Source: Calothrix membranacea FACHB-236
GTDB lineage: Bacteria; Cyanobacteriota; Cyanobacteriia; Cyanobacteriales; Nostocaceae
Length of the DNA stretch: 64,000 bases
Assembly (NCBI RefSeq): GCF_014696315.1
Contig: NZ_JACJPX010000030.1
Span: 1-64,000 of the forward strand
Direction: 5' to 3'
The notes under the pieces were generated by a model. The model saw nothing but the letters and a program-made list of their open reading frames with translations, made no database searches and was not told the origin of the DNA. Of the stretch, positions 1 to 64,000 are shown in pieces. Made by a program: the position numbers and the translations under genes. Position 1 is the stretch's first letter. Each line of letters opens with the position of its first letter.

Positions 1-186
1 ATGTTCTCTATGGATGAGCGCTCATTGATAGACAACCCGATCACGTTGGTTATGAAGGAACCGATGTTCTCTATGGATGAGCGCTCATTGATAGACAACC
101 CGATCACGTTGGTTGTGAAGGAACCGATGTTCTCTATGGATGAGCGCTCATTGACAAACAACCCGATCTAATTGATTGTGAATCCC
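1..186. repeat. 63-bp tandem repeat, about three copies
   Basis: Copies start at 1, 64 and 127; the first two differ by one base (TATGAAGGA versus TGTGAAGGA) and the third decays after about 45 bases. Each unit holds the palindrome TGAGCGCTCA and a small CAAC/GTTG inverted repeat. The period is exactly 21 codons, and one forward frame is open from base 1 to a TAA at 169-171, so this could be the repeated tail of a gene starting outside the window. No recognised domain and no visible ribosome binding site argue for an intergenic repeat instead. An array with the same period lies at 45097-45428. Confidence 0.85.
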
Positions 187-325
187 TTAATTTTCCCCCT
201 TCCCCCTTCCCCTTTCCCCCTTCTTCCCACCCAGCAGATCCCACTGCTACACTAACTTAATTGGACAAAGGACAAATGACCAAGAACAAATGACAAATAA
301 GAGCCTTTTGTTCTGTCTCCCCATC

Positions 326-3300
326 ATGCCCAAAAATGCCGGCAACCGTCGCAGGTTATCGCGGATTTTCCTGTTTATTTTTACTTGTTTACTAACAGTT
401 ATCTTTTCCCTGACTTGGGTAAATGCCGAAGAAGAACCCAAACCCAAGCCTCAAGATTGGGAAATTAAAGGCATTGTCGCAGCCCTGGCAGACCCCTATG
501 CTGGAGTGAGGCTAGAAGCAGCAAAGAAATTGGGAGAATACAAGCTAGATGATCCCAAAAAGCAGATTCCCAACTATCAAGACATTGTAAACCAGCTTGT
601 TAAGCAGCTATCGCCACCAGACAAAGAAGAAAAGGAAGAAAAGAGCCTTTCCCGTAGAGCCACAGCCTCTGCACTGGGGCAGATGCCAGCCAAAGAATAT
701 GCCGCCAACGTCGCCGCACTCCTCAAAGATTCTGACAACGCTGTCCGTTATTACGCAGCCTCTGCACTAGGGCAGATGCAAGCCAAAGACTTTGCCGCTA
801 ACGTCGCCGCACTCCTCAAAGATTCTGACACAGCTGTCCGTAGAGCCGCAGCCGATGCACTGGGGCAGATGCCAGCCAAAAACATTGCCGCTAACGTCGC
901 CGCACTCCTCAAAGATTCTAACTCTAATGTCCGTAGTGCCGCAGCCTATGCACTGGGGCAGATGCAAGCCAAAGACTTTGCCGCCAACATCGCCGCACTC
1001 CTCAAAGATTCTGACACATCTGTCCGTAGAGCCGCAGCCTCTGCACTGGGGCAGATGCCAGCCAAAGACTTTGCCGCCAACATCGCCGCACTCCTCAAAG
1101 ATTCTGACACATCTGTCCGTTATTACGCAGCCTATGCACTGGGGCAGATGCAAGCTAAAGACTTTGCCGCCAACGTCGCCGCACTCCTCAAAGATTCTGA
1201 CACATCTGTCCGTAGAGCCGCAGCCTCTGCACTGGGGCAGATGCCAGCCAAAAACATTGCTGCTAACGTCGCCGCACTCCTCAAAGATTCTGACACAGCT
1301 GTCCGTAGTGCCGCAGCCTCTGCACTGGGGCAGATGCCAGCCAAAGACTTTGCCGCCAACGTCGCCGCACTCCTCAAAGATTCTGACACAGATGTCCGTA
1401 GTGCCGCAGCCGATGCACTGGGGCAGATGCAAGCCAAAGACATTGCCGCCAACGTCGCTGCACTCCTCAAAGATTCTGACACAGATGTCCGTAGAGCCGC
1501 AGCCTCTGCACTGGTGCAGATGCAAGCCAAAGACTTTGCCGCCAACGTCGCTGCACTCCTCAAAGATTCTGACACAGATGTCCGTAGAGCTGCAGCCTCT
1601 GCACTGGGGCAGATGCAAGCCAAAGACTTTGCCGCTAACGTCGCCGCACTCCTCAAAGATTCTGACTCATCTGTCCGTAGTGCCGCAGCCGATGCACTGG
1701 GGCAGATGCAAGCCAAAGACTTTGCCGCTAAGGTCGCCGCACTCCTCAAAGATTCTAACTCATCTGTCCGTAGTGCCGCATCTGAAGCGCTACCAAAGCT
1801 AGCCCCTCAAAGTTTACCTGCTATTGTGCAAGTTCTGAATGCAGTACGCTATTATCCCTCAGACGTAAATCAGTTGAGATTCTTTGCTTATTTTATCGGT
1901 GGTGGCGACCAAAATGTAGAAACTTTAATGCAATGGATTGGCAAGCCCAAGAATACACCAAATGATTTGACTGCTGACAAAGGCAGAAAAATCTTGGAAT
2001 TGTTTGAGCAAGCTTGGAAACTTAGTGATTCTCTCGATTTGCAACAAGAATTAGCACAACAAATTGCTATAGTTGCTGACTTAGTTACTTGGCAAGCACA
2101 GGATATTAAATTACTAGAACGCCACCATAGAAATCTTACAAATGGCGATTACAAACAAGCTGATACCGTGCGGCGTGTCATTGATAATGTAGCATTTTGG
2201 AAGTGGTTTTTCCTCGCCAGAAACATCATCCTCATTCACCTTGCCATTTGGCTTACCCTCATCCTTGCCTACCCTAAATTTACCCAAATTCTCGCACCTT
2301 TATTCTGGCATCCTTGGGCAAGGCGTATTCTTGGTTTTGGTTACATTGGCTTACTCTTAACTTGGGTTCCTTGGCTGCGTCATCGGCTGTTGCAACCATT
2401 TCAACCTTTGCTACTAGCAGATGCAGGGTTAGATAATTTCGTTGAGCAAGCTTATTTTGGTGAGTCTTTTGTCAAGGTTCCACGCGGTAGCACTCCGCCC
2501 CACAAGCAGGGCTACAGTGTACACACAAATCGGATTATGTTTCTAGATCCGAGTTTTACCCCCCTTAATCCCCCCTTAGAAAGGGGGGAAACAAGAAAAT
2601 CTAATTCCCTCCCCTTTCCAAGGGGAGGGTTAGGGTGGGGTAATTCGAGGGCTAGTAATGATTCGATAACTTTTGATGCAGGTAAGCAGAGAAGGAGACA
2701 AAGCTTCTCCTCGCTTATTCTGGGATTGAGGGGGATGCAGCCAAAGACAAATTCTCCAGACAACATAACACCAGAAATTCAACCAATTACCCAAGCAATC
2801 CCCACACTGCAAGGGCAAATTGTCTTAGAAGGCGAATCTGGTTTAGGTAAATCAATGTTTCTCCGCCATTTAGCGAACAACTCCCAGCGCTTATTTGTCT
2901 ACCTCCCCGCCCAAAAGTGTGACAAAGGCGTACTAGAAGCAATTTATGCCAAGCTACGGGGACAGGTAGACGATACCAAATTCCTGAAAAACCTGATTTA
3001 CAACCGAGCCTTAGATATCTGCATCGACGGACTCAACGAAGTCACCGCCGACACCAGGGCGAAAGTCTCCCAATTTGCCGAAAGCTTTTTCGGTGGCAAT
3101 ATCATGATGACCACCCAGCCCCTAGATTGGGTACCCCCTTCCACAGCGAAGAAATATGAATTGCAGCCATTGCAGCGGGAGCAGATTGAGCGGTTTTTGC
3201 TGTCGAGGGGACTGGGGACTGGGGACTGGGGACTGGGGACTGGGGACTGGGGAACGGGGAATGGGGAAATGGGGAATGGGGAAGGGGGAATGGGGAATGG

Positions 3301-5854
3301 GGAAATGGGGAATGGGGAAGGGGGAATGGAGAATGGGGAAGAGAGCAGAGGGAGCAGAGGTGCAGAAGAAGCAGAGGAGGAAAAACAAATTCTCCATACT
3401 CAACCTACAACAGACTTAAATTCCCTTCCCCCTTTACCCCTTCCCCCTTCCCCTTTTACCCCTTCCCCCTCCTACGCCCAAGCTTGTACCAACTACCTGG
3501 CGGAAGCCTTTAACGAACAACAATCGCCGGAAGATTTAGCCGCAGCCAAGCGCATTCTTTCTAACCCGATGGATTTAACGCTGGTGGCGCTGATGCTATC
3601 ACAAGGACAGCAACCTAATTTATTTCGCTTGCAAGAACAGCAATATCAGCTAATGTCGGCGGAATATCAGCGAGAATGGCATCAGGTATTTCCTTTAAGG
3701 CGATTCTCTCAGGCTGTTTACCAAATGCGGCTCAATGATGAAACCATCATACCCGCTGAGGAATTCCAACGGGAATTAACCAGCCTGGAAGATGAGAAAT
3801 ATAAAATGGTGATCAGCCGTCAATGGGAGAATGACGAAGGAGAAGCCGAGAAAAGGTGGTATTTCCGCCACGATAAAATCATGGAATTCTTCTTGGTGCA
3901 AAACTTTCTGGGTGAAGGTGAAGCAGTTCAAGAACGGGTTAATCAACACATTAACGATCCCCGGTTTCGCGGTGTCTATCTGTTATTAGCTAATTTACTG
4001 CCTTTAGATGCGGCTGTGGAACTGCGAGAACACATTATTGAATATGCAGCTAATAGCAAAGACCATACATTAAGTGATAAGTTTTTCCAGTTAGTACAGT
4101 TACGCTTACCTTCCCAATGGACTCAAGCCGAGACATTTAAGCAATTCCTACAACAACACGAACAGAAAACTGAATATTTAGATTTAGTAGCGAAGTTTTT
4201 AGAACAAGTTGATGCTCAGGTAAAGCGAGAAAAAGAATATCTAATTATCGAATCTATTACCAGTAGTCTCAGCAGTTATGCCCCTTTCCCTGTTTTAATT
4301 ACTATTGATACCCCCACTGATAAAGATATCATCCATTTAGTAGAACTCGCCCAACAATTACCTACAGAACAAACCCAAAAAGCTGGCTTATTAATCTACA
4401 AACTGCCGCCAGATACTACAGCCAGAATGGAAATTGCCAAGGTAAGGTTACGCGATAACTTTCTGCTAATTCCCATACCTTTAACATCTGTAGAAAAGGC
4501 ATTAAGCAATAAATATGACTGTTTCGGCTTGCTGGAAGAATATACTGATAGATACCTGCAACGGGCTGATTTCTTTGATGATAGAAACGCCATCACTGAT
4601 ACCTTATCATTTTTCGGTCGCACAGAATTACTACAACGCTTAGGCGAAGAATTAATCAGATATCAAGGTGTGGGTTTATTTGGCTTACGCAAGTCAGGTA
4701 AAACCTCAGTGCTGCTGCAATTAGGCTTTATGCTGCGGGAACATCCTATAGTCCACATCGATTTACAAACTTATAGTGGTTCTCGCTACGGTGCGAATTT
4801 ATTTAACAAGTTTATCCATTGTCTTTCTACTCTAGAAAGTGCCGATTCACTCCCCCAATTTCCACCTTTCGCCACCGATAAACCAGCCAGCGAATTAGCG
4901 AGTGAATTTATTCAACGAGTCAATCAACTTGCAAGCGCCATTCAAAGAAATAATCAATATAAATTGCCGATTCTCTGCTTTTTAGATGAAGTCGAAAGGA
5001 TTATTCCCACCCCAGCAGACAGCCGCGAAAAAGCCGAAGAATTTAATGCTGTTTTTGGCGCATTGCGAGTATTATGTCAACAACAACGGCAAATCTCATT
5101 ACTAATTGCTGATGTGCATCCCGATTGTAATCGCATTAATTACTGGTCACAACCAGGAGTTGCCACAAATCCAGTATATAGTTTCTTCAAAGAAATCTTT
5201 TTAGCGCCTTTCTCCGCTGAAGAAACCCAAGATATGCTAGTGAATCTGGGTAAGTTAATGGGCTTAGAATTTGATGCAGATACACCCCAACAAATCCACA
5301 ACCAAAGCGGCGGACATCCCTTTGTATCTCGTCAATTAGCTCGCTTTTTAACAGAGAAGATTAAAGATAATAATACCAAGCTCAATCAAAATGGTAATCT
5401 CCTAATTACCTGGGCAATGGTACAGCCTTATTTAGCCAGAACCTTAACCCAGAAAGGCGAGTTAAAGAATTACCTCGAAAAAAGCATTTGGGAAGACTTA
5501 GAAAAACGCAACTTTCAAGTTGCAATCTCAATTTTGCGCGTCATCGCCTGTAACGAACCATTCCACGACAAAATCCCCCAAGCAGCCCTACTCCACCACC
5601 TACAAAGCCGCTTTACCGCCAACCAATGCCTAGATGCTTGTAATTGGCTCACAAATGTTGGATTGTTGTATCAAGAGGAAATTGAGCATCAGGATTTCTA
5701 CCATCTCCGAATTCCTCTATTATCACGTTGGATACAAATGCAGATGACAGCAGAGGAAAGCGAACAATGTCGGATTTTGGTGGAGAACGTCCCTTCGATA
5801 ACTACCGCGTCGCCATTACAGATCCCTCCCACTTCTTCGGACGCAGCGACTTAA
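326..5854 (+). CDS. Giant HEAT-repeat membrane NTPase (STAND-like, two P-loops)
   Basis: Function not recognised. Numbered from the ATG at 326, there is a basic/hydrophobic N-terminal signal or anchor (about 8-35). It is followed by 12 near-identical 31-residue HEAT (PBS-lyase-type) repeats (about 109-488, core ALGQMxAKDFAANVAALLKD) and a diverged 13th. Membrane segments lie near 628-690. A first P-loop GESGLGKS (836-843) begins a NACHT-like part. A second NTPase begins at FFGR and has P-loop GLRKSGKTS (1453-1461) and Walker B FLDEVE (D1554, E1555). An upstream in-frame ATG at 290 lies in a degenerate ACAAATGACAAAT intergenic repeat, so 326 is preferred. Two low-complexity blocks (2490-2755 and 3208-3475) look like repeats captured in frame. 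The 3' end overlaps the next ATPase gene by 88 bases, implying co-translation. A regulatory or conflict NTPase is plausible but inferred. Confidence 0.85.
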   Translation: MPKNAGNRRRLSRIFLFIFTCLLTVIFSLTWVNAEEEPKPKPQDWEIKGIVAALADPYAGVRLEAAKKLGEYKLDDPKKQIPNYQDIVNQLVKQLSPPDKEEKEEKSLSRRATASALGQMPAKEYAANVAALLKDSDNAVRYYAASALGQMQAKDFAANVAALLKDSDTAVRRAAADALGQMPAKNIAANVAALLKDSNSNVRSAAAYALGQMQAKDFAANIAALLKDSDTSVRRAAASALGQMPAKDFAANIAALLKDSDTSVRYYAAYALGQMQAKDFAANVAALLKDSDTSVRRAAASALGQMPAKNIAANVAALLKDSDTAVRSAAASALGQMPAKDFAANVAALLKDSDTDVRSAAADALGQMQAKDIAANVAALLKDSDTDVRRAAASALVQMQAKDFAANVAALLKDSDTDVRRAAASALGQMQAKDFAANVAALLKDSDSSVRSAAADALGQMQAKDFAAKVAALLKDSNSSVRSAASEALPKLAPQSLPAIVQVLNAVRYYPSDVNQLRFFAYFIGGGDQNVETLMQWIGKPKNTPNDLTADKGRKILELFEQAWKLSDSLDLQQELAQQIAIVADLVTWQAQDIKLLERHHRNLTNGDYKQADTVRRVIDNVAFWKWFFLARNIILIHLAIWLTLILAYPKFTQILAPLFWHPWARRILGFGYIGLLLTWVPWLRHRLLQPFQPLLLADAGLDNFVEQAYFGESFVKVPRGSTPPHKQGYSVHTNRIMFLDPSFTPLNPPLERGETRKSNSLPFPRGGLGWGNSRASNDSITFDAGKQRRRQSFSSLILGLRGMQPKTNSPDNITPEIQPITQAIPTLQGQIVLEGESGLGKSMFLRHLANNSQRLFVYLPAQKCDKGVLEAIYAKLRGQVDDTKFLKNLIYNRALDICIDGLNEVTADTRAKVSQFAESFFGGNIMMTTQPLDWVPPSTAKKYELQPLQREQIERFLLSRGLGTGDWGLGTGDWGTGNGEMGNGEGGMGNGEMGNGEGGMENGEESRGSRGAEEAEEEKQILHTQPTTDLNSLPPLPLPPSPFTPSPSYAQACTNYLAEAFNEQQSPEDLAAAKRILSNPMDLTLVALMLSQGQQPNLFRLQEQQYQLMSAEYQREWHQVFPLRRFSQAVYQMRLNDETIIPAEEFQRELTSLEDEKYKMVISRQWENDEGEAEKRWYFRHDKIMEFFLVQNFLGEGEAVQERVNQHINDPRFRGVYLLLANLLPLDAAVELREHIIEYAANSKDHTLSDKFFQLVQLRLPSQWTQAETFKQFLQQHEQKTEYLDLVAKFLEQVDAQVKREKEYLIIESITSSLSSYAPFPVLITIDTPTDKDIIHLVELAQQLPTEQTQKAGLLIYKLPPDTTARMEIAKVRLRDNFLLIPIPLTSVEKALSNKYDCFGLLEEYTDRYLQRADFFDDRNAITDTLSFFGRTELLQRLGEELIRYQGVGLFGLRKSGKTSVLLQLGFMLREHPIVHIDLQTYSGSRYGANLFNKFIHCLSTLESADSLPQFPPFATDKPASELASEFIQRVNQLASAIQRNNQYKLPILCFLDEVERIIPTPADSREKAEEFNAVFGALRVLCQQQRQISLLIADVHPDCNRINYWSQPGVATNPVYSFFKEIFLAPFSAEETQDMLVNLGKLMGLEFDADTPQQIHNQSGGHPFVSRQLARFLTEKIKDNNTKLNQNGNLLITWAMVQPYLARTLTQKGELKNYLEKSIWEDLEKRNFQVAISILRVIACNEPFHDKIPQAALLHHLQSRFTANQCLDACNWLTNVGLLYQEEIEHQDFYHLRIPLLSRWIQMQMTAEESEQCRILVENVPSITTASPLQIPPTSSDAAT
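652..1790 (+). repeat. 93-bp intragenic tandem repeat encoding 12 HEAT units
   Basis: Twelve copies of a 93-bp unit lie head to tail inside the giant NTPase gene, each starting near GCAGCCTCTGCACTGGGGCA. They vary at only a few codons (SAL/DAL/YAL; MPAK/MQAK; RRAA/RSAA/RYYA). The near identity at DNA level points to recent duplication or gene conversion. The repetition also creates long spurious open frames in the other reading frames. Confidence 0.95.
2530..2660. repeat. Dispersed CCCCTTAATCCCCCC-type repeat inside a coding region
   Basis: The DNA here contains CCCCCCTTAGAAAGGGGGGA and CCCTTTCCAAGGGGAGGG. These are hairpin-rich motifs of a kind usually seen between cyanobacterial genes, but here translated in frame as Pro/Gly/Arg-rich sequence between the membrane segment and the first P-loop of the giant NTPase. 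Confidence 0.6.
3208..3475. repeat. Heptamer low-complexity repeat captured in frame
   Basis: GGGGACT units followed by GGGGAAT/GGGGAAATG units (about 3208-3345) and then CCCCTTCC-type units (about 3421-3470) interrupt the NACHT-like region of the giant NTPase. They keep the frame open as Gly/Asn/Glu-rich and Pro-rich sequence. The same motifs occur only between genes elsewhere in this window, for example at 23326-23394 and 47407-47458. Confidence 0.8.
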
Positions 5855-6963
5855 TTAATACCATGCTCAAATCCCCCTTTCAGGTGCGGATTTTGTTAGC
5901 AGGGAAGCGTTTAGGTAAAACCAGCGCTTTACGGGCTGTGGAGTGGAATTTGCTTAATCCTACTAGCAATTATCCCCGGCGCGCCTTCCCGGTATTAATT
6001 AACCTCCAGTTAGAACAACCCAAAGACTTAGATAACCTGCGTTACCTCCTCATCGCCAGACTGCGCGAAGCCATCGAACGCTGGCGACAAGTTCCTTTAG
6101 CCGAAATTCGCCAAATGTACCGCGACTTTCTCGGTAAAATCACAGGTGGAGAAGTAACCTTAAAGTTCCTCACTCAAGCCGATATTAAATTAAATTTTAC
6201 TAATGCCGATACTGAAAAGCGTTTAGATAACGATAACTTTCGGTTAGCATTCTTAAAAACCACAGAAGAACTGCGAAAGCTCAAATTTCAAGGCGTTTGC
6301 TTCCTCATCGATGGCGCTGAATTTATTGTCAAACAAACTTGGGCGAATGACGCTTGGGCTTACCTGCGCGGCTTAAAAGACACCGACACAGCGATAAAAT
6401 CTTCCTTAGGTTTATTACTCTCCGGCTACCGCGACTTAAAAGAATATCAGCAGCGCGTCGGTTCACCATTATTAAACATTGCCGAAATCGAATGGTTAGG
6501 TGCTTTAAGTGAAGAAGATACCAAAAAATTGATAAGCGATCGCGCCGAACAAGAAAACATCACCTTAAATGACGATACCATCACCGCAATCATCGAATGG
6601 TCAGGATGTCACCCCTACCTCACCCAACAAGCACTCAACCTAATTTTCGACTCCCACCCGCAACACTCCCTTGATAGTCTCATCGACAAATTACTCCAGC
6701 ATCACGACAAAGACTTTTCCGCCTGGTGGAACGACGAAAACCTCACCGGCGGCTTTAGCGAAGACGAACGCACAGTTTATTCTGCCCTCATCCATAACCG
6801 TAAAACCACCCCCCAAGACATAGCACAATATACCAGCTTCAGCCGCGCCAAAGTCACAGAAGCCCTAGAAGTCATCGCTGGCACTGGTGTCATCAGCAGC
6901 ATAGATGACGAGTTTTATACAGTCGGCTCTCGCCTGTTTGAGGAATGGGTGAGGCAGCAGTAG
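5767..6963 (+). CDS. P-loop ATPase with C-terminal winged helix
   Basis: AAA/STAND-type ATPase of about 398 residues. It opens with a HFFGR motif followed by a P-loop AGKRLGKTS (about 44-53), a probable Walker B (CFLIDGAEF), a GCHPYLTQQ sensor-like motif, and a C-terminal winged-helix segment (about 335-395: VYSALI...DIAQYTSFSRAKVTEAL...). The ATG at 5767 is chosen because GAGGAAAG sits just upstream; an earlier ATG at 5728 has no such site. The gene begins inside the end of the giant NTPase gene in another frame, so the two are almost certainly one operon and may form one complex. Target and role are unknown. Confidence 0.85.
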   Translation: MSDFGGERPFDNYRVAITDPSHFFGRSDLINTMLKSPFQVRILLAGKRLGKTSALRAVEWNLLNPTSNYPRRAFPVLINLQLEQPKDLDNLRYLLIARLREAIERWRQVPLAEIRQMYRDFLGKITGGEVTLKFLTQADIKLNFTNADTEKRLDNDNFRLAFLKTTEELRKLKFQGVCFLIDGAEFIVKQTWANDAWAYLRGLKDTDTAIKSSLGLLLSGYRDLKEYQQRVGSPLLNIAEIEWLGALSEEDTKKLISDRAEQENITLNDDTITAIIEWSGCHPYLTQQALNLIFDSHPQHSLDSLIDKLLQHHDKDFSAWWNDENLTGGFSEDERTVYSALIHNRKTTPQDIAQYTSFSRAKVTEALEVIAGTGVISSIDDEFYTVGSRLFEEWVRQQ

Positions 6964-7029
6964 AAGAAGCAAGGGGCAGGGAGATGAGGGAGTAAGAGAA
7001 ATTTTTAGCTCGAAGCAATAATGAGCTTG

Positions 7030-7180
7030 AACAGCCAGTAGGATGCGTTAGCGATAGCGTAACGCATCGATAAAGATGGTGCGTTACGGCTAATTATCAC
7101 TCTCTTAAGTTCCGAACTCCTTGCACAGCCGTAACACAACGCAGTGGCTCCCCGACTTAATATTTACTTTATAAATAGCC
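7030..7180. mobile_element. Partial copy of MITE family A
   Basis: Contains the internal palindrome GATGCGTTA (7042-7050) / TAACGCATC (7060-7068), the GTGCGTTACGGCTAA and AGCCGTAACAC motifs, and the right terminal sequence TTTACTTTATAAATAGCC (7163-7180) shared with the copies at 9666, 11609 and 44933. The left terminal repeat is missing. A family B element begins four bases further on. Confidence 0.7.
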
Positions 7181-7182
7181 TA

Positions 7183-7314
7183 TTAGGGACTTCCAGAAAA
7201 TAAATTATCCAATTTACAAGAGATAATATTTTTCTTCCTCCCCCTGCTCCCTGCTCCCTGCCCCCCTGCCTACTCAGCGACGGGATATTTATTTTTTTAG
7301 TTGGAAGTCCTTTA
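7183..7314. mobile_element. MITE family B, copy 1
   Basis: The ends are inverted repeats: AGGGACTTCCA on the left and TGGAAGTCCTT on the right, with AAATAAATTATCCAATTTAC inside the left end. The centre carries CCTGCTCCC-type heptamers. The right end overlaps the TAA stop (7312-7314) of the NarL-type regulator read on the minus strand. Related copies lie at 18391-18498 and, in part, at 57975-58065. Confidence 0.75.
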
Positions 7315-8025
7315 ATGCACCAAACCACCACGCAAAGCCCTCACAGCCGCTTGGGTTCTATCAGAAACACAGAGTTTACTCAAAATTCCCCGCACATGAG
7401 TTTTCACAGTACCAATAGTCAAATACAATTTTTGAGCAATTTCTGCATTATCACACCCAGCAACAATCAACTCTAAAACTTCCATTTCACGTTGAGTTAA
7501 AGAAGAAGTTTCTATGGTTTTCTCAATTTCTGAGTCAAGACCATCAATTAATACTCTTTTACCACTCCCGGCACCATAAACATCATCTTGGCGTACCTGC
7601 TTGAGTACAATATCTGCTATCGTCGGGTCAATCCACGGACTACCTGTATGAGTTGTTTTGACTGCATCTACTAACCTGTCTCTGTCAATATCCTTCCTAC
7701 AGTAAGAATCTGCCCCCGCCCCAAAAGCTGCTAACACAGCTTCCTCACTGCTTTGCATTGTCAGAATGAGAATTTTGGTGGTTAGTTCTGGATTCTGCTG
7801 TTGAAATTGCCTGTACTTGCGCGTCAATTCAATCCCATCCATATCAGGTAACCCGATATCAATAGTGGCAACATCCGGCTTCAGCGTCAACAAAAGTTGC
7901 AACCCATCCGTAGCGTTGGCAGCCTCACCAACAATTTTAATATCTGCCTCAGCCTGTAAAGCAGCCTGTAAGCCTATTCTGGTAAGGTTGTGGTCTTCAA
8001 TCACAACGACCTTAATCTCACTCAT
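7312..8025 (-). CDS. NarL/FixJ-family response regulator
   Basis: DNA-binding response regulator of 237 residues. The N-terminal receiver shows the acidic pocket (VVVIEDHN), phospho-acceptor Asp in TIDIGLPDMDG, and the conserved Lys in SYCRKDI. The C-terminal LuxR-type helix-turn-helix (LTQREMEVLELIVAGCDNAE...GTVKTHVRGIL) spans about 170-235. It is divergent from a receiver-histidine kinase gene 346 bases away, a possible partner. The gene ends exactly at a family B MITE, which supplies the sequence after the stop codon. Target genes are unknown. Confidence 0.93.
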   Translation of the reverse strand: MSEIKVVVIEDHNLTRIGLQAALQAEADIKIVGEAANATDGLQLLLTLKPDVATIDIGLPDMDGIELTRKYRQFQQQNPELTTKILILTMQSSEEAVLAAFGAGADSYCRKDIDRDRLVDAVKTTHTGSPWIDPTIADIVLKQVRQDDVYGAGSGKRVLIDGLDSEIEKTIETSSLTQREMEVLELIVAGCDNAEIAQKLYLTIGTVKTHVRGILSKLCVSDRTQAAVRALRGGLVH

Positions 8026-8371
8026 GGCTGTTACCTCTACCCGGATCTATCTAAAGTACAGAATAAAATATCTTCGCTATTTTACTGTGAAGTTTATACC
8101 AAAAGGAAGATGATGACAAATTTCCTAAGAAATACATCTACCATAAGTTATAAAAATATTATCTCTTTTTTAATACACCAAAATATTTATCTCAACTCTT
8201 CTAAGTAACAATTTGATGCACCTATCAATAGACTGAGGTTGAAATACAAAATAAATTAATTCTCAGATAAAGCCTTCAGGTAGATGACAAAAAAAATTAT
8301 CTAATTAAATCAATTTGTATCCCAAAAAGAGTTAACTTAATAAAACTAATTAGTTTATTGTCTAAACAGCT
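8026..8371. other. Divergent promoter region, AT-rich
   Basis: A 346-base AT-rich gap between two divergent signalling genes. It must contain both promoters, but no convincing operator, riboswitch or small gene was seen. Confidence 0.5.
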
Positions 8372-9505
8372 ATGTCAATACATCAATCGGTTAAAAAAGA
8401 TAAAATCTTAGTTGTTGATGACGTTTATGACAATTTAGTACTACTAGAAACAGTTTTACAGGAAGATAGCTACGAAGTTATCTTGGCACAAGATAGCAAA
8501 TATGCTTTGTCTCTAGTTGAGCAGTCACCACCAGACTTAATACTTTTGGATATTATGATGCCAGAACTCGATGGTTATGAGTTTACACGTCGTATCCGCA
8601 AAAATCAAAATTTGCCATATATCCCCATATTATTGATTACTGCTCACGTCTACTCCAGTGTTGTGGATGGACTCGATGCTGGTGCCGATGATTTTATTCG
8701 TAAACCATTTGATCCCGATGAACTCAATGCACGGGTTCGCTCTCTTTTACGCCTGAAACACAGTATAGATGAACGAGACCACATGGCGAGTTTGCGAGAA
8801 GATTTTGCCTCACGATTTACGCACGATTTACGCACACCTCTTGCAGCTGCCAATAGAGTCTTAAAATTAATCCGAGAAGGACTGTTTTGTACTGTCACAT
8901 CAGACTTTGCCAAAGTTATTGATACAATGATTGGCAGCAATGAAGATTTGCTAATAATGGTCAATAACTTACTGGAAGTTTATAGACATGAAGCAGGTTC
9001 TAAAACATTAAAAGTCTCTACCTTTGATATTCAAGAATTAGTTGGTGAAGTCACACAAGAATTAAAGCCACTAGCAGAAGAAAAAAACTTAGTTTTAAAA
9101 GCTGAACTCCTGGAAAATCTGAATGTAGAGCCAGAAACATTAACTACAGTTATAGCTGACCGGATAGAAATTAGACGAGTATTAACTAATATTATTGGAA
9201 ATGCCATTAAATTTACCGAAACAGGTCATATCAATGTTCGGGTAAATGTAGATAAAAATAATGTGATAATTAACATTCAAGATACAGGCCCAGGAATTTC
9301 GCAAAAACACCAAGCAATTTTATTCGAGAGGTTTCGTCCAGGTAAACATTTAGGTTCAGGTAGTGGTTTAGGACTCTATCTCTCTCGCTGTATTATTGAA
9401 TCGCATCAAGGCTCATTAGATGTGGAATCTGAACCCGGTAATGGCAGTATATTTACTATCTGTTTGCCTGTAGGTTCCGCCAGCAAGTTAGTAGTAGAAA
9501 CATAA
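8372..9505 (+). CDS. Receiver-histidine kinase hybrid
   Basis: Soluble signalling kinase of 377 residues with no membrane segment. An N-terminal receiver (about 8-125: KILVVDD, phospho-Asp in LLDIMMPELDG, Lys in IRKPFDPDE) is followed by a HisKA dimerisation helix with the phospho-His in FTHDLRTPL (about 150). The HATPase domain shows the N-box NIIGNAIKFTE, G1 DTGPGIS and G2 GSGLGLYLS. This receiver-first layout is common in cyanobacterial phosphorelays, where such proteins sit midway in the chain. The neighbouring divergent NarL regulator may be its output, but that link is inferred only from position. Confidence 0.92.
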   Translation: MSIHQSVKKDKILVVDDVYDNLVLLETVLQEDSYEVILAQDSKYALSLVEQSPPDLILLDIMMPELDGYEFTRRIRKNQNLPYIPILLITAHVYSSVVDGLDAGADDFIRKPFDPDELNARVRSLLRLKHSIDERDHMASLREDFASRFTHDLRTPLAAANRVLKLIREGLFCTVTSDFAKVIDTMIGSNEDLLIMVNNLLEVYRHEAGSKTLKVSTFDIQELVGEVTQELKPLAEEKNLVLKAELLENLNVEPETLTTVIADRIEIRRVLTNIIGNAIKFTETGHINVRVNVDKNNVIINIQDTGPGISQKHQAILFERFRPGKHLGSGSGLGLYLSRCIIESHQGSLDVESEPGNGSIFTICLPVGSASKLVVET

Positions 9506-9665
9506 TAATATTCATCTTCTAGCGTTGATAGTGTGTAGCGCTTCTAATATAAACCAGAATTACCTGATGCTGAAGGAGTTACAATTAACTCTGGTGGATA
9601 TATAGCATTAATAGAGTCAAATCATTGATTTGCTGAAGCTGTTAGTATTTTTGAGCTAAGAGTAA

Positions 9666-9900
9666 GAAGTTATTTATAAAGTAAAAATAAAATTACTGTA
9701 GGGAAGCCAGCCTAAAGCACCATCCACGCGGCGGTGCGTTACGGCTAAATTTCATTGTCTCTGTGTCCCAAATCCTTTCATAGCCGTAACACACCCTACT
9801 GGAATGACTCAGCTAATCTGGTGCAATAGCAAAAATACTCCTAATCCATCATTTTAGGTGTGTCAGTCCACTACTTAAGATTGACTTTATAAATGGTCTC
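9666..9900. mobile_element. MITE family A, copy with both ends
   Basis: The left end GAAGTTATTTATAAAGTAAA (9666-9685) and right end TTGACTTTATAAATGGTCTC (9881-9900) are inverted repeats. The interior shares GCGGTGCGTTACGGCTAAAT and ATAGCCGTAACACACCCTAC with the copy at 11609-11814. It has no coding capacity and fills most of the 429-base gap after the kinase gene. Confidence 0.8.
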
Positions 9901-9934
9901 TAAAGTCAATCATTAGAAGAGATAAACTGCCAAG

Positions 9935-10198
9935 TTATTTATTTTTATAGTATGTTGCCAAGATTGTTACTGTGCCACAAGTAATAAAACTAATTAAATT
10001 ACCATACATCAAAATCACATCTTTTTGATAATACCCGTAGAGAATACCATCGAGCTGAATCAGATTAAAGCCAGCGAAAGTAATTAAAGAAATACTCTTA
10101 GAACTTCTATTTTTTAATATCCGCAGAGCTTGTGGAATAAACAGACTAGCATTAAAGATAAAACCCAAACCAAAAAATAGAGTTACTAATTCTTTCAT
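9935..10198 (-). CDS. SemiSWEET/PQ-loop-like small membrane protein
   Basis: An 87-residue protein with three hydrophobic helices and the proline-glutamine motif IPQALRI near the end of the first helix. This is the size and layout of bacterial SemiSWEET (MtN3-like) sugar transporters, which dimerise to make a six-helix pore. The middle part (SKSISLITFAGFNLIQLDG) fits the family pattern of a conserved polar start to the second helix. It would act in the cytoplasmic membrane; the substrate cannot be read from sequence. It stands alone between two small mobile elements. Confidence 0.75.
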   Translation of the reverse strand: MKELVTLFFGLGFIFNASLFIPQALRILKNRSSKSISLITFAGFNLIQLDGILYGYYQKDVILMYGNLISFITCGTVTILATYYKNK

Positions 10199-10395
10199 GG
10201 TTAGTATAAAAAATTATCCTACCATATTACACTTGATATTTTTTAGTTTAATATTTGACTTTAGAGGGAATTAAGATGTATTGGCAATCTCTAACTAAGG
10301 AATGATGGCTGATATTCAAAAATATGTGAAATTGTGAATTTAAAGAATGCTTGAAAATCAGGCGATCGCAATTTGTAATTTGCTTCAGACTTATC

Positions 10396-10541
10396 TAGGA
10401 TTTACGCAAGTGTCATATTTTTTTCGTTGAGGTTTGTCCAGGGTCAAATGTCAAAAGTCCAAAAAACCTAAATTTTTGACCCTTGACCCTTGACCCTTGA
10501 CTCTTATGCCAGAGGATCACTGTGCCAGTTGCGTAAGTCCT
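10396..10541. mobile_element. MITE family C (TAGGATTTACGCAA ends)
   Basis: The left end TAGGATTTACGCAAGTGTCA (10396-10415) and right end TGCCAGTTGCGTAAGTCCT (10523-10541) form terminal inverted repeats with few mismatches. The inside carries a TGACCCT heptamer run (about 10477-10503). At about 146 bases it has no coding capacity. Elements ending in AGGACTTACGCAA are known dispersed repeats in cyanobacterial genomes. Confidence 0.75.
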
Positions 10542-10575
10542 GTTATCAAAAAGCATATTAAAAATATGGGCAATT

Positions 10576-11577
10576 TCAAACTTCATTGAGCCAATGTAAA
10601 ATCCTGGCTTTACTATCTACTAATCCCTTATAAAATAAAGACTCGGCTGACATGGACTCAATTGCAGCACATAGCTTAACCCGTAATAGGGAATCTTTTT
10701 TAATTAAACTGCAATCTCTAAAATAAGTACGAATAGTAAATAATGCTGCTTCATAGTCTGGTAGACCCCAAATTACTTGTCGCTCAATTCGTAAGTAAAG
10801 CTGAGGATTTTCTGGATCAAAGCTTCTACCTTGCCATTGACTAACTGACAAATTAGGCGGTGGTTCGGGATGGTGGTTAAGGCGGGTGTCGGTACTCAAA
10901 CCCCAAGCAAAACGCACCATTGGTTTACAAGTAATCATTGTATTAACGATCGCATCTCCCCGGCGATTAATTTTTTCCATACCTGCTACAGGCGTATGTA
11001 TTGTTGCAAAGTTTTTACCAATTTTTTCCTCAGCTGACCAATGATTGGGATAACACAAGTGAACTGCACTCAGCCAATTGCAACCATCACCACCACGACA
11101 GATGACTGTCAAGTCTTCTTGCACCTGTGCTGCTAAAGCATCGAGGGTAGAACTGTAAGCTGGAAACACTGAACTATTCTCAACTCGCTGTAATTGCCAG
11201 TCTGCATCTAGATAAAGCGTTTCTTGAGTCAGTTGGCTATGAAATATCAAGGTATTAGCTGTAGATTTTTGGTAGCTAAAGTATTGTGGATGATCTTGGG
11301 TGAGTAGCTCAACTATCAAACGAGCGATCGCACCTGCCACAGCCTTAGAATATTTATGAGTTTGGTAGTATTTACCTAACCGTTCGCCACGGGCTAAAAG
11401 TTTAGTCTGACGGTAATCAGCAAAGTTTTCATCGACTTGAAACACTTGGCTATCAGCTTCACCATTACCAAAACACGTGCCAAAAGCCATCATCCCTGGC
11501 TTAACTTCGTAGCGTCCATTCATCAGTGGGAAGTAGCAAGCCGGACTATTGCAAGCTTTTAGTTTCTGCGTTTCCAC
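10576..11577 (-). CDS. Heme-dependent oxidative N-demethylase-like protein (DUF3445)
   Basis: A 333-residue soluble protein resembling the HODM alpha-subunit-like family (PF11927), whose characterised members oxidatively demethylate amines such as dimethylamine. Recognisable parts are the N-terminal YEVKPGM stretch, the GGDGCNWLSAVHLCYPNHW region, the RRGDAIVNTMI segment and WGLSTDTRLNHHPEP. The start is a GTG at 11577 without a clear ribosome binding site; an internal ATG about 20 codons in is an alternative. A family A MITE ends 32 bases upstream and could carry the promoter. Substrate is unknown; no partner subunits are encoded nearby. Confidence 0.78.
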   Translation of the reverse strand: METQKLKACNSPACYFPLMNGRYEVKPGMMAFGTCFGNGEADSQVFQVDENFADYRQTKLLARGERLGKYYQTHKYSKAVAGAIARLIVELLTQDHPQYFSYQKSTANTLIFHSQLTQETLYLDADWQLQRVENSSVFPAYSSTLDALAAQVQEDLTVICRGGDGCNWLSAVHLCYPNHWSAEEKIGKNFATIHTPVAGMEKINRRGDAIVNTMITCKPMVRFAWGLSTDTRLNHHPEPPPNLSVSQWQGRSFDPENPQLYLRIERQVIWGLPDYEAALFTIRTYFRDCSLIKKDSLLRVKLCAAIESMSAESLFYKGLVDSKARILHWLNEV

Positions 11578-11608
11578 AAGCCAGTGATCATGAAGAATGT
11601 TGTGCTGA

Positions 11609-11814
11609 GAGATTATTTATAAAGTAAAAATAAAATTATTGTAGGATGCGTTAGGCGCTGGTTTCCAAGATGATTTGTCACCAAATAACTATCCTAGCGC
11701 CTAACGCATCATCCATGCGGCGGTGCGTTACGGCTAAATTCCATTGTCTCTGTGTCCCAAATCCTTTCATAGCCGTAACACACCCTACTTAAGATTTACT
11801 TTATAAATGGTCTC
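11609..11814. mobile_element. MITE family A, 206-bp copy
   Basis: Left end GAGATTATTTATAAAGTAAA (11609-11628) and right end TTTACTTTATAAATGGTCTC (11795-11814) match as inverted repeats in 18 of 20 positions. The interior holds two inverted GCGTTAG/CTAACGC-type segments. The right end directly abuts the triplicated RNA-like block. Confidence 0.85.
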
Positions 11815-11859
11815 TTATACCCTATCTATAGAAATTATATTTAATTCTGGTTAAAAGCT

Positions 11860-12068
11860 CCTAAAAACAACAACACCCAAGCTACGAATTGCTTAGTGAT
11901 TTCCTCTTGCTTATCTTTACAAATGGGGCTACAACTATCATTTACATACTCGCTATGTAATAACAATTTAGTTGTAATATCCCCCTCTTTACCACATTGA
12001 GGAAATGTCAGCTTTCGAGTTGGGTGTTGTTGTTAGTTGGCGATACAGACTATCTAACAGCTTTTTTT
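11860..12068 (+). ncRNA. Candidate structured RNA, tandem copy 1
   Basis: A closing stem of 15 perfect pairs is formed by AACAACAACACCCAA (11866-11880) and its complement (12020-12034). Inside it lies ATTTCCTC pairing with GAGGAAAT, then an apical arm GGGG-TACAAC / GTTGTA-CCCC with ACATA-CTCGC-TATGT at the tip. A T-run follows at 12062-12068, so the plus strand is the likely transcript. The long rod shape recalls 6S RNA, but no family was recognised. The open frame in this copy (ATG in AATGGGGCTAC) is not kept in the others. Confidence 0.6.
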
Positions 12069-12344
12069 ACCTCTTAACTAACTGGACTTGGTCAACTTGG
12101 CTGTTTTGTTCGCCGAGTGAAGCTTGATTTGCTTCATGTTCTTAAAGTAGCACGCTTTAATTCTGATAGCTTCACTGTGAAACTAAACTTTACTTTTTAG
12201 AATATTGCTCTTTATAAATGGCAATAATTCTTTTTGCTAAATACAATGATTGTAAATGCGTGAAGTTCAGATAATTTTTAGGCAACAACAATGTTGTGCC
12301 CCTACTCTATCTATAGAAATTTTATTTAATTCTGGTTAAAAGCT

Positions 12345-12550
12345 CCTAAAAACAACAACACCCAAACTACGACTTGCTTAGTGATTTCCTCTCGTTTATC
12401 TTTTCACACGGGGCTACAATTATTAACTACATACTCGCCATGTAATTAACCTTTTGTATTATCCCCCTCTTTACCACATTGAGGAAATGTCAGCTTTCGA
12501 GTTGGGTGTTGTTGTTAGTTGGCGATACAGACTATCTAACAGCGTTTTTT
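12345..12550 (+). ncRNA. Candidate structured RNA, tandem copy 2
   Basis: Same fold as copy 1: closing stem 12351-12365 with 12502-12516 (15 pairs), inner stem ATTTCCTC/GAGGAAAT, apical arm GGGG-TACAA / TTGTA-CCCC with TTAA-TACAT / ATGTA-TTAA. The apical arm differs in sequence from copy 1 yet still pairs. The T-run is at 12545-12550. The start codon possible in copy 1 is absent here. Confidence 0.6.
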
Positions 12551-12825
12551 ACCTCTTAACTAACTGGACTTTTTCAACTTGGCTGTTTTGTTCGCCGAAG
12601 GAAGCTTAATTAGCTTCATATTTTTAAAATAACACGCTTCAATTCTGATAAATTCACGATGAAACCAAACTTTACTTTTTAAAATATTTTCATTTATAAA
12701 TGGCAACAATTCTTTTTAATAAATACAGCAGATTATCACTGTGTGATGTTTAGATTATTTTAAGGGCATAACAATATTATGCCCTAGCTTATCTAGCGAA
12801 ATCCTATGAAATTTTGGCAAAAACT

Positions 12826-13035
12826 TCTAAAAACAACAACACCCAAGCTGCGACCTGCTTAGTGATTTCCTCTGACTTTGACTTTGCAAACGGGGCTACA
12901 AAAATTATCTACATACTCGCTATGTAATAATAATTTACTTGTATCATCCCCCTCTTTACCAGATTGAGGAAATATTAGCTTTCGAGTTGGGTGTTGTTGT
13001 TAGCTGACGAGACAGACGAATTAACAGCTTTTTTT
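12826..13035 (+). ncRNA. Candidate structured RNA, tandem copy 3
   Basis: Closing stem 12832-12846 with 12987-13001 (15 pairs), inner stem ATTTCCTC/GAGGAAAT, apical arm GGGG-TACA / TGTA-CCCC with TACATA-CTCG-TATGTA. The T-run lies at 13029-13035. The closing and inner stems are invariant in all three copies while the linking sequences drift. Confidence 0.6.
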
Positions 13036-13348
13036 ACCTCTTAACTAACTTGGACTTTATCAACTTGGCTGTTGTATCTGCCAGGGAAGCTTTATTAGCT
13101 TCATGTTTTTAAAGTAGCACGCTTTAATTCTGATTAATTATACTGAAAATAAACTTTACCCACTTAGATGTTTTCACTCATTGATTGCAACGTTTTCTTA
13201 AAAATAGGTCGCCAAATATATAGCTAACCTCAATTATTGCTGAAAAAATAGATTGCCTGACTCTACAGTTAGGGGATTTGCTAAATAAAACCTCTGTTAT
13301 ATGTAAAAGGCGATCGCGGTTTTTACAGAGAATTCAGAACAAATATGC

Positions 13349-14524
13349 TCATGATTCTTTTAAGAAAACTAATTTACCACCTGCGCTCAACTTAAATTTC
13401 TGTCCTCGCCAGACTACGGTGTTACCGACAAAGCCACTACACCAAATCGCAAAGTGGAACAAATCACGTACAGGAATAACCCAAAAAAACTGTTTGGCTA
13501 CTGAATCGTTAAGCATGGTTACGCCAACCACCCAAGCCATCAGCGATCGCATTATCCAGGTAATAGCGAGTACAACCCAAGCAAAGATTGATCCTTCTGT
13601 AGCTAGCAAAAACAGCAAGCTATTAACTGTACCGAAAGTAAACAGCAATCCCAGATAACCCCCAGGACGAGAAACGCGGATACAACGCGCCCAACGGATT
13701 TGGCGTTGGATAACATCAGCCAAGGTGCTATCGTCTAACACATGATCGACTATGTAATCAGATAGCATCACTTTGTAACCAGCTTGGGCGGGTAAATAAC
13801 CAAGTTGAAAATCATCAGCCAGATGATTGGCGATCGCATCAAATCCCCCCATTGCTGCTAAGGCTTGCTTGCGGATTACAATGGTGGAACCAAAGGCGAA
13901 TTTAATCCCCTCCAGGTGGTTGCTGACTAAAACACCAGGATGAAAATCGCAAGCTGTGCCAATAGCTTCTAAAATTGTTACCCATCCTTGAGCCAGAGAA
14001 CGGTATAAACAAGTAACTACGCCAACTTTCTCGTCTTTGAAAGGTTGGATGACTCGTTGCAAATAGTCTTTACCTACACAAATATCACTATCAGCGATGA
14101 GCAAAATTTCGTGTTTCGCCGCAGTTACAGCATTTGCTAAATTACTGACTTTCAGGTTAGCGCCAATAATGCGATCGCTTATCACCAAATCAATATCGAC
14201 ATCAGGGAACTGCTGGATAATTTTATTGATAACTTCTATCCCAGGGTCTTGGCGATCGCGCACCGCAAAGATAATTTGATATTGGGGATAATCTTGTTGG
14301 CAAAATGAAGCCAGGTTATTTTCCGCATCGTAATCAACGCCACAAATAGGCTTGAGGATGCTAACAGGGGGATGGAATTCTAAATCGATATCACGGGGTT
14401 GGCGAAAAAAAGCGATCGCTGCATATATGGCAAAAGAGTAAAAAAAGATAGCTGATAAGCACAAGATGAATAGTAACGCTGCAATAATTGGAATTTGCAA
14501 CCCAAAAACTGAACTCAACCCCAC
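13349..14524 (-). CDS. Ceramide glucosyltransferase / HpnI-like family 2 glycosyltransferase
   Basis: Membrane glycosyltransferase of about 391 residues. It has an N-terminal transmembrane helix, then a GT-A domain starting VSILKPICGVD, with acidic motifs IADSDICV and ADDFQLGY, and the (Q/R)xxRW signature as RQIRWAR. C-terminal hydrophobic helices follow. This order matches ceramide glucosyltransferases and the hopanoid-associated HpnI, which move a sugar from a nucleotide donor to a lipid. The start is set at GTG 14524 because AGGAG lies six bases upstream; the longer frame to 14623 begins with TTG and has no such site. The lipid acceptor cannot be read from sequence. Confidence 0.85.
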   Translation of the reverse strand: MGLSSVFGLQIPIIAALLFILCLSAIFFYSFAIYAAIAFFRQPRDIDLEFHPPVSILKPICGVDYDAENNLASFCQQDYPQYQIIFAVRDRQDPGIEVINKIIQQFPDVDIDLVISDRIIGANLKVSNLANAVTAAKHEILLIADSDICVGKDYLQRVIQPFKDEKVGVVTCLYRSLAQGWVTILEAIGTACDFHPGVLVSNHLEGIKFAFGSTIVIRKQALAAMGGFDAIANHLADDFQLGYLPAQAGYKVMLSDYIVDHVLDDSTLADVIQRQIRWARCIRVSRPGGYLGLLFTFGTVNSLLFLLATEGSIFAWVVLAITWIMRSLMAWVVGVTMLNDSVAKQFFWVIPVRDLFHFAIWCSGFVGNTVVWRGQKFKLSAGGKLVFLKES

Positions 14525-14803
14525 GTGAATCTCCTCAGGAAGTGCGCGATTAAACTGAAATATGTAAATTTTTGCCGGGGGAAAGGATAAAGGTTTTTCC
14601 CTTATTAATATAGTTATGTTCAATCGCTGATTGACTTAAACCGATTGCTAGCTTACCTGAAATCTTGATTTGAAATAAATCGATGAAAATCAACCAAACT
14701 ATGTTATCAACCGTAAATAATCTTCAAACCCTTGCTAATGACCAATGACCAATGACCAATGACAGCCTCAGCCAGTTATCTTTAATTTCGCAGACCTACT
14801 TAC

Positions 14804-15949
14804 ATGAAACTATCTCAGCGCTGGAAATCTCTGGATGTATTTCGTGGTATTGCGATCGCTTCCATGATTTTAGTTAATAATCCTGGTAGTTGGGATGATA
14901 TTTATCCGCAGCTAGATCACGCCGAATGGAATGGTTATACACCTCCGGATTTTATCTTTCCGTTCTTCTTATTTATTGTCGGTGCAGCAATGCCTTTTTC
15001 CCTATCCAAATACACAACAGAAAATCGTCCTACTAAGGCATTATATTGGCGTATTGCCCGTAGAGCCTTAATTTTATTTGGATTGGGATTATTTTTAGCG
15101 TTATTTTCCTTAACTCTAGATTTCTGGCTGAATGGCGCGCCTGCTTCCAAATTCGCCACAATTCGCATTATGGGCGTATTGCAAAGGATTAGTCTTGCTT
15201 ACTTTATCAGTGCGATCGCTGTACTTAACCTCCAGCGTCGTGCTTTATGGATATTAGCGGCAATCTTGCTCCTTGGCTACTGGGCTGCAATGCAACTGAT
15301 TCCGGTTCCTGGTTATGGTGCTGGTAACTTGACACCGGAAGGTAATTTGGTGGGGTACTGCGATCGCTTAATTTTAGGACAGCAACACTTATTAGGCGGA
15401 AAACCTTTTGATCCAGAGGGTTTACTAAGTACCTTACCCGCTGTGGTTACCGTTCTCGTTGGTTACTTTACTGGAGAATGGCTAAGTAAACAACCTCAGC
15501 AAAGCCGTACCAGCATTAATTTAGTTATTGGGGGAATGAGTTGCATTTTAGTCGGGCATTTGTGGGGCTTTTTATTCCCCATCAACAAACAATTGTGGAC
15601 AAGTTCTTTTGTTATTTTCACTGCTGGGTTTGCATTGTTATTACTAGCAGCTTGCTATGAATTAATAGAAGTTCGCGGTTTAAAGTTGTTAGGTTTTCCT
15701 TTTGAGGTCATGGGATTAAATGCTATCTTCTCCTTTGTCGTTTCTGGTTTTATAGCCAGAATATTAATTAAAACGCGCATTGGTAATGGTAGTGATGCAC
15801 CAACTACATATACTTGGATTTACGAGCATTTATTTAAACCTTGGGCAGGTGCGCTGAATGGTTCCTTATTATTTGCTATAACAACCGTAATTTTTTGGTG
15901 GCTAATTCTTTATTTCATGTATCGCCGTAGTTGGTATTTTAAAATTTAA
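14804..15949 (+). CDS. NagX/heparan-alpha-glucosaminide acetyltransferase-like membrane protein
   Basis: A 381-residue integral membrane protein with about ten hydrophobic helices. The N-terminal motif SLDVFRGIAIASMILVNNPG, followed by DFIFPFFLFIVGAAMPFSL, is typical of the DUF5009/DUF1624 group related to human HGSNAT and bacterial NagX, which transfer acetyl groups to sugars across the membrane. Upstream lies a short CCAATGA heptamer run (about 14739-14764) that may separate it from the promoter. It is divergent from the glycosyltransferase gene, but no functional link is shown. The sugar acceptor is unknown. Confidence 0.8.
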   Translation: MKLSQRWKSLDVFRGIAIASMILVNNPGSWDDIYPQLDHAEWNGYTPPDFIFPFFLFIVGAAMPFSLSKYTTENRPTKALYWRIARRALILFGLGLFLALFSLTLDFWLNGAPASKFATIRIMGVLQRISLAYFISAIAVLNLQRRALWILAAILLLGYWAAMQLIPVPGYGAGNLTPEGNLVGYCDRLILGQQHLLGGKPFDPEGLLSTLPAVVTVLVGYFTGEWLSKQPQQSRTSINLVIGGMSCILVGHLWGFLFPINKQLWTSSFVIFTAGFALLLLAACYELIEVRGLKLLGFPFEVMGLNAIFSFVVSGFIARILIKTRIGNGSDAPTTYTWIYEHLFKPWAGALNGSLLFAITTVIFWWLILYFMYRRSWYFKI

Positions 15950-16064
15950 TCTACTGGTGAGCGCAGATGAAGACTTCTGCAAGCTTAGGAGTTAAATATA
16001 AGAGAAACTATATGGTAGTATGTACGCGCACCTCTAAGACTAACAAGAACAGGGTTGTTTGCTG

Positions 16065-16481
16065 ATGTCAGCTAGAGATTTATTCCATGAAGCGGTCAAA
16101 AACGCACTCCAGAAAGAAGGCTGGATAGTTACCGATGACCCACTGGAGATAGAATTTGAAAAAGTAACGCTTAAAATAGATTTAGGTGCAGAAAGGCTGA
16201 TAGCAGCAGAAAGAGAAGGGGAAAAAATAGCGGTTGAAATCAAAAGTTTTGCAAGTAACTCTGCTGTTAGCGATTTCCATACTGCTTTGGGACAATTTCT
16301 GAATTACCAAATTGCTCTCGAAGAGAATGAACCAGAACGTGAATTATATTTGGCAGTTCCAGTTGATGCTTATGAAACATTTTTCCAGACTCGACTTGCT
16401 CAAATCGCAGTCCGAAGACATAAATTAAAACTTATAATATACGAACCCATTATGGAGGTGATTGTGCGATGGAACAACTAG
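16065..16481 (+). CDS. xisH: XisH family protein
   Basis: A 138-residue XisH-type protein, first named as a controlling factor for excision of the fdxN element in Anabaena but widespread without that element. A PD-(D/E)xK nuclease-like core is visible as KIDLGAERLI...IAVEIKSF, followed by SDFHTALGQFLNYQIAL. The ATG at 16065 (MSARDLFHEAV) fits the family start; a TTG two codons earlier is less likely. It overlaps xisI by 13 bases, so the two are co-translated. No recombinase gene or element boundary is present in this window. Confidence 0.93.
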   Translation: MSARDLFHEAVKNALQKEGWIVTDDPLEIEFEKVTLKIDLGAERLIAAEREGEKIAVEIKSFASNSAVSDFHTALGQFLNYQIALEENEPERELYLAVPVDAYETFFQTRLAQIAVRRHKLKLIIYEPIMEVIVRWNN

Positions 16482-16804
16482 AGAAATATCGCCAATATAT
16501 CCAAACTATTTTAACGAAACATGGTAAATATAAACCTAAGCATGAAGAAATTGAAAATGAATTAATATTTGACCCAGTAAACAACCATTATCAGTTGATG
16601 CGTGTAGGTTGGAATAATTTAAATCGCGTTTATCACAGCGTGATGCACTTTGATATTAAAAATGGCAAAATCTGGATTCAGCAGAATATGACGGATGTAG
16701 ATTTAGCACAGGAACTATTGGAGATGGGAGTACCTAAAGAAGATATTGTGCTGGGTTTACAGCCACCTTATAAACGTCCTTACACGGGATTTGGAGTGAT
16801 GTAA
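16469..16804 (+). CDS. xisI: XisI family protein
   Basis: A 111-residue XisI protein, the usual partner of XisH. The family pattern is clear: LEKYRQYIQTILTKH, the FDPVNNHYQLM stretch, VYHSVMHFDIKNGKIWIQQN, and the C-terminal VLGLQPPYKRPYTGF. It starts inside the end of xisH with a good site (GGAGGTG, 16454-16460) about eight bases before the ATG. The tight overlap suggests a two-protein complex; a toxin-antitoxin-like or nuclease/regulator role is possible but unproven. Confidence 0.93.
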   Translation: MEQLEKYRQYIQTILTKHGKYKPKHEEIENELIFDPVNNHYQLMRVGWNNLNRVYHSVMHFDIKNGKIWIQQNMTDVDLAQELLEMGVPKEDIVLGLQPPYKRPYTGFGVM

Positions 16805-16951
16805 GTAGGTAGGCGAAAGTAGCAAAAGATAGGTGAGAGGGAAGGGGACAAAGGGAATAAGGAAGCAGAGGAGAAATAACAAAACCCAAACCCCAAATGA
16901 CAAATGACAACCAACATGGGATGCTTATTGATCGATTAGTGAGATTTGCAG

Positions 16952-17875
16952 ATGTCTGTTGTTTCTAGTGTCACTGTTACTGTTCCCGCCACCACTGCTA
17001 ACCTGGGGCCTGGTTTTGACTGTATTGGTGCAGCTTTAACGCTGTACAACAAAGTTAAGTTTACGCGTCTAGATGCAGGCGGGTTAATTATTCACGTTAC
17101 AGGTAAAGAAGCAGAAGGGGTAACAACTGATGAAAGTAATCTGCTCTATCAGGCTTTTGTCAAGTTATATCAACATATAGAGCAGATTCCGCCAAGTGTG
17201 AAAATTGAGATTGATTTAGGCGTACCTTTAGCACGGGGTTTGGGTAGTTCGGCGACAGCAATTGTAGGTGGGTTGGTTGCGGCTAATCAACTGGCTGGGG
17301 AACCACTCTCGCAATTGCAGGTGATGGAATTAGCGATCGCCATTGAAGGACACCCTGATAATGTTGTTCCCGCTTTGTTGGGGGGATGTCGTCTAGCGGC
17401 TACCAGTGCTGAGGGTTGGGAAATTTGTGATGTTCCCTGGGATGAAAATGTTGTGCCGGTGGTGGCGATTCCTAATTTTGAACTTTCGACTTCCGAGGCG
17501 CGGCGGGTTCTCCCCACAGAGTTCAGCCGTGCAGATGCAATTTTTAATACGGCTCATTTGGGTTTATTGCTACGTGGCTTGGCAACTGGTAAGAGAGAAT
17601 GGTTAAAGACGGCTTTGCAAGATAAGTTACACCAACCTTATCGTCAAGCCTTGATTCCTGGTTACGATGCTGTGAATCAAGCTGCTGTTGCTGCTGGTGC
17701 TTATGGCATGGTGATTAGTGGTGCAGGGCCGACATTGTTGGCTTTAGCAGATGCCAAAAATTCTCAGGCTGTAGCAGCAGCGATGCAAGCGGCTTGGCAA
17801 ACAGCAGGAATTACAGCTGATGTGCGATCGCTTTCTTTGGATAACCAAGGTGCGAAAAGCCTTAAAGAAGGATAA
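16952..17875 (+). CDS. thrB: Homoserine kinase
   Basis: GHMP-family kinase of 307 residues that phosphorylates L-homoserine with ATP, the step before threonine synthase. Seen directly: the N-terminal TVTVPATTANLGPGFDCIG, the ATP-binding PLARGLGSSATAIVGG loop, EGHPDNVVPALLGG, and the C-terminal VISGAGPTLLAL motif. The ATG at 16952 is chosen over a TTG two codons upstream. A coiled-coil protein gene follows after nine bases, probably in the same transcript. Upstream are degenerate ACAAATGAC-type intergenic repeats. Confidence 0.96.
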   Translation: MSVVSSVTVTVPATTANLGPGFDCIGAALTLYNKVKFTRLDAGGLIIHVTGKEAEGVTTDESNLLYQAFVKLYQHIEQIPPSVKIEIDLGVPLARGLGSSATAIVGGLVAANQLAGEPLSQLQVMELAIAIEGHPDNVVPALLGGCRLAATSAEGWEICDVPWDENVVPVVAIPNFELSTSEARRVLPTEFSRADAIFNTAHLGLLLRGLATGKREWLKTALQDKLHQPYRQALIPGYDAVNQAAVAAGAYGMVISGAGPTLLALADAKNSQAVAAAMQAAWQTAGITADVRSLSLDNQGAKSLKEG

Positions 17876-17884
17876 ATAGGAATT

Positions 17885-18394
17885 ATGCAGCAGATTATCT
17901 CAGAAATAGCAGCACTTAGCCAACAAATTCAGGCTCTCCACCAGGAACGTGCTGCCCTCACTATTAATAATGTAGTGTTGAGCGAGAATGATTCACCCAC
18001 CGTTATATCTGAAGCTTACCGTCGCTTTGCTAGGGAAAATTCCCATTTAGCTGTGGAACTCAAAGGAATTGATGATGCGATCGCAGCTTTAGAATTTCAG
18101 CTAGAACAAAAACAAGCTGAGTTAGCACGTTGGCAAATCGACTCCAAAGAACTTACCCTACAACAGCAGCTAGAAGAAGCTAGAAACGTGGCGCAAGTTC
18201 ATGCTCAACGCATTAATGTATTAGCGGGAGAACTAGCCCAAGAAATCCGCCTACTGAAATCTTGTGCCGATCAACTCAGCCCTATATATTGGCAAGTTTA
18301 TTACAAACCATTTATTACTGGCTTTAAGACAATCTCTGTTCCCCATGTTCGTTCAGATGGGGAAGTTTGGACAATTGTCAATCGCATCGTTTAA
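17885..18394 (+). CDS. Coiled-coil protein of unknown function
   Basis: A 169-residue protein not assigned to a known family. Most of it (about 1-120) is Gln/Glu/Leu-rich heptad sequence likely to form coiled coils; the last 50 residues (QLSPIYWQVYYKPFITGFKT...EVWTIVNRIV) look more globular. It has no signal peptide or membrane helix. It begins nine bases after thrB, so it is probably co-transcribed. Its TAA stop is directly followed by the end of a family B MITE (TTAAGGGACT), so any original downstream sequence has been displaced. Confidence 0.8.
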   Translation: MQQIISEIAALSQQIQALHQERAALTINNVVLSENDSPTVISEAYRRFARENSHLAVELKGIDDAIAALEFQLEQKQAELARWQIDSKELTLQQQLEEARNVAQVHAQRINVLAGELAQEIRLLKSCADQLSPIYWQVYYKPFITGFKTISVPHVRSDGEVWTIVNRIV

Positions 18395-18498
18395 GGGACT
18401 GCCAACTAAAAAAATATTATCACTTAGCTGTCTTGGCAGGGGGAGAAATAAAATATTATCTGAGTAAATTGGATAATTTATTTTCTGGAAGTCCTTAA
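18391..18498. mobile_element. MITE family B, copy 2
   Basis: Starts TTAAGGGACTGCCAACTAAA and ends AATTTATTTTCTGGAAGTCC followed by TTAA. It is inverted relative to the 7183-7314 copy but has the same orientation with respect to the gene whose stop it touches. The interior has a single GGCAGGGGGAG where copy 1 has an expanded GCAGGGAGCAGGG array. Confidence 0.8.
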
Positions 18499-18506
18499 TA
18501 AAAGTA

Positions 18507-18535
18507 GGGTGCGTTAGCCTTGGCGTAACGCACCC
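18507..18535. repeat. GGGTGCGTTA palindrome
   Basis: GGGTGCGTTA (18507-18516) and TAACGCACCC (18526-18535) form a 10-bp stem with a 9-base loop. It is related to the GATGCGTTA palindromes inside family A MITEs. It could act as a bidirectional hairpin between the two convergent genes, but there is no clear T-run. Confidence 0.7.
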
Positions 18536-18659
18536 TCTTGATTTAACACGTTTTTTAAGTAAACAGACCAGATAGCAGTAGAGGCACGACACCAAAAAGA
18601 TTATTCTATGTACTAGAAAATTATCGATGCCGTGCCTTGCTTTAAATCCAAACGAACCC

Positions 18660-20765
18660 TTAAGCTGTTGCCGCTAAACCATTGTGTTTCAGCAAAGGCG
18701 CAGTACTGGGTTCGCGTCCCCGGAAGGTTTTAAATACTTCCATTGGATGCTTGCTTCCACCCAGCGCCAGTACTGTATCACGGTAGCGTTTACCTGTAGC
18801 TTTAATGGCAGATTCGTTTTCTAGTCCTGCTTCTTCAAAAGCAGCAAAAGCATCAGCACTCAGTACTTCTGCCCATTTGTAGCTGTAGTAACCTGCCGCA
18901 TAACCACCGCCAAAAATATGCCCGAAAGCACATAAGAAAGCATCTTCTGGTAATGGGGGTATAACGGTGGTAGTTTTGGCAATGCGCTGGCGGACATCGG
19001 CGGGAGTTTCAGCGCCACCAGGACGATAGCGAGAGTGGAGTTCTATATCTACACTGCTAAAGTGGAGTTGCCGCAACATCCCGCTACCACTCATATAATT
19101 GCGGGCTGCGATCAGCTTTTGGTAATAATGCTCTGGTAGCGGTTCACCTGTTTGATAATGCTTCGCCATACCAAACAAGGTGGGGCGTTCATAGCACCAG
19201 TTTTCCATGAATTGGCTGGGTAGTTCGACAGCATCCCACTCAACGTTATTGATACCAGCAGCGCCAGTATAATCTACCTTGGTGAGCATATGTTGTAAAC
19301 CATGCCCAAACTCGTGGAATAGGGTTTCTACTTCATTGAATGTCATTAAGCTGGGCTTGCCATCAATGGGGGGAGTTTGATTACAAACTAAATATGCTAC
19401 AGGTAGGCGAACACTGCTGCTACCATTTTCACTGGTTTTGCCACGATTAATGCAGATATCCATCCACGCACCACCGCGCTTTTCCGCAGGGCGGCTGTAG
19501 GGATCTAAATAGAAGTAGGCTATGGGCGCGCCTGTTTCATCTGCTATTTGGAAATAACGCACATCCTCATGCCATACTGGGGCTTGACCATCGGCGGGGG
19601 TGACGGTAACGCCAAATAAGCGATTAACTAAGCCAAATAAGCCATCTAGAACTTGGGGAAGAGGGAAGTAAGGGCGTAATTCTTCCGCAGTAAAGGAGAA
19701 TTTTTCTTCTCGCTGACGTTCCGCCCAGAAGCTAATATCCCAGTGTTTTAAATCTTCCGCTTCTTTTGCGCCTTTGGAGGCTGCAAAGGCTTTGAGTTCT
19801 GCTAAATCTTTGACGGCTGCATCATAACTAACGCGACGCAGTTCTTCTAACAGCGCTTCTACTGCTTCGACATTGGGAGCCATTTTACTAGCTAGGCTCA
19901 ACTCAGCAAAGTTGCTAAACCCTAGTAACCCAGCTAATTCTTGGCGTAATTCTAATATGCGGTCAATTAGGGGATTATTATCTAACTCGCCGGATGCAGC
20001 ACGACTAATAAAAGCTTTGTACAGCTGTTCGCGCAAATCCTGACGGGTGCTGTGCTGCATGAAGGGGCCGTAACTGGGGAAATCTAGGGTGATACGCCAG
20101 GGGCCGTTTTCTGGTGTGGCATTTTCTTCCCCAGCAGCACGGGCAGCTTGGGCTGCTAAACTGAGTAAGCTTTGGGGTAAGCCGTCGATTTCTTCTTTGG
20201 TAGTGAGGGTGATGCTAAAGGCTTTGGTAGCATCGAGTACATGGTTAGAGAACTTAGTCGAAAGTTCCGCTAACTCCATTTGAATGGCGTTGAAACGTTC
20301 CTTTGCTTGTCCTTCTAAGCCCACACCAGAAAGTTCTGCATCCCGAATCGCAGCTTCCAAAATTCTTTGCTGGGCTGATTCTAAGCTGCTCCAAGCGTTA
20401 CTAGCACGCAGAGCCTTAAAAGCATTGTAGAGAGGTTGGCTTTGACCCAGTTTGGTGATAAATTGCACCACATCTGGTTGCACAGCTTCATAAGCTTCCC
20501 GTAGTTCTGGGCTATTCTTGACACCCATTAAATGGTTAACTACACCCCAACTCCAAGACAACTTGTCTGAGATTTTGTCTAAGGGTTCTACTAAACCACT
20601 CCAAGTAGGCTGTACATTGTTTTCTAAAGTGGTAAGCTCGGTATCGAGTTCTGTTAACAGTTCCTTAAAGGCTGGGATTACTTGCTCCGCTTTGATTTCC
20701 GCAAAGGGAGGTAAGCCAGCGCCCTTGAGTAGGGGGTTCTGAGAAAGAGTAGCACTTTGAGTCAT
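18660..20765 (-). CDS. prlC: M3 family oligopeptidase (oligopeptidase A-like)
   Basis: Zinc metallopeptidase of 701 residues that would cleave short peptides in the cytoplasm. The active site FHEFGHGLQH (HExxH) is followed by the downstream Glu region NNVEWDAVELPSQFMENW, as in thimet-type M3 enzymes. Length matches oligopeptidase A. The ATG at 20765 (MTQSATLSQNPLL) is chosen; the longer frame begins with TTG at 20798 and runs through a HIP1 site. It is monocistronic, and no signal peptide is seen. The symbol follows the family name; the precise subfamily was not tested. Confidence 0.92.
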   Translation of the reverse strand: MTQSATLSQNPLLKGAGLPPFAEIKAEQVIPAFKELLTELDTELTTLENNVQPTWSGLVEPLDKISDKLSWSWGVVNHLMGVKNSPELREAYEAVQPDVVQFITKLGQSQPLYNAFKALRASNAWSSLESAQQRILEAAIRDAELSGVGLEGQAKERFNAIQMELAELSTKFSNHVLDATKAFSITLTTKEEIDGLPQSLLSLAAQAARAAGEENATPENGPWRITLDFPSYGPFMQHSTRQDLREQLYKAFISRAASGELDNNPLIDRILELRQELAGLLGFSNFAELSLASKMAPNVEAVEALLEELRRVSYDAAVKDLAELKAFAASKGAKEAEDLKHWDISFWAERQREEKFSFTAEELRPYFPLPQVLDGLFGLVNRLFGVTVTPADGQAPVWHEDVRYFQIADETGAPIAYFYLDPYSRPAEKRGGAWMDICINRGKTSENGSSSVRLPVAYLVCNQTPPIDGKPSLMTFNEVETLFHEFGHGLQHMLTKVDYTGAAGINNVEWDAVELPSQFMENWCYERPTLFGMAKHYQTGEPLPEHYYQKLIAARNYMSGSGMLRQLHFSSVDIELHSRYRPGGAETPADVRQRIAKTTTVIPPLPEDAFLCAFGHIFGGGYAAGYYSYKWAEVLSADAFAAFEEAGLENESAIKATGKRYRDTVLALGGSKHPMEVFKTFRGREPSTAPLLKHNGLAATA

Positions 20766-20954
20766 GGTTGTGTGTGAGATGCGATCGCTCTTGGTCAATT
20801 ATGATTTTTGTTTATATTCTTCTAATGTAGCGATCGCAGTGCTTTTTCGCTGCACATTGGGGTAATTGGGACTTCCTTGTGCTTTTGTTGCTCAGAATTT
20901 GCCCACAGTGCGATCGCACTGTGGGCATGGTAGATGCATTAATTTGATAACAAT

Positions 20955-21812
20955 TTATACTTGTGTAGTGCTTTGAGCCGGAGGCATAATTACTTTTTTA
21001 GCTAAACCTAATGTCTTGAGAAGATGGATACTCCACCAAGTAATATCAACTTCCCACCAAGAAAATCCTGATTTTGCTACATGGGGATAAGTATGATGGT
21101 TGTTATGCCAGCCTTCACCATAGGTCACAATCGATACCCACCAAAGGTTGCGTGCGTCGTCAGTTGCATCGAAGGAACGATAACCCCATTTGTGAGTTGC
21201 TGAGTTGACAAACCAAGTAGAATGCCAAAGCAATACTGAGCGCAGAAACATTCCATAGATAACAAAAGACCAACCACCCAAAGCATATAGCAAAATACCC
21301 AAAGGAATTTGCAATAACAAGAAGTAACGGTCTAACCAACGATAAAAGGGTTGACGCGCTAAATCGGGCGCATACTTTTGATAGACTTCGTAATCAAAAA
21401 ACTCGTTACGGGGGTAGAAAATCCACAACATATGACTCCACCAAAACCCGCGTTTAGCAGAGTAGGGATCAAGATTGATATCTTCAGTATGGGCGTGATG
21501 TTGGCGGTGTCCACCCACCCAGAAAATCGGCCCACCTTGTAATGCTAAAGCACCAATGAGGGCGATCGCATATTCTAACCACTTCGGTACTTGGAAGCTG
21601 CGATGGCTGAGTAGCCGATGATAGCCTAAACAAATCCCAATGCTTCCGAACAACCAGTGCAGAAACAGCATTGTACCTAATGCTGACCAGGAGAAAAACC
21701 AAGGAGCTAGTAAAGCTAAGGCATGATATGTGCCAAAGAATACTACGTTCGTCCAACTGAGGCGGAGCGACGTTTCTTGCTCAGGGGCGAACGCCAGCGA
21801 TTTTGCAGCCAT
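20955..21812 (-). CDS. desC: Acyl-lipid/acyl-CoA delta-9-type fatty acid desaturase
   Basis: Membrane di-iron desaturase of 285 residues. The three histidine boxes are HRLLSH, HRQHHAH and HNNHH (in EGWHNNHHTYPH), with four hydrophobic helices between them. This is the DesC class, which introduces the first (delta-9) double bond in acyl chains of membrane lipids using ferredoxin in cyanobacteria. The gene is divergent from a TetR-type regulator with a near-perfect operator in the shared gap, so it may be a regulatory target. Whether it is DesC1 or the sn-2-specific DesC2 cannot be told here. Confidence 0.93.
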   Translation of the reverse strand: MAAKSLAFAPEQETSLRLSWTNVVFFGTYHALALLAPWFFSWSALGTMLFLHWLFGSIGICLGYHRLLSHRSFQVPKWLEYAIALIGALALQGGPIFWVGGHRQHHAHTEDINLDPYSAKRGFWWSHMLWIFYPRNEFFDYEVYQKYAPDLARQPFYRWLDRYFLLLQIPLGILLYALGGWSFVIYGMFLRSVLLWHSTWFVNSATHKWGYRSFDATDDARNLWWVSIVTYGEGWHNNHHTYPHVAKSGFSWWEVDITWWSIHLLKTLGLAKKVIMPPAQSTTQV

Positions 21813-21947
21813 AAAAAGTCCTGTTGATGAATGATGAAGCGATCTGCTGTGTCACGGATGTACTCTTGCATTGGGTGTATTTGGCTATTGCACTTCACAA
21901 CCTACAAGGAATCTACCCGTTCTGTATCAGGGTGTTACAGTAAAGTA

Positions 21948-21966
21948 GAGCAAGTATCACTTACAT
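21948..21966. promoter_or_regulatory. Second, imperfect operator-like palindrome
   Basis: GAGCAAGTATCACTTACAT matches the palindrome at 21995-22013 at 14 of 19 positions and is centred 47 bases from it. It is a candidate second binding site between the divergent desC and TetR-type genes. Confidence 0.5.
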
Positions 21967-21994
21967 TTGTTATCCTAACAACTTTGAAAATTAT

Positions 21995-22013
21995 ATGCAA
22001 GTACTACTTGCAT
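21995..22013. promoter_or_regulatory. Perfect 19-bp palindromic operator
   Basis: ATGCAAGTA-C-TACTTGCAT is a perfect inverted repeat ending 10 bases before the ATG of the TetR-type gene. Its length, symmetry and position are typical of a TetR-family operator used for autoregulation. Confidence 0.7.
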
Positions 22014-22023
22014 TAGTGCTTTT

Positions 22024-23253
22024 ATGGCATCTCCCACCCATTCAGCTCGTCAACGTCTGATTCAAGCAGCACTGGAACTATTTACTGCTCAAGGAGTCAG
22101 CGGTACGACAACTCGCCAAATTGCAGAAAAGGCAGAAGTGAACGAAGTCACCTTATTTCGGCATTTTGGTAATAAGCATGGACTACTGTTAGCGGTTTTA
22201 GAAGAATCTGCTGTGTTCAAAACTTTAGGGGAATCTTTGGTACGCCGGGCTAGTCCCCCTGGTAGTGTCTATCAAGCCCTAAAGGACTATGCAAGTGATA
22301 ACTTGCTTGCATTAGAACGAGTACCAGAGTTAGTCAGATCTGTTGTTGGTGAAGCTGACCAATACCCCGCAGAAAATCGTCGCGCCTTGGGGAAGGGATT
22401 AACAGAAGCTAACCGCTATGTAGCCCAGTATCTTGCTACGGTAATTGAGCAAGGGCATTTAAATACCTATCTGCCGGCAGAAAAATTAGCTAGTATGCTG
22501 AATGGAATGCTTTTGGGATATGCCGTCATTGAATTTACTAGCGAATTTCATGAACTTTGGGAAGACAGGGATGATTTTTTAGAAACCTTGGTGGAATTGT
22601 TTTTACGGGGTGCGATGTCACCCTCACCAGAGTTAGCAATCAATAATCCTACAGAAATTAGCATAACTACAGAGGTAGCTGATTTACCTGCTAGTTTAGT
22701 TCACGAAATTTTCCGCCAAGCTAGGAAAGCGGGAATCCAAGATTATGCCTTAGCCTATGTCTTATTTGGTGCTGGTTTATCTGCCAAAGAAATAGTCAAC
22801 TTACAGCGATCGCATCAAATTTATGACGATCAAGGACACTTTTTACAAATTACTACTCCGGGATTAGTCCGCCAAGTACCTGTAAATCAGTGGATTATGG
22901 GCAAACATTATGGCTCCTATACAAACAATCCCTTAATTAAATGGCTGAAAAGTCGTAAAGACAGTCAAACAGCTATGTTTCTTAATAATCTAGGAGAACC
23001 AATCTCCGCATCAGAGATTGAAACTCACTGGCAAACCTGGATTCAGGGAATGTTAACACCCCAAGGACAGATCCCAGTCATCGCCCAAGCACAACATACC
23101 TGGCGCGTAGAAATGTTAATGAGAGGTATGACTTTAGAAAATTTGAGCATTCTCACAGGTTGCGATCGCACTCAACTGCAACCTTATGCACGCAGATCCC
23201 GAGAAAAAGCCGCACTAGAACAAGCTACAAGATTAGATCATAAACCGATATAA
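22024..23253 (+). CDS. TetR-type regulator fused to a degenerate tyrosine-recombinase-like domain
   Basis: A 409-residue protein. Residues 1-60 form a TetR helix-turn-helix (TTRQIAEKAEVNEVTLFRHF), followed by a TetR-like ligand-binding helical region to about 200. The C-terminal 190 residues resemble the catalytic domain of tyrosine recombinases: DYALAYVLFGAGLSAKEIVNL, then H358-T-W-R361 (the HxxR box), LTGC where LGH is usual, and Tyr388. The first catalytic Arg is replaced (GLSAKEI), so recombination is unlikely. The domain may instead serve in DNA binding or oligomerisation. A palindromic operator lies just upstream, and desC is divergent. Confidence 0.85.
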   Translation: MASPTHSARQRLIQAALELFTAQGVSGTTTRQIAEKAEVNEVTLFRHFGNKHGLLLAVLEESAVFKTLGESLVRRASPPGSVYQALKDYASDNLLALERVPELVRSVVGEADQYPAENRRALGKGLTEANRYVAQYLATVIEQGHLNTYLPAEKLASMLNGMLLGYAVIEFTSEFHELWEDRDDFLETLVELFLRGAMSPSPELAINNPTEISITTEVADLPASLVHEIFRQARKAGIQDYALAYVLFGAGLSAKEIVNLQRSHQIYDDQGHFLQITTPGLVRQVPVNQWIMGKHYGSYTNNPLIKWLKSRKDSQTAMFLNNLGEPISASEIETHWQTWIQGMLTPQGQIPVIAQAQHTWRVEMLMRGMTLENLSILTGCDRTQLQPYARRSREKAALEQATRLDHKPI

Positions 23254-23273
23254 GGGTTTGTCATTTGTCATTC

Positions 23274-23315
23274 GGTAATTGGTAATTGGTAATTGGTAAT
23301 TGGTAATTGGTAATT
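23274..23315. repeat. GGTAATT heptamer array, six copies
   Basis: Six exact head-to-tail GGTAATT units, an STRR-type short tandem repeat. A CCCCAGT/CCCCAAT array follows. Confidence 0.9.
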
Positions 23316-23325
23316 TCTCCCCTTG

Positions 23326-23394
23326 TCCCCAGTCCCCAGTCCCCAATCCCCAATCCCCAGTCCCTCATCCCCACTCCCCAATCCCAAATCCCCA
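23326..23394. repeat. CCCCAGT/CCCCAAT heptamer array
   Basis: About ten heptamer units of the form CCCCARTC lie directly upstream of the GTPase gene. The same GGTAATT-then-CCCCAAT order recurs at 47344-47458. Confidence 0.9.
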
Positions 23395-23431
23395 TTAAGA
23401 TAAAAAAACATCCGCCTACTGAATACTCACC

Positions 23432-24985
23432 ATGCCTCTCTCGCGCATAGTAACGCTGATTGTTGGTTTGATAGTGATTTTGGGGTTAAGCCTGTGGCTG
23501 ATTGATTCCCTGTCACGCCTCTACTGGCAGTTGTCTTATTCACCACTGCTGGGCAATTTGCTGTTGCTGTTGTTAATTTTGCTCATCGCCGGATTAGTTG
23601 CGGCTTTTGTTTATTATGTACTGGTGCTACAAGCTGGGGAAAAACGTTCTCGCCGCCAGCGTCCACGTGTGACTCCAGCGCAAATCCCGGCTGCTAAATC
23701 TGATGCGGCTTCTTCCACTTTACAAGCTGTGCGCCAGCAGGTGGCACAAATTCAAGATGAAGTCACAAGACAAGCTTTACTCAGCCGATCGCGGGAGATT
23801 GAAGTTAATTTAGCACGGGGCGAAATCCAAGTAGTAGTATTCGGTACGGGAAGCGCTGGTAAAACTTCCTTAGTAAATGCCATTATGGGGCGCATGGTGG
23901 GACAGGTGAATGCACCAATGGGTACTACCCAAGTAGGAGAAACCTATTGTTTGCGGTTGAAGGGATTGGAACGGAAAATATTAATTACCGATACCCCAGG
24001 GATTTTAGAAGCAGGAGTTGCAGGGACAGAACGGGAACAACTAGCAAGGGCCTTAGCAACAGAAGCTGATTTATTATTATTTGTTGTCGATAATGATTTA
24101 CGGCGATCGGAATATGAACCTCTTAAAGGTTTAGCGGAAATTGGTAAGCGATCGCTGTTAATTCTCAATAAAACCGATTTATATACAGACGACGATAAGG
24201 AAGCTATTTTGGCACGCTTGCGTCAACGGGTGCGGGGATTTATTGCCCCTAATGATGTGGTAGCGATCGCCGCTAATCCTCAAACTGCCCAATTAGAAAC
24301 TGGCGAAATCTTCCTACCCGAACCGGATATTGTGCCGTTGCTGCGGCGAATGGCGGCAATTTTAAGGGCTGAGGGTGAAGATTTAGTAGCAGATAATATT
24401 CTCTTACAATCTCTGCGATTAGGAGAAGAAGCACGGAAACTCATTGATGCTCAACGTCGTCGCCAAGCAGATAAAATAGTGGAGCGCTTTCAGTGGATTG
24501 GTGCCGGGGTGGTATCAGTTACACCTTTACCAGTCGTAGATTTACTAGCAACTGCGGCTGTGAATGCCCAAATGGTCGTAGAAATAGGTAGGATTTATGG
24601 TTGTGAATTGAACATGGAACGGGGGCGAGAATTAGCCTTATCTTTAGCTAAAACCCTGGCCAGTTTAGGAATTGTCAAAGGTGCAATTCAACTACTTTCT
24701 ACAGCTTTGCAAACTAACCCAGCTACTTTTATTGTCGGGCGAGCAATTCAAGGGGTAACAGCAGCTTATTTAACCAGAATTGCCGGCAAAAGTTTTATTG
24801 AATATTTTCGTCACGATCAAGATTGGGGCGATGGTGGAATGACAGAAGTTGTGCAGCGACAGTTTCAAATGAATGGCCGCGATGAATTTATTAAGGCTTT
24901 TGTCCAAGAAGCGATCGCACGAGTAGTCAAACCTTTAACCGATAAATCGGAAGTTGCGGAAGAAGCCAATGAAGAACGGAGTTAA
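23432..24985 (+). CDS. Membrane-associated Era-like GTPase with DUF697
   Basis: A 517-residue protein. Two N-terminal transmembrane helices (about 5-25 and 38-65) are followed by a basic linker. The GTPase domain shows G1 GTGSAGKTS, G3 DTPG and G4 NKTD. The C-terminal part (RFQWIGAGVVSVTPLPVVDLLATAAVNAQMVVEIG...) is the DUF697 helical domain, which can insert into or touch membranes. Cyanobacteria typically carry several such YcjF-like GTPases of unknown role. It stands alone; heptamer repeats fill its upstream region and no operon partner is apparent. Confidence 0.88.
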   Translation: MPLSRIVTLIVGLIVILGLSLWLIDSLSRLYWQLSYSPLLGNLLLLLLILLIAGLVAAFVYYVLVLQAGEKRSRRQRPRVTPAQIPAAKSDAASSTLQAVRQQVAQIQDEVTRQALLSRSREIEVNLARGEIQVVVFGTGSAGKTSLVNAIMGRMVGQVNAPMGTTQVGETYCLRLKGLERKILITDTPGILEAGVAGTEREQLARALATEADLLLFVVDNDLRRSEYEPLKGLAEIGKRSLLILNKTDLYTDDDKEAILARLRQRVRGFIAPNDVVAIAANPQTAQLETGEIFLPEPDIVPLLRRMAAILRAEGEDLVADNILLQSLRLGEEARKLIDAQRRRQADKIVERFQWIGAGVVSVTPLPVVDLLATAAVNAQMVVEIGRIYGCELNMERGRELALSLAKTLASLGIVKGAIQLLSTALQTNPATFIVGRAIQGVTAAYLTRIAGKSFIEYFRHDQDWGDGGMTEVVQRQFQMNGRDEFIKAFVQEAIARVVKPLTDKSEVAEEANEERS

Positions 24986-25003
24986 TAGGCAAGGGTCAAG
25001 GTA

Positions 25004-25025
25004 GAGACGCGATTAATCGCGTCTC
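25004..25025. repeat. Perfect palindrome, GAGACGCGATT arm
   Basis: GAGACGCGATT (25004-25014) is followed directly by its complement to 25025. The same element occurs at 38625-38645 (imperfect) and 38721-38742. It is REP-like and lies after the GTPase gene, where it may act as a hairpin. The rest of the gap to 25501 holds CCCTGCTCCCT-type low-complexity sequence and no gene. Confidence 0.8.
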
Positions 25026-25501
25026 AAGAAGCAAGGGTAAAGAAGAGAAATATTATTTGAGTAATACCAAAGCAATTTGAAATAAGAATGCGGTAGATAA
25101 CCTAATCGTCATTTAAATTGCATCATTGTTTTTGCTGGTAAAAGCTGCAAACCCTCTCCCTTGCTCCCTGCTCCCTCTCCCCCCAATCCCCAAAGGGGGC
25201 CCCGAGTCCCCCCTGCGGCCTCAATGTGCATATTAAATGCTTAACAGCTTATGTAGGAGCACAAAAATCTTGTGTCCTCAAAACTTGTATTGCTACAAAT
25301 CCGGACAAATACTCAAGCACTCGGTTCGATTGCGATTGCATGATCGAAAGTATCATCCTTTGGCTTTGGTGTTAGGTAGGGGAAATTGAGCATGGGTAAT
25401 TAGTAATGGGAATTTCTCCCCTTGTCACCCCTGCTTACTCTGCTTCCTCATCTCCCCAATCCCTAGCCCCCATTACTCCTAATCCCCATTCCCCATTCCT
25501 T

Positions 25502-28500
25502 ATGACAAATGATCGGGCTACCGGGTTAAGACAATTCAGCCTTACCCCCGACCAACTTACGACATTGTTTCCTTTTCATCTGGTGATCGATAGAGAGATG
25601 AAGATTGTCCAGGTAGGTGAGGTAATTCAACGTATTCTGGAACCGATCGCGATCGCAAATACTTACTTAGAAGATCATTTCCAAGTTACTCGCCTCAAGT
25701 GTTCGGAGCGATCGCTGTTTGTTTTGGAATCCCACGACCATAAAATCCATCTTAAGGGGGAGATGGTATATATGGAGGCATCGGATCAGGTGCTGTTTCA
25801 TGGTTATCCTCAAATGAGGGATATTGCTGAGTTGCAAAAGCTAAATTTGCAGGTTAATGATTTTCCTGTATATAACTCTGTTCCTGATGATGTGGTCACA
25901 TTGCAGAACCAGAATATAGCAGACATCACCCATCAGCAAGCTGAATTAGAAGCCACAACCGCAAGATTAAGAACGCTGATAGAAAGTTTACATTTTGGTG
26001 TTTTGATAGAAGACGAAAATCAAAAGATTTTATTAGTCAATCAGCAATTGTGTGATCAGTTTCAGCTTTCTGTACCACCATCAGCTTTAGAAGGTTTAGA
26101 CTGTCACCAAGCAGTTGAAAATTGTAAGCAACTGTTTGCTGAACCAGAAAAATTTGTGCAGGACTTAGAAGAGATTCATTGCCAAAGGAAAGTAGTTGTA
26201 TATCAACAATGGCAACTCCAAGATGGACGAACTATTGCCCAAGATTATGTCCCGATTGTGGTTGAGCAAAAATTTTATGGTCATCTATGGAAATATCGCG
26301 ATATCACTTTAGAAAATCAATCCAAAAATGCTCTCCAACTGAGTGAAGAACGCTTACAGCTGGCTTTGGATGCCGTAGAAGAGGGTCTATGGGATTGGAA
26401 TTTAAGGACAGGGGAAGTATATCGTAGCCCACGTTGGCTTTCTATACTGGATTATGCCCCAGAAGAAATAGAAAGCAATATCAAAGCTAAAAATCATTTG
26501 ATCCATCCAGAGGATCTAGCTTTAATGCGACAAAAACTGATCGCCCACTTCCGGGGTGAAACTCCTGTTTATGAAGCAGAACTACGTTTACTCGCTAAAT
26601 CTGGAGAATGGAAGTGGATTTTGGATCGGGGTAAGTTGGTGCGTCACAATTCCCAAGGAAAACCCTTGAGAATGGTAGGCACACATTTGGATATTACTAA
26701 ACATAAACAGGCAGCAGCAGCCCTACAACAGCAATATCAACGTGCTATGCTGCTCCAGCAAATTACCGAAGAAATTCGTCAGTCTTTGCAAGCGCCGCAA
26801 ATTCTCCAGACAACAGTCACACAAGTACAGCGAATTTTGCAGAGCGATCGCGTCATTATTTGCCAAATTCACCCGGATGGTTCGGGTAAAATTATTCAAG
26901 AAGCTGTAGTTCCGGGATGGTTAGTAACTCTCGGTCACGATATTTACGATCCCTGTTTAAAAGATAGATACCTAAATTTGTATCGTCAGGGTAAGACGAC
27001 AATGGTGGCTGATTTGGAGGAAGCTGCCTTAGAGCCTTGCTATGTAGAAGTTTTACAACAATTTCAGGTAAAAGCTAATTTAGTCGTACCAATTCGGGTG
27101 CGAGAAAATTTGTGGGGGTTACTGATTGTTCATCAATGCGATCGCCCGAGACAATGGACGCAATGGGAAGTGGATTTGCTCAAATATCTCGCCGATCAAA
27201 TGGGTATTGCTCTCACCCAAGCGCAATTACTGGCTCAGGAAACTCATCAAGCCTCTCTCTTAGCACAGCAGAATGAACAGCTGAACTTTGCCAAGCAAGC
27301 CGCAGAAGCCGCCAATATCGCTAAGGGTAATTTCCTCGCTACCATGAGCCATGAAATTCGTACCCCCATGAATGCGATCATCGGCATGACAGGACTGCTT
27401 TTGGATACTCCTTTGCAGCCTGAGCAACTGGATTTTGTGGAAACCATTCGCAACAGTGGTGATGCCTTATTAACGATTATCAATGATATTCTGGACTTTT
27501 CTAAAATCGAGTCTGGCAAGCTGGATCTGGAAGAACAGCCCTTTGACTTGCGGGTATGTATCGAGGAAGCCTTGGATTTGTTGGCTCCCCAGGCGGCCTC
27601 AAAAGGTATTGAATTGATGTATCAATTGGATTTAGATATACCAACGCAAATTATTGGTGATATTACCCGCCTGCGCCAAATTCTCTGGAATTTGCTCAGT
27701 AATGCTGTGAAATTTACTAATGAAGGGGAAATCGTTGTGGCGATCGCAGCCCAGCAATCAGTCCTCCAACGGGGAATTACACCTACAGAACCGCAAATCT
27801 ACGAGTTTCAATTTGCAGTTAGAGATACAGGTATTGGTATCCCGCGCGATCGCCTGGATCGATTGTTCAAGCCTTTTAGCCAAGTTGATGCTTCCATGAC
27901 TAGGCGTTATGGCGGTACTGGATTGGGGTTAGCTATCAGCACCCGTCTGTGCGAGTTGATGGGCGGGAGAATGTGGGTAGAAAGTGAAGTTGGTAGAGGT
28001 TCTACCTTTTATTTCAACCTAACATTATTAGTTGATCCCGCTGGTCTTAATAGCACCTTAATTTTTGATTTAGATTTACGCGGTCAAAGATTACTCTTGG
28101 TAGCAGCTAATGCCAATTTAAGAAAATGCTTAACTTCCCAACTTCAAACTTTGGGATTATATGTCCAAGCTGTAGAATCTAACGTGGCAGCTCTGCACTG
28201 GATACGTCAACAAACTTCTTTTGACCTAGCTGTATTAGATATTGATAGTCCGCAGATCAATGTTCTCAACTTAACATCTCAAATCCGCGCCATACCCAGA
28301 CACCAACATTTACCTTTAATCATGCTCAGTTCTAAAGGTAAGCAAACTCTAGAGGTAAAACAGATGGCAGCTGAGTTTCATGCTTATTTGCATAAACCCG
28401 TGCGGCAGTATCAATTACATCAAACTTTATTAGAAATTATTCGTAGTGCTGGCTCTAACCAAATTGACCCCAAAGCCACTATCCCTTCTTACTCTCGTTT

Positions 28501-28915
28501 ACCGACTGCAACTGTCCCAGAACGCGATAAGCAGACTGTGCAAAACTTACCAATCAAGATTTTGCTGGTAGAAGATGGGTTAGTGAATCAGAAAGTCGCC
28601 CTGAAATTGCTCGAGCGTTTAGGCTACCGCGCAGATGTAGCTAATCACGGACGGGAAGCCCTAGAAGCTTTGCAACGACAAATATATGATGTTGTGTTTA
28701 TGGATCTGCAAATGCCAGAAATGGATGGTTTGGAAACCACTCGCTGGATTCGCAAAGAACTCCCAACTGCTGCTCAACCTCGCATAATTGCCATGACTGC
28801 TCATGCGCGCCCAGAAGACCGTCAGGAGTGCTTAAATGTTGGTATGGATGACTACATTAGTAAGCCCATTAGTCTAGAAGCGATCGCGGCAATTCTCAAA
28901 AAGCCAGATATTTAG
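25502..28915 (+). CDS. HNOBA-PAS-PAS-GAF hybrid histidine kinase with two receivers
   Basis: Soluble sensor kinase of 1137 residues from the ATG at 25502; a longer frame from 25406 only adds translated heptamer repeats. The N-terminus (LFPFHLVIDREMKIVQVG..., LKGEMVYM) is a HNOBA domain, normally paired with the NO/O2 sensor H-NOX. PAS domains follow (the second LWDWNLRTGEVYRS), then a phytochrome/cyanobacteriochrome-like GAF with Cys513 in LEPCYVEVLQQFQVKANLVV. Next come HisKA (SHEIRTPMNAIIG), HATPase (GTGLGLAIS), a degenerate receiver (LAVLDIDSP) and an intact receiver (FMDLQMPEMDG). No H-NOX gene is adjacent. It probably feeds a phosphorelay; ligand and chromophore are inferred. Confidence 0.9.
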   Translation: MTNDRATGLRQFSLTPDQLTTLFPFHLVIDREMKIVQVGEVIQRILEPIAIANTYLEDHFQVTRLKCSERSLFVLESHDHKIHLKGEMVYMEASDQVLFHGYPQMRDIAELQKLNLQVNDFPVYNSVPDDVVTLQNQNIADITHQQAELEATTARLRTLIESLHFGVLIEDENQKILLVNQQLCDQFQLSVPPSALEGLDCHQAVENCKQLFAEPEKFVQDLEEIHCQRKVVVYQQWQLQDGRTIAQDYVPIVVEQKFYGHLWKYRDITLENQSKNALQLSEERLQLALDAVEEGLWDWNLRTGEVYRSPRWLSILDYAPEEIESNIKAKNHLIHPEDLALMRQKLIAHFRGETPVYEAELRLLAKSGEWKWILDRGKLVRHNSQGKPLRMVGTHLDITKHKQAAAALQQQYQRAMLLQQITEEIRQSLQAPQILQTTVTQVQRILQSDRVIICQIHPDGSGKIIQEAVVPGWLVTLGHDIYDPCLKDRYLNLYRQGKTTMVADLEEAALEPCYVEVLQQFQVKANLVVPIRVRENLWGLLIVHQCDRPRQWTQWEVDLLKYLADQMGIALTQAQLLAQETHQASLLAQQNEQLNFAKQAAEAANIAKGNFLATMSHEIRTPMNAIIGMTGLLLDTPLQPEQLDFVETIRNSGDALLTIINDILDFSKIESGKLDLEEQPFDLRVCIEEALDLLAPQAASKGIELMYQLDLDIPTQIIGDITRLRQILWNLLSNAVKFTNEGEIVVAIAAQQSVLQRGITPTEPQIYEFQFAVRDTGIGIPRDRLDRLFKPFSQVDASMTRRYGGTGLGLAISTRLCELMGGRMWVESEVGRGSTFYFNLTLLVDPAGLNSTLIFDLDLRGQRLLLVAANANLRKCLTSQLQTLGLYVQAVESNVAALHWIRQQTSFDLAVLDIDSPQINVLNLTSQIRAIPRHQHLPLIMLSSKGKQTLEVKQMAAEFHAYLHKPVRQYQLHQTLLEIIRSAGSNQIDPKATIPSYSRLPTATVPERDKQTVQNLPIKILLVEDGLVNQKVALKLLERLGYRADVANHGREALEALQRQIYDVVFMDLQMPEMDGLETTRWIRKELPTAAQPRIIAMTAHARPEDRQECLNVGMDDYISKPISLEAIAAILKKPDI

Positions 28916-29059
28916 ACTTTTGCATCAAGAGCAAACTTGAAATGTTTATAAATTGCATATAAACATGATTAATCACTTTTAAAAGAGCGCACCCTGAAAT
29001 TACATAAGAAAGGACGCACCTGATGATTTTTAAATTCTTGAAGGAGTCAAATTATTTAT

Positions 29060-29740
29060 TTAAGCCTGTTCCAATACTCCTGGTGGAATCGGAACAAGTT
29101 GAGGTGTTGACAAGGCAGTTCCCTGTCTATACCAAATACCTTCAACCTCAAAAGCCTCGAATTGAGTGGTGAGAATCGCCCAAGCGCGCTCATTCAATCC
29201 CGCAGAATATGTCCAGGTGAACTGGCGATCATTATGTAATCTTTGTTCCAGTTCTGCTAAATCCTCAGGTAGCCAAAATTGGGTCATTACCCTTTGAGTA
29301 GCAATTTCTGGTGGTGTCTCTAACATATCAGCCATAGGCTGATTCACAATGATTTGCTTGCGAGTATCTTGTCTGACGATACTCACAGGACGCTCATTTT
29401 CTGCAGCGGCTACCATGCGATACAACAATTCTGACGGTATTTGTAACTGGCTACAAAATACAGAACCTTGATATTGTAATATCCGTTCCGCAGTTTCTGC
29501 GGAAGTTGGCGGTTCTTGAGTCGCCATCCACCCAAAAAATTCAATTGGGTTCTTACAACCTCGCCAGCGAATCCGCACTTTCCCATTAATTCTGTATGCA
29601 GTTTCACTGAGAGCGTCTCCGTAACTTTGTGCTAACTGCGTAGCTTCACGCTTAGTAGGAGCAACAATTGAAACTCCCTCGTGAGACATTTTATAATTCC
29701 ACCCCGGTAAGTTGAGGATTCTAAGAATACTCACACTCAT
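29060..29740 (-). CDS. PAS-like protein of unknown function, partner of an RHH protein
   Basis: A 226-residue soluble protein without a confident family. The middle and C-terminal parts (ELLYRMVAAAENERPVSIVR...KQIIVNQPMADML...FWLPEDLAELEQRL) have the feel of a PAS fold: a short question-like motif, a conserved Asn, and a WLPED stretch. The ATG at 29740 lies 11 bases after GGAGG; an upstream GTG at 29752 has no usable site. It overlaps the end of the ribbon-helix-helix gene by 20 bases, so the two are translationally coupled and probably work together. Confidence 0.75.
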   Translation of the reverse strand: MSVSILRILNLPGWNYKMSHEGVSIVAPTKREATQLAQSYGDALSETAYRINGKVRIRWRGCKNPIEFFGWMATQEPPTSAETAERILQYQGSVFCSQLQIPSELLYRMVAAAENERPVSIVRQDTRKQIIVNQPMADMLETPPEIATQRVMTQFWLPEDLAELEQRLHNDRQFTWTYSAGLNERAWAILTTQFEAFEVEGIWYRQGTALSTPQLVPIPPGVLEQA

Positions 29741-30176
29741 CTTCTTTGACACCTCCAGAATCTCTATACACTTTTACACCCCTAGTATCTTGATATACGG
29801 ACAATTTAAAAGTTTCTTGCCAAATCTTTATCCTTTCCTCCTCCGGGATGGCTAAAGCCGATGTAATGATGGCAAAGTCCCCTGGTGTTGGTAAAACTTC
29901 ACCTTTGGCTAACGCTGATAAGTTTTTTATTCCACAGCGTTTCAGTTCTGCCATATTGGTTCGCACTAAATCAGCAATAGTTTTGGGAGCAGCATTTCGA
30001 GAACTATTCGAGCGAGAACCCGTTTTTTGGGCTATCCACTCTTCCGCCATCTCTTCGATCGCATCGCTTTGGGAAATGCCTAAACGAGCACAGATGCTCT
30101 TGAACTCCAGAGCTAAATCTAGGGGAATATAGCCGCTGATTTGCTTGTAATCATCAGAACGCCTTCTGTCAGTCAT
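29721..30176 (-). CDS. Ribbon-helix-helix-like DNA-binding protein
   Basis: A 151-residue protein. The N-terminus (KQISGYIPLDLALEFKSICARLGISQSDAIEEMAEEWI) has the strand-helix-helix pattern of ribbon-helix-helix repressors such as CopG/ParG. The C-terminal half (TIADLVRTNMAELKRCGIKNLSALAKG...PTPGDFAIITSALAIPEEE) is helical and may be a second DNA-binding or dimerisation unit. It is co-translated with a PAS-like protein, which suggests a small sensor-repressor module. The specific family and its operator are not recognised. Confidence 0.75.
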   Translation of the reverse strand: MTDRRRSDDYKQISGYIPLDLALEFKSICARLGISQSDAIEEMAEEWIAQKTGSRSNSSRNAAPKTIADLVRTNMAELKRCGIKNLSALAKGEVLPTPGDFAIITSALAIPEEERIKIWQETFKLSVYQDTRGVKVYRDSGGVKEDECEYS

Positions 30177-30267
30177 ATACCGAAATCCTGAATATTACGC
30201 TTGTCTTTTATTTTCTCTCATGAAGTCACAAATGCAAGACATTTTTTTTTGTCTAAATTAAATGACA

Positions 30268-30292
30268 ACTTGACAAAAAAAATGACAAACTT
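30268..30292 (+). promoter_or_regulatory. Candidate plus-strand promoter
   Basis: TTGACA is followed after about 16-17 bases by TAGTAT. It sits between the start of the RHH gene and the end of the giant kinase gene, both on the minus strand, so it would drive only the putative small RNA ending at 30389. Confidence 0.4.
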
Positions 30293-30299
30293 AGTATGG

Positions 30300-30390
30300 G
30301 AAATGGAGCAGTAAGCGGCTGAAGACTAAAAACGGTAGATACCCTTAGAAGCTAGCTGCTATATCTGGTAGCTAGCTTCTCACTTTTTTG
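30300..30390 (+). ncRNA. Candidate small RNA with strong terminator
   Basis: No plus-strand gene is present, yet a promoter-like sequence lies upstream. A textbook terminator ends the stretch: GAAGCTAGCT (30348-30357) pairs with AGCTAGCTTC (30370-30379) and is followed by six T at 30384-30389. Predicted length is about 90 nt. No known family was recognised. The remainder of the 408-base gap up to 30584 has no gene. Confidence 0.45.
30348..30389 (+). terminator. Rho-independent terminator, plus strand
   Basis: Perfect 10-bp stem GAAGCTAGCT/AGCTAGCTTC with a 12-base loop, then TCACTTTTTT. The T-run is only on the plus strand, so it does not serve the flanking minus-strand genes. Confidence 0.75.
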
Positions 30391-30584
30391 TAGATGCGAG
30401 AGTTTTTTTGAGTCTCTATATATTCAGTATATCTGCTTATAAAAATTTGGCAATAGTAGCTCGGTAAATAGTTTTCAGGGATTGTTTAATTTTGGATAGA
30501 GAATAAGATGAGTAGATTTTCATACTTGAGTGAGGTGTAAAAATTGTTTGGGCATGGGGCATGGGGGCATTAGGCATTAGTAAT

Positions 30585-33500
30585 TTATTCTTCCCCTGCT
30601 CCCTGCCTCGAAATATCAAGTTGCTCAGTAAGTTCCATAATTTTTTCAAAATAAAAGTTATCTGCTAAGTCAGTTAAAAAAGTTTTCAATACAGCATTTT
30701 GTAGAGGAATCTGGTCAAGCAAGTCTAAAATCATACCATCACTGCACTGAGCCGCAGCATGGAATAACTGGGTTATCCATTCTGGTGGCATTTGCGATAA
30801 CAAAGATAGTAATTCACTAGAAGTTAGAATTTGTTCTTTTTTATTGAGATTCGCCTTGGCCAATTGATTGCTTTCTTGCTGATAAAGATATTTGACTCCC
30901 AAATAAGTACTCAGCTTTTCTAGTAAGATTTCTTCGCGGAAGGGTTTATTAATTAAGTCATCACAACCAGCTTTGATCATGGCGGCGCGTTGTTCTTCAA
31001 ACGCATTAGCAGTTAAGGCGATAATGATAGTCCGGCGCTGAGGGATAGAAAGTTTGCTTTCTGAAGCTTTAATCAATTTTGTTGCTTCGTAGCCATCCAT
31101 AATCGGCATCCGCATATCCATAAAAATTAGGTGTGGTTGCCATTCTTGCCATTGAGCGATCGCTTCTTTGCCGTTAGTAGCTTCTTGCACCTCAAAACCG
31201 ATAAAAGTTAATAGTTCTACTATCAATAAACGGCTTTCTCTAGCATCATCAACTACTAAGATGCGATAGTTTTCTTGATTGGGTGCTAAACCAATAACTG
31301 GAGATTTAGTTGGTTGCAGCTGAATATCGCTAGCTGAAGCAAGATTAATTTGAATATCAAAAGTAAATTTACTACCTTCTCCCAAAGTGCTACTAACCCT
31401 AATATCTCCACCCATTAGTTGTACATATTTACGGCTAATGGCTAATCCTAATCCTGTTCCCTGTTGCGATTTCCTGCCAGTTTCAGTTTGTCCAAAAGCT
31501 TCAAATAATAAATCAATCTCTTGGGGTGCAATGCCAGGGCCAGTGTCTTGGACTTCAAATAAAATTTGTGTAAGATAAGATGAATTTTGCTCTATCGTCT
31601 GGGATGTAACTCTCAGTATTACACTACCCTGGTGAGTAAACTTAATGGCGTTCCCTAAAAGATTGAGCAGAACTTGCAGTAATTTACTTTCATCTGTTTG
31701 CACATATTGGGGAATATCAGCAGCATATTCAAATATTAACTCTAATTTCTTAGAAGCAGCCCGGAAGTTCAACATATCTTCCAAGCTTTTTAACAAGTGA
31801 ATTAAATCAAAGCTAGTAACATTTAAAGTAGTTCTACCAGCTTCAATTTTCGACATTTCTAAAATGTCATTAATTAAATTCAGCAGATGCTCGCCAGCAC
31901 GATTAATAATTGCTAAGTGCTGCTGATGTTCGCTGGATAAGGAATTTTCGCGGCTCATAATTTGGGTGAAACCGAGAATCGCGTTGAGTGGTGTTCGCAA
32001 TTCATGACTCATGTTCGCCAGAAATTCACTTTTAGCACGATTAGCTGCATCAGCTGCGATCGCAGCTGCTTGTAGTGCTTGTGACTGACTTTGAGTTTGT
32101 GCCAGCAATTGTGCTTGCTGTAAAGCAACTCCTAGCTGATTACCAATTTGAACGACAATATTGATTTCTTCTGTCTTCCATTGGCGGGGGCCAGAATTTT
32201 GGTAACTGGCTAATAATCCCCAAACTTCATTGCCACATAAAATTGGCACAGTAATATAGGCTCTGGCTTGCAGACGCTCTAAAAAGCTGATGTAATCATC
32301 TTGAAACCTGACTTTATCAATGTCTGCAACACAGCGGAAATTGGCGACTTGGGTATAGTCACTGTGTGGGATGGTATCTCGCTCTGAATCGAGTACCTCC
32401 TGTATACTATCCAACATTTTCCAAATGCAGCGGCCTTCTTCTAAAGCACCTTCAGCGAGAGCGGGGTCATGTTTTTGTGCTTCCATGAGAGAAGACCAAC
32501 CAAATCCTACCGATTCCGAGACAAATTCCCCAGTCCAATCGGCATGGAAACGGTAAACCACAACGCGATCGCAGTCTAACACTTGTCGTAATTCCTGGGT
32601 GGTGGCGGCGAAAATTGTTTCTAAATCTAAGGTTTGGCGCATCCTTTGAATGACCTGGGCGATCGCTCTTTCCCGTTCAGCACTTTCTTGTAAGGCTTCT
32701 TCTGCTAGCTTGCGCTCGGTAATATCTGTAACTGTGCCGATATAGCCCTTGATTTCGCCATCTTCGCCGATTTCTGGCAATGCCTGACAAATTACCCAAA
32801 CTATCCTCCCATCAGGCGTGAGGAAGCGTTGTTCCATTTTATAGGGGCTTTTTCTGAATCTAGCTTCATTCCATGTAGATAAAAGTTGCTCATAATCATC
32901 TGGATGCATCGCTTTTGTCCAAGCTTTACCCAGAGACTCGACTAAGGAAAGCCCAGTAATTTCGCTCCAGCGTTGATTGAAATATAAAACATTGCCCTCA
33001 ACATCAGTATGGAAAATACAAGCTGGTGAGGCTTCTGCTAACAGTTGATATCGTTGTTGGCTGGCTTGCAAAGCTAATTCTGCCAACTTCCGCACATTGA
33101 CATCTGCTAAATAACCAACACATTCTATGGGGTTACCCGCCTCATCACGGATTAACCGCACTTGCTCGTATATCCAATGGTAAGTCCCGTCAGCGTGTAA
33201 AAAGCGGTATTCGTAAGACCGATACTCCTGCTCAAACAGTTCAGAAAACTTTTTCAAGATAGATTCCACATCTTCTGGGTGGACGTGGCGCAACCAGAAA
33301 CTCGAATCTTGGAGAAATTCTCGCGCTTCATAGCCGAGCATTTTCTTCACGTTCTCACTCATAAAAGTAGTGCCAAAATCCCCAGCAGTTTTGCAGCTAT
33401 AAATTACTACTGGGCTAGAAGTCAGGAGATATTGTAAGCGTTCGTTAGCTAAACGCAGTTTTTGCTCTGCATATTTGCGATCGCTAATTTCTACCATGAC

Positions 33501-36500
33501 AGTACCCACACCAGAAGGGCGATCGTCTTCACCAGGAATGGGAAAATAGGAAATCAAGAAGTAACGCACCGTATCTGGTTGCTGGGGTACAGGGCTGCTA
33601 ACTTCTAGGTTGAGGATCGGTTTCCCAGTTGATAGCACCTGCTCGTAATATGGAGTGACTACAGGGGCAATATGGGGAATAATTTCCTGAATAGTCTTGC
33701 CAATGTGGTCTTTTTGCGGATATCCATTAATATCTGCTTGCAATTCGTTGATTTGCACAAACCGCAGTTGATTATCTAAAATACTCATACCCACAGGCGC
33801 ACCAGAGAAAAAGGCATTGAGGCGCGCTTCTCTGAGGGCGATTTCTTTTTCTAAGGCTTTGCGTTCCGTGATGTCTTTGTTTGTACCGGTCATTCGCAGT
33901 GGTACACCTTGTTCATCACGCTCAAAAATCTGCCCGCGAGTTTGAATCCACTTCCAAGTACCTGAAGAGCAGCGCATCCGAAATTCTACTTCATAAATCG
34001 GGCTTGCACCTTGCAAATGCTGCGCTAAAACTGCGTTAACTAAAGATAAATCTTCGGGATGAACTAATTGCTCAAAAGCTTGGATATTATCTTCAATTTC
34101 ATGTTCTTCATAGCCCAGCATCTTCTTCCAGCGCCAGTCACGATAGATTTTATTACTAGTGAGATTCCAATCCCACAATCCTAAATCGCTGGCTTCTAAA
34201 GCCAATTGCAAACGTTCTTCGCTCTTTCTATGGGCTGCTTCTACCTGTTTTCGCTGAATTAGTCCCCCTAGCTGGGCAGCAACTGCAGATACTAGCAATA
34301 GCAACCGCTTATCAACTTGTACTGGGCTGCTTTTGAAAAAGGCCAAAATCGCTAAGACTTTGTTACCAGCTAAAATTGGCACACCAAACACAGCTTTTAA
34401 TCCTACCCTAGCTGCTTGTGGCGATCGCAAAAAAACAGGCTGTGTGACACGAGAAACATCTTCCAGCCATTCTGGTTGTTTTTGTTGCCAAACTCGCCCT
34501 GGCAAATCTTCGCCCAGATTTAAGGTAATAGTTTTACTTTCTAAGCCGAATTCTTCTAAACTGCTATCTTCACCATACCAACTGAGAGTATGTTCTAAAA
34601 CCTTACCATCATCGCTCGGTATCCAAGCTTCGCCAAAATCCCAGCCGATATTTTGGCAAATTAAGCGCAGAATGACCACTAAAGCTGTGTTTACATCAAT
34701 GGCGCGAGTAATAGCTTGGGTGGTTAACAGCAATAAACGGCTTTCGTTTTCAGCTTGTTTGCGCTCAGTGATATCTTTAGCTGTACCCAGTATGTACTGT
34801 TGCCCATCAATTTCAATCATTTCCGCGCTGAACAGGGTAGTTTTCACTTCGCCTGTAGCTGTACGGACATCAACCTCATGGTTACGAATCGCTTTTGTTT
34901 GGCGCAAAATCTGTTGAAGATAAGCATATTCTTCTGGATTTACCCAAATCTGCAATTCTTGGTTAGTATGCCCGATTACTTGAGGATGGGAATAACCGAA
35001 AAATGAACAAAAGCTATCGTTAACTTCGATATAGCGCATCTCCGGAATAATACTGAGGCTAATTGGGTCAGGAGATGAGCGAAAAGCTGAACCTAACTTT
35101 TCTTCAGAAATGCGGCGTGCAGTTTCAGCGCGTCTGCGTTCTCGTGCTTCTAGAGCTAAAGAGACTAAATTGCCTAAGGAACGAGCAAAATTTTGGTCTT
35201 CTTGTGTCCAATGATGAGCAATTAATACAGATTCCAGGCATAAAACACCGACAGTTTTTCCGCCTAGCCGAATTGGTGAATCCAGCATTGAAGTGATATT
35301 TAAGGGAGTCAAGTAAGACTCAAAGAACTCTTCTGTGCGAGGATCGGTGCAAGCATCATGGGCAACAATTAGTTGATCTGTATGTAAAGCTTGGAAATAA
35401 GCTGGATAATTGGCGGTGACAAGGGAATACCCTTCGCTATGTTGCCCTAAACTTTGCTCAAATAAATCTAGACATTGCAAAATTGTCTCGTTTTCTGCAT
35501 ATAGCCAAACGCTGGCTCGTTCCACCGCAATATTTTTTGCTCCTACTTCTGTAATCAGACTCACAGCCGCTTTTAAGTCGCCTTGATAAAGCACCTGATT
35601 AGTGGCGAGTTCTGTAAGTACTAAATTATGCTGACGGAGTTTAATGGCACTGGCTTGTAATGCTTGTTCGGCACGTTTGCGCTGCGTAATATTACTAGCT
35701 GTACCAGTGATACCAACAACTTCGCCCTCATCATTATGTAAAGCGATCGCATTCAGCATCAAATACAGAATGCTACCATCTCTCGTACTACAGGTAGTTT
35801 CATGCTGGAAAATCGACTCGCCATTCAGAAGACGCAGAAAAACTTCCTGCATTTGGGTAACTTGGCTGGGTAAGATAAAATCAGTAAACGCCCGCCCAAT
35901 CATCTCTTGGGGTTCGTAACCATACAACTTTCTCACCGCCGGATTAATAAAAGTAATTAATCCTTCTATATCCACAGACCAAATGATGTCTTGGGAAGTC
36001 TCAACTAAGTGACGATATTTCCCTTCGCTGGCTTTGAGAGCAAACAGGCGCGCTTTACGAGAAGCTTCGCTGATGCGAATTTGCTGCTGGAGTTGGCGAT
36101 TTTGTTTTTCTAATTCTGCACGTGCTTGTTTTTCTGTTTCTAATAGCTGAGTTTGCTCGTGAGCAACAGCAATAGCCGCTGCGGTGTCTTGTAAAAGTGA
36201 GACTTCGGAATTTTCCCAAAAACGGGCGGCGACACAGTTATCAAAGCCGATGAAACCGAAAAACTCACCTTTAACAAAAATTGGGAGAATCAGAATTGAT
36301 AAAACTCCCTGACTAGCTAAAATCTCCCGTTCTAATTCCGGACATTCCGCTACGATATCGGAAATAATTTCGCCTTGTGATAATAAGGTAGCCCAACGTG
36401 GAAAAGACTTATCATAAGCAACACTTTGTAAAGCAGGGTTATGATTTTTTGGCTGAATTCCCGGCGCACACCATTCAGCACATTGACTCATCACCAACCC

Positions 36501-37493
36501 ACCACTGGCTGCATGGTAATTTTCAAAAATATATACACGACTTACTTTTGCTGCTGTGCCTAAAATTTGCACAATTTCGGTGTAACATTTTTTATTTACA
36601 TCAAAAGTAGACAATTTGCGTTGAATTTCTAGCAATGCTTCTAGATAGCGTTCGCGGGATTTTTGAGTAACTTGGGCAACTTGATGATCGCTAATATCTA
36701 TGAGTGTGGTAACCACAAAATATTTGCTATCATCCTGTTGACCAATCACCTGGGTCATCTCTACAGGTAAGCGCGAACCATCTTTACGCGTAATAATAAA
36801 TTCTCTTTTTTCTGACTGAGCCGCATTAAAAATAAAATTTTTATATTGCTGAATTAAATTAGATTTAGCTACAGCTGTTAAATTTGCATAATGTAAGGTA
36901 AACTGCTGACCAATTAGTTCTTCACGGGTAAATCCATACATTTGGCAGTAGGCGGGATTCACCTCTAAAAAATATCCATTTTCATCAGTTAGACAAATTC
37001 CTACTTTGGCATTATGCAACATCGCATCTATATGTATGTTGCTGTGCTGTACATCTTCCTTTGCTGGGAGCAAAATAGGATTTTTAGTGGTTAACTGCTT
37101 TTGGAAGTTTTGCAGCGTGAGTTTATTTTTGACCCGTAATACAACATCTTCCAAATGTAATGGCTTAGAAATATAATCAACAGTCCCTATTTCATAAGAC
37201 TTAAATTTTTTGAAGAATTCATCTGGATAGCTGAGAAAAATTATGGGGATATTTTGTGTAGTCTTTTCATGTATAAGATATCGCCAAAGTTCATATCCAT
37301 CCATCTCTGGCATGATCAGGTCTAGCAAAATTAAATCAGGTTGCAACGCAGTTACTTGACTAATTGCCAGTTTTGCCGAAGTGACACTTTTAACTTGATA
37401 CCCTTGACAGCAGAGAATATCTGCTAAAAATTCTAAATCTTCTGGCTGATCGTCAACCACTAAAATTTTGATTTCCTGAACATTAATTACCAT
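30585..37493 (-). CDS. Giant multi-PAS/GAF hybrid histidine kinase (2302 aa)
   Basis: Soluble phosphorelay kinase. Order seen: N-terminal receiver (KILVVDDQPEDLEF, Asp in LLDLIMPEMDG); PAS; GAF; PAS; GAF; PAS; GAF; then four PAS domains in a row (one LGLWDWNLTSNKIYRDWRW); a phytochrome-like GAF (CDRVVVYRFHADWTGEF); HisKA with SHELRTPLNAILGF; HATPase with GTGLGLAIS; a second receiver (IFMDMRMPIMDGYEA); and a short C-terminal tail. The phytochrome-like GAF lacks the usual Cys-His pair (VRFQDDYISFLERLQ), so bilin attachment there is unlikely. The last residues (RQGAGEE) are encoded by GCAGGGAGCAGGGG repeat DNA. It is alone in its transcription unit; inputs are unknown. Confidence 0.93.
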   Translation of the reverse strand: MVINVQEIKILVVDDQPEDLEFLADILCCQGYQVKSVTSAKLAISQVTALQPDLILLDLIMPEMDGYELWRYLIHEKTTQNIPIIFLSYPDEFFKKFKSYEIGTVDYISKPLHLEDVVLRVKNKLTLQNFQKQLTTKNPILLPAKEDVQHSNIHIDAMLHNAKVGICLTDENGYFLEVNPAYCQMYGFTREELIGQQFTLHYANLTAVAKSNLIQQYKNFIFNAAQSEKREFIITRKDGSRLPVEMTQVIGQQDDSKYFVVTTLIDISDHQVAQVTQKSRERYLEALLEIQRKLSTFDVNKKCYTEIVQILGTAAKVSRVYIFENYHAASGGLVMSQCAEWCAPGIQPKNHNPALQSVAYDKSFPRWATLLSQGEIISDIVAECPELEREILASQGVLSILILPIFVKGEFFGFIGFDNCVAARFWENSEVSLLQDTAAAIAVAHEQTQLLETEKQARAELEKQNRQLQQQIRISEASRKARLFALKASEGKYRHLVETSQDIIWSVDIEGLITFINPAVRKLYGYEPQEMIGRAFTDFILPSQVTQMQEVFLRLLNGESIFQHETTCSTRDGSILYLMLNAIALHNDEGEVVGITGTASNITQRKRAEQALQASAIKLRQHNLVLTELATNQVLYQGDLKAAVSLITEVGAKNIAVERASVWLYAENETILQCLDLFEQSLGQHSEGYSLVTANYPAYFQALHTDQLIVAHDACTDPRTEEFFESYLTPLNITSMLDSPIRLGGKTVGVLCLESVLIAHHWTQEDQNFARSLGNLVSLALEARERRRAETARRISEEKLGSAFRSSPDPISLSIIPEMRYIEVNDSFCSFFGYSHPQVIGHTNQELQIWVNPEEYAYLQQILRQTKAIRNHEVDVRTATGEVKTTLFSAEMIEIDGQQYILGTAKDITERKQAENESRLLLLTTQAITRAIDVNTALVVILRLICQNIGWDFGEAWIPSDDGKVLEHTLSWYGEDSSLEEFGLESKTITLNLGEDLPGRVWQQKQPEWLEDVSRVTQPVFLRSPQAARVGLKAVFGVPILAGNKVLAILAFFKSSPVQVDKRLLLLVSAVAAQLGGLIQRKQVEAAHRKSEERLQLALEASDLGLWDWNLTSNKIYRDWRWKKMLGYEEHEIEDNIQAFEQLVHPEDLSLVNAVLAQHLQGASPIYEVEFRMRCSSGTWKWIQTRGQIFERDEQGVPLRMTGTNKDITERKALEKEIALREARLNAFFSGAPVGMSILDNQLRFVQINELQADINGYPQKDHIGKTIQEIIPHIAPVVTPYYEQVLSTGKPILNLEVSSPVPQQPDTVRYFLISYFPIPGEDDRPSGVGTVMVEISDRKYAEQKLRLANERLQYLLTSSPVVIYSCKTAGDFGTTFMSENVKKMLGYEAREFLQDSSFWLRHVHPEDVESILKKFSELFEQEYRSYEYRFLHADGTYHWIYEQVRLIRDEAGNPIECVGYLADVNVRKLAELALQASQQRYQLLAEASPACIFHTDVEGNVLYFNQRWSEITGLSLVESLGKAWTKAMHPDDYEQLLSTWNEARFRKSPYKMEQRFLTPDGRIVWVICQALPEIGEDGEIKGYIGTVTDITERKLAEEALQESAERERAIAQVIQRMRQTLDLETIFAATTQELRQVLDCDRVVVYRFHADWTGEFVSESVGFGWSSLMEAQKHDPALAEGALEEGRCIWKMLDSIQEVLDSERDTIPHSDYTQVANFRCVADIDKVRFQDDYISFLERLQARAYITVPILCGNEVWGLLASYQNSGPRQWKTEEINIVVQIGNQLGVALQQAQLLAQTQSQSQALQAAAIAADAANRAKSEFLANMSHELRTPLNAILGFTQIMSRENSLSSEHQQHLAIINRAGEHLLNLINDILEMSKIEAGRTTLNVTSFDLIHLLKSLEDMLNFRAASKKLELIFEYAADIPQYVQTDESKLLQVLLNLLGNAIKFTHQGSVILRVTSQTIEQNSSYLTQILFEVQDTGPGIAPQEIDLLFEAFGQTETGRKSQQGTGLGLAISRKYVQLMGGDIRVSSTLGEGSKFTFDIQINLASASDIQLQPTKSPVIGLAPNQENYRILVVDDARESRLLIVELLTFIGFEVQEATNGKEAIAQWQEWQPHLIFMDMRMPIMDGYEATKLIKASESKLSIPQRRTIIIALTANAFEEQRAAMIKAGCDDLINKPFREEILLEKLSTYLGVKYLYQQESNQLAKANLNKKEQILTSSELLSLLSQMPPEWITQLFHAAAQCSDGMILDLLDQIPLQNAVLKTFLTDLADNFYFEKIMELTEQLDISRQGAGEE

Positions 37494-37801
37494 ATCAATT
37501 TTAAATTTGATTTCAAAAACTCAAGAATCAGCCCTTCCGGGGAATTCAAAGTTCAAAATTATAATACTCACGAATAAATTTAGTGGCTCTAAATAAGAAC
37601 GCTTCATACTTGTGCCAATAGCAGAAAAAGTTGTTTGGGGAACATCGTAATTTTAATACCCTAATTATTGATGAGGTTTTTTACAACTTCATACTTCATA
37701 CTCACAAGTTCCTCAACTTCTAGCTTTAAATTTGGATTTAATCCAAATTTTTAGATTGATTTTTGATACCAGTGTATGTTTGATTTTATGAAGGGGCAAG
37801 T
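37494..37801. other. AT-rich gap with a palindrome
   Basis: Between the divergent giant kinase and radical SAM genes. The only clear structure is AAATTTGGATT/AATCCAAATTT (37728-37750, one-base centre), a hairpin ahead of the radical SAM gene. No gene is seen. Confidence 0.5.
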
Positions 37802-38623
37802 ATGAGTGCTACAGCATATAAACAATATCCATCCTGTTCTTCTGTCTATGGCCCAGTAGAATCTTGGCGATTTGGGCGATCGCTGGGCATTGATCCTATT
37901 GGTTCGCAATCTACCTGTTCCTTTCACTGCATCTACTGCCAATTGGGAAAAATAGAGGCCAGAACAACTGAACGTCAAATTTTTGTACCTACATCTCAAA
38001 TTGTCGATGAGTTGGAGGCTATGGAAACACTAGATAATGTAGATACAGTCACCCTGAGCGGTAGTGGTGAACCTACACTAGCCCTGAATTTAGAGAAAAT
38101 TATCGGTGTTGTCAAAAGAATTACTAAAAAGCCAACTGTAGTTTTGACTAATAGTACCTTGCTATGCGATCCCACAGTCCGTAGAGATTTGATCGCGGCA
38201 GATACGGTAGCTGCAAAACTAGATGCCATTTCGTCAAATCAATTGCAGCAAGTCAATCGCTGTGTAGAGACAATTAATCTACCCAGCCTTGTGGCAGGAA
38301 TCGAGCAATTTCGTCAGGAATATTCAGGAAATTTGGCTATTCAAACAATGGTCTTGTCTCCTTGGACACCAGAAAGGATCATGGATTACATCCAAATCCT
38401 TCATATTCTGGAACCGGATGAGGTTCAACTGAATATTCCTTCCCGTCCCCGTGTTTTGGTACGTCAATTAGATGCACGTGGTAACGATATTCTCCAACCA
38501 GCCCCTTACCTCGTTCAAAACCTTAGATGCGTCAGCACAAGCGTCTTAGCTTCCCTAGCCGCTCAAATTTACAATGCAGTGAAAATCCCAGTGCGTTATC
38601 CAGGAATGGCTTCACTGGTTTAG
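37802..38623 (+). CDS. Radical SAM protein (COG0731-like)
   Basis: A 273-residue radical SAM enzyme. The [4Fe-4S] motif is CSFHCIYC in the form CxxxCxxC, preceded by SLGIDPIGSQST, and the SAM-binding glycine motif appears as LSGSGEPTL. This layout resembles the COG0731 group related to wyosine-type tRNA modification and to uncharacterised bacterial radical SAM proteins. AAGGGG lies about six bases before the ATG. A second radical SAM activase-type gene follows 180 bases downstream. The stop TAG touches a GAGACGCGATTAATCG palindrome. Substrate unknown. Confidence 0.88.
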   Translation: MSATAYKQYPSCSSVYGPVESWRFGRSLGIDPIGSQSTCSFHCIYCQLGKIEARTTERQIFVPTSQIVDELEAMETLDNVDTVTLSGSGEPTLALNLEKIIGVVKRITKKPTVVLTNSTLLCDPTVRRDLIAADTVAAKLDAISSNQLQQVNRCVETINLPSLVAGIEQFRQEYSGNLAIQTMVLSPWTPERIMDYIQILHILEPDEVQLNIPSRPRVLVRQLDARGNDILQPAPYLVQNLRCVSTSVLASLAAQIYNAVKIPVRYPGMASLV

Positions 38624-38624
38624 A

Positions 38625-38645
38625 GAGACGCGATTAATCGTGTCT
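38625..38645. repeat. GAGACGCGATTAATCG palindrome, imperfect copy
   Basis: Same REP-like palindrome as at 25004, with one arm mutated, beginning directly after the TAG of the radical SAM gene. Confidence 0.7.
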
Positions 38646-38720
38646 GTACAAGAGTCCTGAGTCAAGAGTGGGGACAATAAGGTTCGGATAAAACAAATCG
38701 ATTGACGTTTAAATCCAGTA

Positions 38721-38742
38721 GAGACGCGATGAATCGCGTCTC
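38721..38742. repeat. GAGACGCGATGAATCG palindrome copy
   Basis: Third copy of the 22-bp palindrome, with one central change, between the two radical SAM genes. Confidence 0.75.
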
Positions 38743-38803
38743 CTCTGAGCGAAAAGTCAGTTATGAGTTTCTTTAACAGCTAAAGCTTCAAAGGAGGAAA
38801 AAG

Positions 38804-39430
38804 ATGGAATCCCAGCCAAATAACCCATCGCACCAACTTATAGAAATTCCCCCTGAGCATCTTAATATTATGGGCTACGTTGATGAATCTGAAGTTAACG
38901 GCCCTGGTTGTCGTGCTGTTGTTTGGGTGCAAGGTTGTTCTCGCGAATGTCCTGGCTGTTTTAATCCAGCATCTTGGTCATTCGCGGTCAACCAATTAAT
39001 ATCTGTTGATACCCTTGCTGAAAATATCCTGAAGAAGCCGCGCAATACAGGGGTAACTTTCTCTGGTGGCGAACCCTTTTGGCAAGCACCTGCATTGGCA
39101 TCTTTAGCACGTAAGCTGAAAGCTGCTGGATTAAATGTGATGTCATTTACTGGGTTCACTTTAAAGCAGCTGCAATCGGAATCTGCTCCCCCAGGTTCGC
39201 AAGATTTGCTAGAACAACTAGATATTCTGATTGATGGGCCGTTTGTGGAGTCTTTGGCAATTCATTCTCCTAATTCTCCAGTTTCCTCCAGCAATCAACG
39301 AGTTAACATCTTTAATCCTGATTTCCAAGACAAAATTACCTGGGCTAGCGACCAGATAGAAATTCACGTCTTCAAAGATGGTAGTCGGTTGGTGACTGGC
39401 TACCAAAGTTTGTGGCAGCAGGTGGAGTAG
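38804..39430 (+). CDS. NrdG-like 4Fe-4S activating protein
   Basis: A 208-residue radical SAM activase-type protein. The N-terminal VNGPGCRAVVWVQGCSRECPGC holds the CxxxCxxC cluster motif, and VTFSGGEPFWQ the SAM-binding glycines, as in NrdG/PflA activating enzymes. It starts after a strong AGGAGG (about 38791-38797). No anaerobic ribonucleotide reductase or glycyl-radical enzyme is nearby, so the client is unknown. The C-terminal part (ITWASDQIEIHVFKDGS) is less conserved. It probably forms a transcription unit with the radical SAM gene upstream. Confidence 0.88.
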   Translation: MESQPNNPSHQLIEIPPEHLNIMGYVDESEVNGPGCRAVVWVQGCSRECPGCFNPASWSFAVNQLISVDTLAENILKKPRNTGVTFSGGEPFWQAPALASLARKLKAAGLNVMSFTGFTLKQLQSESAPPGSQDLLEQLDILIDGPFVESLAIHSPNSPVSSSNQRVNIFNPDFQDKITWASDQIEIHVFKDGSRLVTGYQSLWQQVE

Positions 39431-39528
39431 GTTGGGGAGATGAGGAGGCAGGGCAGGGGGGCAGGGAGCAGGGGGATGAGGGGAGAAATTGCAATTACCA
39501 ATGCCCTATGCCCCATGCCCCATGCCCA

Positions 39529-40035
39529 TTACTTAATTTCTTTGAAATCTTCGATTGTGAGATATAACTCTTCATCGGCCATCTGACTGTTGTAATCGAT
39601 GTTAACTTGAGTCGGATAGCCGAGTTTTTTGTTGTAATTGACATTCATACTAGATGCTCTTTTGGCGATCGCATCCCGAATTACATTGAAAACTTTGGGC
39701 ATTGTACTGTATTCCTGGAATAACTCGGGATTGACTTTTTTACCATTTTTATCAGTAATTGATACTGTTTGCCCGTTACGCACTTCAATTTTTACTGGGC
39801 CTCTAGCTTCTTCTGTACAGAAACAACTTCTACTAACTTTGTAGCGATAATTGCGGATTCTTTGCTGACTCCATACCCGGCGATTCTGCCTAAATTCCTG
39901 TAAGTTTGTGTTAGCGATCGCTGATGACTGTGCTATTTGTGCTGGAGATTGAGATATTGCTGGTTTGTTTAAACCCAAAGCCAGTAATAATCCTGTACTG
40001 ACTAATCCAGCACTAACAATAATACTTAAGCGCAT
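39529..40035 (-). CDS. Secreted DUF6174-like protein
   Basis: A 168-residue exported protein. It has a clear signal peptide (MRLSIIVSAGLVSTGLLLAL) and then a domain matching the DUF6174 pattern: NRRVWSQQRIRNYRYKVSRS, the Cys pair CFC, GPVKIEVRNGQTVSI, and AYxxKxGYPTQVNIDY-like sequence (KKLGYPTQVNIDY). Function unknown. A repeat-rich tract (GCAGGGAGCAGGG, CCCCATG units) separates it from the NrdG-like gene on the other strand. Confidence 0.85.
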   Translation of the reverse strand: MRLSIIVSAGLVSTGLLLALGLNKPAISQSPAQIAQSSAIANTNLQEFRQNRRVWSQQRIRNYRYKVSRSCFCTEEARGPVKIEVRNGQTVSITDKNGKKVNPELFQEYSTMPKVFNVIRDAIAKRASSMNVNYNKKLGYPTQVNIDYNSQMADEELYLTIEDFKEIK

Positions 40036-40453
40036 ATAAATAAATTGAATGGTTATTTGAATGGTTATAAGTTATGAGAATTTGACAAAGCTTTTAAAGT
40101 TCCTGATGAGCTTTGCCAAGGTTAAATTTAGGTTTTTTAGTTAAATTTGCTACTGCATAATCTTGTAATTCTCTGTATGCTGAGTTCAATAACAGGAAAA
40201 AACTGATCGCATCTGTGCCAAAATTAACTCTTCTTTAGATATGAGCGATCGCCAGAAATCAGCAATATCTTCCTTAAAACCTTTAATAGTTCCTTAATCT
40301 TTAGTTGCTGTAACTCTCTTCATTACCTCAACTACAGCACTCAACTTGATAACTACAGGATTTCTCTGAGGTACATTTTTAAGTTAGCTATTATACTATA
40401 TTCACTCTATTTACGTCTTATATCTAAAGATAGAGAATATTGTTTATCTTAAA
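40036..40453. other. AT-rich gap without a gene
   Basis: Between the divergent DUF6174 and TPR genes. One direct repeat-like pair (GGTTAAATTT...GTTAAATTTG near 40120) is visible, but no gene. The leader element before the TPR gene is listed separately. Confidence 0.5.
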
Positions 40454-40542
40454 TTTGGAAATTATGACCTGAGAAGGGTTAATTTCCAAATGCAACGGCC
40501 CTAGCAAACCTGCCTATTTACTTTTAGTGCAACCGAGGTCAG
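40454..40542 (+). promoter_or_regulatory. Leader hairpin whose loop can pair with the ribosome binding site
   Basis: TTTGGAAATTA (40454-40464) and TAATTTCCAAA (40480-40490) form a perfect 11-bp stem. The loop starts TGACCT (40465-40470), which is the exact complement of AGGTCA (40536-40541). That segment contains most of the GAGG site four bases before the ATG at 40543. GGTT at the loop edge could also pair with AACC (40531-40534). A translation-control pseudoknot is inferred. Confidence 0.45.
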
Positions 40543-41565
40543 ATGTCGCAACCTTCAAATCCAGTCACCCAGTGGGAACAACGTCGTGATGAAGCAACCC
40601 GCTATTACAAGCGAGGAGAATTTCAAGAATATCTTGCGCTTGCCACCGAAAATTTAAAGTTAGCTCGAATCATCCCAGATCGCGCCCGAGAAGGTTACGC
40701 ATTAAATGACATTGGACTGGCTCACCTCGGTTGCTGGCAACCTGATAAAGCATTGGATTGTTTTAAGGAAGCATTATCCCTGGCTCAAGAATTTGGCAAT
40801 GTGCGAGCTGAGGCGACTGCACTCAGCAATTTAGGTTCTACCTACAGTCGGATAGGAAAGTTTTCCCTAGCTTTAGCATCTTTTGAAAAAGCACTGCAAA
40901 TTTTCCGGCAATTAGAAGATGCTCAAGGTGAAGTTTCTACTCTTAATGATGTAGCACTGGTTTACACCAGATTGGGAGAGCCAAAACGAGCGCTATTGCT
41001 GCAAAATCAAATTTTGGCTATGCGTCGCTTACTGGGAGACTTTTCTGGCGAGGCGACAACCTTAAATGGCATTGGGTTTGCCTACAGCGCCTTGGGTCAG
41101 CAAGAGCAGGCTCTAGAATATTTTGAAGCAGCATTGCCAATTCAAAAAGCTGTTAAGAATGTAGTTGGCGAAGCTACTACCTTGAATAATATTGCCTCTA
41201 TCTACAGTGATTTAGGGCAACCAAAAAAAGCACTATTGCTATATCATCAAGTACTATTGACACGTCGGGCACTCAAAGACCTCTCTGGTGAAGCCACCAC
41301 TTTGAATAACCTTGGTTTTACCTACAACAGCATTGCAAATCATACCCAAGCACTCAAATATTACAAGCAAGCTGTGGCGATTTATCAACACCTAGGCGAT
41401 CGCCTAGGAGAAAGTTCGACTCTCTTGAACATGGGCAGCCTTTACGCCACCAGAAGACGTAAAAAATTAGCGCTATCCTGCTACCAAAATGCTCAAGAGT
41501 TAGCCCAGGAAGTCGAATATCAGCCACTATTGGAAAAGGTACAGCAGTTTATTAAGGCGTTGTAG
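40543..41565 (+). CDS. TPR-repeat protein
   Basis: A 340-residue soluble protein made almost wholly of tetratricopeptide repeats (about 8-9), of the 40-residue kinesin-light-chain-like type (GEATTLNNIASIYSDLGQPK, repeated with small changes). There is no signal peptide or enzymatic domain, so it is a likely protein-binding scaffold. The start ATG is set by GAGG four bases upstream; that site may be masked by the leader hairpin. Partners are unknown. Downstream is a long CCCATTA heptamer array. Confidence 0.88.
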   Translation: MSQPSNPVTQWEQRRDEATRYYKRGEFQEYLALATENLKLARIIPDRAREGYALNDIGLAHLGCWQPDKALDCFKEALSLAQEFGNVRAEATALSNLGSTYSRIGKFSLALASFEKALQIFRQLEDAQGEVSTLNDVALVYTRLGEPKRALLLQNQILAMRRLLGDFSGEATTLNGIGFAYSALGQQEQALEYFEAALPIQKAVKNVVGEATTLNNIASIYSDLGQPKKALLLYHQVLLTRRALKDLSGEATTLNNLGFTYNSIANHTQALKYYKQAVAIYQHLGDRLGESSTLLNMGSLYATRRRKKLALSCYQNAQELAQEVEYQPLLEKVQQFIKAL

Positions 41566-41629
41566 GGATTGGGGGCTAGGGATTGGGGAGATGAGGGAGA
41601 TGAGGGGGATGAGGAAGAAATAACTAATG

Positions 41630-41727
41630 CCCATTACCCATTACCCATTACCCATTACCCATTACCCATTACCCATTACCCATTACCCATTACCCATTAC
41701 CCATTACCCATTACCCATTACCCATTA
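41630..41727. repeat. CCCATTA heptamer array, 14 copies
   Basis: Fourteen exact CCCATTA units in a row, an STRR-type array, between the convergent TPR and beta-barrel genes. Confidence 0.95.
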
Positions 41728-41744
41728 CCAATGCCCCATACCCA

Positions 41745-42260
41745 TTAGAATCGATAACCTACTCCAGTTTGGAAACTAACGGCATCGGCATCACTATTTC
41801 TGTAAGCGTCAATGCCCCATTTAGCATCGCCATAGACTATGACGTTGTTAGCAACTTGTGATTCTGCACCCAAGGTAACTACGGGTGCATTTTGATTACC
41901 TAGTGGGGTGTTTTTACCTTCATCAGTAACAAACGAGTAACCGCCACCGAAGTAAACGTTAGTATTTTTGGCAATGGGCGCATCGTATGTAACTATAGGC
42001 ATAATTGCAGTGGCATCACCACCAAACAGAACGGAACCCCGAAGCGACACAGGTGTTCTGGGCATAGTTACCCGTCCTTGCACGTTACCACCAAATTGAG
42101 CGTCATCATTTCCTTGTCCGCCACTAGTTGCACCTGCGGCAATACCAACACCGATGTAGTTGCTGTCAGTACCAGCTGTTTGAGCAGAAGCCATTCCAGC
42201 GGAGAGGACAACAGAAGAAACAACAAGGGCTGAAGCTGTCAAAGCTTTGAGAAGTTTCAT
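41745..42260 (-). CDS. Small outer-membrane beta-barrel protein
   Basis: A 171-residue protein with a signal peptide ending at ...AGMASA-QTA. Alternating hydrophobic/polar strands (SLRGSVLFGGDATAIMP, NVYFGGGYSFV, FQTGVGYRF) and a C-terminal Phe are typical of small outer-membrane barrels of the opacity/OmpW-like type. It has GGAGAA before the ATG and is probably abundant in the outer membrane. The substrate or role is unknown. The repeat array lies immediately downstream. Confidence 0.85.
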   Translation of the reverse strand: MKLLKALTASALVVSSVVLSAGMASAQTAGTDSNYIGVGIAAGATSGGQGNDDAQFGGNVQGRVTMPRTPVSLRGSVLFGGDATAIMPIVTYDAPIAKNTNVYFGGGYSFVTDEGKNTPLGNQNAPVVTLGAESQVANNVIVYGDAKWGIDAYRNSDADAVSFQTGVGYRF

Positions 42261-42554
42261 AATTTCTCCGCACTAGAGTTAAGTGCAATTAATGTTCTCT
42301 ATTACTAGAATCCTCTTTTTGACAAATTTCACCCTCGCACACTGAGGTCATCCACTTGGTTGAATTTTTTTTCACACGATTGGGTGAAGCATGATGAAAT
42401 ATTTTTGAGTAATAATTGATAACTATAAATCAATAAAAGAAATGGCGATTTGTAGCTAAATAAATGAAGCGATCGCTACTTCAAATCTAAGCACAAATGC
42501 CCTAGTTTAGAATAGCGATCGCTCTTAATATAAAATCGACATTTAACTGATGTT

Positions 42555-43040
42555 TTATGAGCTAGCGGCTGCTAAAGCGTGTTCTGCAAAGACTTTCTCG
42601 ATATTTTCTGGCTGTGTCATTGCCAAATATTGAGATGTCATCTCTGGTGTTAGCAGTTCCAACATCACCTTGTTTTCTAACCAGAACTCCATGACATCAA
42701 AAAAGGATTCGCGGCTACAACGCACCACCCGCCAACCTTCACGTTTGCCAATTTGCTCAATTTCTTCCTGGCTGGTAGGAACAGAAATGGCTGCATGGGT
42801 AGCTGTTAGTCCACTAGAATTAGTTTCCTGTGCAAACTGACAGGATTCGTTACCTTCACCTGGAGATAACTTCGTTTCTAAAGGATAAACTTCAATGCCT
42901 GTGCCATATTCGTTCATCGGAAAAACCATATAGCTACCTGGGTGAGGAAAAAAAGGAAAAGCCTTTCCCCGCCAAACTTCAGCTATGACTTGGGCAACAA
43001 GTAAAGGATTTTGAGCAGCAATAGAAATGTGATGAATCAT
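42555..43040 (-). CDS. VOC/glyoxalase-superfamily-like protein
   Basis: A 161-residue soluble protein beginning MIHHISIAA, the usual first strand of the vicinal-oxygen-chelate fold, with THAAISVPTSQEEIEQIGKREGW as the start of the second half and the acidic VMLELLTPE near the end. AGGAG precedes the ATG by about nine bases. The metal-binding set (His3 or His4, His in THAAI, Glu in MLELL) is plausible, but the reaction cannot be told. It is monocistronic. Confidence 0.7.
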   Translation of the reverse strand: MIHHISIAAQNPLLVAQVIAEVWRGKAFPFFPHPGSYMVFPMNEYGTGIEVYPLETKLSPGEGNESCQFAQETNSSGLTATHAAISVPTSQEEIEQIGKREGWRVVRCSRESFFDVMEFWLENKVMLELLTPEMTSQYLAMTQPENIEKVFAEHALAAASS

Positions 43041-43935
43041 GAAATGAAACTCCTGAAATATGATTAAGTTTCTAAATAAGCAGAGTCAGCAAAAAACCTG
43101 CTTTGAGCAATCAGGTTAGTTAAAGTTTTGATTATTATTAGCTTCAAATGAATGTTGTACGTTTTCGTATTTTTTTCAGTAAATAATTTGCTTTTCTGCT
43201 TTAACTATAATTTAGCCATTTTGAGTGAAAATCAAGCTAAAAGCTGAAATATTTAGGTGCTAATAGAGATTTAAGCTTTTTATTGCTTACTAACACTATT
43301 TGGCTAATACATAGTGCTGGAAACCTATTATTACTAATAAAATTAAGCAGAAATACTGTTAACAGATGTGCGATATATTTTTTTACCAAGTGATACAGAT
43401 AGAATAGGTGTAGTAAATATTGAATATGAGCAATATTGCCGATTTCACATCTATTAAATCGTCTAAGTTTCAAAATTTGTCATTTTTAGCAACTTACTAA
43501 AGACTGATAGTAAGATGCTGATTTAGCAAATCAAATTACCCCTTTGTGCTGGCTCGGTTAGCAGGTTTTTTGGTAGAATATTAAATATAGCAGTCCTAAC
43601 TGAGTTATGAAAACTACTCATTGAGGTAGGGAACCGGGAAGAAAAATGTACAAATGTACTTTTTATTCACCAATGAAATATTACATACAGGGTTGTTGAC
43701 TGTTAACGGTTGACAGTGAACATTCAACAGCCAAAATCAATAGTTTTCACAACTGAAAGATGAATCCTATATATAGAATACCTATCAAGGTAAATTAGCT
43801 AACTGCTATTAGATTTTAACTAACACAATTGCATTAAAAAAATTTTAGTATTTGCTCATCAGAAATTGTAATTTACTGCATAGGTGAATTACACCAACCT
43901 AACTTTCATCTGTTATTAACTTTTCATTTTTGGCT
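43041..43935. other. AT-rich gap without a convincing gene
   Basis: About 0.9 kb. It contains a short CTGTTAACGGTTGACAGTGAA-like repeat near 43697 and long AT-rich stretches. A 78-codon open frame on the minus strand (43237-43473) lacks family features and a ribosome site and is not called. Confidence 0.5.
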
Positions 43936-44697
43936 ATGCTTCCGAAATTACGTAAAGGTGTTTCTGTATTACTTGGTATGGGTACTGCTGTCGGTGTGGG
44001 ATTAACTTCTCTTGCACCAGCTAGTGCAGTTCCTTGGGGTCAGCTACTATTTAATGGGATTCAGTTGTTGCAACTTTCCAACGTTTCCCCAAAGCAAACA
44101 GTTGCACTGGGTCAAAATATTCACCAGCAGGTAAGGCAAAATTACAGATTAGATTCCAATGCTCAAACTAATGCTTACGTTAACCGTGTTGGTCAACGAT
44201 TAGCTAGAGCTAGTAACTGCTCGGAAATTCCTTTTCGCTTTTATGTAGTTCGAGATTCTAGTATTAATGCATTCGCCACAACTGGTGGTTATGTATATGT
44301 CAATACTGGACTAATCAAAGCAACAGATAATGAAGACCAGTTAGCATCAGTGATGGGACATGAAATTGCTCACATTTGCAACAATGACCTGATCAACAAA
44401 TTGAAACAAACCCAGCTAGCTCAAGGTGCAGCCTCACTTGCTGGTTTAGATCAAAGTGCTGTAACTGCGATCGCTTACAAGTTGGCTGTAGATTTACCCA
44501 ATAGCCGCGAAGCCGAATTTAACGCTGATGATAAAGGCTTACAGTATATGAGACGAGCCGGGTATAATCAAAGTGCTATGCCTGCATTCTTGAAAAAATT
44601 ACTTCGGCAATCTTCTCAACCATCATTTTTAAGTAGCCACCCAGCAACACAAGAGCGGATTTCTGTGATTGAAAGAAAAATTTCTGCGGGTAGGTAA
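43936..44697 (+). CDS. Secreted M48-family zinc metallopeptidase
   Basis: A 253-residue peptidase with a signal peptide (VSVLLGMGTAVGVGLTS...APASA). The active site is GHEIAHICN (HExxH), followed by the second zinc-ligand region NSREAEFNADDKGLQYM. This is the BepA/YfgC-like or Oma1-like M48 group, which degrades misfolded envelope proteins in the periplasm. The C-terminal SSHPATQERISVIE is also typical. The ATG at 43936 is used; TTG at 43930 would add two residues. Monocistronic. Confidence 0.92.
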   Translation: MLPKLRKGVSVLLGMGTAVGVGLTSLAPASAVPWGQLLFNGIQLLQLSNVSPKQTVALGQNIHQQVRQNYRLDSNAQTNAYVNRVGQRLARASNCSEIPFRFYVVRDSSINAFATTGGYVYVNTGLIKATDNEDQLASVMGHEIAHICNNDLINKLKQTQLAQGAASLAGLDQSAVTAIAYKLAVDLPNSREAEFNADDKGLQYMRRAGYNQSAMPAFLKKLLRQSSQPSFLSSHPATQERISVIERKISAGR

Positions 44698-44932
44698 TTT
44701 GTTAAAAGGTCAAGAGTGCAAAATTGCTGAGTGTGATGTTTACGAAAAGCTGCTTTGGGTCTACGCGCTTTTACCATCAGCTTTCTTGATCAATTTGAAT
44801 TCATCATTAGTGATTGATTTGTCACTTGTGGAAAAAGTTAGCTCAATTGGGGGATTCTCCCCCAAACCCCCGATTGGGTGACGGTTGCGTCCCCCAAACC
44901 CCCTCCAAAATGATTGTTCTGTTTTTTGTTAA

Positions 44933-45037
44933 GAGATAATTTATAAAGTAAACCTTAAATTGTAGGATGCGTTAGCGATAGCGTAACGCATCGATATAGA
45001 TGGTGCGTTACTTAATATTTACTTTATAAATAGCCTC
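44933..45037. mobile_element. MITE family A, short 105-bp copy
   Basis: Left end GAGATAATTTATAAAGTAAA (44933-44952) and right end TTTACTTTATAAATAGCCTC (45018-45037) are inverted repeats. Inside lies one GATGCGTTA/TAACGCATC palindrome. It is the most compact complete copy in the window. Confidence 0.85.
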
Positions 45038-45096
45038 TAAGTAACTAGTTTTTTGGGTTTGTTATCAATTAATTTTCTTAACTGAACTGTATTTAT

Positions 45097-45428
45097 GATC
45101 AACCCCTTCAGGTTTACTATGAAGGAGTTCTCATTTATAGAAAATATCAACTAATTTACGATTAACGAGTTGATGTTTATTATGAAGGAGTTCTCATACA
45201 TAGAAAACATCAACTAATTTATGATTAACGAGTTGACGTTTATTATGAAGGAGTTCTCATACATAGAAAACATCAACTAATTTACGATTAACGAGTTGAT
45301 GTTTATTATGAAGGAGTTCTCATACATAGAAAACATCAACTAATTTATGATTAACAGGTTGATGTTTATTATGAAGGAGTTCTTATTTATAGAAAACATC
45401 AACTAATTTATGATTAACAGGTTGATGT
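45097..45428. repeat. 63-bp tandem repeat, about five copies
   Basis: Full units start at 45121, 45184, 45247, 45310 and 45373 (the last partial), with a degenerate half unit before them. Each holds the inverted repeat AAACATCAAC/GTTGATGTTT around a 17-base loop, plus TATGAAGGAGTTCTCAT. Period and the TATGAAGGA motif are shared with the array at the start of the window. Confidence 0.92.
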
Positions 45429-45547
45429 AATACTCATACCAATTCAAATAATTTTTGCGATAGATAAATTCTTTGTAGGGGCACGGCAGCAGTCATTGGT
45501 GTCAACTGAAGCTAAAAGCGATATAGGGCGGGCGTTGTACAAATACC

Positions 45548-45700
45548 TCGCACCCTCATCCCCTCACCCCTTCTCCCGCAGGAGAAGGGGAACTAAATCT
45601 CTTGCTCCCCTCACCCGGTTGGTGAGGGGCTGGGGGTGAGGGCGAAACCTTGTAACAAAAAGCGATCGCACCTCGATAATCACTCAAAGTGCGATCGCCA
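45548..45700. repeat. Dispersed CCCCTCACCC repeat and a HIP1 hairpin
   Basis: CTTCTCCCGCAGGAGAAGGGG and CTCACCCGGTTGGTGAGGGG are nested hairpins typical of cyanobacterial intergenic repeats. At 45662-45698 GCGATCGCAC and GTGCGATCGC form an inverted repeat built on two HIP1 sites, just downstream of the hsp20 gene. Confidence 0.65.
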
Positions 45701-45717
45701 CCTTAGCCAAAACCTAA

Positions 45718-46188
45718 TTAACCGATATTTACCTTAACAACTTTTTGTTTGTCAGCTTCTGCTTTCGGTAATGTGAGTTTAAGAATGCCATCTTTATATT
45801 CGGCTTCTACCTTTTCATGTTGAATTTGGGACGGTAGGGGAATCACCCGTTGGAATTTACCATAGCGGAATTCCGAGCGAGCTACACCGTTTTCTTCGGT
45901 CTTAGTTTCAGATTTCCTTTCACCGCTAATAGAAATTGAATCGGTAGTTACTTCTACATTGATATCTTTTGCTTCCAATCCTGGGATTTCAAGTTTTAGG
46001 CGAATTGCATCATCAGTTTCTTCCATTTCCGCTGCTGGGACGAAGCCAAATCCGATACCTTCACTACCGTTAGTTGTTGGCATGAATTCCTCGAACAAGC
46101 GGTTCATTTGCCGTTGTAAAGTATCAATTTCGCGGAATGGTTCTAAACGGTCAATATCTCGAAATGGATTCCAACGCATAAGTGCCAT
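45718..46188 (-). CDS. hspA: Small heat-shock protein (Hsp20/alpha-crystallin)
   Basis: A 156-residue chaperone that holds unfolding proteins and binds membranes under heat stress. The alpha-crystallin domain spans about 48-150 (DAIRLKLEIPGLEAKDINVEV, ending GILKLTLPKAE with the LTLPK beta-strand); the N-terminal arm MALMRWNPFRDIDRLEPF is typical. The ATG at 46188 follows GAGGTGA; the longer frame from 46209 starts with TTG. Two identical 18-base repeats lie upstream and could be regulatory. Monocistronic. Confidence 0.95.
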   Translation of the reverse strand: MALMRWNPFRDIDRLEPFREIDTLQRQMNRLFEEFMPTTNGSEGIGFGFVPAAEMEETDDAIRLKLEIPGLEAKDINVEVTTDSISISGERKSETKTEENGVARSEFRYGKFQRVIPLPSQIQHEKVEAEYKDGILKLTLPKAEADKQKVVKVNIG

Positions 46189-46223
46189 ACTATCACCTCT
46201 AAGAAGCAATGTTTGGTTTGAGG

Positions 46224-46241
46224 AAGCTTAATCTCAAGCTT
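46224..46241. promoter_or_regulatory. AAGCTT-N6-AAGCTT element, copy 1 upstream of hsp20
   Basis: AAGCTTAATCTCAAGCTT, identical to 46295-46312 and 71 bases apart, 36 bases upstream of the hsp20 start. It does not match CIRCE. A transcription-factor site or promoter-proximal repeat is possible. Confidence 0.4.
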
Positions 46242-46294
46242 GTTTGTAGGTAAAAACTCTTGTTGTTGTCAGCAATTAACTTTTTATTTCTTAA

Positions 46295-46312
46295 AGCTTA
46301 ATCTCAAGCTTC
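46295..46312. promoter_or_regulatory. AAGCTT-N6-AAGCTT element, copy 2 upstream of hsp20
   Basis: Exact second copy of AAGCTTAATCTCAAGCTT. The rest of the gap to 46636 contains a TCATTTG-type heptamer run (about 46434-46475) and no gene. Confidence 0.4.
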
Positions 46313-46636
46313 CTAATTAATAGATTAGTGCAACTTTATCAGCTTGCAAGTTCGGTTTTATTACAAAATCATATAGCAATACCCGTACCTGTTTAAGTAG
46401 GGCGTTGCAATTAAAAATAATTGGTAAGGGCTGTCATTTGTCATTTGCCATTTGTCATTTGTTATTTGTTATTGGTCATTAGTAAGGGTTTGAATACTTT
46501 GTACCGTTCGTAACATAGTTTGGCTGATTTTCACCGATTTACTTATAGCCAGCACAAATCCCAATAATTTTTGGGGAAAGGAAACAAACTTTAAAATTAA
46601 ATACTCCCCCTTGCTCCCTACCCCCTTGCCTCTTTA

Positions 46637-47332
46637 TCACCGCTGTAATCGCATGAAAACCGCACCAATCACTAATCCTGCCGCTTGCGCCCAGTAAGCA
46701 ATGCTGAATTGATTAACCCCCACCGGAGGAATATTTAAACTACCAATCCCATAAAATAACTGTTGGATAAACCACCAAACTAAATAGGCAAATGCTGGTA
46801 ATTTAGCAGGAATATAAATGAATACTAGGGGGAGAATACTGTCGATTTTGGCTTTAGGAAACTTTACAATATAAGCCCCTAAAACAGCTGCGATCGCACC
46901 ATTTGCGCCAATCAATGGCACTGTTAAATTAGGTTCCGATAGTATTTGTACTAATTCTGTAAAAATGCCACTTAATAAGTAAAATCCTAAATAACGCCCA
47001 TGACCGAGAATATTTTCTAAACTTTTGCCAAAAACCCATAAAAAAAGTAGATTACCTAATATTTGGCTAAAACTACCATGTAGGAACATTGCTACTGGCA
47101 AAGAAATCAATCGCCAGCCTACCACTATCCAAGCTGCTGGGTTAACACTAGCATTGATAATTCCGCCAATAATCTGCGCGGGTATCACACCCCAAGTTTG
47201 AATAAATGTGCCTAATTGACCGCTTAATTCTAATTGGATTTCCCATAAAAATATTGCAATATTAATACCAATCAGCCAGTAAGTAATCATCGGTCGATGA
47301 CGAATGCGAATATTATCATTAATAGGAATCAT
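46637..47332 (-). CDS. Rhomboid-family membrane protein lacking catalytic residues
   Basis: A 231-residue six-helix membrane protein of rhomboid type: LHGSFSQILGNLLFLWVFG (His85, Asn93) and the helix-4 motif at 142-145. The catalytic GxSG is GANG here (Asn144 instead of Ser), and the second catalytic His (AHxxG) is Gln216 in AYWAQAAG. The fold motifs are kept while the Ser-His dyad is gone, as in pseudo-rhomboids that bind rather than cut membrane proteins. It is monocistronic, with heptamer arrays on both sides. Confidence 0.9.
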   Translation of the reverse strand: MIPINDNIRIRHRPMITYWLIGINIAIFLWEIQLELSGQLGTFIQTWGVIPAQIIGGIINASVNPAAWIVVGWRLISLPVAMFLHGSFSQILGNLLFLWVFGKSLENILGHGRYLGFYLLSGIFTELVQILSEPNLTVPLIGANGAIAAVLGAYIVKFPKAKIDSILPLVFIYIPAKLPAFAYLVWWFIQQLFYGIGSLNIPPVGVNQFSIAYWAQAAGLVIGAVFMRLQR

Positions 47333-47343
47333 TATTTGTCATT

Positions 47344-47458
47344 TGGTAATTGGTAATTGGTAATTGGTAATGGGAATTCCTCCCCTACTTCCTCTACTTC
47401 CTTATGTCCCCAATCCCCAGTCCCCAATCCCCAATCCCCAATCCCCAGTACCCAATAC
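47344..47458. repeat. GGTAATT and CCCCAAT heptamer arrays
   Basis: Same order as at 23274-23394: GGTAATT units (about 47344-47371), then CCCCAGT/CCCCAAT units (about 47407-47458), upstream of the Ser/Thr kinase gene. Confidence 0.85.
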
Positions 47459-47521
47459 CTATCCTGTTCCCTTGTGCCAATATTGGAATCAGATAATATT
47501 GCACTTAACTAGGCAAACCTG

Positions 47522-49642
47522 ATGCTGGGAAACACACTTGTAGGAAGATACCAAATTATTAGCCACTTGGGTGGTGGGGGGTTCGGGGAAACCTTTGTTG
47601 CTTGTGATACTCATTTACCGGGATCTCCTCAATGTGTTGTCAAAAAACTCAAGCCTCAGGCAAATGATCCAGTAACTTTAGAAACGGCTAGACGTTTATT
47701 TGATACAGAAGCTCAAGTTCTGTATAAATTAGGTAGTCATGATTGTATTCCTCAACTTTTAGCATATTTTGAGGAAAATGCAGAGTTCTATCTCGTACAG
47801 GAATTTATTGAAGGACACAATCTCAGTCAGGAATTAACACCAGGGAAAACTCTGACTCAAACTGAGGTAATTTCTTTGTTGATGGAGATTCTCGAAATTT
47901 TAAAGTTTGTTCATCAACAAAAGGTAATTCACCGCGATGTCAATCCCTGCAATTTACTTAGACGTAAATCAGATGGGAAGTTAGTCTTAATTGACTTTGG
48001 TGCAGTTAAACAAATTTCTACACAAGTTATTACGCCACAAGGACACACTAAATCTACTGTTGCTATTGGTACTCCTGGATATCTCCCAGGTGAACAAGCA
48101 CAAGGAAACCCCAAATTTAGCAGTGATATATATGCGGTGGGGATAATCGCACTACAAGCGCTGACAGGATTACCACCGGAACAATTAGAAAAAGATGCCG
48201 ATACTAATGAAATTATCTGGCAAAATCATACCAAAGTATCGCCAGAGTTCGCTCAAGTTTTAAACAGAATGGTATGTTATGATTTTCGCCAGCGCTACAG
48301 TTCAGCCACAGAAGCATTACAAGCACTCCAAGAGTTAACACAGCCAGCCTCTAAAACAATCGCTTTAACTCCGGTGCTAGCATTTAAAAATTTGCCAAAT
48401 CCTAAATTAAAAAAAGAAATACTGCACAAGATTTTAGCAGCCACATTTATTTTAGGCGTAAGTGCGGCAATTGGGATATTTATTATTGATGGTATTCATA
48501 CAAATAATGCTACAGAATTATATAAACAAGGTAATACATTATATGATTTACAACGCTATCAAGATGCATTAGCTGTATATGATAAAGCAGTTAATATTAG
48601 ACCAGCTTACCCTCAAGGGTGGTATGGAAAAGGCAGAACTTTATCAGAATTAAAGCAATATAAAGAAGCGCTAGCAGCTTATGATAAAGCTATTCAAATT
48701 CTGCCAGATTATGTAGAAGCTTGGAGTGCTAGAGGTTTAGCTTTAGCAAATTTGCAGCGTTACCAAGAAGCGATCGCCTCTTTTGACAAAGCTTTACAAT
48801 TAGAAGGTAACTCTCCTGAAATTTGGAATGCTAAAGGTGAAGCTTTGAGTAGTTTAAAACAATATGACAATGCTATCAAAGCTTACGATAGGGCAATTGA
48901 ATTACAAAAAAATTATGAGATTGCTTGGGAAAATAAGGGTTTAGCGCTACATAATTTAAAACGCTATGACGACGCAATTACAGCATACGATAAAGCCATA
49001 GAATTAACGCCAGACGATGCCTCATTCCGATATAATCGCGGCAATGCTTTAGTAAATATAGGGCGCTACGAAGATGCTTTAAAAGATTATGATCGGGCAG
49101 TACAATATAAATCTGATTATTACCAAGCTTGGTTATCGAGAAGCAATATTCTCATGAGTTTGCGACGTTATCCAGAGGCAATAGAATCATTTGATTGGGT
49201 AATTAAATCTAATCCCGGAAATTTCCAAGCATGGTATAGCAGAGGTTGGGCGCTACATCAAAGCCAACGCTATCAACAAGCAATTGATTCTTATAATAAA
49301 GCCATTGCTTTGCGGCGTAACGATTACCAAGTTTGGTATAACCTAGGAAATTCGCAATACAATTTACAGAAATATGAAGATGCGATCGCATCCTATAATC
49401 GGGCAGTTCGTTACAAACCAGACCATTACGAAAGCTGGTATAGCAAAGGAAATGCCCTAGTAAACTTGAAACGCTATCAAGATGCGATCGCGTCTTATGC
49501 ACAAGCCATCAAATACAAGCCTGACTATCAACAAGCCATCGAAGCTAGCAAGCAAGCACAAAATCAACTACAAGCTGAAAAATCACAGCCTCTAGTTATC
49601 CCCATCATTACCATTCCCAATCCTCTTGCGCCAAAACAATGA
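47522..49642 (+). CDS. Ser/Thr protein kinase with C-terminal TPR repeats
   Basis: Membrane-anchored Hanks-type kinase of 706 residues. The kinase domain (about 8-275) shows the glycine loop LGGGGFGET, VKKL lysine, catalytic loop HRDVNPCN and IDFGAVKQI. A transmembrane helix lies near 305-325 (ATFILGVSAAIGIFIIDGI), followed by about ten TPR units (YDKAIxLxPDY...). In the catalytic loop the usual Lys of HRDxKxxN is Asn, and the P+1 region reads GYLPGEQ; related cyanobacterial kinases tolerate such changes, so activity is not excluded. It faces a signalling operon on the other strand. Confidence 0.93.
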   Translation: MLGNTLVGRYQIISHLGGGGFGETFVACDTHLPGSPQCVVKKLKPQANDPVTLETARRLFDTEAQVLYKLGSHDCIPQLLAYFEENAEFYLVQEFIEGHNLSQELTPGKTLTQTEVISLLMEILEILKFVHQQKVIHRDVNPCNLLRRKSDGKLVLIDFGAVKQISTQVITPQGHTKSTVAIGTPGYLPGEQAQGNPKFSSDIYAVGIIALQALTGLPPEQLEKDADTNEIIWQNHTKVSPEFAQVLNRMVCYDFRQRYSSATEALQALQELTQPASKTIALTPVLAFKNLPNPKLKKEILHKILAATFILGVSAAIGIFIIDGIHTNNATELYKQGNTLYDLQRYQDALAVYDKAVNIRPAYPQGWYGKGRTLSELKQYKEALAAYDKAIQILPDYVEAWSARGLALANLQRYQEAIASFDKALQLEGNSPEIWNAKGEALSSLKQYDNAIKAYDRAIELQKNYEIAWENKGLALHNLKRYDDAITAYDKAIELTPDDASFRYNRGNALVNIGRYEDALKDYDRAVQYKSDYYQAWLSRSNILMSLRRYPEAIESFDWVIKSNPGNFQAWYSRGWALHQSQRYQQAIDSYNKAIALRRNDYQVWYNLGNSQYNLQKYEDAIASYNRAVRYKPDHYESWYSKGNALVNLKRYQDAIASYAQAIKYKPDYQQAIEASKQAQNQLQAEKSQPLVIPIITIPNPLAPKQ

Positions 49643-49789
49643 ATTATACTATTTTGGATTTTAGATTTTGCGTTCGTGTATCTCAGTGAGAGTTTCCCAC
49701 TTCCAAGTTCGGTGGCTTTGACAACACACCATGCCAACAGAGATTCCACATCTTGCTAGCAAAACATTAATCTGTGCGTTCACTAATTT

Positions 49790-50836
49790 TCACCTTTTAT
49801 AAATAACGGGAGTTAAATTCTCCGCTATACCATGTAATTGAATTTCGGTACAGCCAAACTGGTAAGCTTTCTCTATGGAACGATTGGCACCCAGCGCTTT
49901 GTAAAATCCCACAGAAAATGCGATCGCAGCTTGATCGCCAATTAAATAATTCATACCAATCACAAACGGAATGTATTTTGCAATAGCTTCCGCTTGAGTC
50001 TTGGAATAACAAGCATTCAAGACTACACAATTTACCTGGTCTTCTACAAGTTCAAATAATGAAGCTAAAGCATCAGGCTTAATCGGTTGAATTTGACCTA
50101 ACTCATTTTCTACATACAATTCCCCAGTATTCATACCATGTCCAGAAAAATGGACAATATGAGGCTCAATATCCAGTAAAGCCTGACTGATATCCCCAGG
50201 ACGTACCGACAGGCGTTGTTCTAGTAAAAATTTGTCTCTTTGTTTAGCTAATTGCAATCTTTGCTGAATCTCTCGCAACTCTTGTCCTAGACGTAACCTA
50301 GCAGCATCAGTAGGGTCGGATGATAAAAACAAGATTTTCAACGGATTAGCTGCGATCGCAAGTTGTTGATTCTCATCACTTGAACTTTTGAAAAGTGCTT
50401 GATGATTCCGTGATTTTTGGAGTTCATTATTTAAAATATCCTGAACTTTATTAATAAAATTTTTACTGTCAAAATCGCTTTTGCTAAAGAAATCAGATGC
50501 TTTATATTCCATCAATAAATCGCGAACATCTTGAGTGTTTACCACAGGTGTTCCACTGACAGCAATAGCTGGTATCTGCCGAGCATAAGCAAGTTCAACT
50601 AAATGTATTCCTAACTTTTGACGACGGGAAAGAGATGAATCGCCCAAACCAATGTCAGTAATCAACAAATGCCAATCGCTATCTCTAAAAGCTTTAGAAG
50701 CTTCATCAAAAGTCCTGACAATCTGAATGATATCCTGAGGATGACCAATATTGCGTAAAGCTGTCCGAATCTTGCCTTCAAGGATATCTTGCCAATCTGA
50801 ATCATCCTCAACCAGAAGAACTTTGAAAAATATCAT
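49790..50836 (-). CDS. Response regulator with CHAT caspase-like protease output
   Basis: A 348-residue fusion. Residues 1-135 form a receiver (LLVEDD, phospho-Asp61 in LLITDIGLGD, Lys119 in FFSKS). Residues 165-348 form a CHAT domain, a clan CD peptidase-like fold: KILFLSSDPTDAARLRL at its start, His233 in HIVHFSGHG and Cys276 in VVLNACYS, the expected catalytic pair, both intact. AGGAGG precedes the ATG. The gene lies 47 bases after a three-GAF histidine kinase gene on the same strand, so the kinase probably phosphorylates this receiver and so controls the protease. The substrate is unknown. Confidence 0.92.
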   Translation of the reverse strand: MIFFKVLLVEDDSDWQDILEGKIRTALRNIGHPQDIIQIVRTFDEASKAFRDSDWHLLITDIGLGDSSLSRRQKLGIHLVELAYARQIPAIAVSGTPVVNTQDVRDLLMEYKASDFFSKSDFDSKNFINKVQDILNNELQKSRNHQALFKSSSDENQQLAIAANPLKILFLSSDPTDAARLRLGQELREIQQRLQLAKQRDKFLLEQRLSVRPGDISQALLDIEPHIVHFSGHGMNTGELYVENELGQIQPIKPDALASLFELVEDQVNCVVLNACYSKTQAEAIAKYIPFVIGMNYLIGDQAAIAFSVGFYKALGANRSIEKAYQFGCTEIQLHGIAENLTPVIYKR

Positions 50837-50883
50837 CGGTTCCTCCTTGCCACCACTTATGGTAATTAATGCCTAGCTTCTGC

Positions 50884-53673
50884 TTAAGTTTCTGGTTTAT
50901 AGACTGGCAAGATCATAATAAAATTAGTCCCTTGATTCAGTACACTATTCACATTTAAATAACCTCCTAAACGTTCTACGTACAATTTTGTCCACCACAG
51001 TCCGAAACCCATACCTCTTCTCGCTGTTTTAGTGGTGTAATCAGGCTGGAAAATCTTTTCTAGATTTTCGTAAGCGATACCTACGCCAGTATCACATATT
51101 CGCACTTCTACCCAACACTGTATTTCTCTTTGGACACTAGTGCCAATAATCGATACCCTACCACCTTGGGGCATTGCTTCCACAGCATTTTGGATTAAGT
51201 TATCAAAAACATATATTAATTGTTGTTCACCACCTAATACCTTGGGTAAATCAGTTGCTATCTCTATATATGTAGTGATGTTCGTAGGTATGGACATTTT
51301 AGCTAGTGCATTTACCGCTATGTCAGATAAATCGATGGCATGAGGCTTTTCTTGAATCCAAATTTTCATTCGTTCAGCACTTTGCAAAACCTTATCTGCT
51401 CTTGATACAATTCGCTGTGCTTTATTCTTGCTGTTCTCATCACCTTCATCCAAAATATCTTGTGCCCAGACTCGGATTGCACCCACATCATTATTCATAC
51501 GATGCACTAACGGGCCAGCCAAATCACCCAAAGTGACCATTGTTTCCATATTCACCAGTTGTCTTTTGTTTTCTAAATTTTGAATACCAATTACTGCTTG
51601 GTCTGCTAAGGCTTCTAACATCCGCTGGTGTCTCTGGTTGAAAGCAGAAATATACTGGCTTTCTACGTTCAGTACACCTAGTAAGTGCTTATCTTTGTCT
51701 AGGAGTGGCACACATAACTCAGAATGGATATTGGGAAAGTAAGCCTGGTAACGCGGATCGGTTTGCACGTTATTTACCAATGCTGACTGGCGATTTCTGG
51801 CTACCCAACCTGTAATTCCTTCATATATACTATTGCGTCTTTCGATGAGGTCAATGAAACGATTGACAGCATACTTGGCTTTAGTAACTAGCTCCTGCTG
51901 ACTAGGATCTAGTAAGCGGATATTACCGACATCAGCGCCACAAATTTGCACTGCTCGCTGTACAATCAGCTTCAAGAGTTCCTTTTGATCTAGAGTCGTA
52001 ATAATTTTGCGATCAACATCGCTGAGAGTTGCTAGCCAGCGTTGATTTTTAATGGCGATCGCAGCTGAAGAAGCTAGAGTTTCAATCATCTTTTTCTCAT
52101 CTTCAGAAAAACTGTGAGGTCGGCGGTAATTAATAAACATTACTCCGACTATATCTTTATCAGCTTCTAGCAGGACACCCGCTACGGAATGAATTTTTTC
52201 CCTATGAGTAAAAGCTGAATTCTGAAATATTGGTTCTTGTTCCAGTTGTGTAGCATAAACGTTTTCTCCACGCTGAATCAGCAAAAAAGGGACATTTTGT
52301 CCAATCATTTCATCTTGCATTTTCTGCTCTTGCCTTAATCTTCCTGCTGTTTTTGGAGGAGTCGTAAATTGCCTTTCAGTCTGGATATATTCGTAGATAT
52401 TCACTACATCTGCACCCAAAACATTCAAAGTATTCCAAGCAATACGACGCAAGAGATCGGCTTCTGGTATACGACCAAGGGATTGAGTGACCGAGTAAAG
52501 AGTTGCTAGCTGACGTGTTTCATCACGCATTTGTTGGATTCTGATCGTGTGCCAAATTGCATCAACAGCCCAGTGCCGGACAAATAATTCTACTAAGCGC
52601 AACTTGCGTGTAGATAATATATAGCTGCGCCGAAAAACAACATAAAGTACTCCTTCTTTATTCTCAACCTGTAATGGAAAAGCTGCCATTGCTTTTATCC
52701 CAGCGGAAAAGGCTTGGGGATTAAGCTTTGCCATTTCCAGATTGTCGTGACCTTGAGATAAGTCTGGGATAAACTTGTACTTTCTTTCCCGAATCGCTTG
52801 TCTTCCCAGCCCATTATGACGCGGCGGACAAGCCTTCAGAAATTGCTTCCCAATGCCGCGAGAAAATACTTCATAAATGTAACGGCCCTGTTCTGCATTT
52901 GGCTCGTATAAAAAATGCAGCGTAGCTGCATCAGCATCGAGAATTTGTTTGGCTTTCTCTGCGATCGTTTCTAATACCCGAGGTAGTTGTGCTTGCCAAA
53001 TATCTAAAGATTGCCGAGCAATATATTGTAGTAATCGTGATAAGATTTGCTCTTCAATTCGCCTTTCTGGAGAACTATAACCCGCTTCTACTGTACCAAT
53101 AACTACCACTTCTGGATTGCGCCCCTCAGGTTGCAAGTCTGGTTGTAGAAGCAATTTATAAATCTCATGCTGTCTTGCGCTACTCTCTTCAAATTGAGGA
53201 CTGATTTTCTGCCATTTACAGCGCTCATACCAATTTTTGATGACTTTACCGTTATAATCCTGAACCAGGACTATGGGTGTAAATACACGAACTAACTTTT
53301 CATGACCATACTCTTGATAAATCCAGCGATCAAAGCGTTTGTCCCATCCAGATATAATCTCAGTCTGTTGAGTGAGAACTATATCTGCTTGAATATCTCT
53401 TAGTTCTGGGTCTGGTTCCAAGTAATGTTTGGCCAAATTAGCCCATACTACTCCTGTGCCACTTCCATGTACGCCTTGAATAATATTTTTTTCTAGAGAA
53501 ATTAAAGATATGTTGGCAAAATCAAAACCAAGTGCCAGGATGTTTTGACAGACTGCTTCTAGAATATCTTCCAGCTTAAACAGTTTTGAGGTAGCTCGTT
53601 CTACCTGGTCTAAAGCCTCCAAAATAGATGTCTCAAAAGCTTTTAACTGTGATTTTCTGCGAGCAGCCACCAT
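50884..53673 (-). CDS. Soluble multi-GAF histidine kinase
   Basis: A 929-residue cytoplasmic kinase with no membrane segment and no receiver of its own. At least three GAF-like regions are visible: one near the N-terminus (LFKLEDILEAVCQNILALGF...), one at about 225-385, one at about 390-540, and one ending FNQRHQRMLEALADQAVIGI. The dimerisation helix has the phospho-His in LAGPLVHRMNNDVGA. The HATPase has N-box DNLIQNAVEAMP, G1 DTGVGI and MGFGLWW. Start at ATG 53673 after AGAGGTG. It is the first gene of a two-gene operon with the receiver-CHAT protease. The GAF ligands are unknown. Confidence 0.92.
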   Translation of the reverse strand: MVAARRKSQLKAFETSILEALDQVERATSKLFKLEDILEAVCQNILALGFDFANISLISLEKNIIQGVHGSGTGVVWANLAKHYLEPDPELRDIQADIVLTQQTEIISGWDKRFDRWIYQEYGHEKLVRVFTPIVLVQDYNGKVIKNWYERCKWQKISPQFEESSARQHEIYKLLLQPDLQPEGRNPEVVVIGTVEAGYSSPERRIEEQILSRLLQYIARQSLDIWQAQLPRVLETIAEKAKQILDADAATLHFLYEPNAEQGRYIYEVFSRGIGKQFLKACPPRHNGLGRQAIRERKYKFIPDLSQGHDNLEMAKLNPQAFSAGIKAMAAFPLQVENKEGVLYVVFRRSYILSTRKLRLVELFVRHWAVDAIWHTIRIQQMRDETRQLATLYSVTQSLGRIPEADLLRRIAWNTLNVLGADVVNIYEYIQTERQFTTPPKTAGRLRQEQKMQDEMIGQNVPFLLIQRGENVYATQLEQEPIFQNSAFTHREKIHSVAGVLLEADKDIVGVMFINYRRPHSFSEDEKKMIETLASSAAIAIKNQRWLATLSDVDRKIITTLDQKELLKLIVQRAVQICGADVGNIRLLDPSQQELVTKAKYAVNRFIDLIERRNSIYEGITGWVARNRQSALVNNVQTDPRYQAYFPNIHSELCVPLLDKDKHLLGVLNVESQYISAFNQRHQRMLEALADQAVIGIQNLENKRQLVNMETMVTLGDLAGPLVHRMNNDVGAIRVWAQDILDEGDENSKNKAQRIVSRADKVLQSAERMKIWIQEKPHAIDLSDIAVNALAKMSIPTNITTYIEIATDLPKVLGGEQQLIYVFDNLIQNAVEAMPQGGRVSIIGTSVQREIQCWVEVRICDTGVGIAYENLEKIFQPDYTTKTARRGMGFGLWWTKLYVERLGGYLNVNSVLNQGTNFIMILPVYKPET

Positions 53674-54144
53674 AGCACCTCTCTTTGTTTGCCTTATGAG
53701 TATAATGCTAGACAATAGCTCGCTTGAGTATCAAAGCTGTTGTATGTAATATCCTCAATCTCCAAGCTGAGACTTTGATACAATAAAGATTTGAGGAATT
53801 TTATGCTCAAAAAGATTTAAACAAAATGTTTGTCGATTGCTAAGACTGACAAATATATTTGTCATTTAATTACATACTCTAGCCAGAGAAAAATAAGTAA
53901 TATCAAATTGTCAGAGTTAGTATTGTTTGAGACTTCTGGAACTGTCTAATAGCAAGGATTTATAAACTTTGCTTATCTATAAATTTCGATAAATCTTGTA
54001 AGCTGTTCAGCCTACAAGATTAATGTATTCATGAATTGCTATCAATCATTTTTCTTTATTTGTATTAACACAGCAATAATGGCGCACAGCTGTGCGCCAT
54101 TATTGAGATTTAAAGAATTTTGCACGTATAGCTTGCGGTATTGA
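53674..54144. other. AT-rich gap with a promoter and a long palindrome
   Basis: TATACT at about 53698-53703 (minus strand) is a candidate -10 for the kinase-CHAT operon. Apart from the palindrome at 54075-54104 no other structure or gene is seen. Confidence 0.45.
54075..54104. terminator. Perfect 30-bp palindrome, possible bidirectional terminator
   Basis: AATAATGGCGCACAG (54075-54089) followed immediately by its complement. It lies 41 bases after the stop of the Ser/Thr kinase gene on the minus strand. The stem is strong but the following bases are not a clean T-run. Confidence 0.5.
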
Positions 54145-55905
54145 CTAATATAAATTGTCAATCTTACTAGCTGAATAGTAACGGGGATCGGCTTTCGTCT
54201 TTTTTGAGGCTGAATTTACTTTTGATACAGCTACTTTACTACTTGGCCCTCGCAGACGTTGCTTTTGAGCATACTCATTGAGTTTCATTTGCGCTTGTGC
54301 GTAAACAGTAGTATTTTTCGGAACCTTGTGCAGGAATTTGACAGCATCATCAAATTGACCAGCAGAGGCTTTGTTGTAAGCTTTTTGTAAAAAGTAAGTA
54401 GCTCGAATTTGCTGCTTTTTATCGTACTCAGCCAATTTTTGTTGCACGATCACACCAGCAGAACTTTCTTTAGGAATTTGACGCAGATAGCTGATAGCAG
54501 TAGAAAAATCTCTATTATTTGCGCTTTCGTAAGCTTTAGCTAATAAATCTTGCGTTTGTGCTTCTATGTTGACTTGTGCCTGCTGCACTAGTTTATCTGT
54601 TTTAGACTGCCAATATAAAATATCAGGAACTTTAGGCGCGATCGCTAGTACATCTGACCATCTACCAGCTTGAAAGGCGGTTTCTGCAAATTGGTATTGT
54701 TCAGCTGCTACTTGCCATTGCTGTTGCCATTCATCAACGGTGGCTTGAGCTTCTGGATAAATTTTACTTTGGGCGGGAATTGATTTAACGAGTGCGATCG
54801 CTTCGTCTAAATCTCCTGATTGATATTCTTCAGTAGCTTTATATAAAGTTTCTTTCTCTGAGTAAGCTGGAGAAGTTGTAAATAATGAATATACTCCCAA
54901 TCCCAGCAATACAGAATTAGCAGCGATACCTACTCTCATTCCTGTGAGTAGTGGCGCAGACTTCTGTGGTGGTACAGGAGTTTCAACAATATTGCTATTG
55001 CTAGGTTCTTCGGGTGGTAGAGACAGGCTATATAGTGCTTCTAGTTGGGGTAACTCATTTTCCCACCGCATTTCTTGGATTATTTGCAGTACCTCACCCG
55101 CAGATTGAAAGCGGTCTTCGTAATCGTAGCGGATCATTTGGCTGAGAATAGCAGCTAAATAATCATTAACTTGTGTTTGAGGAGTATGCCAAATAATCTC
55201 ATTTGTATAAGGATCTAATTTAAATTGTAATGGTGCCATTCCGGTTAAAGCTTGGATGGCAATTATACCTAAAGAATAAATATCGCTATTAGGCTGTGTT
55301 TGACCAATAAATTGTTCTGGTGGGATATAACCCAATGAGGTAACCGGAACATTCTGAATAGGTAATTCTGTATCCTCACCAAAATCAACTGGCTGGATGG
55401 AACCAAAATCAATCAGTACTAATTTGCCATCCGAAGCACGCCTAATTAAATTTTCTGGTTTGATATCGCAATGGATAACTCCCTGAGAGTGAACAAAATC
55501 CAGAATTCCTAAAACATCTTCCAAAAAATCTACTACTTGGGTTTCACTCCAAATATCACCACATTTTTTATTGATGGGTAGTTCTTCAGTTAATGAATGT
55601 CCTTCAATAAACTCTTGCACTAAATAGAAACGTTCGTTTTCCTCAAAGCAAGCAATGAGTTGGGGAATTTGGTCATGGCATTCCAAACGCTTGAGAGTTT
55701 CGGTTTCAGTGAGAAAACGTAACCTTAAGTCATCCAGGTAACTAGGTTGAGAATTGCTCACCTTGAGCTGTTTAACAACGCACTTAGGGTTTTCGGGGTA
55801 ATCTATGTCTACGGCAATATAGGTTTGTCCAAATACTCCTGCACCTAGGCTTTGAACGATTTGGTAACGCCTTTGTAGTACTTTACCGATCATGTGGTGG
55901 ATCAT
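54145..55905 (-). CDS. Ser/Thr protein kinase with TPR-like C-terminus
   Basis: A 586-residue membrane-anchored Hanks-type kinase. Kinase domain about 10-275: LGAGVFGQT loop, VVKQLK lysine, catalytic loop HCDIKPEN (Cys in place of Arg of HRD), LIDFGSIQP and GYIPPEQ. A transmembrane helix lies near 330-350 (VLLGLGVYSLF). The outside part is a set of degenerate TPR-like helical repeats (AKAYESANNRDFSTAISYLRQIP). HCDxKPEN makes it a non-RD-type kinase, often not regulated by activation-loop phosphorylation. It belongs to the same local signalling group as the kinase at 47522. Confidence 0.92.
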   Translation of the reverse strand: MIHHMIGKVLQRRYQIVQSLGAGVFGQTYIAVDIDYPENPKCVVKQLKVSNSQPSYLDDLRLRFLTETETLKRLECHDQIPQLIACFEENERFYLVQEFIEGHSLTEELPINKKCGDIWSETQVVDFLEDVLGILDFVHSQGVIHCDIKPENLIRRASDGKLVLIDFGSIQPVDFGEDTELPIQNVPVTSLGYIPPEQFIGQTQPNSDIYSLGIIAIQALTGMAPLQFKLDPYTNEIIWHTPQTQVNDYLAAILSQMIRYDYEDRFQSAGEVLQIIQEMRWENELPQLEALYSLSLPPEEPSNSNIVETPVPPQKSAPLLTGMRVGIAANSVLLGLGVYSLFTTSPAYSEKETLYKATEEYQSGDLDEAIALVKSIPAQSKIYPEAQATVDEWQQQWQVAAEQYQFAETAFQAGRWSDVLAIAPKVPDILYWQSKTDKLVQQAQVNIEAQTQDLLAKAYESANNRDFSTAISYLRQIPKESSAGVIVQQKLAEYDKKQQIRATYFLQKAYNKASAGQFDDAVKFLHKVPKNTTVYAQAQMKLNEYAQKQRLRGPSSKVAVSKVNSASKKTKADPRYYSASKIDNLY

Positions 55906-56309
55906 GAGCTGGTTACTTCGTAAGTAGTCCTAATCTACTTTTTCTGTAATTTCCACCCAATTTCCGGAACTACTTAGAATTAATTCTTCAGGCGGTTGAC
56001 TCGCCTAATCCAAACCTTAGCGGTGTCAGTATTTTTCGCTGATAAAAAATATATTAAGATTTTTATACACTAAATAGCGATCGCTGATTCAGTATTAAAT
56101 CGCCTAATTATAGCATCATATAGCACTTCCTACGATGTGCCTATTGATGAGCAATCAGCATTGTCAGGTAATGAGTTTTTGATTTATTACCGTTGTCAAG
56201 CCAGCCAAATCTATCTATCTACAAAAGTTAGCTCTATTATTGAGCAATTTGCCTCCAGACTCTAGAAATTTCACAAAATTAACGCAACTATTGAGTAAAT
56301 GGCCAAATC
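55906..56309. other. AT-rich gap, nothing recognised
   Basis: About 400 bases upstream of the Ser/Thr kinase. It includes one HIP1-like site and some CGATCGC motifs, but no gene, terminator or clear repeat. Confidence 0.4.
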
Positions 56310-56564
56310 TTAATTATTCATCAAACATACAAGCCGAGAAAACCAATAAACAATTTCTGGATCGCAGTAGGTTGTCAGTCGAGCCATTTCTCTTGCTAGC
56401 TGATAAGCTTCCTCACCCTTGGGATGACTTGTCAGTCCAGCATGATTGAGTAATGCGGCTTTCAAGTCTCCTGGATAAGTGGGTAAGCTATGACCTGCTA
56501 TATACTTCATTCGGCTCAGAATAGGATTCCAGTCGATTTGGTTAGTAGTAATATGTGCATTCAT
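56310..56564 (-). CDS. Small protein of unknown function
   Basis: An 84-residue frame starting MNAHITTNQIDWNPILS. The composition and phrases such as YIAGHSLPTYPGDLKAALLNH look protein-like, and it is free of repeats. No family is recognised and no ribosome binding site is obvious. An overlapping plus-strand frame (56240-56449) is judged its shadow. It may be a genuine small cyanobacterial protein. Confidence 0.5.
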   Translation of the reverse strand: MNAHITTNQIDWNPILSRMKYIAGHSLPTYPGDLKAALLNHAGLTSHPKGEEAYQLAREMARLTTYCDPEIVYWFSRLVCLMNN

Positions 56565-56973
56565 AAAGTGTGTTACATTTTTGAGATGATATAGCAATAT
56601 TCCCTAAGTTATAAAAAAGCAATTACTTAGAAACCTAACTATATAAAAGTTGGGAATGAATCTGGTTTTGAAAATTTAGGATTGCTATATCTCTAATTTA
56701 TGCTGTTAAATAAATTGGAACAAATATATTTTCTTTTTATATTAATAAATACAAGTTATTGAAAAGCTTTAAGGCTGATAAGGTTATATTACAAAATTTT
56801 CATTTTTGCGGCTCTAACCTGAAGAATCTTTAAAAATAACCGATAATCCCATTATGAATATCTCATACCAATTTGAAAAAAGAATGGGGCAGCTTGTAGG
56901 GGCACTGTAATACCGTGACCTCTAGAATATATTGATGTGTCGCAAACATTCTTTGATATAGGTATCACAAGTT
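56565..56973. other. AT-rich gap with a dispersed repeat fragment
   Basis: Contains CTCATACCAATTTGAAAA...TTGTAGGGGCAC (about 56863-56907), similar to 45433-45483. No gene is seen. Confidence 0.45.
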
Positions 56974-57990
56974 GTGGATGAAGGATTTTCACAGGTACCG
57001 CTAATTGATATTAGCGCCTTGGTTTCGGGAAAAGGCGATCGCCTACAAGTGGCATCGGAAATTGGGCAAGCTTGTCGAGAATGCGGATTTTTTTATATTG
57101 TGGGACATGGTGTAGATGAAGGCTTGCAGCAAAGGCTAGAACAACTCAGCCGCCAGTTTTTTGCCCAGGATTTAGAAACTAAATTGGCAATTCGCATGGC
57201 TTTGGGTGGTAAAGCTTGGCGAGGGTACTTCCCTGTTGGAGGCGAACTCACATCGGGTAAGCCTGATATTAAGGAAGGTATTTACTTTGGTGCAGAACTA
57301 GGAAAGGATCATCCATTAGTACAAGCCAATACTCCTATGCATGGTGCTAATCTCTTCCCTGCGAATATCCCTTTATTCCGCAAAACCGTGCTGGAATATA
57401 TGGAGGCGATGACGCAACTGGGGCACATTTTAATGGCTGGTATTGCTCTGAGCTTAGGGCTAGAAGCATCTTATTTTGCTGAACGGTATACATCAGATCC
57501 CCTAACCTTATTTCGGATTTTTAACTATCCGCCAGATTTATCACCTACAGATGGTGAAAATCGGTGGGGTGTGGGCGAACATACAGACTACGGCGTTTTA
57601 ACTATCCTCAAACAGGATGATTCCGGCGGATTGCAAGTGAAATCGCGATCACGCTGGGTAGCTGCGCCGCCAATCCCTAATTCCTTTGTCTGCAATATTG
57701 GCGATATGCTCGATCGCATGACTAGAGGTTTGTATCGTTCAACGCCTCATCGGGTGCAGAATTTATCGGGACGCAATCGCCTTTCATTCCCTTTCTTTTT
57801 CGATCCCAACTTTGATGTCGAGGTAAAGCCAATTCCCCTAGATGGGGTGATAGCCAAAGACGATCGCACAGAACGTTGGGATCAGTCTAGTGTCCACAAC
57901 TTTCAAGGAACCTATGGGGATTATGTGCTGAGTAAGGTATCTAAGGTTTTCCCAGAGTTGCAGCGGACGGTTTTAGAGACTTCCAAGTAA
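56974..57990 (+). CDS. 2-oxoglutarate/Fe(II)-dependent oxygenase (isopenicillin N synthase-like)
   Basis: A 338-residue soluble enzyme of the IPNS/DIOX superfamily. N-terminal PLIDISALVSG, then FFYIVGHGVDE; the iron triad is HTD in GEHTDYGVLT and His in STPHRVQN, and the co-substrate Arg-x-Ser is RLSF. Such enzymes hydroxylate or oxidise small molecules using O2, often with 2-oxoglutarate. The start is a GTG at 56974; an out-of-frame ATG overlaps it. The C-terminal TSK and stop (ACTTCCAAGTAA) look like the end of a family B mobile element, so the natural C-terminus may have been changed. Confidence 0.9.
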   Translation: MDEGFSQVPLIDISALVSGKGDRLQVASEIGQACRECGFFYIVGHGVDEGLQQRLEQLSRQFFAQDLETKLAIRMALGGKAWRGYFPVGGELTSGKPDIKEGIYFGAELGKDHPLVQANTPMHGANLFPANIPLFRKTVLEYMEAMTQLGHILMAGIALSLGLEASYFAERYTSDPLTLFRIFNYPPDLSPTDGENRWGVGEHTDYGVLTILKQDDSGGLQVKSRSRWVAAPPIPNSFVCNIGDMLDRMTRGLYRSTPHRVQNLSGRNRLSFPFFFDPNFDVEVKPIPLDGVIAKDDRTERWDQSSVHNFQGTYGDYVLSKVSKVFPELQRTVLETSK

Positions 57991-58065
57991 AAAATTATCG
58001 CTTTGGTGAGCAGGGGAAGCAGGGAGCAGGGAGCAGGGAGCAGGGGGAGAATAAATTACCAATGC
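57975..58065. mobile_element. Partial MITE family B fused to the end of a gene
   Basis: GACTTCCAAGTAAAAAATTATC matches the start of the family B copies (GACTTCCAACTAAAAAAATA), followed by the GCAGGGAGCAGGG array. The far end of the element is not found. Confidence 0.5.
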
Positions 58066-58135
58066 CCAATGCCCCATGCCCTAAAAATCAATTATCTTAA
58101 CTGAAGTATCAGCAAATCTGAGGAAATCTTAGCCC

Positions 58136-59056
58136 ATGCCCTACCTTACTTATGCCAGGGACATTTACGCCATTATTGCTAAATATACCAGTGCTAAAAC
58201 TCTCTGGATTGATACAGAAGTAGCTGATTATAAAAGTCGTCAACCGAAACTCTCGCTAATTCAGGTTTTGGATGACTCCTCAGATATGAGTGGCGATCGC
58301 GTTTATCTTTTGGATGTTTTAGGCAAACCTAAGATTGTCGGAGAATTTATTGACAGCATTATGCTCAATCCTAGTATTGAAAAGGTATTTCATAATGCTA
58401 GTTATGATTTGAAATTTCTGGGTAATAAGCAAGCTAAGAATGTTACTTGTACCTTAGAAATGGCTAAAAAAATCCCTTACTATCTTTTGCCATTACCTAA
58501 CTATCAACTGCAAACTTTAGCTACAGTACTTTGCTCTTTTAATAATATTGATAAAGAAGAGCAAATTAGCGATTGGGGACAGCGTCCTCTCACTGACGCA
58601 CAAATTGATTATGCGTATTTAGATTGTATATATCTTGCTCAAGTACATTTAAAATTACTAGAGTTACAATCCCAAACAAATCCCGATCCGGCTCAAGAAG
58701 ATTTAGCCGTACTTGGTACTAGATATACAGAAATTGAACAGCAGCATCACATATTAAATTCCGAATTAGAACATCTGCAAGAGCGGATTAAAAAAGCTAT
58801 GCAGGCGCAAAATGTCTCAGAAACATCATATTGCAAGCTGACTAAATATGAACGTAAAACAGTAAAAGTGGCATTTACTGAACTCATGAGGCTAGTAGAA
58901 ACCGCAGGTATTGATTTAGATTTTCCCATTCCCCTGACTCAGAAACTCCAAAAGGATTTAGGCACAAATCTAGAACAACTCTCTGTAGAGGTGGATGAAA
59001 CTACATCTTGGCGGTTGACACCCAAAAGCGCAGAAAATGAGACAGAAGGCAGTTAA
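58136..59056 (+). CDS. RNase D-like 3'-5' exonuclease
   Basis: A 306-residue DEDDy exonuclease. Catalytic set: WIDTEVA (DxE), FHNASYDLKFL (Asp) and YAYLDCIYL (YxxxD). This domain (about 1-190) trims RNA 3' ends in RNase D. The C-terminal 110 residues (EQQHHILNSELEHLQERIKKAMQ...) are coiled-coil-like rather than the HRDC domains of E. coli RNase D, as in other cyanobacterial versions. No neighbour suggests a substrate. Confidence 0.88.
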   Translation: MPYLTYARDIYAIIAKYTSAKTLWIDTEVADYKSRQPKLSLIQVLDDSSDMSGDRVYLLDVLGKPKIVGEFIDSIMLNPSIEKVFHNASYDLKFLGNKQAKNVTCTLEMAKKIPYYLLPLPNYQLQTLATVLCSFNNIDKEEQISDWGQRPLTDAQIDYAYLDCIYLAQVHLKLLELQSQTNPDPAQEDLAVLGTRYTEIEQQHHILNSELEHLQERIKKAMQAQNVSETSYCKLTKYERKTVKVAFTELMRLVETAGIDLDFPIPLTQKLQKDLGTNLEQLSVEVDETTSWRLTPKSAENETEGS

Positions 59057-59766
59057 AAATTTCTAAATTTATTTTTTTTCTTAAAAATACTGTTAATCCA
59101 GCAGCAATAAAAGCTACTGGCAGATAATCCTAGATGCAACTTATTAATTTACAATCTAGAGTCCAAAATATAAAATCTTAAATTGTAATTCATTCATATA
59201 GATACACGTAAATTTAAGTGTATATGGTTCTGTAATTGAAAAATTTATATAGATAAAGATTTTGTAAAAAAAATAAAAAGCTTAATTTAATAGGCTTTAA
59301 AACGTATAATGAAAAGCGGCAAAAATAGGACTCGCCGCGTATAACATAACTTTGTGCAAGCGAGAACTAAATAGATAATCGGGAAAAATAACAGTTTTAT
59401 ACTTTATTTTGCCTGTAAACAGCGACTCTGGGTCTAATATGATGCTGCATAGATTGCTAGGGTAGTACATATTAGTAACATCTACGCAATAAAAAGATGA
59501 AGGATTAAATAAGTGGGAAAGCTTGGGCTGCAAATTTATACTTCATCTTGTATATAAACCTAGAGTAAATAGCAGTTATTAATTATTTATGTAATCACCT
59601 TTCTCTTCCTTGACTTGGCGTTATTAGCGCTTCACGTCTACATTAAAAAAGTAAGATTCATAAATTAGGCGGGATTGCTAGATGCATTTACAATTAATCA
59701 CTATTTCCAGATATAGCTAACGTTAGTAAGCATTAATTTAGGGAGGGTGGCGGTTTAAAACAACGT
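59057..59766. other. AT-rich gap without a convincing gene
   Basis: About 0.7 kb. A 78-codon minus-strand frame (59297-59533) has no ribosome site or family features. GGGAGGG at 59740-59747 may assist the downstream gene, but it lies about 20 bases from the ATG. Confidence 0.45.
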
Positions 59767-60609
59767 ATGAAACTGCAATTATTGGATAGAAAGCGGACAA
59801 GGTTAGGCAGAGCATTTACCATAGCTTTGTTGGCAATATTGAGTACAATTGCTAACCTTTCCTGTAGTAAAAATAGCGATGTATTAGTAACAGAAATTGG
59901 AGTCACTCCCCCCAGCCGTCGCCCAGCTAAAACATCTAAGGCAGTGGAATTTTATCTTCAAGGCCAAAGTCAACACGCTAAAGGTAACTCAGAAGCAGCG
60001 ATCGCTTCCTATAATCAAGCAATTAGCCTGAATCCCGAATATGGTGCAGCGTTCAAAGCGCGGGGACTGGCTAAATTTGACACAGGAAAGAAACAAGAAG
60101 CGATCGCAGATTATAACGAAGCGCTGAAGATTAATCCTAACGATGCCGAAGCCTACAATAGCCGCGCTAATGCCAAAGCCTCAACAGGAGATAATAAAGG
60201 CGCGATTACAGATTATAACGAAGCCATTCGCCTTGCTCCTAGTTATGCCGAAGCTTACAATAATCGCGGCAATGCACGGGCTACCACAGGCGATCGCAAC
60301 GGCGCGCTAGAAGATTTTGATCGCGCCATTCGCATCAATACCAGATATGCGATCGCCTATAATAATCGCGGCAACCTCCGCGCTGCTAAGGGCGACCAAC
60401 AGGGCGCAATCTCTGACTACAATCAAGCTATCCGCATCAATCCTAACTTTGGCCCCGCTTACAACAACCGCGGAAACGCCCGCGCCGCCCAAGGCGATAA
60501 ACCAGGCGCACTCAAAGATTTACAGCAAGCCGCAGATATTTTTCAAAGTGAGGGTAACAAAGATTTGTACCAACAAGTGATGAATAACATCAAAGAATTG
60601 GGACAGTAA
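59767..60609 (+). CDS. Exported TPR protein, possible lipoprotein
   Basis: A 280-residue protein. A signal peptide (FTIALLAILSTIANLSC) ends in an imperfect lipobox (NLSC), so lipidation is uncertain. It is followed by six TPR units of the Sel/TPR type (AEAYNNRGNARATTGDRNGALEDFDRAI and variants). The DNA of the repeats is also GC-rich and repetitive, which makes a shadow frame on the other strand. Probably a periplasmic or membrane-tethered scaffold. GTCAACC heptamers lie downstream. Confidence 0.88.
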   Translation: MKLQLLDRKRTRLGRAFTIALLAILSTIANLSCSKNSDVLVTEIGVTPPSRRPAKTSKAVEFYLQGQSQHAKGNSEAAIASYNQAISLNPEYGAAFKARGLAKFDTGKKQEAIADYNEALKINPNDAEAYNSRANAKASTGDNKGAITDYNEAIRLAPSYAEAYNNRGNARATTGDRNGALEDFDRAIRINTRYAIAYNNRGNLRAAKGDQQGAISDYNQAIRINPNFGPAYNNRGNARAAQGDKPGALKDLQQAADIFQSEGNKDLYQQVMNNIKELGQ

Positions 60610-60718
60610 GCAATACTTGTCGGTTAAGGGGAAAAGGGTAAAGGGGAAAGGGAGAAAGAAAAACCTTTCACCTTTACCCTTTAACCATGAGATGTGTAAA
60701 TGAAATCCGCCCCTAAAA

Positions 60719-60747
60719 CAGTCAACCGTCAACCGTCAACCATCAAC
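60719..60747. repeat. GTCAACC heptamer array
   Basis: About four GTCAACC-type units between the convergent TPR and EF-G-like genes. Confidence 0.8.
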
Positions 60748-60751
60748 AGAA

Positions 60752-62761
60752 TTACGTACTTGCTTGCCTATAACAAGCAAATTCCATCGTGAAAGTTGCC
60801 ATTCCCGCAGTTTGCGATCGCAAATCTGTGGAATAACCAAACATTCGCACTAGGGGTACTTCTGCCCGAATGATAGAGTATGCTTGCATGGTTTCGGAAC
60901 CTAATAGCAAGCCTCGACGGGAGGAGAGATCACCCTGGACTCTACCTAAATACTCGTTGGGTGTTTCCACCTCTACCAACATAATTGGTTCGAGGATGTA
61001 GGGTTTGGCTTTAGCGATCGCTTCATCTAGGGCTTGATGGGATGCTGATCGGAATGCCAATTCGGAGGAGTCAATGGGGTGAAATGAACCGCCCTCTAAC
61101 ACAACTTTGATCCCTGTAACGGGATAACCTTCCAAACGGCCGGATTGCATGGCTTCGCGGAAACCTTTCTCGCAAGCGGGAATAAATTCTTTGGGAATTA
61201 CCCCGCCAACTACCTTGCTTTCAAATACAAATGGTTCATTTGTCGGTTCAATCCATCCCGTGACATGGGCGTATTGTCCAGAACCCCCAGTTTGTTTTTT
61301 CAGTCGGTAATCGAAGCGAGTCTTTTGCCCAATGGTTTCGCGATATGCTACTGCGGGTGTACCAACGTATACCTCAGTGTTATATTCCCGTTGAATGCGC
61401 TCTAGGTAGATTTCTAGATGCAGTTCACCCATGCCAGAAATCAAAGTTGCCCCTGATTCTGTGTCAATGCTGAGTCTGAAGGTAGGATCTTCTTTTTGGA
61501 AGCGGTTGAGGGCTTTAGAAAGGCGATCGCTATCTTCTTGTTTTTTGGGTGTCACAGCCAGTGTAATTACTGGGTCTGGTACAAACATTTTCTCTAAAGA
61601 TACCAGTGGCTCACTACTACAGAAGGTATCGCCAGAGGCACAATCTACACCCAATAGAGCGATAATATCGCCAGCTTCCGCATATTTCACCTCTTCGCGC
61701 TTGTTGGCGTGCATTCTCACCAAGCGACCAATTGGCACTCGTTGTCCGGTGCGGGAGTTGTATACAGTATCGCCTTGTTTCAAAGTTCCCGAATAAATTC
61801 GGGTATAGGTCAACTGTCCAAAGGACTCCACAGTTAGTTTAAATGCCAACGCGACTAAGGGGTCGTCAGGATTGGGGTAAAGGTTGACAGACTCTACCGT
61901 TTTGACGACTTCTCTATCTATAGGAGATGGGAGGTAAAGGGCGATCGCATCTAACAAGTTCTGCACGCCTTTGTTTTTGAAGGCTGAACCCAGAAGTACG
62001 GGTGTGAGTTGCAAACTCAAGGTGGCTTGGCGAATGGTTTGCCAAATCAGTTCTTGGGGAACTTCTTTACCTTCTAATAGCATCTCGGTCATGGGTTCGG
62101 AGAATAGCGACAAAGCATCAAGCAGTTTTTCCCTTGCTTGTTGCGCTTCCGCTAGCAGTGCGTCGGTAATTGGCTTTTTCACCCAATGTTCGCCATTTTC
62201 ACCTTCAAAGTAAGAAGCTTGCATTTCTATGAGGTCAATGACCCCCAGAAATTTGTCTTCACTACCGATGGGATACTGAAGTAACATGGGATTCAACTGC
62301 AAGCGATCGCGCATTGCTTGCACCACCCGAAACGGATTAGCACCAATGCGATCCATTTTGTTGATAAATGCTATACGCGGCACACGATATCGCTTCATCT
62401 GGCGATCAACGGTGATTGATTGGGACTGCACGCCCGCTACGGCACACAGCACCATTACCGCCCCATCCAATACCCGCAAGGCACGCTCAACTTCTATCGT
62501 AAAATCTACGTGTCCCGGTGTATCAATTAAGTTGATTTGCGTATCGTGCCATTGACAGGTGGTAGCGGCAGAGGTAATCGTAATGCCATGCAATTTTTCC
62601 TCTGGCATAAAATCCATCGTCGCACCCTTGCCGCCTCCCCGCACCTCCTCAATGGCGTGGATTCTGCCTGTATAGAAGAGAATTCTCTCTGATAATGTAG
62701 TTTTACCAGAGTCAATATGAGCAGAAATACCAATATTGCGGATGCGTTCTCGGGGAATCAT
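60752..62761 (-). CDS. fusA: Elongation factor G paralogue
   Basis: A 669-residue translational GTPase. G1 [10 protein letters not shown]3 DTPGHVDF and G4 NKMD are all present; domains II-V follow to the end ([14 protein letters not shown], domain V). Switch I reads [18 protein letters not shown], with LHGITI where bacterial EF-G usually has [15 protein letters not shown] is more like the organellar EF-G1 type than the housekeeping AHIDAGKTT. No rpsL-rpsG-tuf neighbours are present, so this is a second, paralogous EF-G rather than the housekeeping gene. An operator-like palindrome overlaps its probable promoter. Confidence 0.92.
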
Positions 62762-62830
62762 AAAATGTCCTTTTGCTCAAGCAATAAACAGTTTCAGCCT
62801 ACTTCCAGCAGGCTTTAGAGCAATCACACT

Positions 62831-62860
62831 TGTATTATACTACATTTGTATTACAAATGT
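62831..62860 (-). promoter_or_regulatory. Promoter with overlapping 19-bp palindrome
   Basis: On the minus strand a TATAAT box (about 62831-62836) is preceded by ACATTTGTA-A-TACAAATGT, a perfect palindrome occupying the -35/-10 spacer, about 70 bases before the EF-G paralogue. This suggests repressor control. The remainder of the 337-base gap holds a GTTGGGTT/AACCCAAC hairpin (62986-63012), a dispersed repeat. Confidence 0.5.
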
Positions 62861-63098
62861 TATCACTGTTTAACAGTTCATAAGGATTCCCAACTACTAC
62901 TGACATTTCCCCGTGAAGTGCTCACTGTTGGGCTGACCCAAAATCTGACTCGTGTAATATAAATTAGCGTTGTTAGCAGATGTAGGTTGGGTTAAGCGCA
63001 GCGCAACCCAACATGGATTTTGAAAGCTAAACCTAATATTTCAGTTTTTGGTTTCCTTACGTCAAACACTAGCCCTTTAATTCATCCTTCATCCTTCT

Positions 63099-64000
63099 AT
63101 GAATCAATTGTCATCTAAAGATTGGGTGTTAATCAAACAGCGACTAACCCCTTATTTATTTTTGCTACCCGCCTTAATAATTTTAGGGTTAACCGTCTTT
63201 TGGCCTGCATTGCAAGCATTTTATTTGAGTTTTACTAGCTATGAAGATATTTCCCAACCACCGCAATGGATAGGTATTGCTAACTTCCTCAAGCTTTGGA
63301 AAGATGCTGTTTTCTGGCAAACTTTAACAAATACTTTTCTCTATCTTGTGGGTGTAGTGCCAATTCTCGTAATTGCACCTTTGGGGTTAGCTATTTTAGT
63401 TAATCAAAAACTTAGGGGAATGAATTGGTTTCGAGCTGCATACTATACACCAGTAGTCATTTCCATGATTGTTGCCGGCATAGCATGGAAATGGCTTTAT
63501 GCAGAAAATGGCTTACTTAATCAATTTTTCAAAGCCTTGGGGATGTTTCCCGAAGGAATTCCTTGGTTAACTAGTCCTAGTAAACTTTTTGGCATTCTGC
63601 CAATTTCTTTGGCAAGTGTAATGGCCGTGACTATCTGGAAAGGCTTAGGCTATTACATGGTAATTTACTTAGCCGGTTTGCAATCTATTCCTGGTGATGT
63701 CTACGAAGCCGCAGCTATTGATGGTTCCGATGGTATTCGCAAACATTTAGATATTACGATACCTTTAATGAAACCATATTTAGCTTTGGTGGCTGTGATT
63801 TCTGCAATATCAGCCACCAAAGTATTTGAAGAAGTATATATCATGACCCAGGGAGGGCCACTTAATAGCTCAAAAACAATAGTTTACTATTTGTATGAGC
63901 AAGCATTCACTAATTTAGAAATTAGCTATGCTTGCACAATTGGGCTAGTGTTATTCTTGATAATTTTGGGTTTATCGATTTTGCGATTAATTATTAGTCA
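63099..64000 (+). CDS. Sugar ABC transporter permease (MalF/UgpA type), partial
   Basis: The first 300 codons of a membrane permease; the 3' end is cut by the window edge. N-terminal helix LFLLPALIILGLTVFWPALQ, then several transmembrane segments. The cytoplasmic EAA loop (YEAAAIDGSDGIRKHLDITI, then PLMKP), which docks on the ATPase, is characteristic of CUT1-family uptake systems for di- and oligosaccharides or glycerol phosphate. A second permease and a binding protein would be expected beyond the window. The substrate is unknown. Confidence 0.93.
   Translation, partial: MNQLSSKDWVLIKQRLTPYLFLLPALIILGLTVFWPALQAFYLSFTSYEDISQPPQWIGIANFLKLWKDAVFWQTLTNTFLYLVGVVPILVIAPLGLAILVNQKLRGMNWFRAAYYTPVVISMIVAGIAWKWLYAENGLLNQFFKALGMFPEGIPWLTSPSKLFGILPISLASVMAVTIWKGLGYYMVIYLAGLQSIPGDVYEAAAIDGSDGIRKHLDITIPLMKPYLALVAVISAISATKVFEEVYIMTQGGPLNSSKTIVYYLYEQAFTNLEISYACTIGLVLFLIILGLSILRLIIS

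Follow-up and report, generated by a model that had tools for sequence, protein, structure and literature searches.

A two-component gene pair in Calothrix membranacea FACHB-236 raises the question of what a phosphorelay might do when its predicted output is a protease. Most two-component systems act on transcription or through a signalling enzyme. The pair lies in a 64,000-nucleotide stretch of contig NZ_JACJPX010000030.1, referred to here as the window. In the original prediction it was read as a soluble multi-GAF histidine kinase and, 47 bases further on, a receiver joined to a caspase-like CHAT domain, whose proteolysis would be gated by phosphorylation.

The kinase and the receiver-CHAT protein

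Both open reading frames are found on the minus strand, at the coordinates first proposed and with an intergenic gap of 47 bp between the kinase and the receiver-CHAT gene (Table 1). The longest frame of the kinase begins at a TTG, at position 53715. Taken separately and compared with three relatives, the kinase, the receiver and the CHAT domain each give a dN/dS of 0.08–0.16, with the third relative having a dS above 1.5, near saturation. Because of these values, chance open reading frames were rejected for the pair, and all three parts are under purifying selection.

Table 1. Coordinates of the predicted genes, domains and inserted segment in the window
Feature	Position	Strand	Length	Details
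Sensor histidine kinase	50884..53673	-	929 aa from ATG	GAF + DHp + CA
Response regulator with protease output	49790..50836	-	348 aa	receiver (~1-140) + linker + CHAT (~165-348)
Receiver domain	50417..50836	-		E10, D11, D61, S94, K119
CHAT caspase-like protease domain	49793..50344	-		H233 (HFSGHG), C276 (NACYS)
Whole inserted cassette	49672..53972		4301 bp	empty site in the close relatives G003 and G005 compared with the window

In the kinase, Pfam recognizes three stretches of GAF_2 and a HATPase_c domain (E 4e-19), while the secondary structure of a predicted model (pLDDT 74) suggests a fourth, N-terminal GAF-like domain that has no Pfam match. The approximate borders are 28–228 for this putative domain and 230–400, 405–549 and 563–700 for the others, followed by DHp helices carrying H724 within an HRMNN motif and by a CA domain at about 780–925. 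H724, N727 and N728 are invariant in all 13 aligned kinases; the alignment left out the kinase piece of genome G186, in which the His is kept and N727 is not. Since no 19-residue stretch exceeds 1.45 on the Kyte–Doolittle scale, the kinase looks soluble, and a membrane sensor was rejected for want of a transmembrane segment in the hydropathy profile. These features bear out the soluble multi-GAF kinase of the original prediction. No PADLOC model matched the window kinase at E 0.1.

For the partner protein, Pfam places CHAT (PF12770) at residues 149–324 (E 2e-6, above the gathering score). Response_reg was not reported in it at E up to 0.1; in five of eight homologous receiver proteins scanned it was reported, always below the gathering score. 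The predicted structure (pLDDT 82.8) resembles solved receivers and a SAVED-CHAT structure in its fold. Among PDB entries, only that structure, 8tl0, matches the sequence at an E below 0.1 (E 3e-12 to the CHAT part), and it also gives the best fold match (E 9e-13), in agreement with the CHAT identity proposed for the C-terminal domain. The PADLOC SAVED_CHAT match covers only the CHAT part of that profile (309–452 of 498), and no SAVED ligand-binding domain was found in the window protein, for which Pfam gives CHAT only.

Direct reading of the window protein locates D61, S94, K119, H233 and C276. Among 15 aligned receivers E10, D11, D61 and K119 are invariant and S94 is kept in at least 90%; a Planktothrix receiver found after this alignment has N in place of D11, leaving it without one acidic pocket residue. 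The expected motifs to which His233 and Cys276 had been assigned, of the HFSGHG and NACYS types, occur together in all ten receiver-CHAT proteins examined, with no homologue among them lacking either. In the other CHATs used for comparison, the catalytic His motif is present in 29 of 30 and the Cys motif in 30 of 30.

A conserved kinase and receiver with different outputs

Of the 217 family genomes, 13 hold the receiver (E ≤ 1e-15), at 15 distinct loci, and three further loci were found outside this set, in Tolypothrix, Symploca and Planktothrix. At all 18 loci the gene immediately upstream, on the same strand, encodes a kinase of the same family, so the kinase linkage of the original prediction is a conserved one; at two of them (G026 and G186) the kinase is damaged. 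Behind the receiver stands CHAT at 12 loci (one decayed, one of another CHAT subfamily), a caspase (Peptidase_C14) at three, and a TIR domain, a STAND ATPase (AAA/nSTAND) and EAD8 at one each. CHAT as the output holds for these 12 loci, the window's included, but not as the sole output, and a CHAT-only system was rejected on account of the C14, TIR, STAND and EAD8 relatives. At the EAD8 locus, a receiver-EAD8 gene is followed by an EAD8-Trypsin_2 gene next door. In Mastigocoleus testarum (L091), a lone receiver gene lies between the kinase and receiver-EAD8, and such a gene was seen only at L091/L092 among the relatives' loci. Decayed copies of the cassette occur at G026 (L065) and in Calothrix HK-06 (L079).

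Beyond these loci, the flanks read around six kinases of a longer, pentapeptide type contain no partner receiver; on that side, one of the six (G194) is cut by a contig end. In related CHATs the fusion partner is AAA_35, nSTAND1, NACHT/NNH5 or pentapeptides, and six comparison CHATs with an N-terminal stretch gave no receiver similarity there (best E 0.97).

The distribution of outputs was examined on trees. The kinase tree needs at least two changes for the caspase output and at least three for CHAT, and it nests the TIR row within a CHAT clade with support of 100/99. A second kinase tree omitted two rows, the long EAD8 one and the interrupted kinase of G186, and had TIR and STAND unlabelled; in it CHAT needs two changes, not three. 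The CHAT-domain tree, with ten receiver-CHATs among 30 other CHATs, forces at least four. Its comparison set came from 33 loci, 31 of which gave a usable CHAT; L005, which proved to be receiver-CHAT G000b itself, was removed (five forced changes with it, four without). The receiver-only tree is weak and on its own forces at most one change per output. Within the limits of 18 loci in all and of long branches in some rows, the kinase and CHAT trees require repeated exchange of outputs, the receiver tree being too weak to decide. Kinase and receiver would form a constant chassis on which the effector is exchangeable. Because the relatives keep the sensor and the switch while exchanging the protease for cell-death or defence parts, a programmed-death or immune role is suggested.

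Insertion site and gene neighbourhood

The inserted cassette consists of about 255–300 bp upstream of the kinase, the two genes, and about 118 bp downstream, with the 5-bp repeat TTTGC at both junctions. In five of eight genus genomes the site is empty, with the flanking genes adjacent and the pair missing; one of these five has an 89% identical (DNA) copy of the pair elsewhere. Comparison of 160 bp from either end of the cassette gave no direct or inverted word of 9–20 bp in common, and no further open reading frame of at least 80 aa, as a possible transposase, was found inside. A Planktothrix record of 7.25 kb, labelled plasmid, carries one relative and was the only plasmid record found. A phage-borne module was rejected, as one pattern scan of viral contigs gave no relative. 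As these comparisons show, the gene pair comes and goes as a unit.

Among ten open reading frames near the pair, PADLOC revealed no clear defence island, which counts against a defence reading. Four of the ten match its models: two flanking Ser/Thr kinases, a TPR protein and a weak DEDDh/BrxH match. The flanking kinases match PD-T4-6 by their kinase domain. Kinases of this sort abound here, and both genes are present in eight of eight genus genomes, whether the cassette is there or not; their hits were set aside as general kinase matches. At the relatives' loci that were scanned, conflict-type genes occur at L066, L081, L091 and L093 and ordinary genes at the others. Parts of the EAD8, STAND, TIR, caspase, TRADD-N and CHAT families turn up repeatedly at the loci of the relatives.

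A Detocs-like reading and its rivals

With interchangeable outputs and a pair that comes and goes as a unit, the locus reads more as a conflict module that swaps its effectors than as a regulated protease. The pair is probably a mobile cassette that couples a two-component system to an effector and serves abortive defence or programmed death in the manner of Detocs; such a system fits because the effectors are exchangeable, the presence is patchy and the cassette is mobile. The multi-GAF kinase would read a cytoplasmic signal, from a phage or another intracellular stress, autophosphorylate on H724 and hand the phosphoryl group on to D61 in the receiver. For its GAF domains, the original prediction offers sensing of a small molecule or redox cue as a possibility. 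Once phosphorylated, the receiver may change shape or pair up and switch on the CHAT protease, which would cut cell proteins and lead to growth stop or cell death; the EAD8 output could recruit the trypsin-like protease. What the sequences show are the parts, their linkage and conservation, the exchange of outputs, and presence or absence as a unit. From these we infer phosphotransfer, activation by phosphorylation (as against relief or repression), protease activity, toxicity, the trigger, the targets and any anti-phage effect. In sum, the observation behind the original prediction is confirmed, and its interpretation is partly supported, with phosphorylation-gated proteolysis as a proposed mechanism.

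Detocs reportedly comprises DtcA, DtcB and DtcC, with a TPR-like sensor in DtcA and DtcB as a separate lone receiver. Accounts of it in other papers give three genes with a PNP effector; PNP is the best-described effector type. Like Detocs, the window and 17 further loci have a histidine kinase in an operon with a receiver-effector fusion, and the lone receiver at L091 resembles what is said of DtcB. Unlike it, the window sensor is built of GAF domains, the window pair has no lone receiver gene, and the outputs are CHAT, C14, TIR, STAND or EAD8 rather than PNP. The window receiver weakly matches the PADLOC model PDC-M60C (E 0.004), in the receiver half only; the C-terminal half of this model matches a PNP protein, and the model probably represents the Detocs effector. 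With another sensor, no lone receiver and a weak PDC-M60 match, the pair is Detocs-like, not a demonstrated Detocs.

Detocs is nevertheless a closer precedent than Craspase. TPR-CHAT/Csx29 (Craspase) was the example given in the original prediction; in the accessible descriptions of Craspase and of SAVED-CHAT (8tl0), a CHAT protease is gated by a separate sensing part. There the gating is by guide RNA or a cyclic nucleotide, whereas a receiver and a histidine kinase are predicted here. In Thioploca ingrica a receiver gene adjoins a CHAT gene, and in the available part of that account of Thioploca and Beggiatoa relatives (PMC5108060) REC and TPR-CHAT are separate genes, in contrast to the fusion here. 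The literature searched on receiver-CHAT and phosphorelay-caspase systems, in which subscription journals were little covered, yielded neither kind.

A regulatory, non-lethal two-component system, in which CHAT cleaves one or a few regulators for development, division, or light or nutrient responses, as HetF may, is unlikely, although it has a cyanobacterial precedent. HetF, a CHAT protein of Anabaena, is required for heterocyst formation and division, and mutation of its active site abolishes its function (PMC8406250, available part). The window CHAT weakly matches the HetF model NF045509 of NCBIfam (E 1.6e-8), at 33 bits against an equivalog cut-off of 1200, on which grounds a HetF orthologue was rejected; moreover, HetF has TM and TPR regions, with no receiver described in that part of the source. 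Ordinary genes being most of the neighbours scanned also agrees with a regulatory role. Against it, one regulatory cleavage fails to explain caspase, TIR, STAND and EAD8 outputs on the same kinase and receiver, and the sparse occurrence in the family and the empty site in five of eight genus genomes are ill-suited to a core developmental gene.

It is quite improbable that the receiver switches by binding a ligand or by dimerising, with phosphorylation not the trigger and the kinase mainly a phosphatase or dispensable. Receivers of conflict systems without histidine kinases are described in the available parts of PMC8195603, PMC7824862 and PMC11229360 (Cam2), and the Planktothrix receiver with its incomplete acidic pocket points the same way. 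These sources stress the absence of a kinase, unlike the present loci, every one of which has an adjoining kinase, and the phospho-acceptor His of the kinase is conserved together with the Asp, Lys and acidic pair of the receiver. The same contrast applies to the EAD/STAND/TRADD-N conflict systems of multicellular prokaryotes, which, in the accessible text of PMC7159879 and PMC8195603, share their part families with the relatives' loci and have receivers without histidine kinases. A passive pairing, in which a selfish or randomly shuffled cassette has no common immune or death function, is very improbable: an insertion with only a 5-bp repeat at its junctions, varied neighbours and decayed copies agree with it, while the strong purifying selection on all three domains, the lack of a candidate transposase frame and the exchange among effector and adaptor families known from conflict systems speak against it.

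On balance, the Detocs-like cassette of the window may well represent a family, so far without a name, of mobile cyanobacterial suicide or defence systems under phosphorelay control. One multi-GAF kinase-receiver chassis would serve no fewer than five types of output, lethal or adaptor in nature (CHAT, in two subfamilies; caspase; TIR; STAND ATPase; and EAD8 recruiting an EAD8-protease), joining two-component signalling to the STAND/EAD/CHAT death network. If this is true, phosphorelays in multicellular bacteria would lead straight to cell death, and a single kinase, a single Asp and a single Cys would suffice to test what triggers cyanobacterial caspase-like proteases.

Domains and fold of the pair

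The two genes of the original prediction, located by an ORF check on the minus strand, encode a kinase of 929 aa and a receiver-CHAT protein of 348 aa. Pfam detects GAF in three stretches and HATPase_c in the former and CHAT in the latter, bearing out the multi-GAF kinase and the CHAT output; the kinase contains no transmembrane stretch, in agreement with its proposed solubility. The secondary structure of the kinase model (pLDDT 74) reads as four GAF-like domains, DHp helices carrying H724, and a CA domain. By fold, this model comes closest to phytochromes and histidine kinases.

The window receiver is divergent in sequence. Response_reg was not detected by Pfam in the window protein at E 0.1, and it appears, below the gathering score, in five of eight receiver proteins of relatives. 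The predicted fold of the 348-aa protein (pLDDT 82.8) resembles numerous receivers of known structure, among them 9of3 (TM-score 0.80, scaled to target length), which settles the receiver identity despite the missing Pfam match. The same model agrees with SAVED-CHAT 8tl0 (E 9e-13).

Coordinates of the pair, its surroundings and related loci
Feature	Sequence	Coordinates	Description
Kinase	window	50884-53673
Receiver-CHAT	window	49790-50836
Flanking genes	window	47522-49642 and 54145-55905	Ser/Thr protein kinases, one with TPRs
Insertion	window	49672-53972	4301 bp, TTTGC at both junctions
Mastigocoleus testarum set	L091	10827-13866	Lone receiver, then receiver-EAD8, then EAD8-Trypsin_2 gene, and a 138-aa small protein; all downstream of kinase
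Long protein	L085; L063	4293-6845; 1-2322	No Pfam match; upstream of second cassette type in several genomes; complete in L085 (850 aa)
Fused sensor	L076	7959-11087	Multi-GAF sensor with nSTAND1 ATPase where kinase core would be
Longer kinase	L125	3402-8081	Same family; adjoins receiver-less CHAT protein
Related CHAT	L023	1540-3606	CHAT fused to NNH5, an inactive restriction-nuclease domain and NACHT; NLR-like; CHAT 64% identical to that of window
Neighbours of receiver-TIR	L081	5909-10362	After receiver-TIR: TRADD-like_N with DUF1815, two AAA_35 ATPases

Linkage of kinase and receiver

A search with the receiver alone (E <= 1e-15) found it in 13 of 217 family genomes; in a phylum sample of 386 genomes, which shares some members with the family set, two have it (E <= 1e-12). 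The 18 places of the family search represent 15 loci, because two matching contigs of one genome each bear two receivers. Every one of the 15 has a kinase homologue immediately upstream of the receiver, in the same orientation; both genes are decayed in G026, and the G186 kinase has an internal stop. The kinase search or plasmid records added three loci: Tolypothrix sp. FACHB-123, Symploca sp. SIO2C1 and Planktothrix agardhii No.2A, the last on 'plasmid p1', a linear record of 7254 bp. The two genes are separated by 34-481 bp in the 17 pairs measured (G026 left out), and by 44-51 bp in 11 of them. H724, N727 and N728 are invariant in 13/13 aligned kinases, as are E10, D11, D61 and K119 in 15/15 aligned receivers. 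Two sequences outside these alignments deviate: N727 is missing from the G186 kinase fragment, and N replaces the second acidic residue in the Planktothrix receiver.

The kinase N-terminus occurs in 20 of the 217 family genomes. Six longer kinases have no receiver partner (G024, G194, G059, G149, G135 and G058; at G194 the contig breaks off on the downstream side). Pentapeptide repeats occur in both of those scanned, and the other four were grouped by length, three of them also by tree. The G024 kinase adjoins a CHAT protein without a receiver. Additionally, the kinase frame of G003 (L086) breaks at a contig end, the Crocosphaera copy (L090) is cut by one, and the pair of G100, apparently Calothrix HK-06, is decayed. 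In the second copy of G006 (L076, apparently Nostoc sp. T09), the sensor half is fused straight to an nSTAND1 ATPase. The more remote, partial matches L094, L095 and L131-L133 were excluded from the counts; at L131-L133, kinases with one shared GAF stretch adjoin small ORFs starting like lone receivers (ILFIDDE, ILFVDDE).

Exchange of the output and probable mobility of the cassette

The domain behind the receiver varies among 18 loci: CHAT in 12 (one decayed), Peptidase_C14 in three, and TIR, EAD8 and an AAA/nSTAND ATPase in one each. Five receiver-CHATs were assigned by Pfam and the rest by BLAST similarity; the Planktothrix one (Pfam E 1.5e-23) clearly represents another CHAT subfamily. The catalytic His and Cys motifs noted in the window protein are kept in 10/10 receiver-CHATs examined, and the caspase motifs in 3/3 caspases. 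The EAD8 output of Mastigocoleus testarum could be an adaptor able to recruit a protease in trans, and its gene set is apparently an adaptor-recruited protease version.

On well-supported branches of the kinase tree, caspase outputs require at least two changes and CHAT at least three, and TIR is nested in a CHAT clade (100/99 support). Without the EAD8 and G186 rows, and with TIR and STAND unlabelled, the numbers are two and two. Taken by itself, the receiver tree lacks the support to require output exchange. When 10 receiver-CHATs are placed in a tree with 30 CHATs of other proteins, at least four changes are needed, which indicates repeated capture, or loss, even of the CHATs. Among 31 other CHAT ORFs from the same search, some cut by locus ends, the 10 scanned carry AAA_35 (three), nSTAND1 (one), NNH5/NACHT (one), pentapeptide repeats (two) or CHAT only (three); with such varied partners, the CHAT module behaves as a general plug-in effector.

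Both flanking Ser/Thr kinase genes occur in all eight genus genomes. They enclose the cassette in two (that of the window and G002), lie far apart in G007, and are adjacent in five (G001, G003, G004, G005, G006), with a gap of about 125-370 bp and no pair. Comparison with the close relatives G003 and G005 defined the insertion borders. In G006 the site is empty and a cassette copy (89% DNA identity) lies elsewhere; the similarity of this copy to the window ends at 49795 and 53901, near these borders. The two genes are thus gained, lost or relocated together; loss by short-repeat recombination is a possible origin of the empty sites in G003 and G005.

A PADLOC scan of 10 ORFs around the window pair gave four matches: both flanking Ser/Thr kinases hit PD-T4-6 through their kinase domains, a TPR protein was matched, and the remaining match was weak. 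No clear defence island was found there. Conflict-type neighbours occur at four loci of relatives: caspase, CHAT and nSTAND1-WD40 at L093, CHAT-EAD10 at L066, TRADD-N and AAA_35 at L081, and EAD8-trypsin at L091. Other scanned neighbours, part of those present, are ordinary genes.

Relation to known systems

The closest working analogue of the window module is Detocs, whose gene layout includes a separate lone receiver. The window pair differs from it in having no lone receiver, neither a PNP output nor more than a weak PADLOC match, and another sensor; it is thus a variant of the same kind and not a Detocs member. The PADLOC model PDC-M60C is probably Detocs, judging from its C-terminal half, which matches a PNP protein, and its N-terminal part, which weakly matches window-type receivers. 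Passages of the published accounts describe Detocs as a three-gene defence two-component family, the best-described effector being a PNP that degrades ATP (PMC11249213, PMC10952713, PMC9966839). Parts of other reports describe conflict-system receivers without histidine kinases (PMC7159879, PMC8195603) and, in Thioploca, a receiver gene adjoining a TPR-CHAT gene (PMC5108060).

The trigger, the direction of phosphorylation control, the substrates and the lethality of the window pair are matters that we infer. With moderate confidence, the pair is most likely an effector-swapping two-component module with a role in death or defence.
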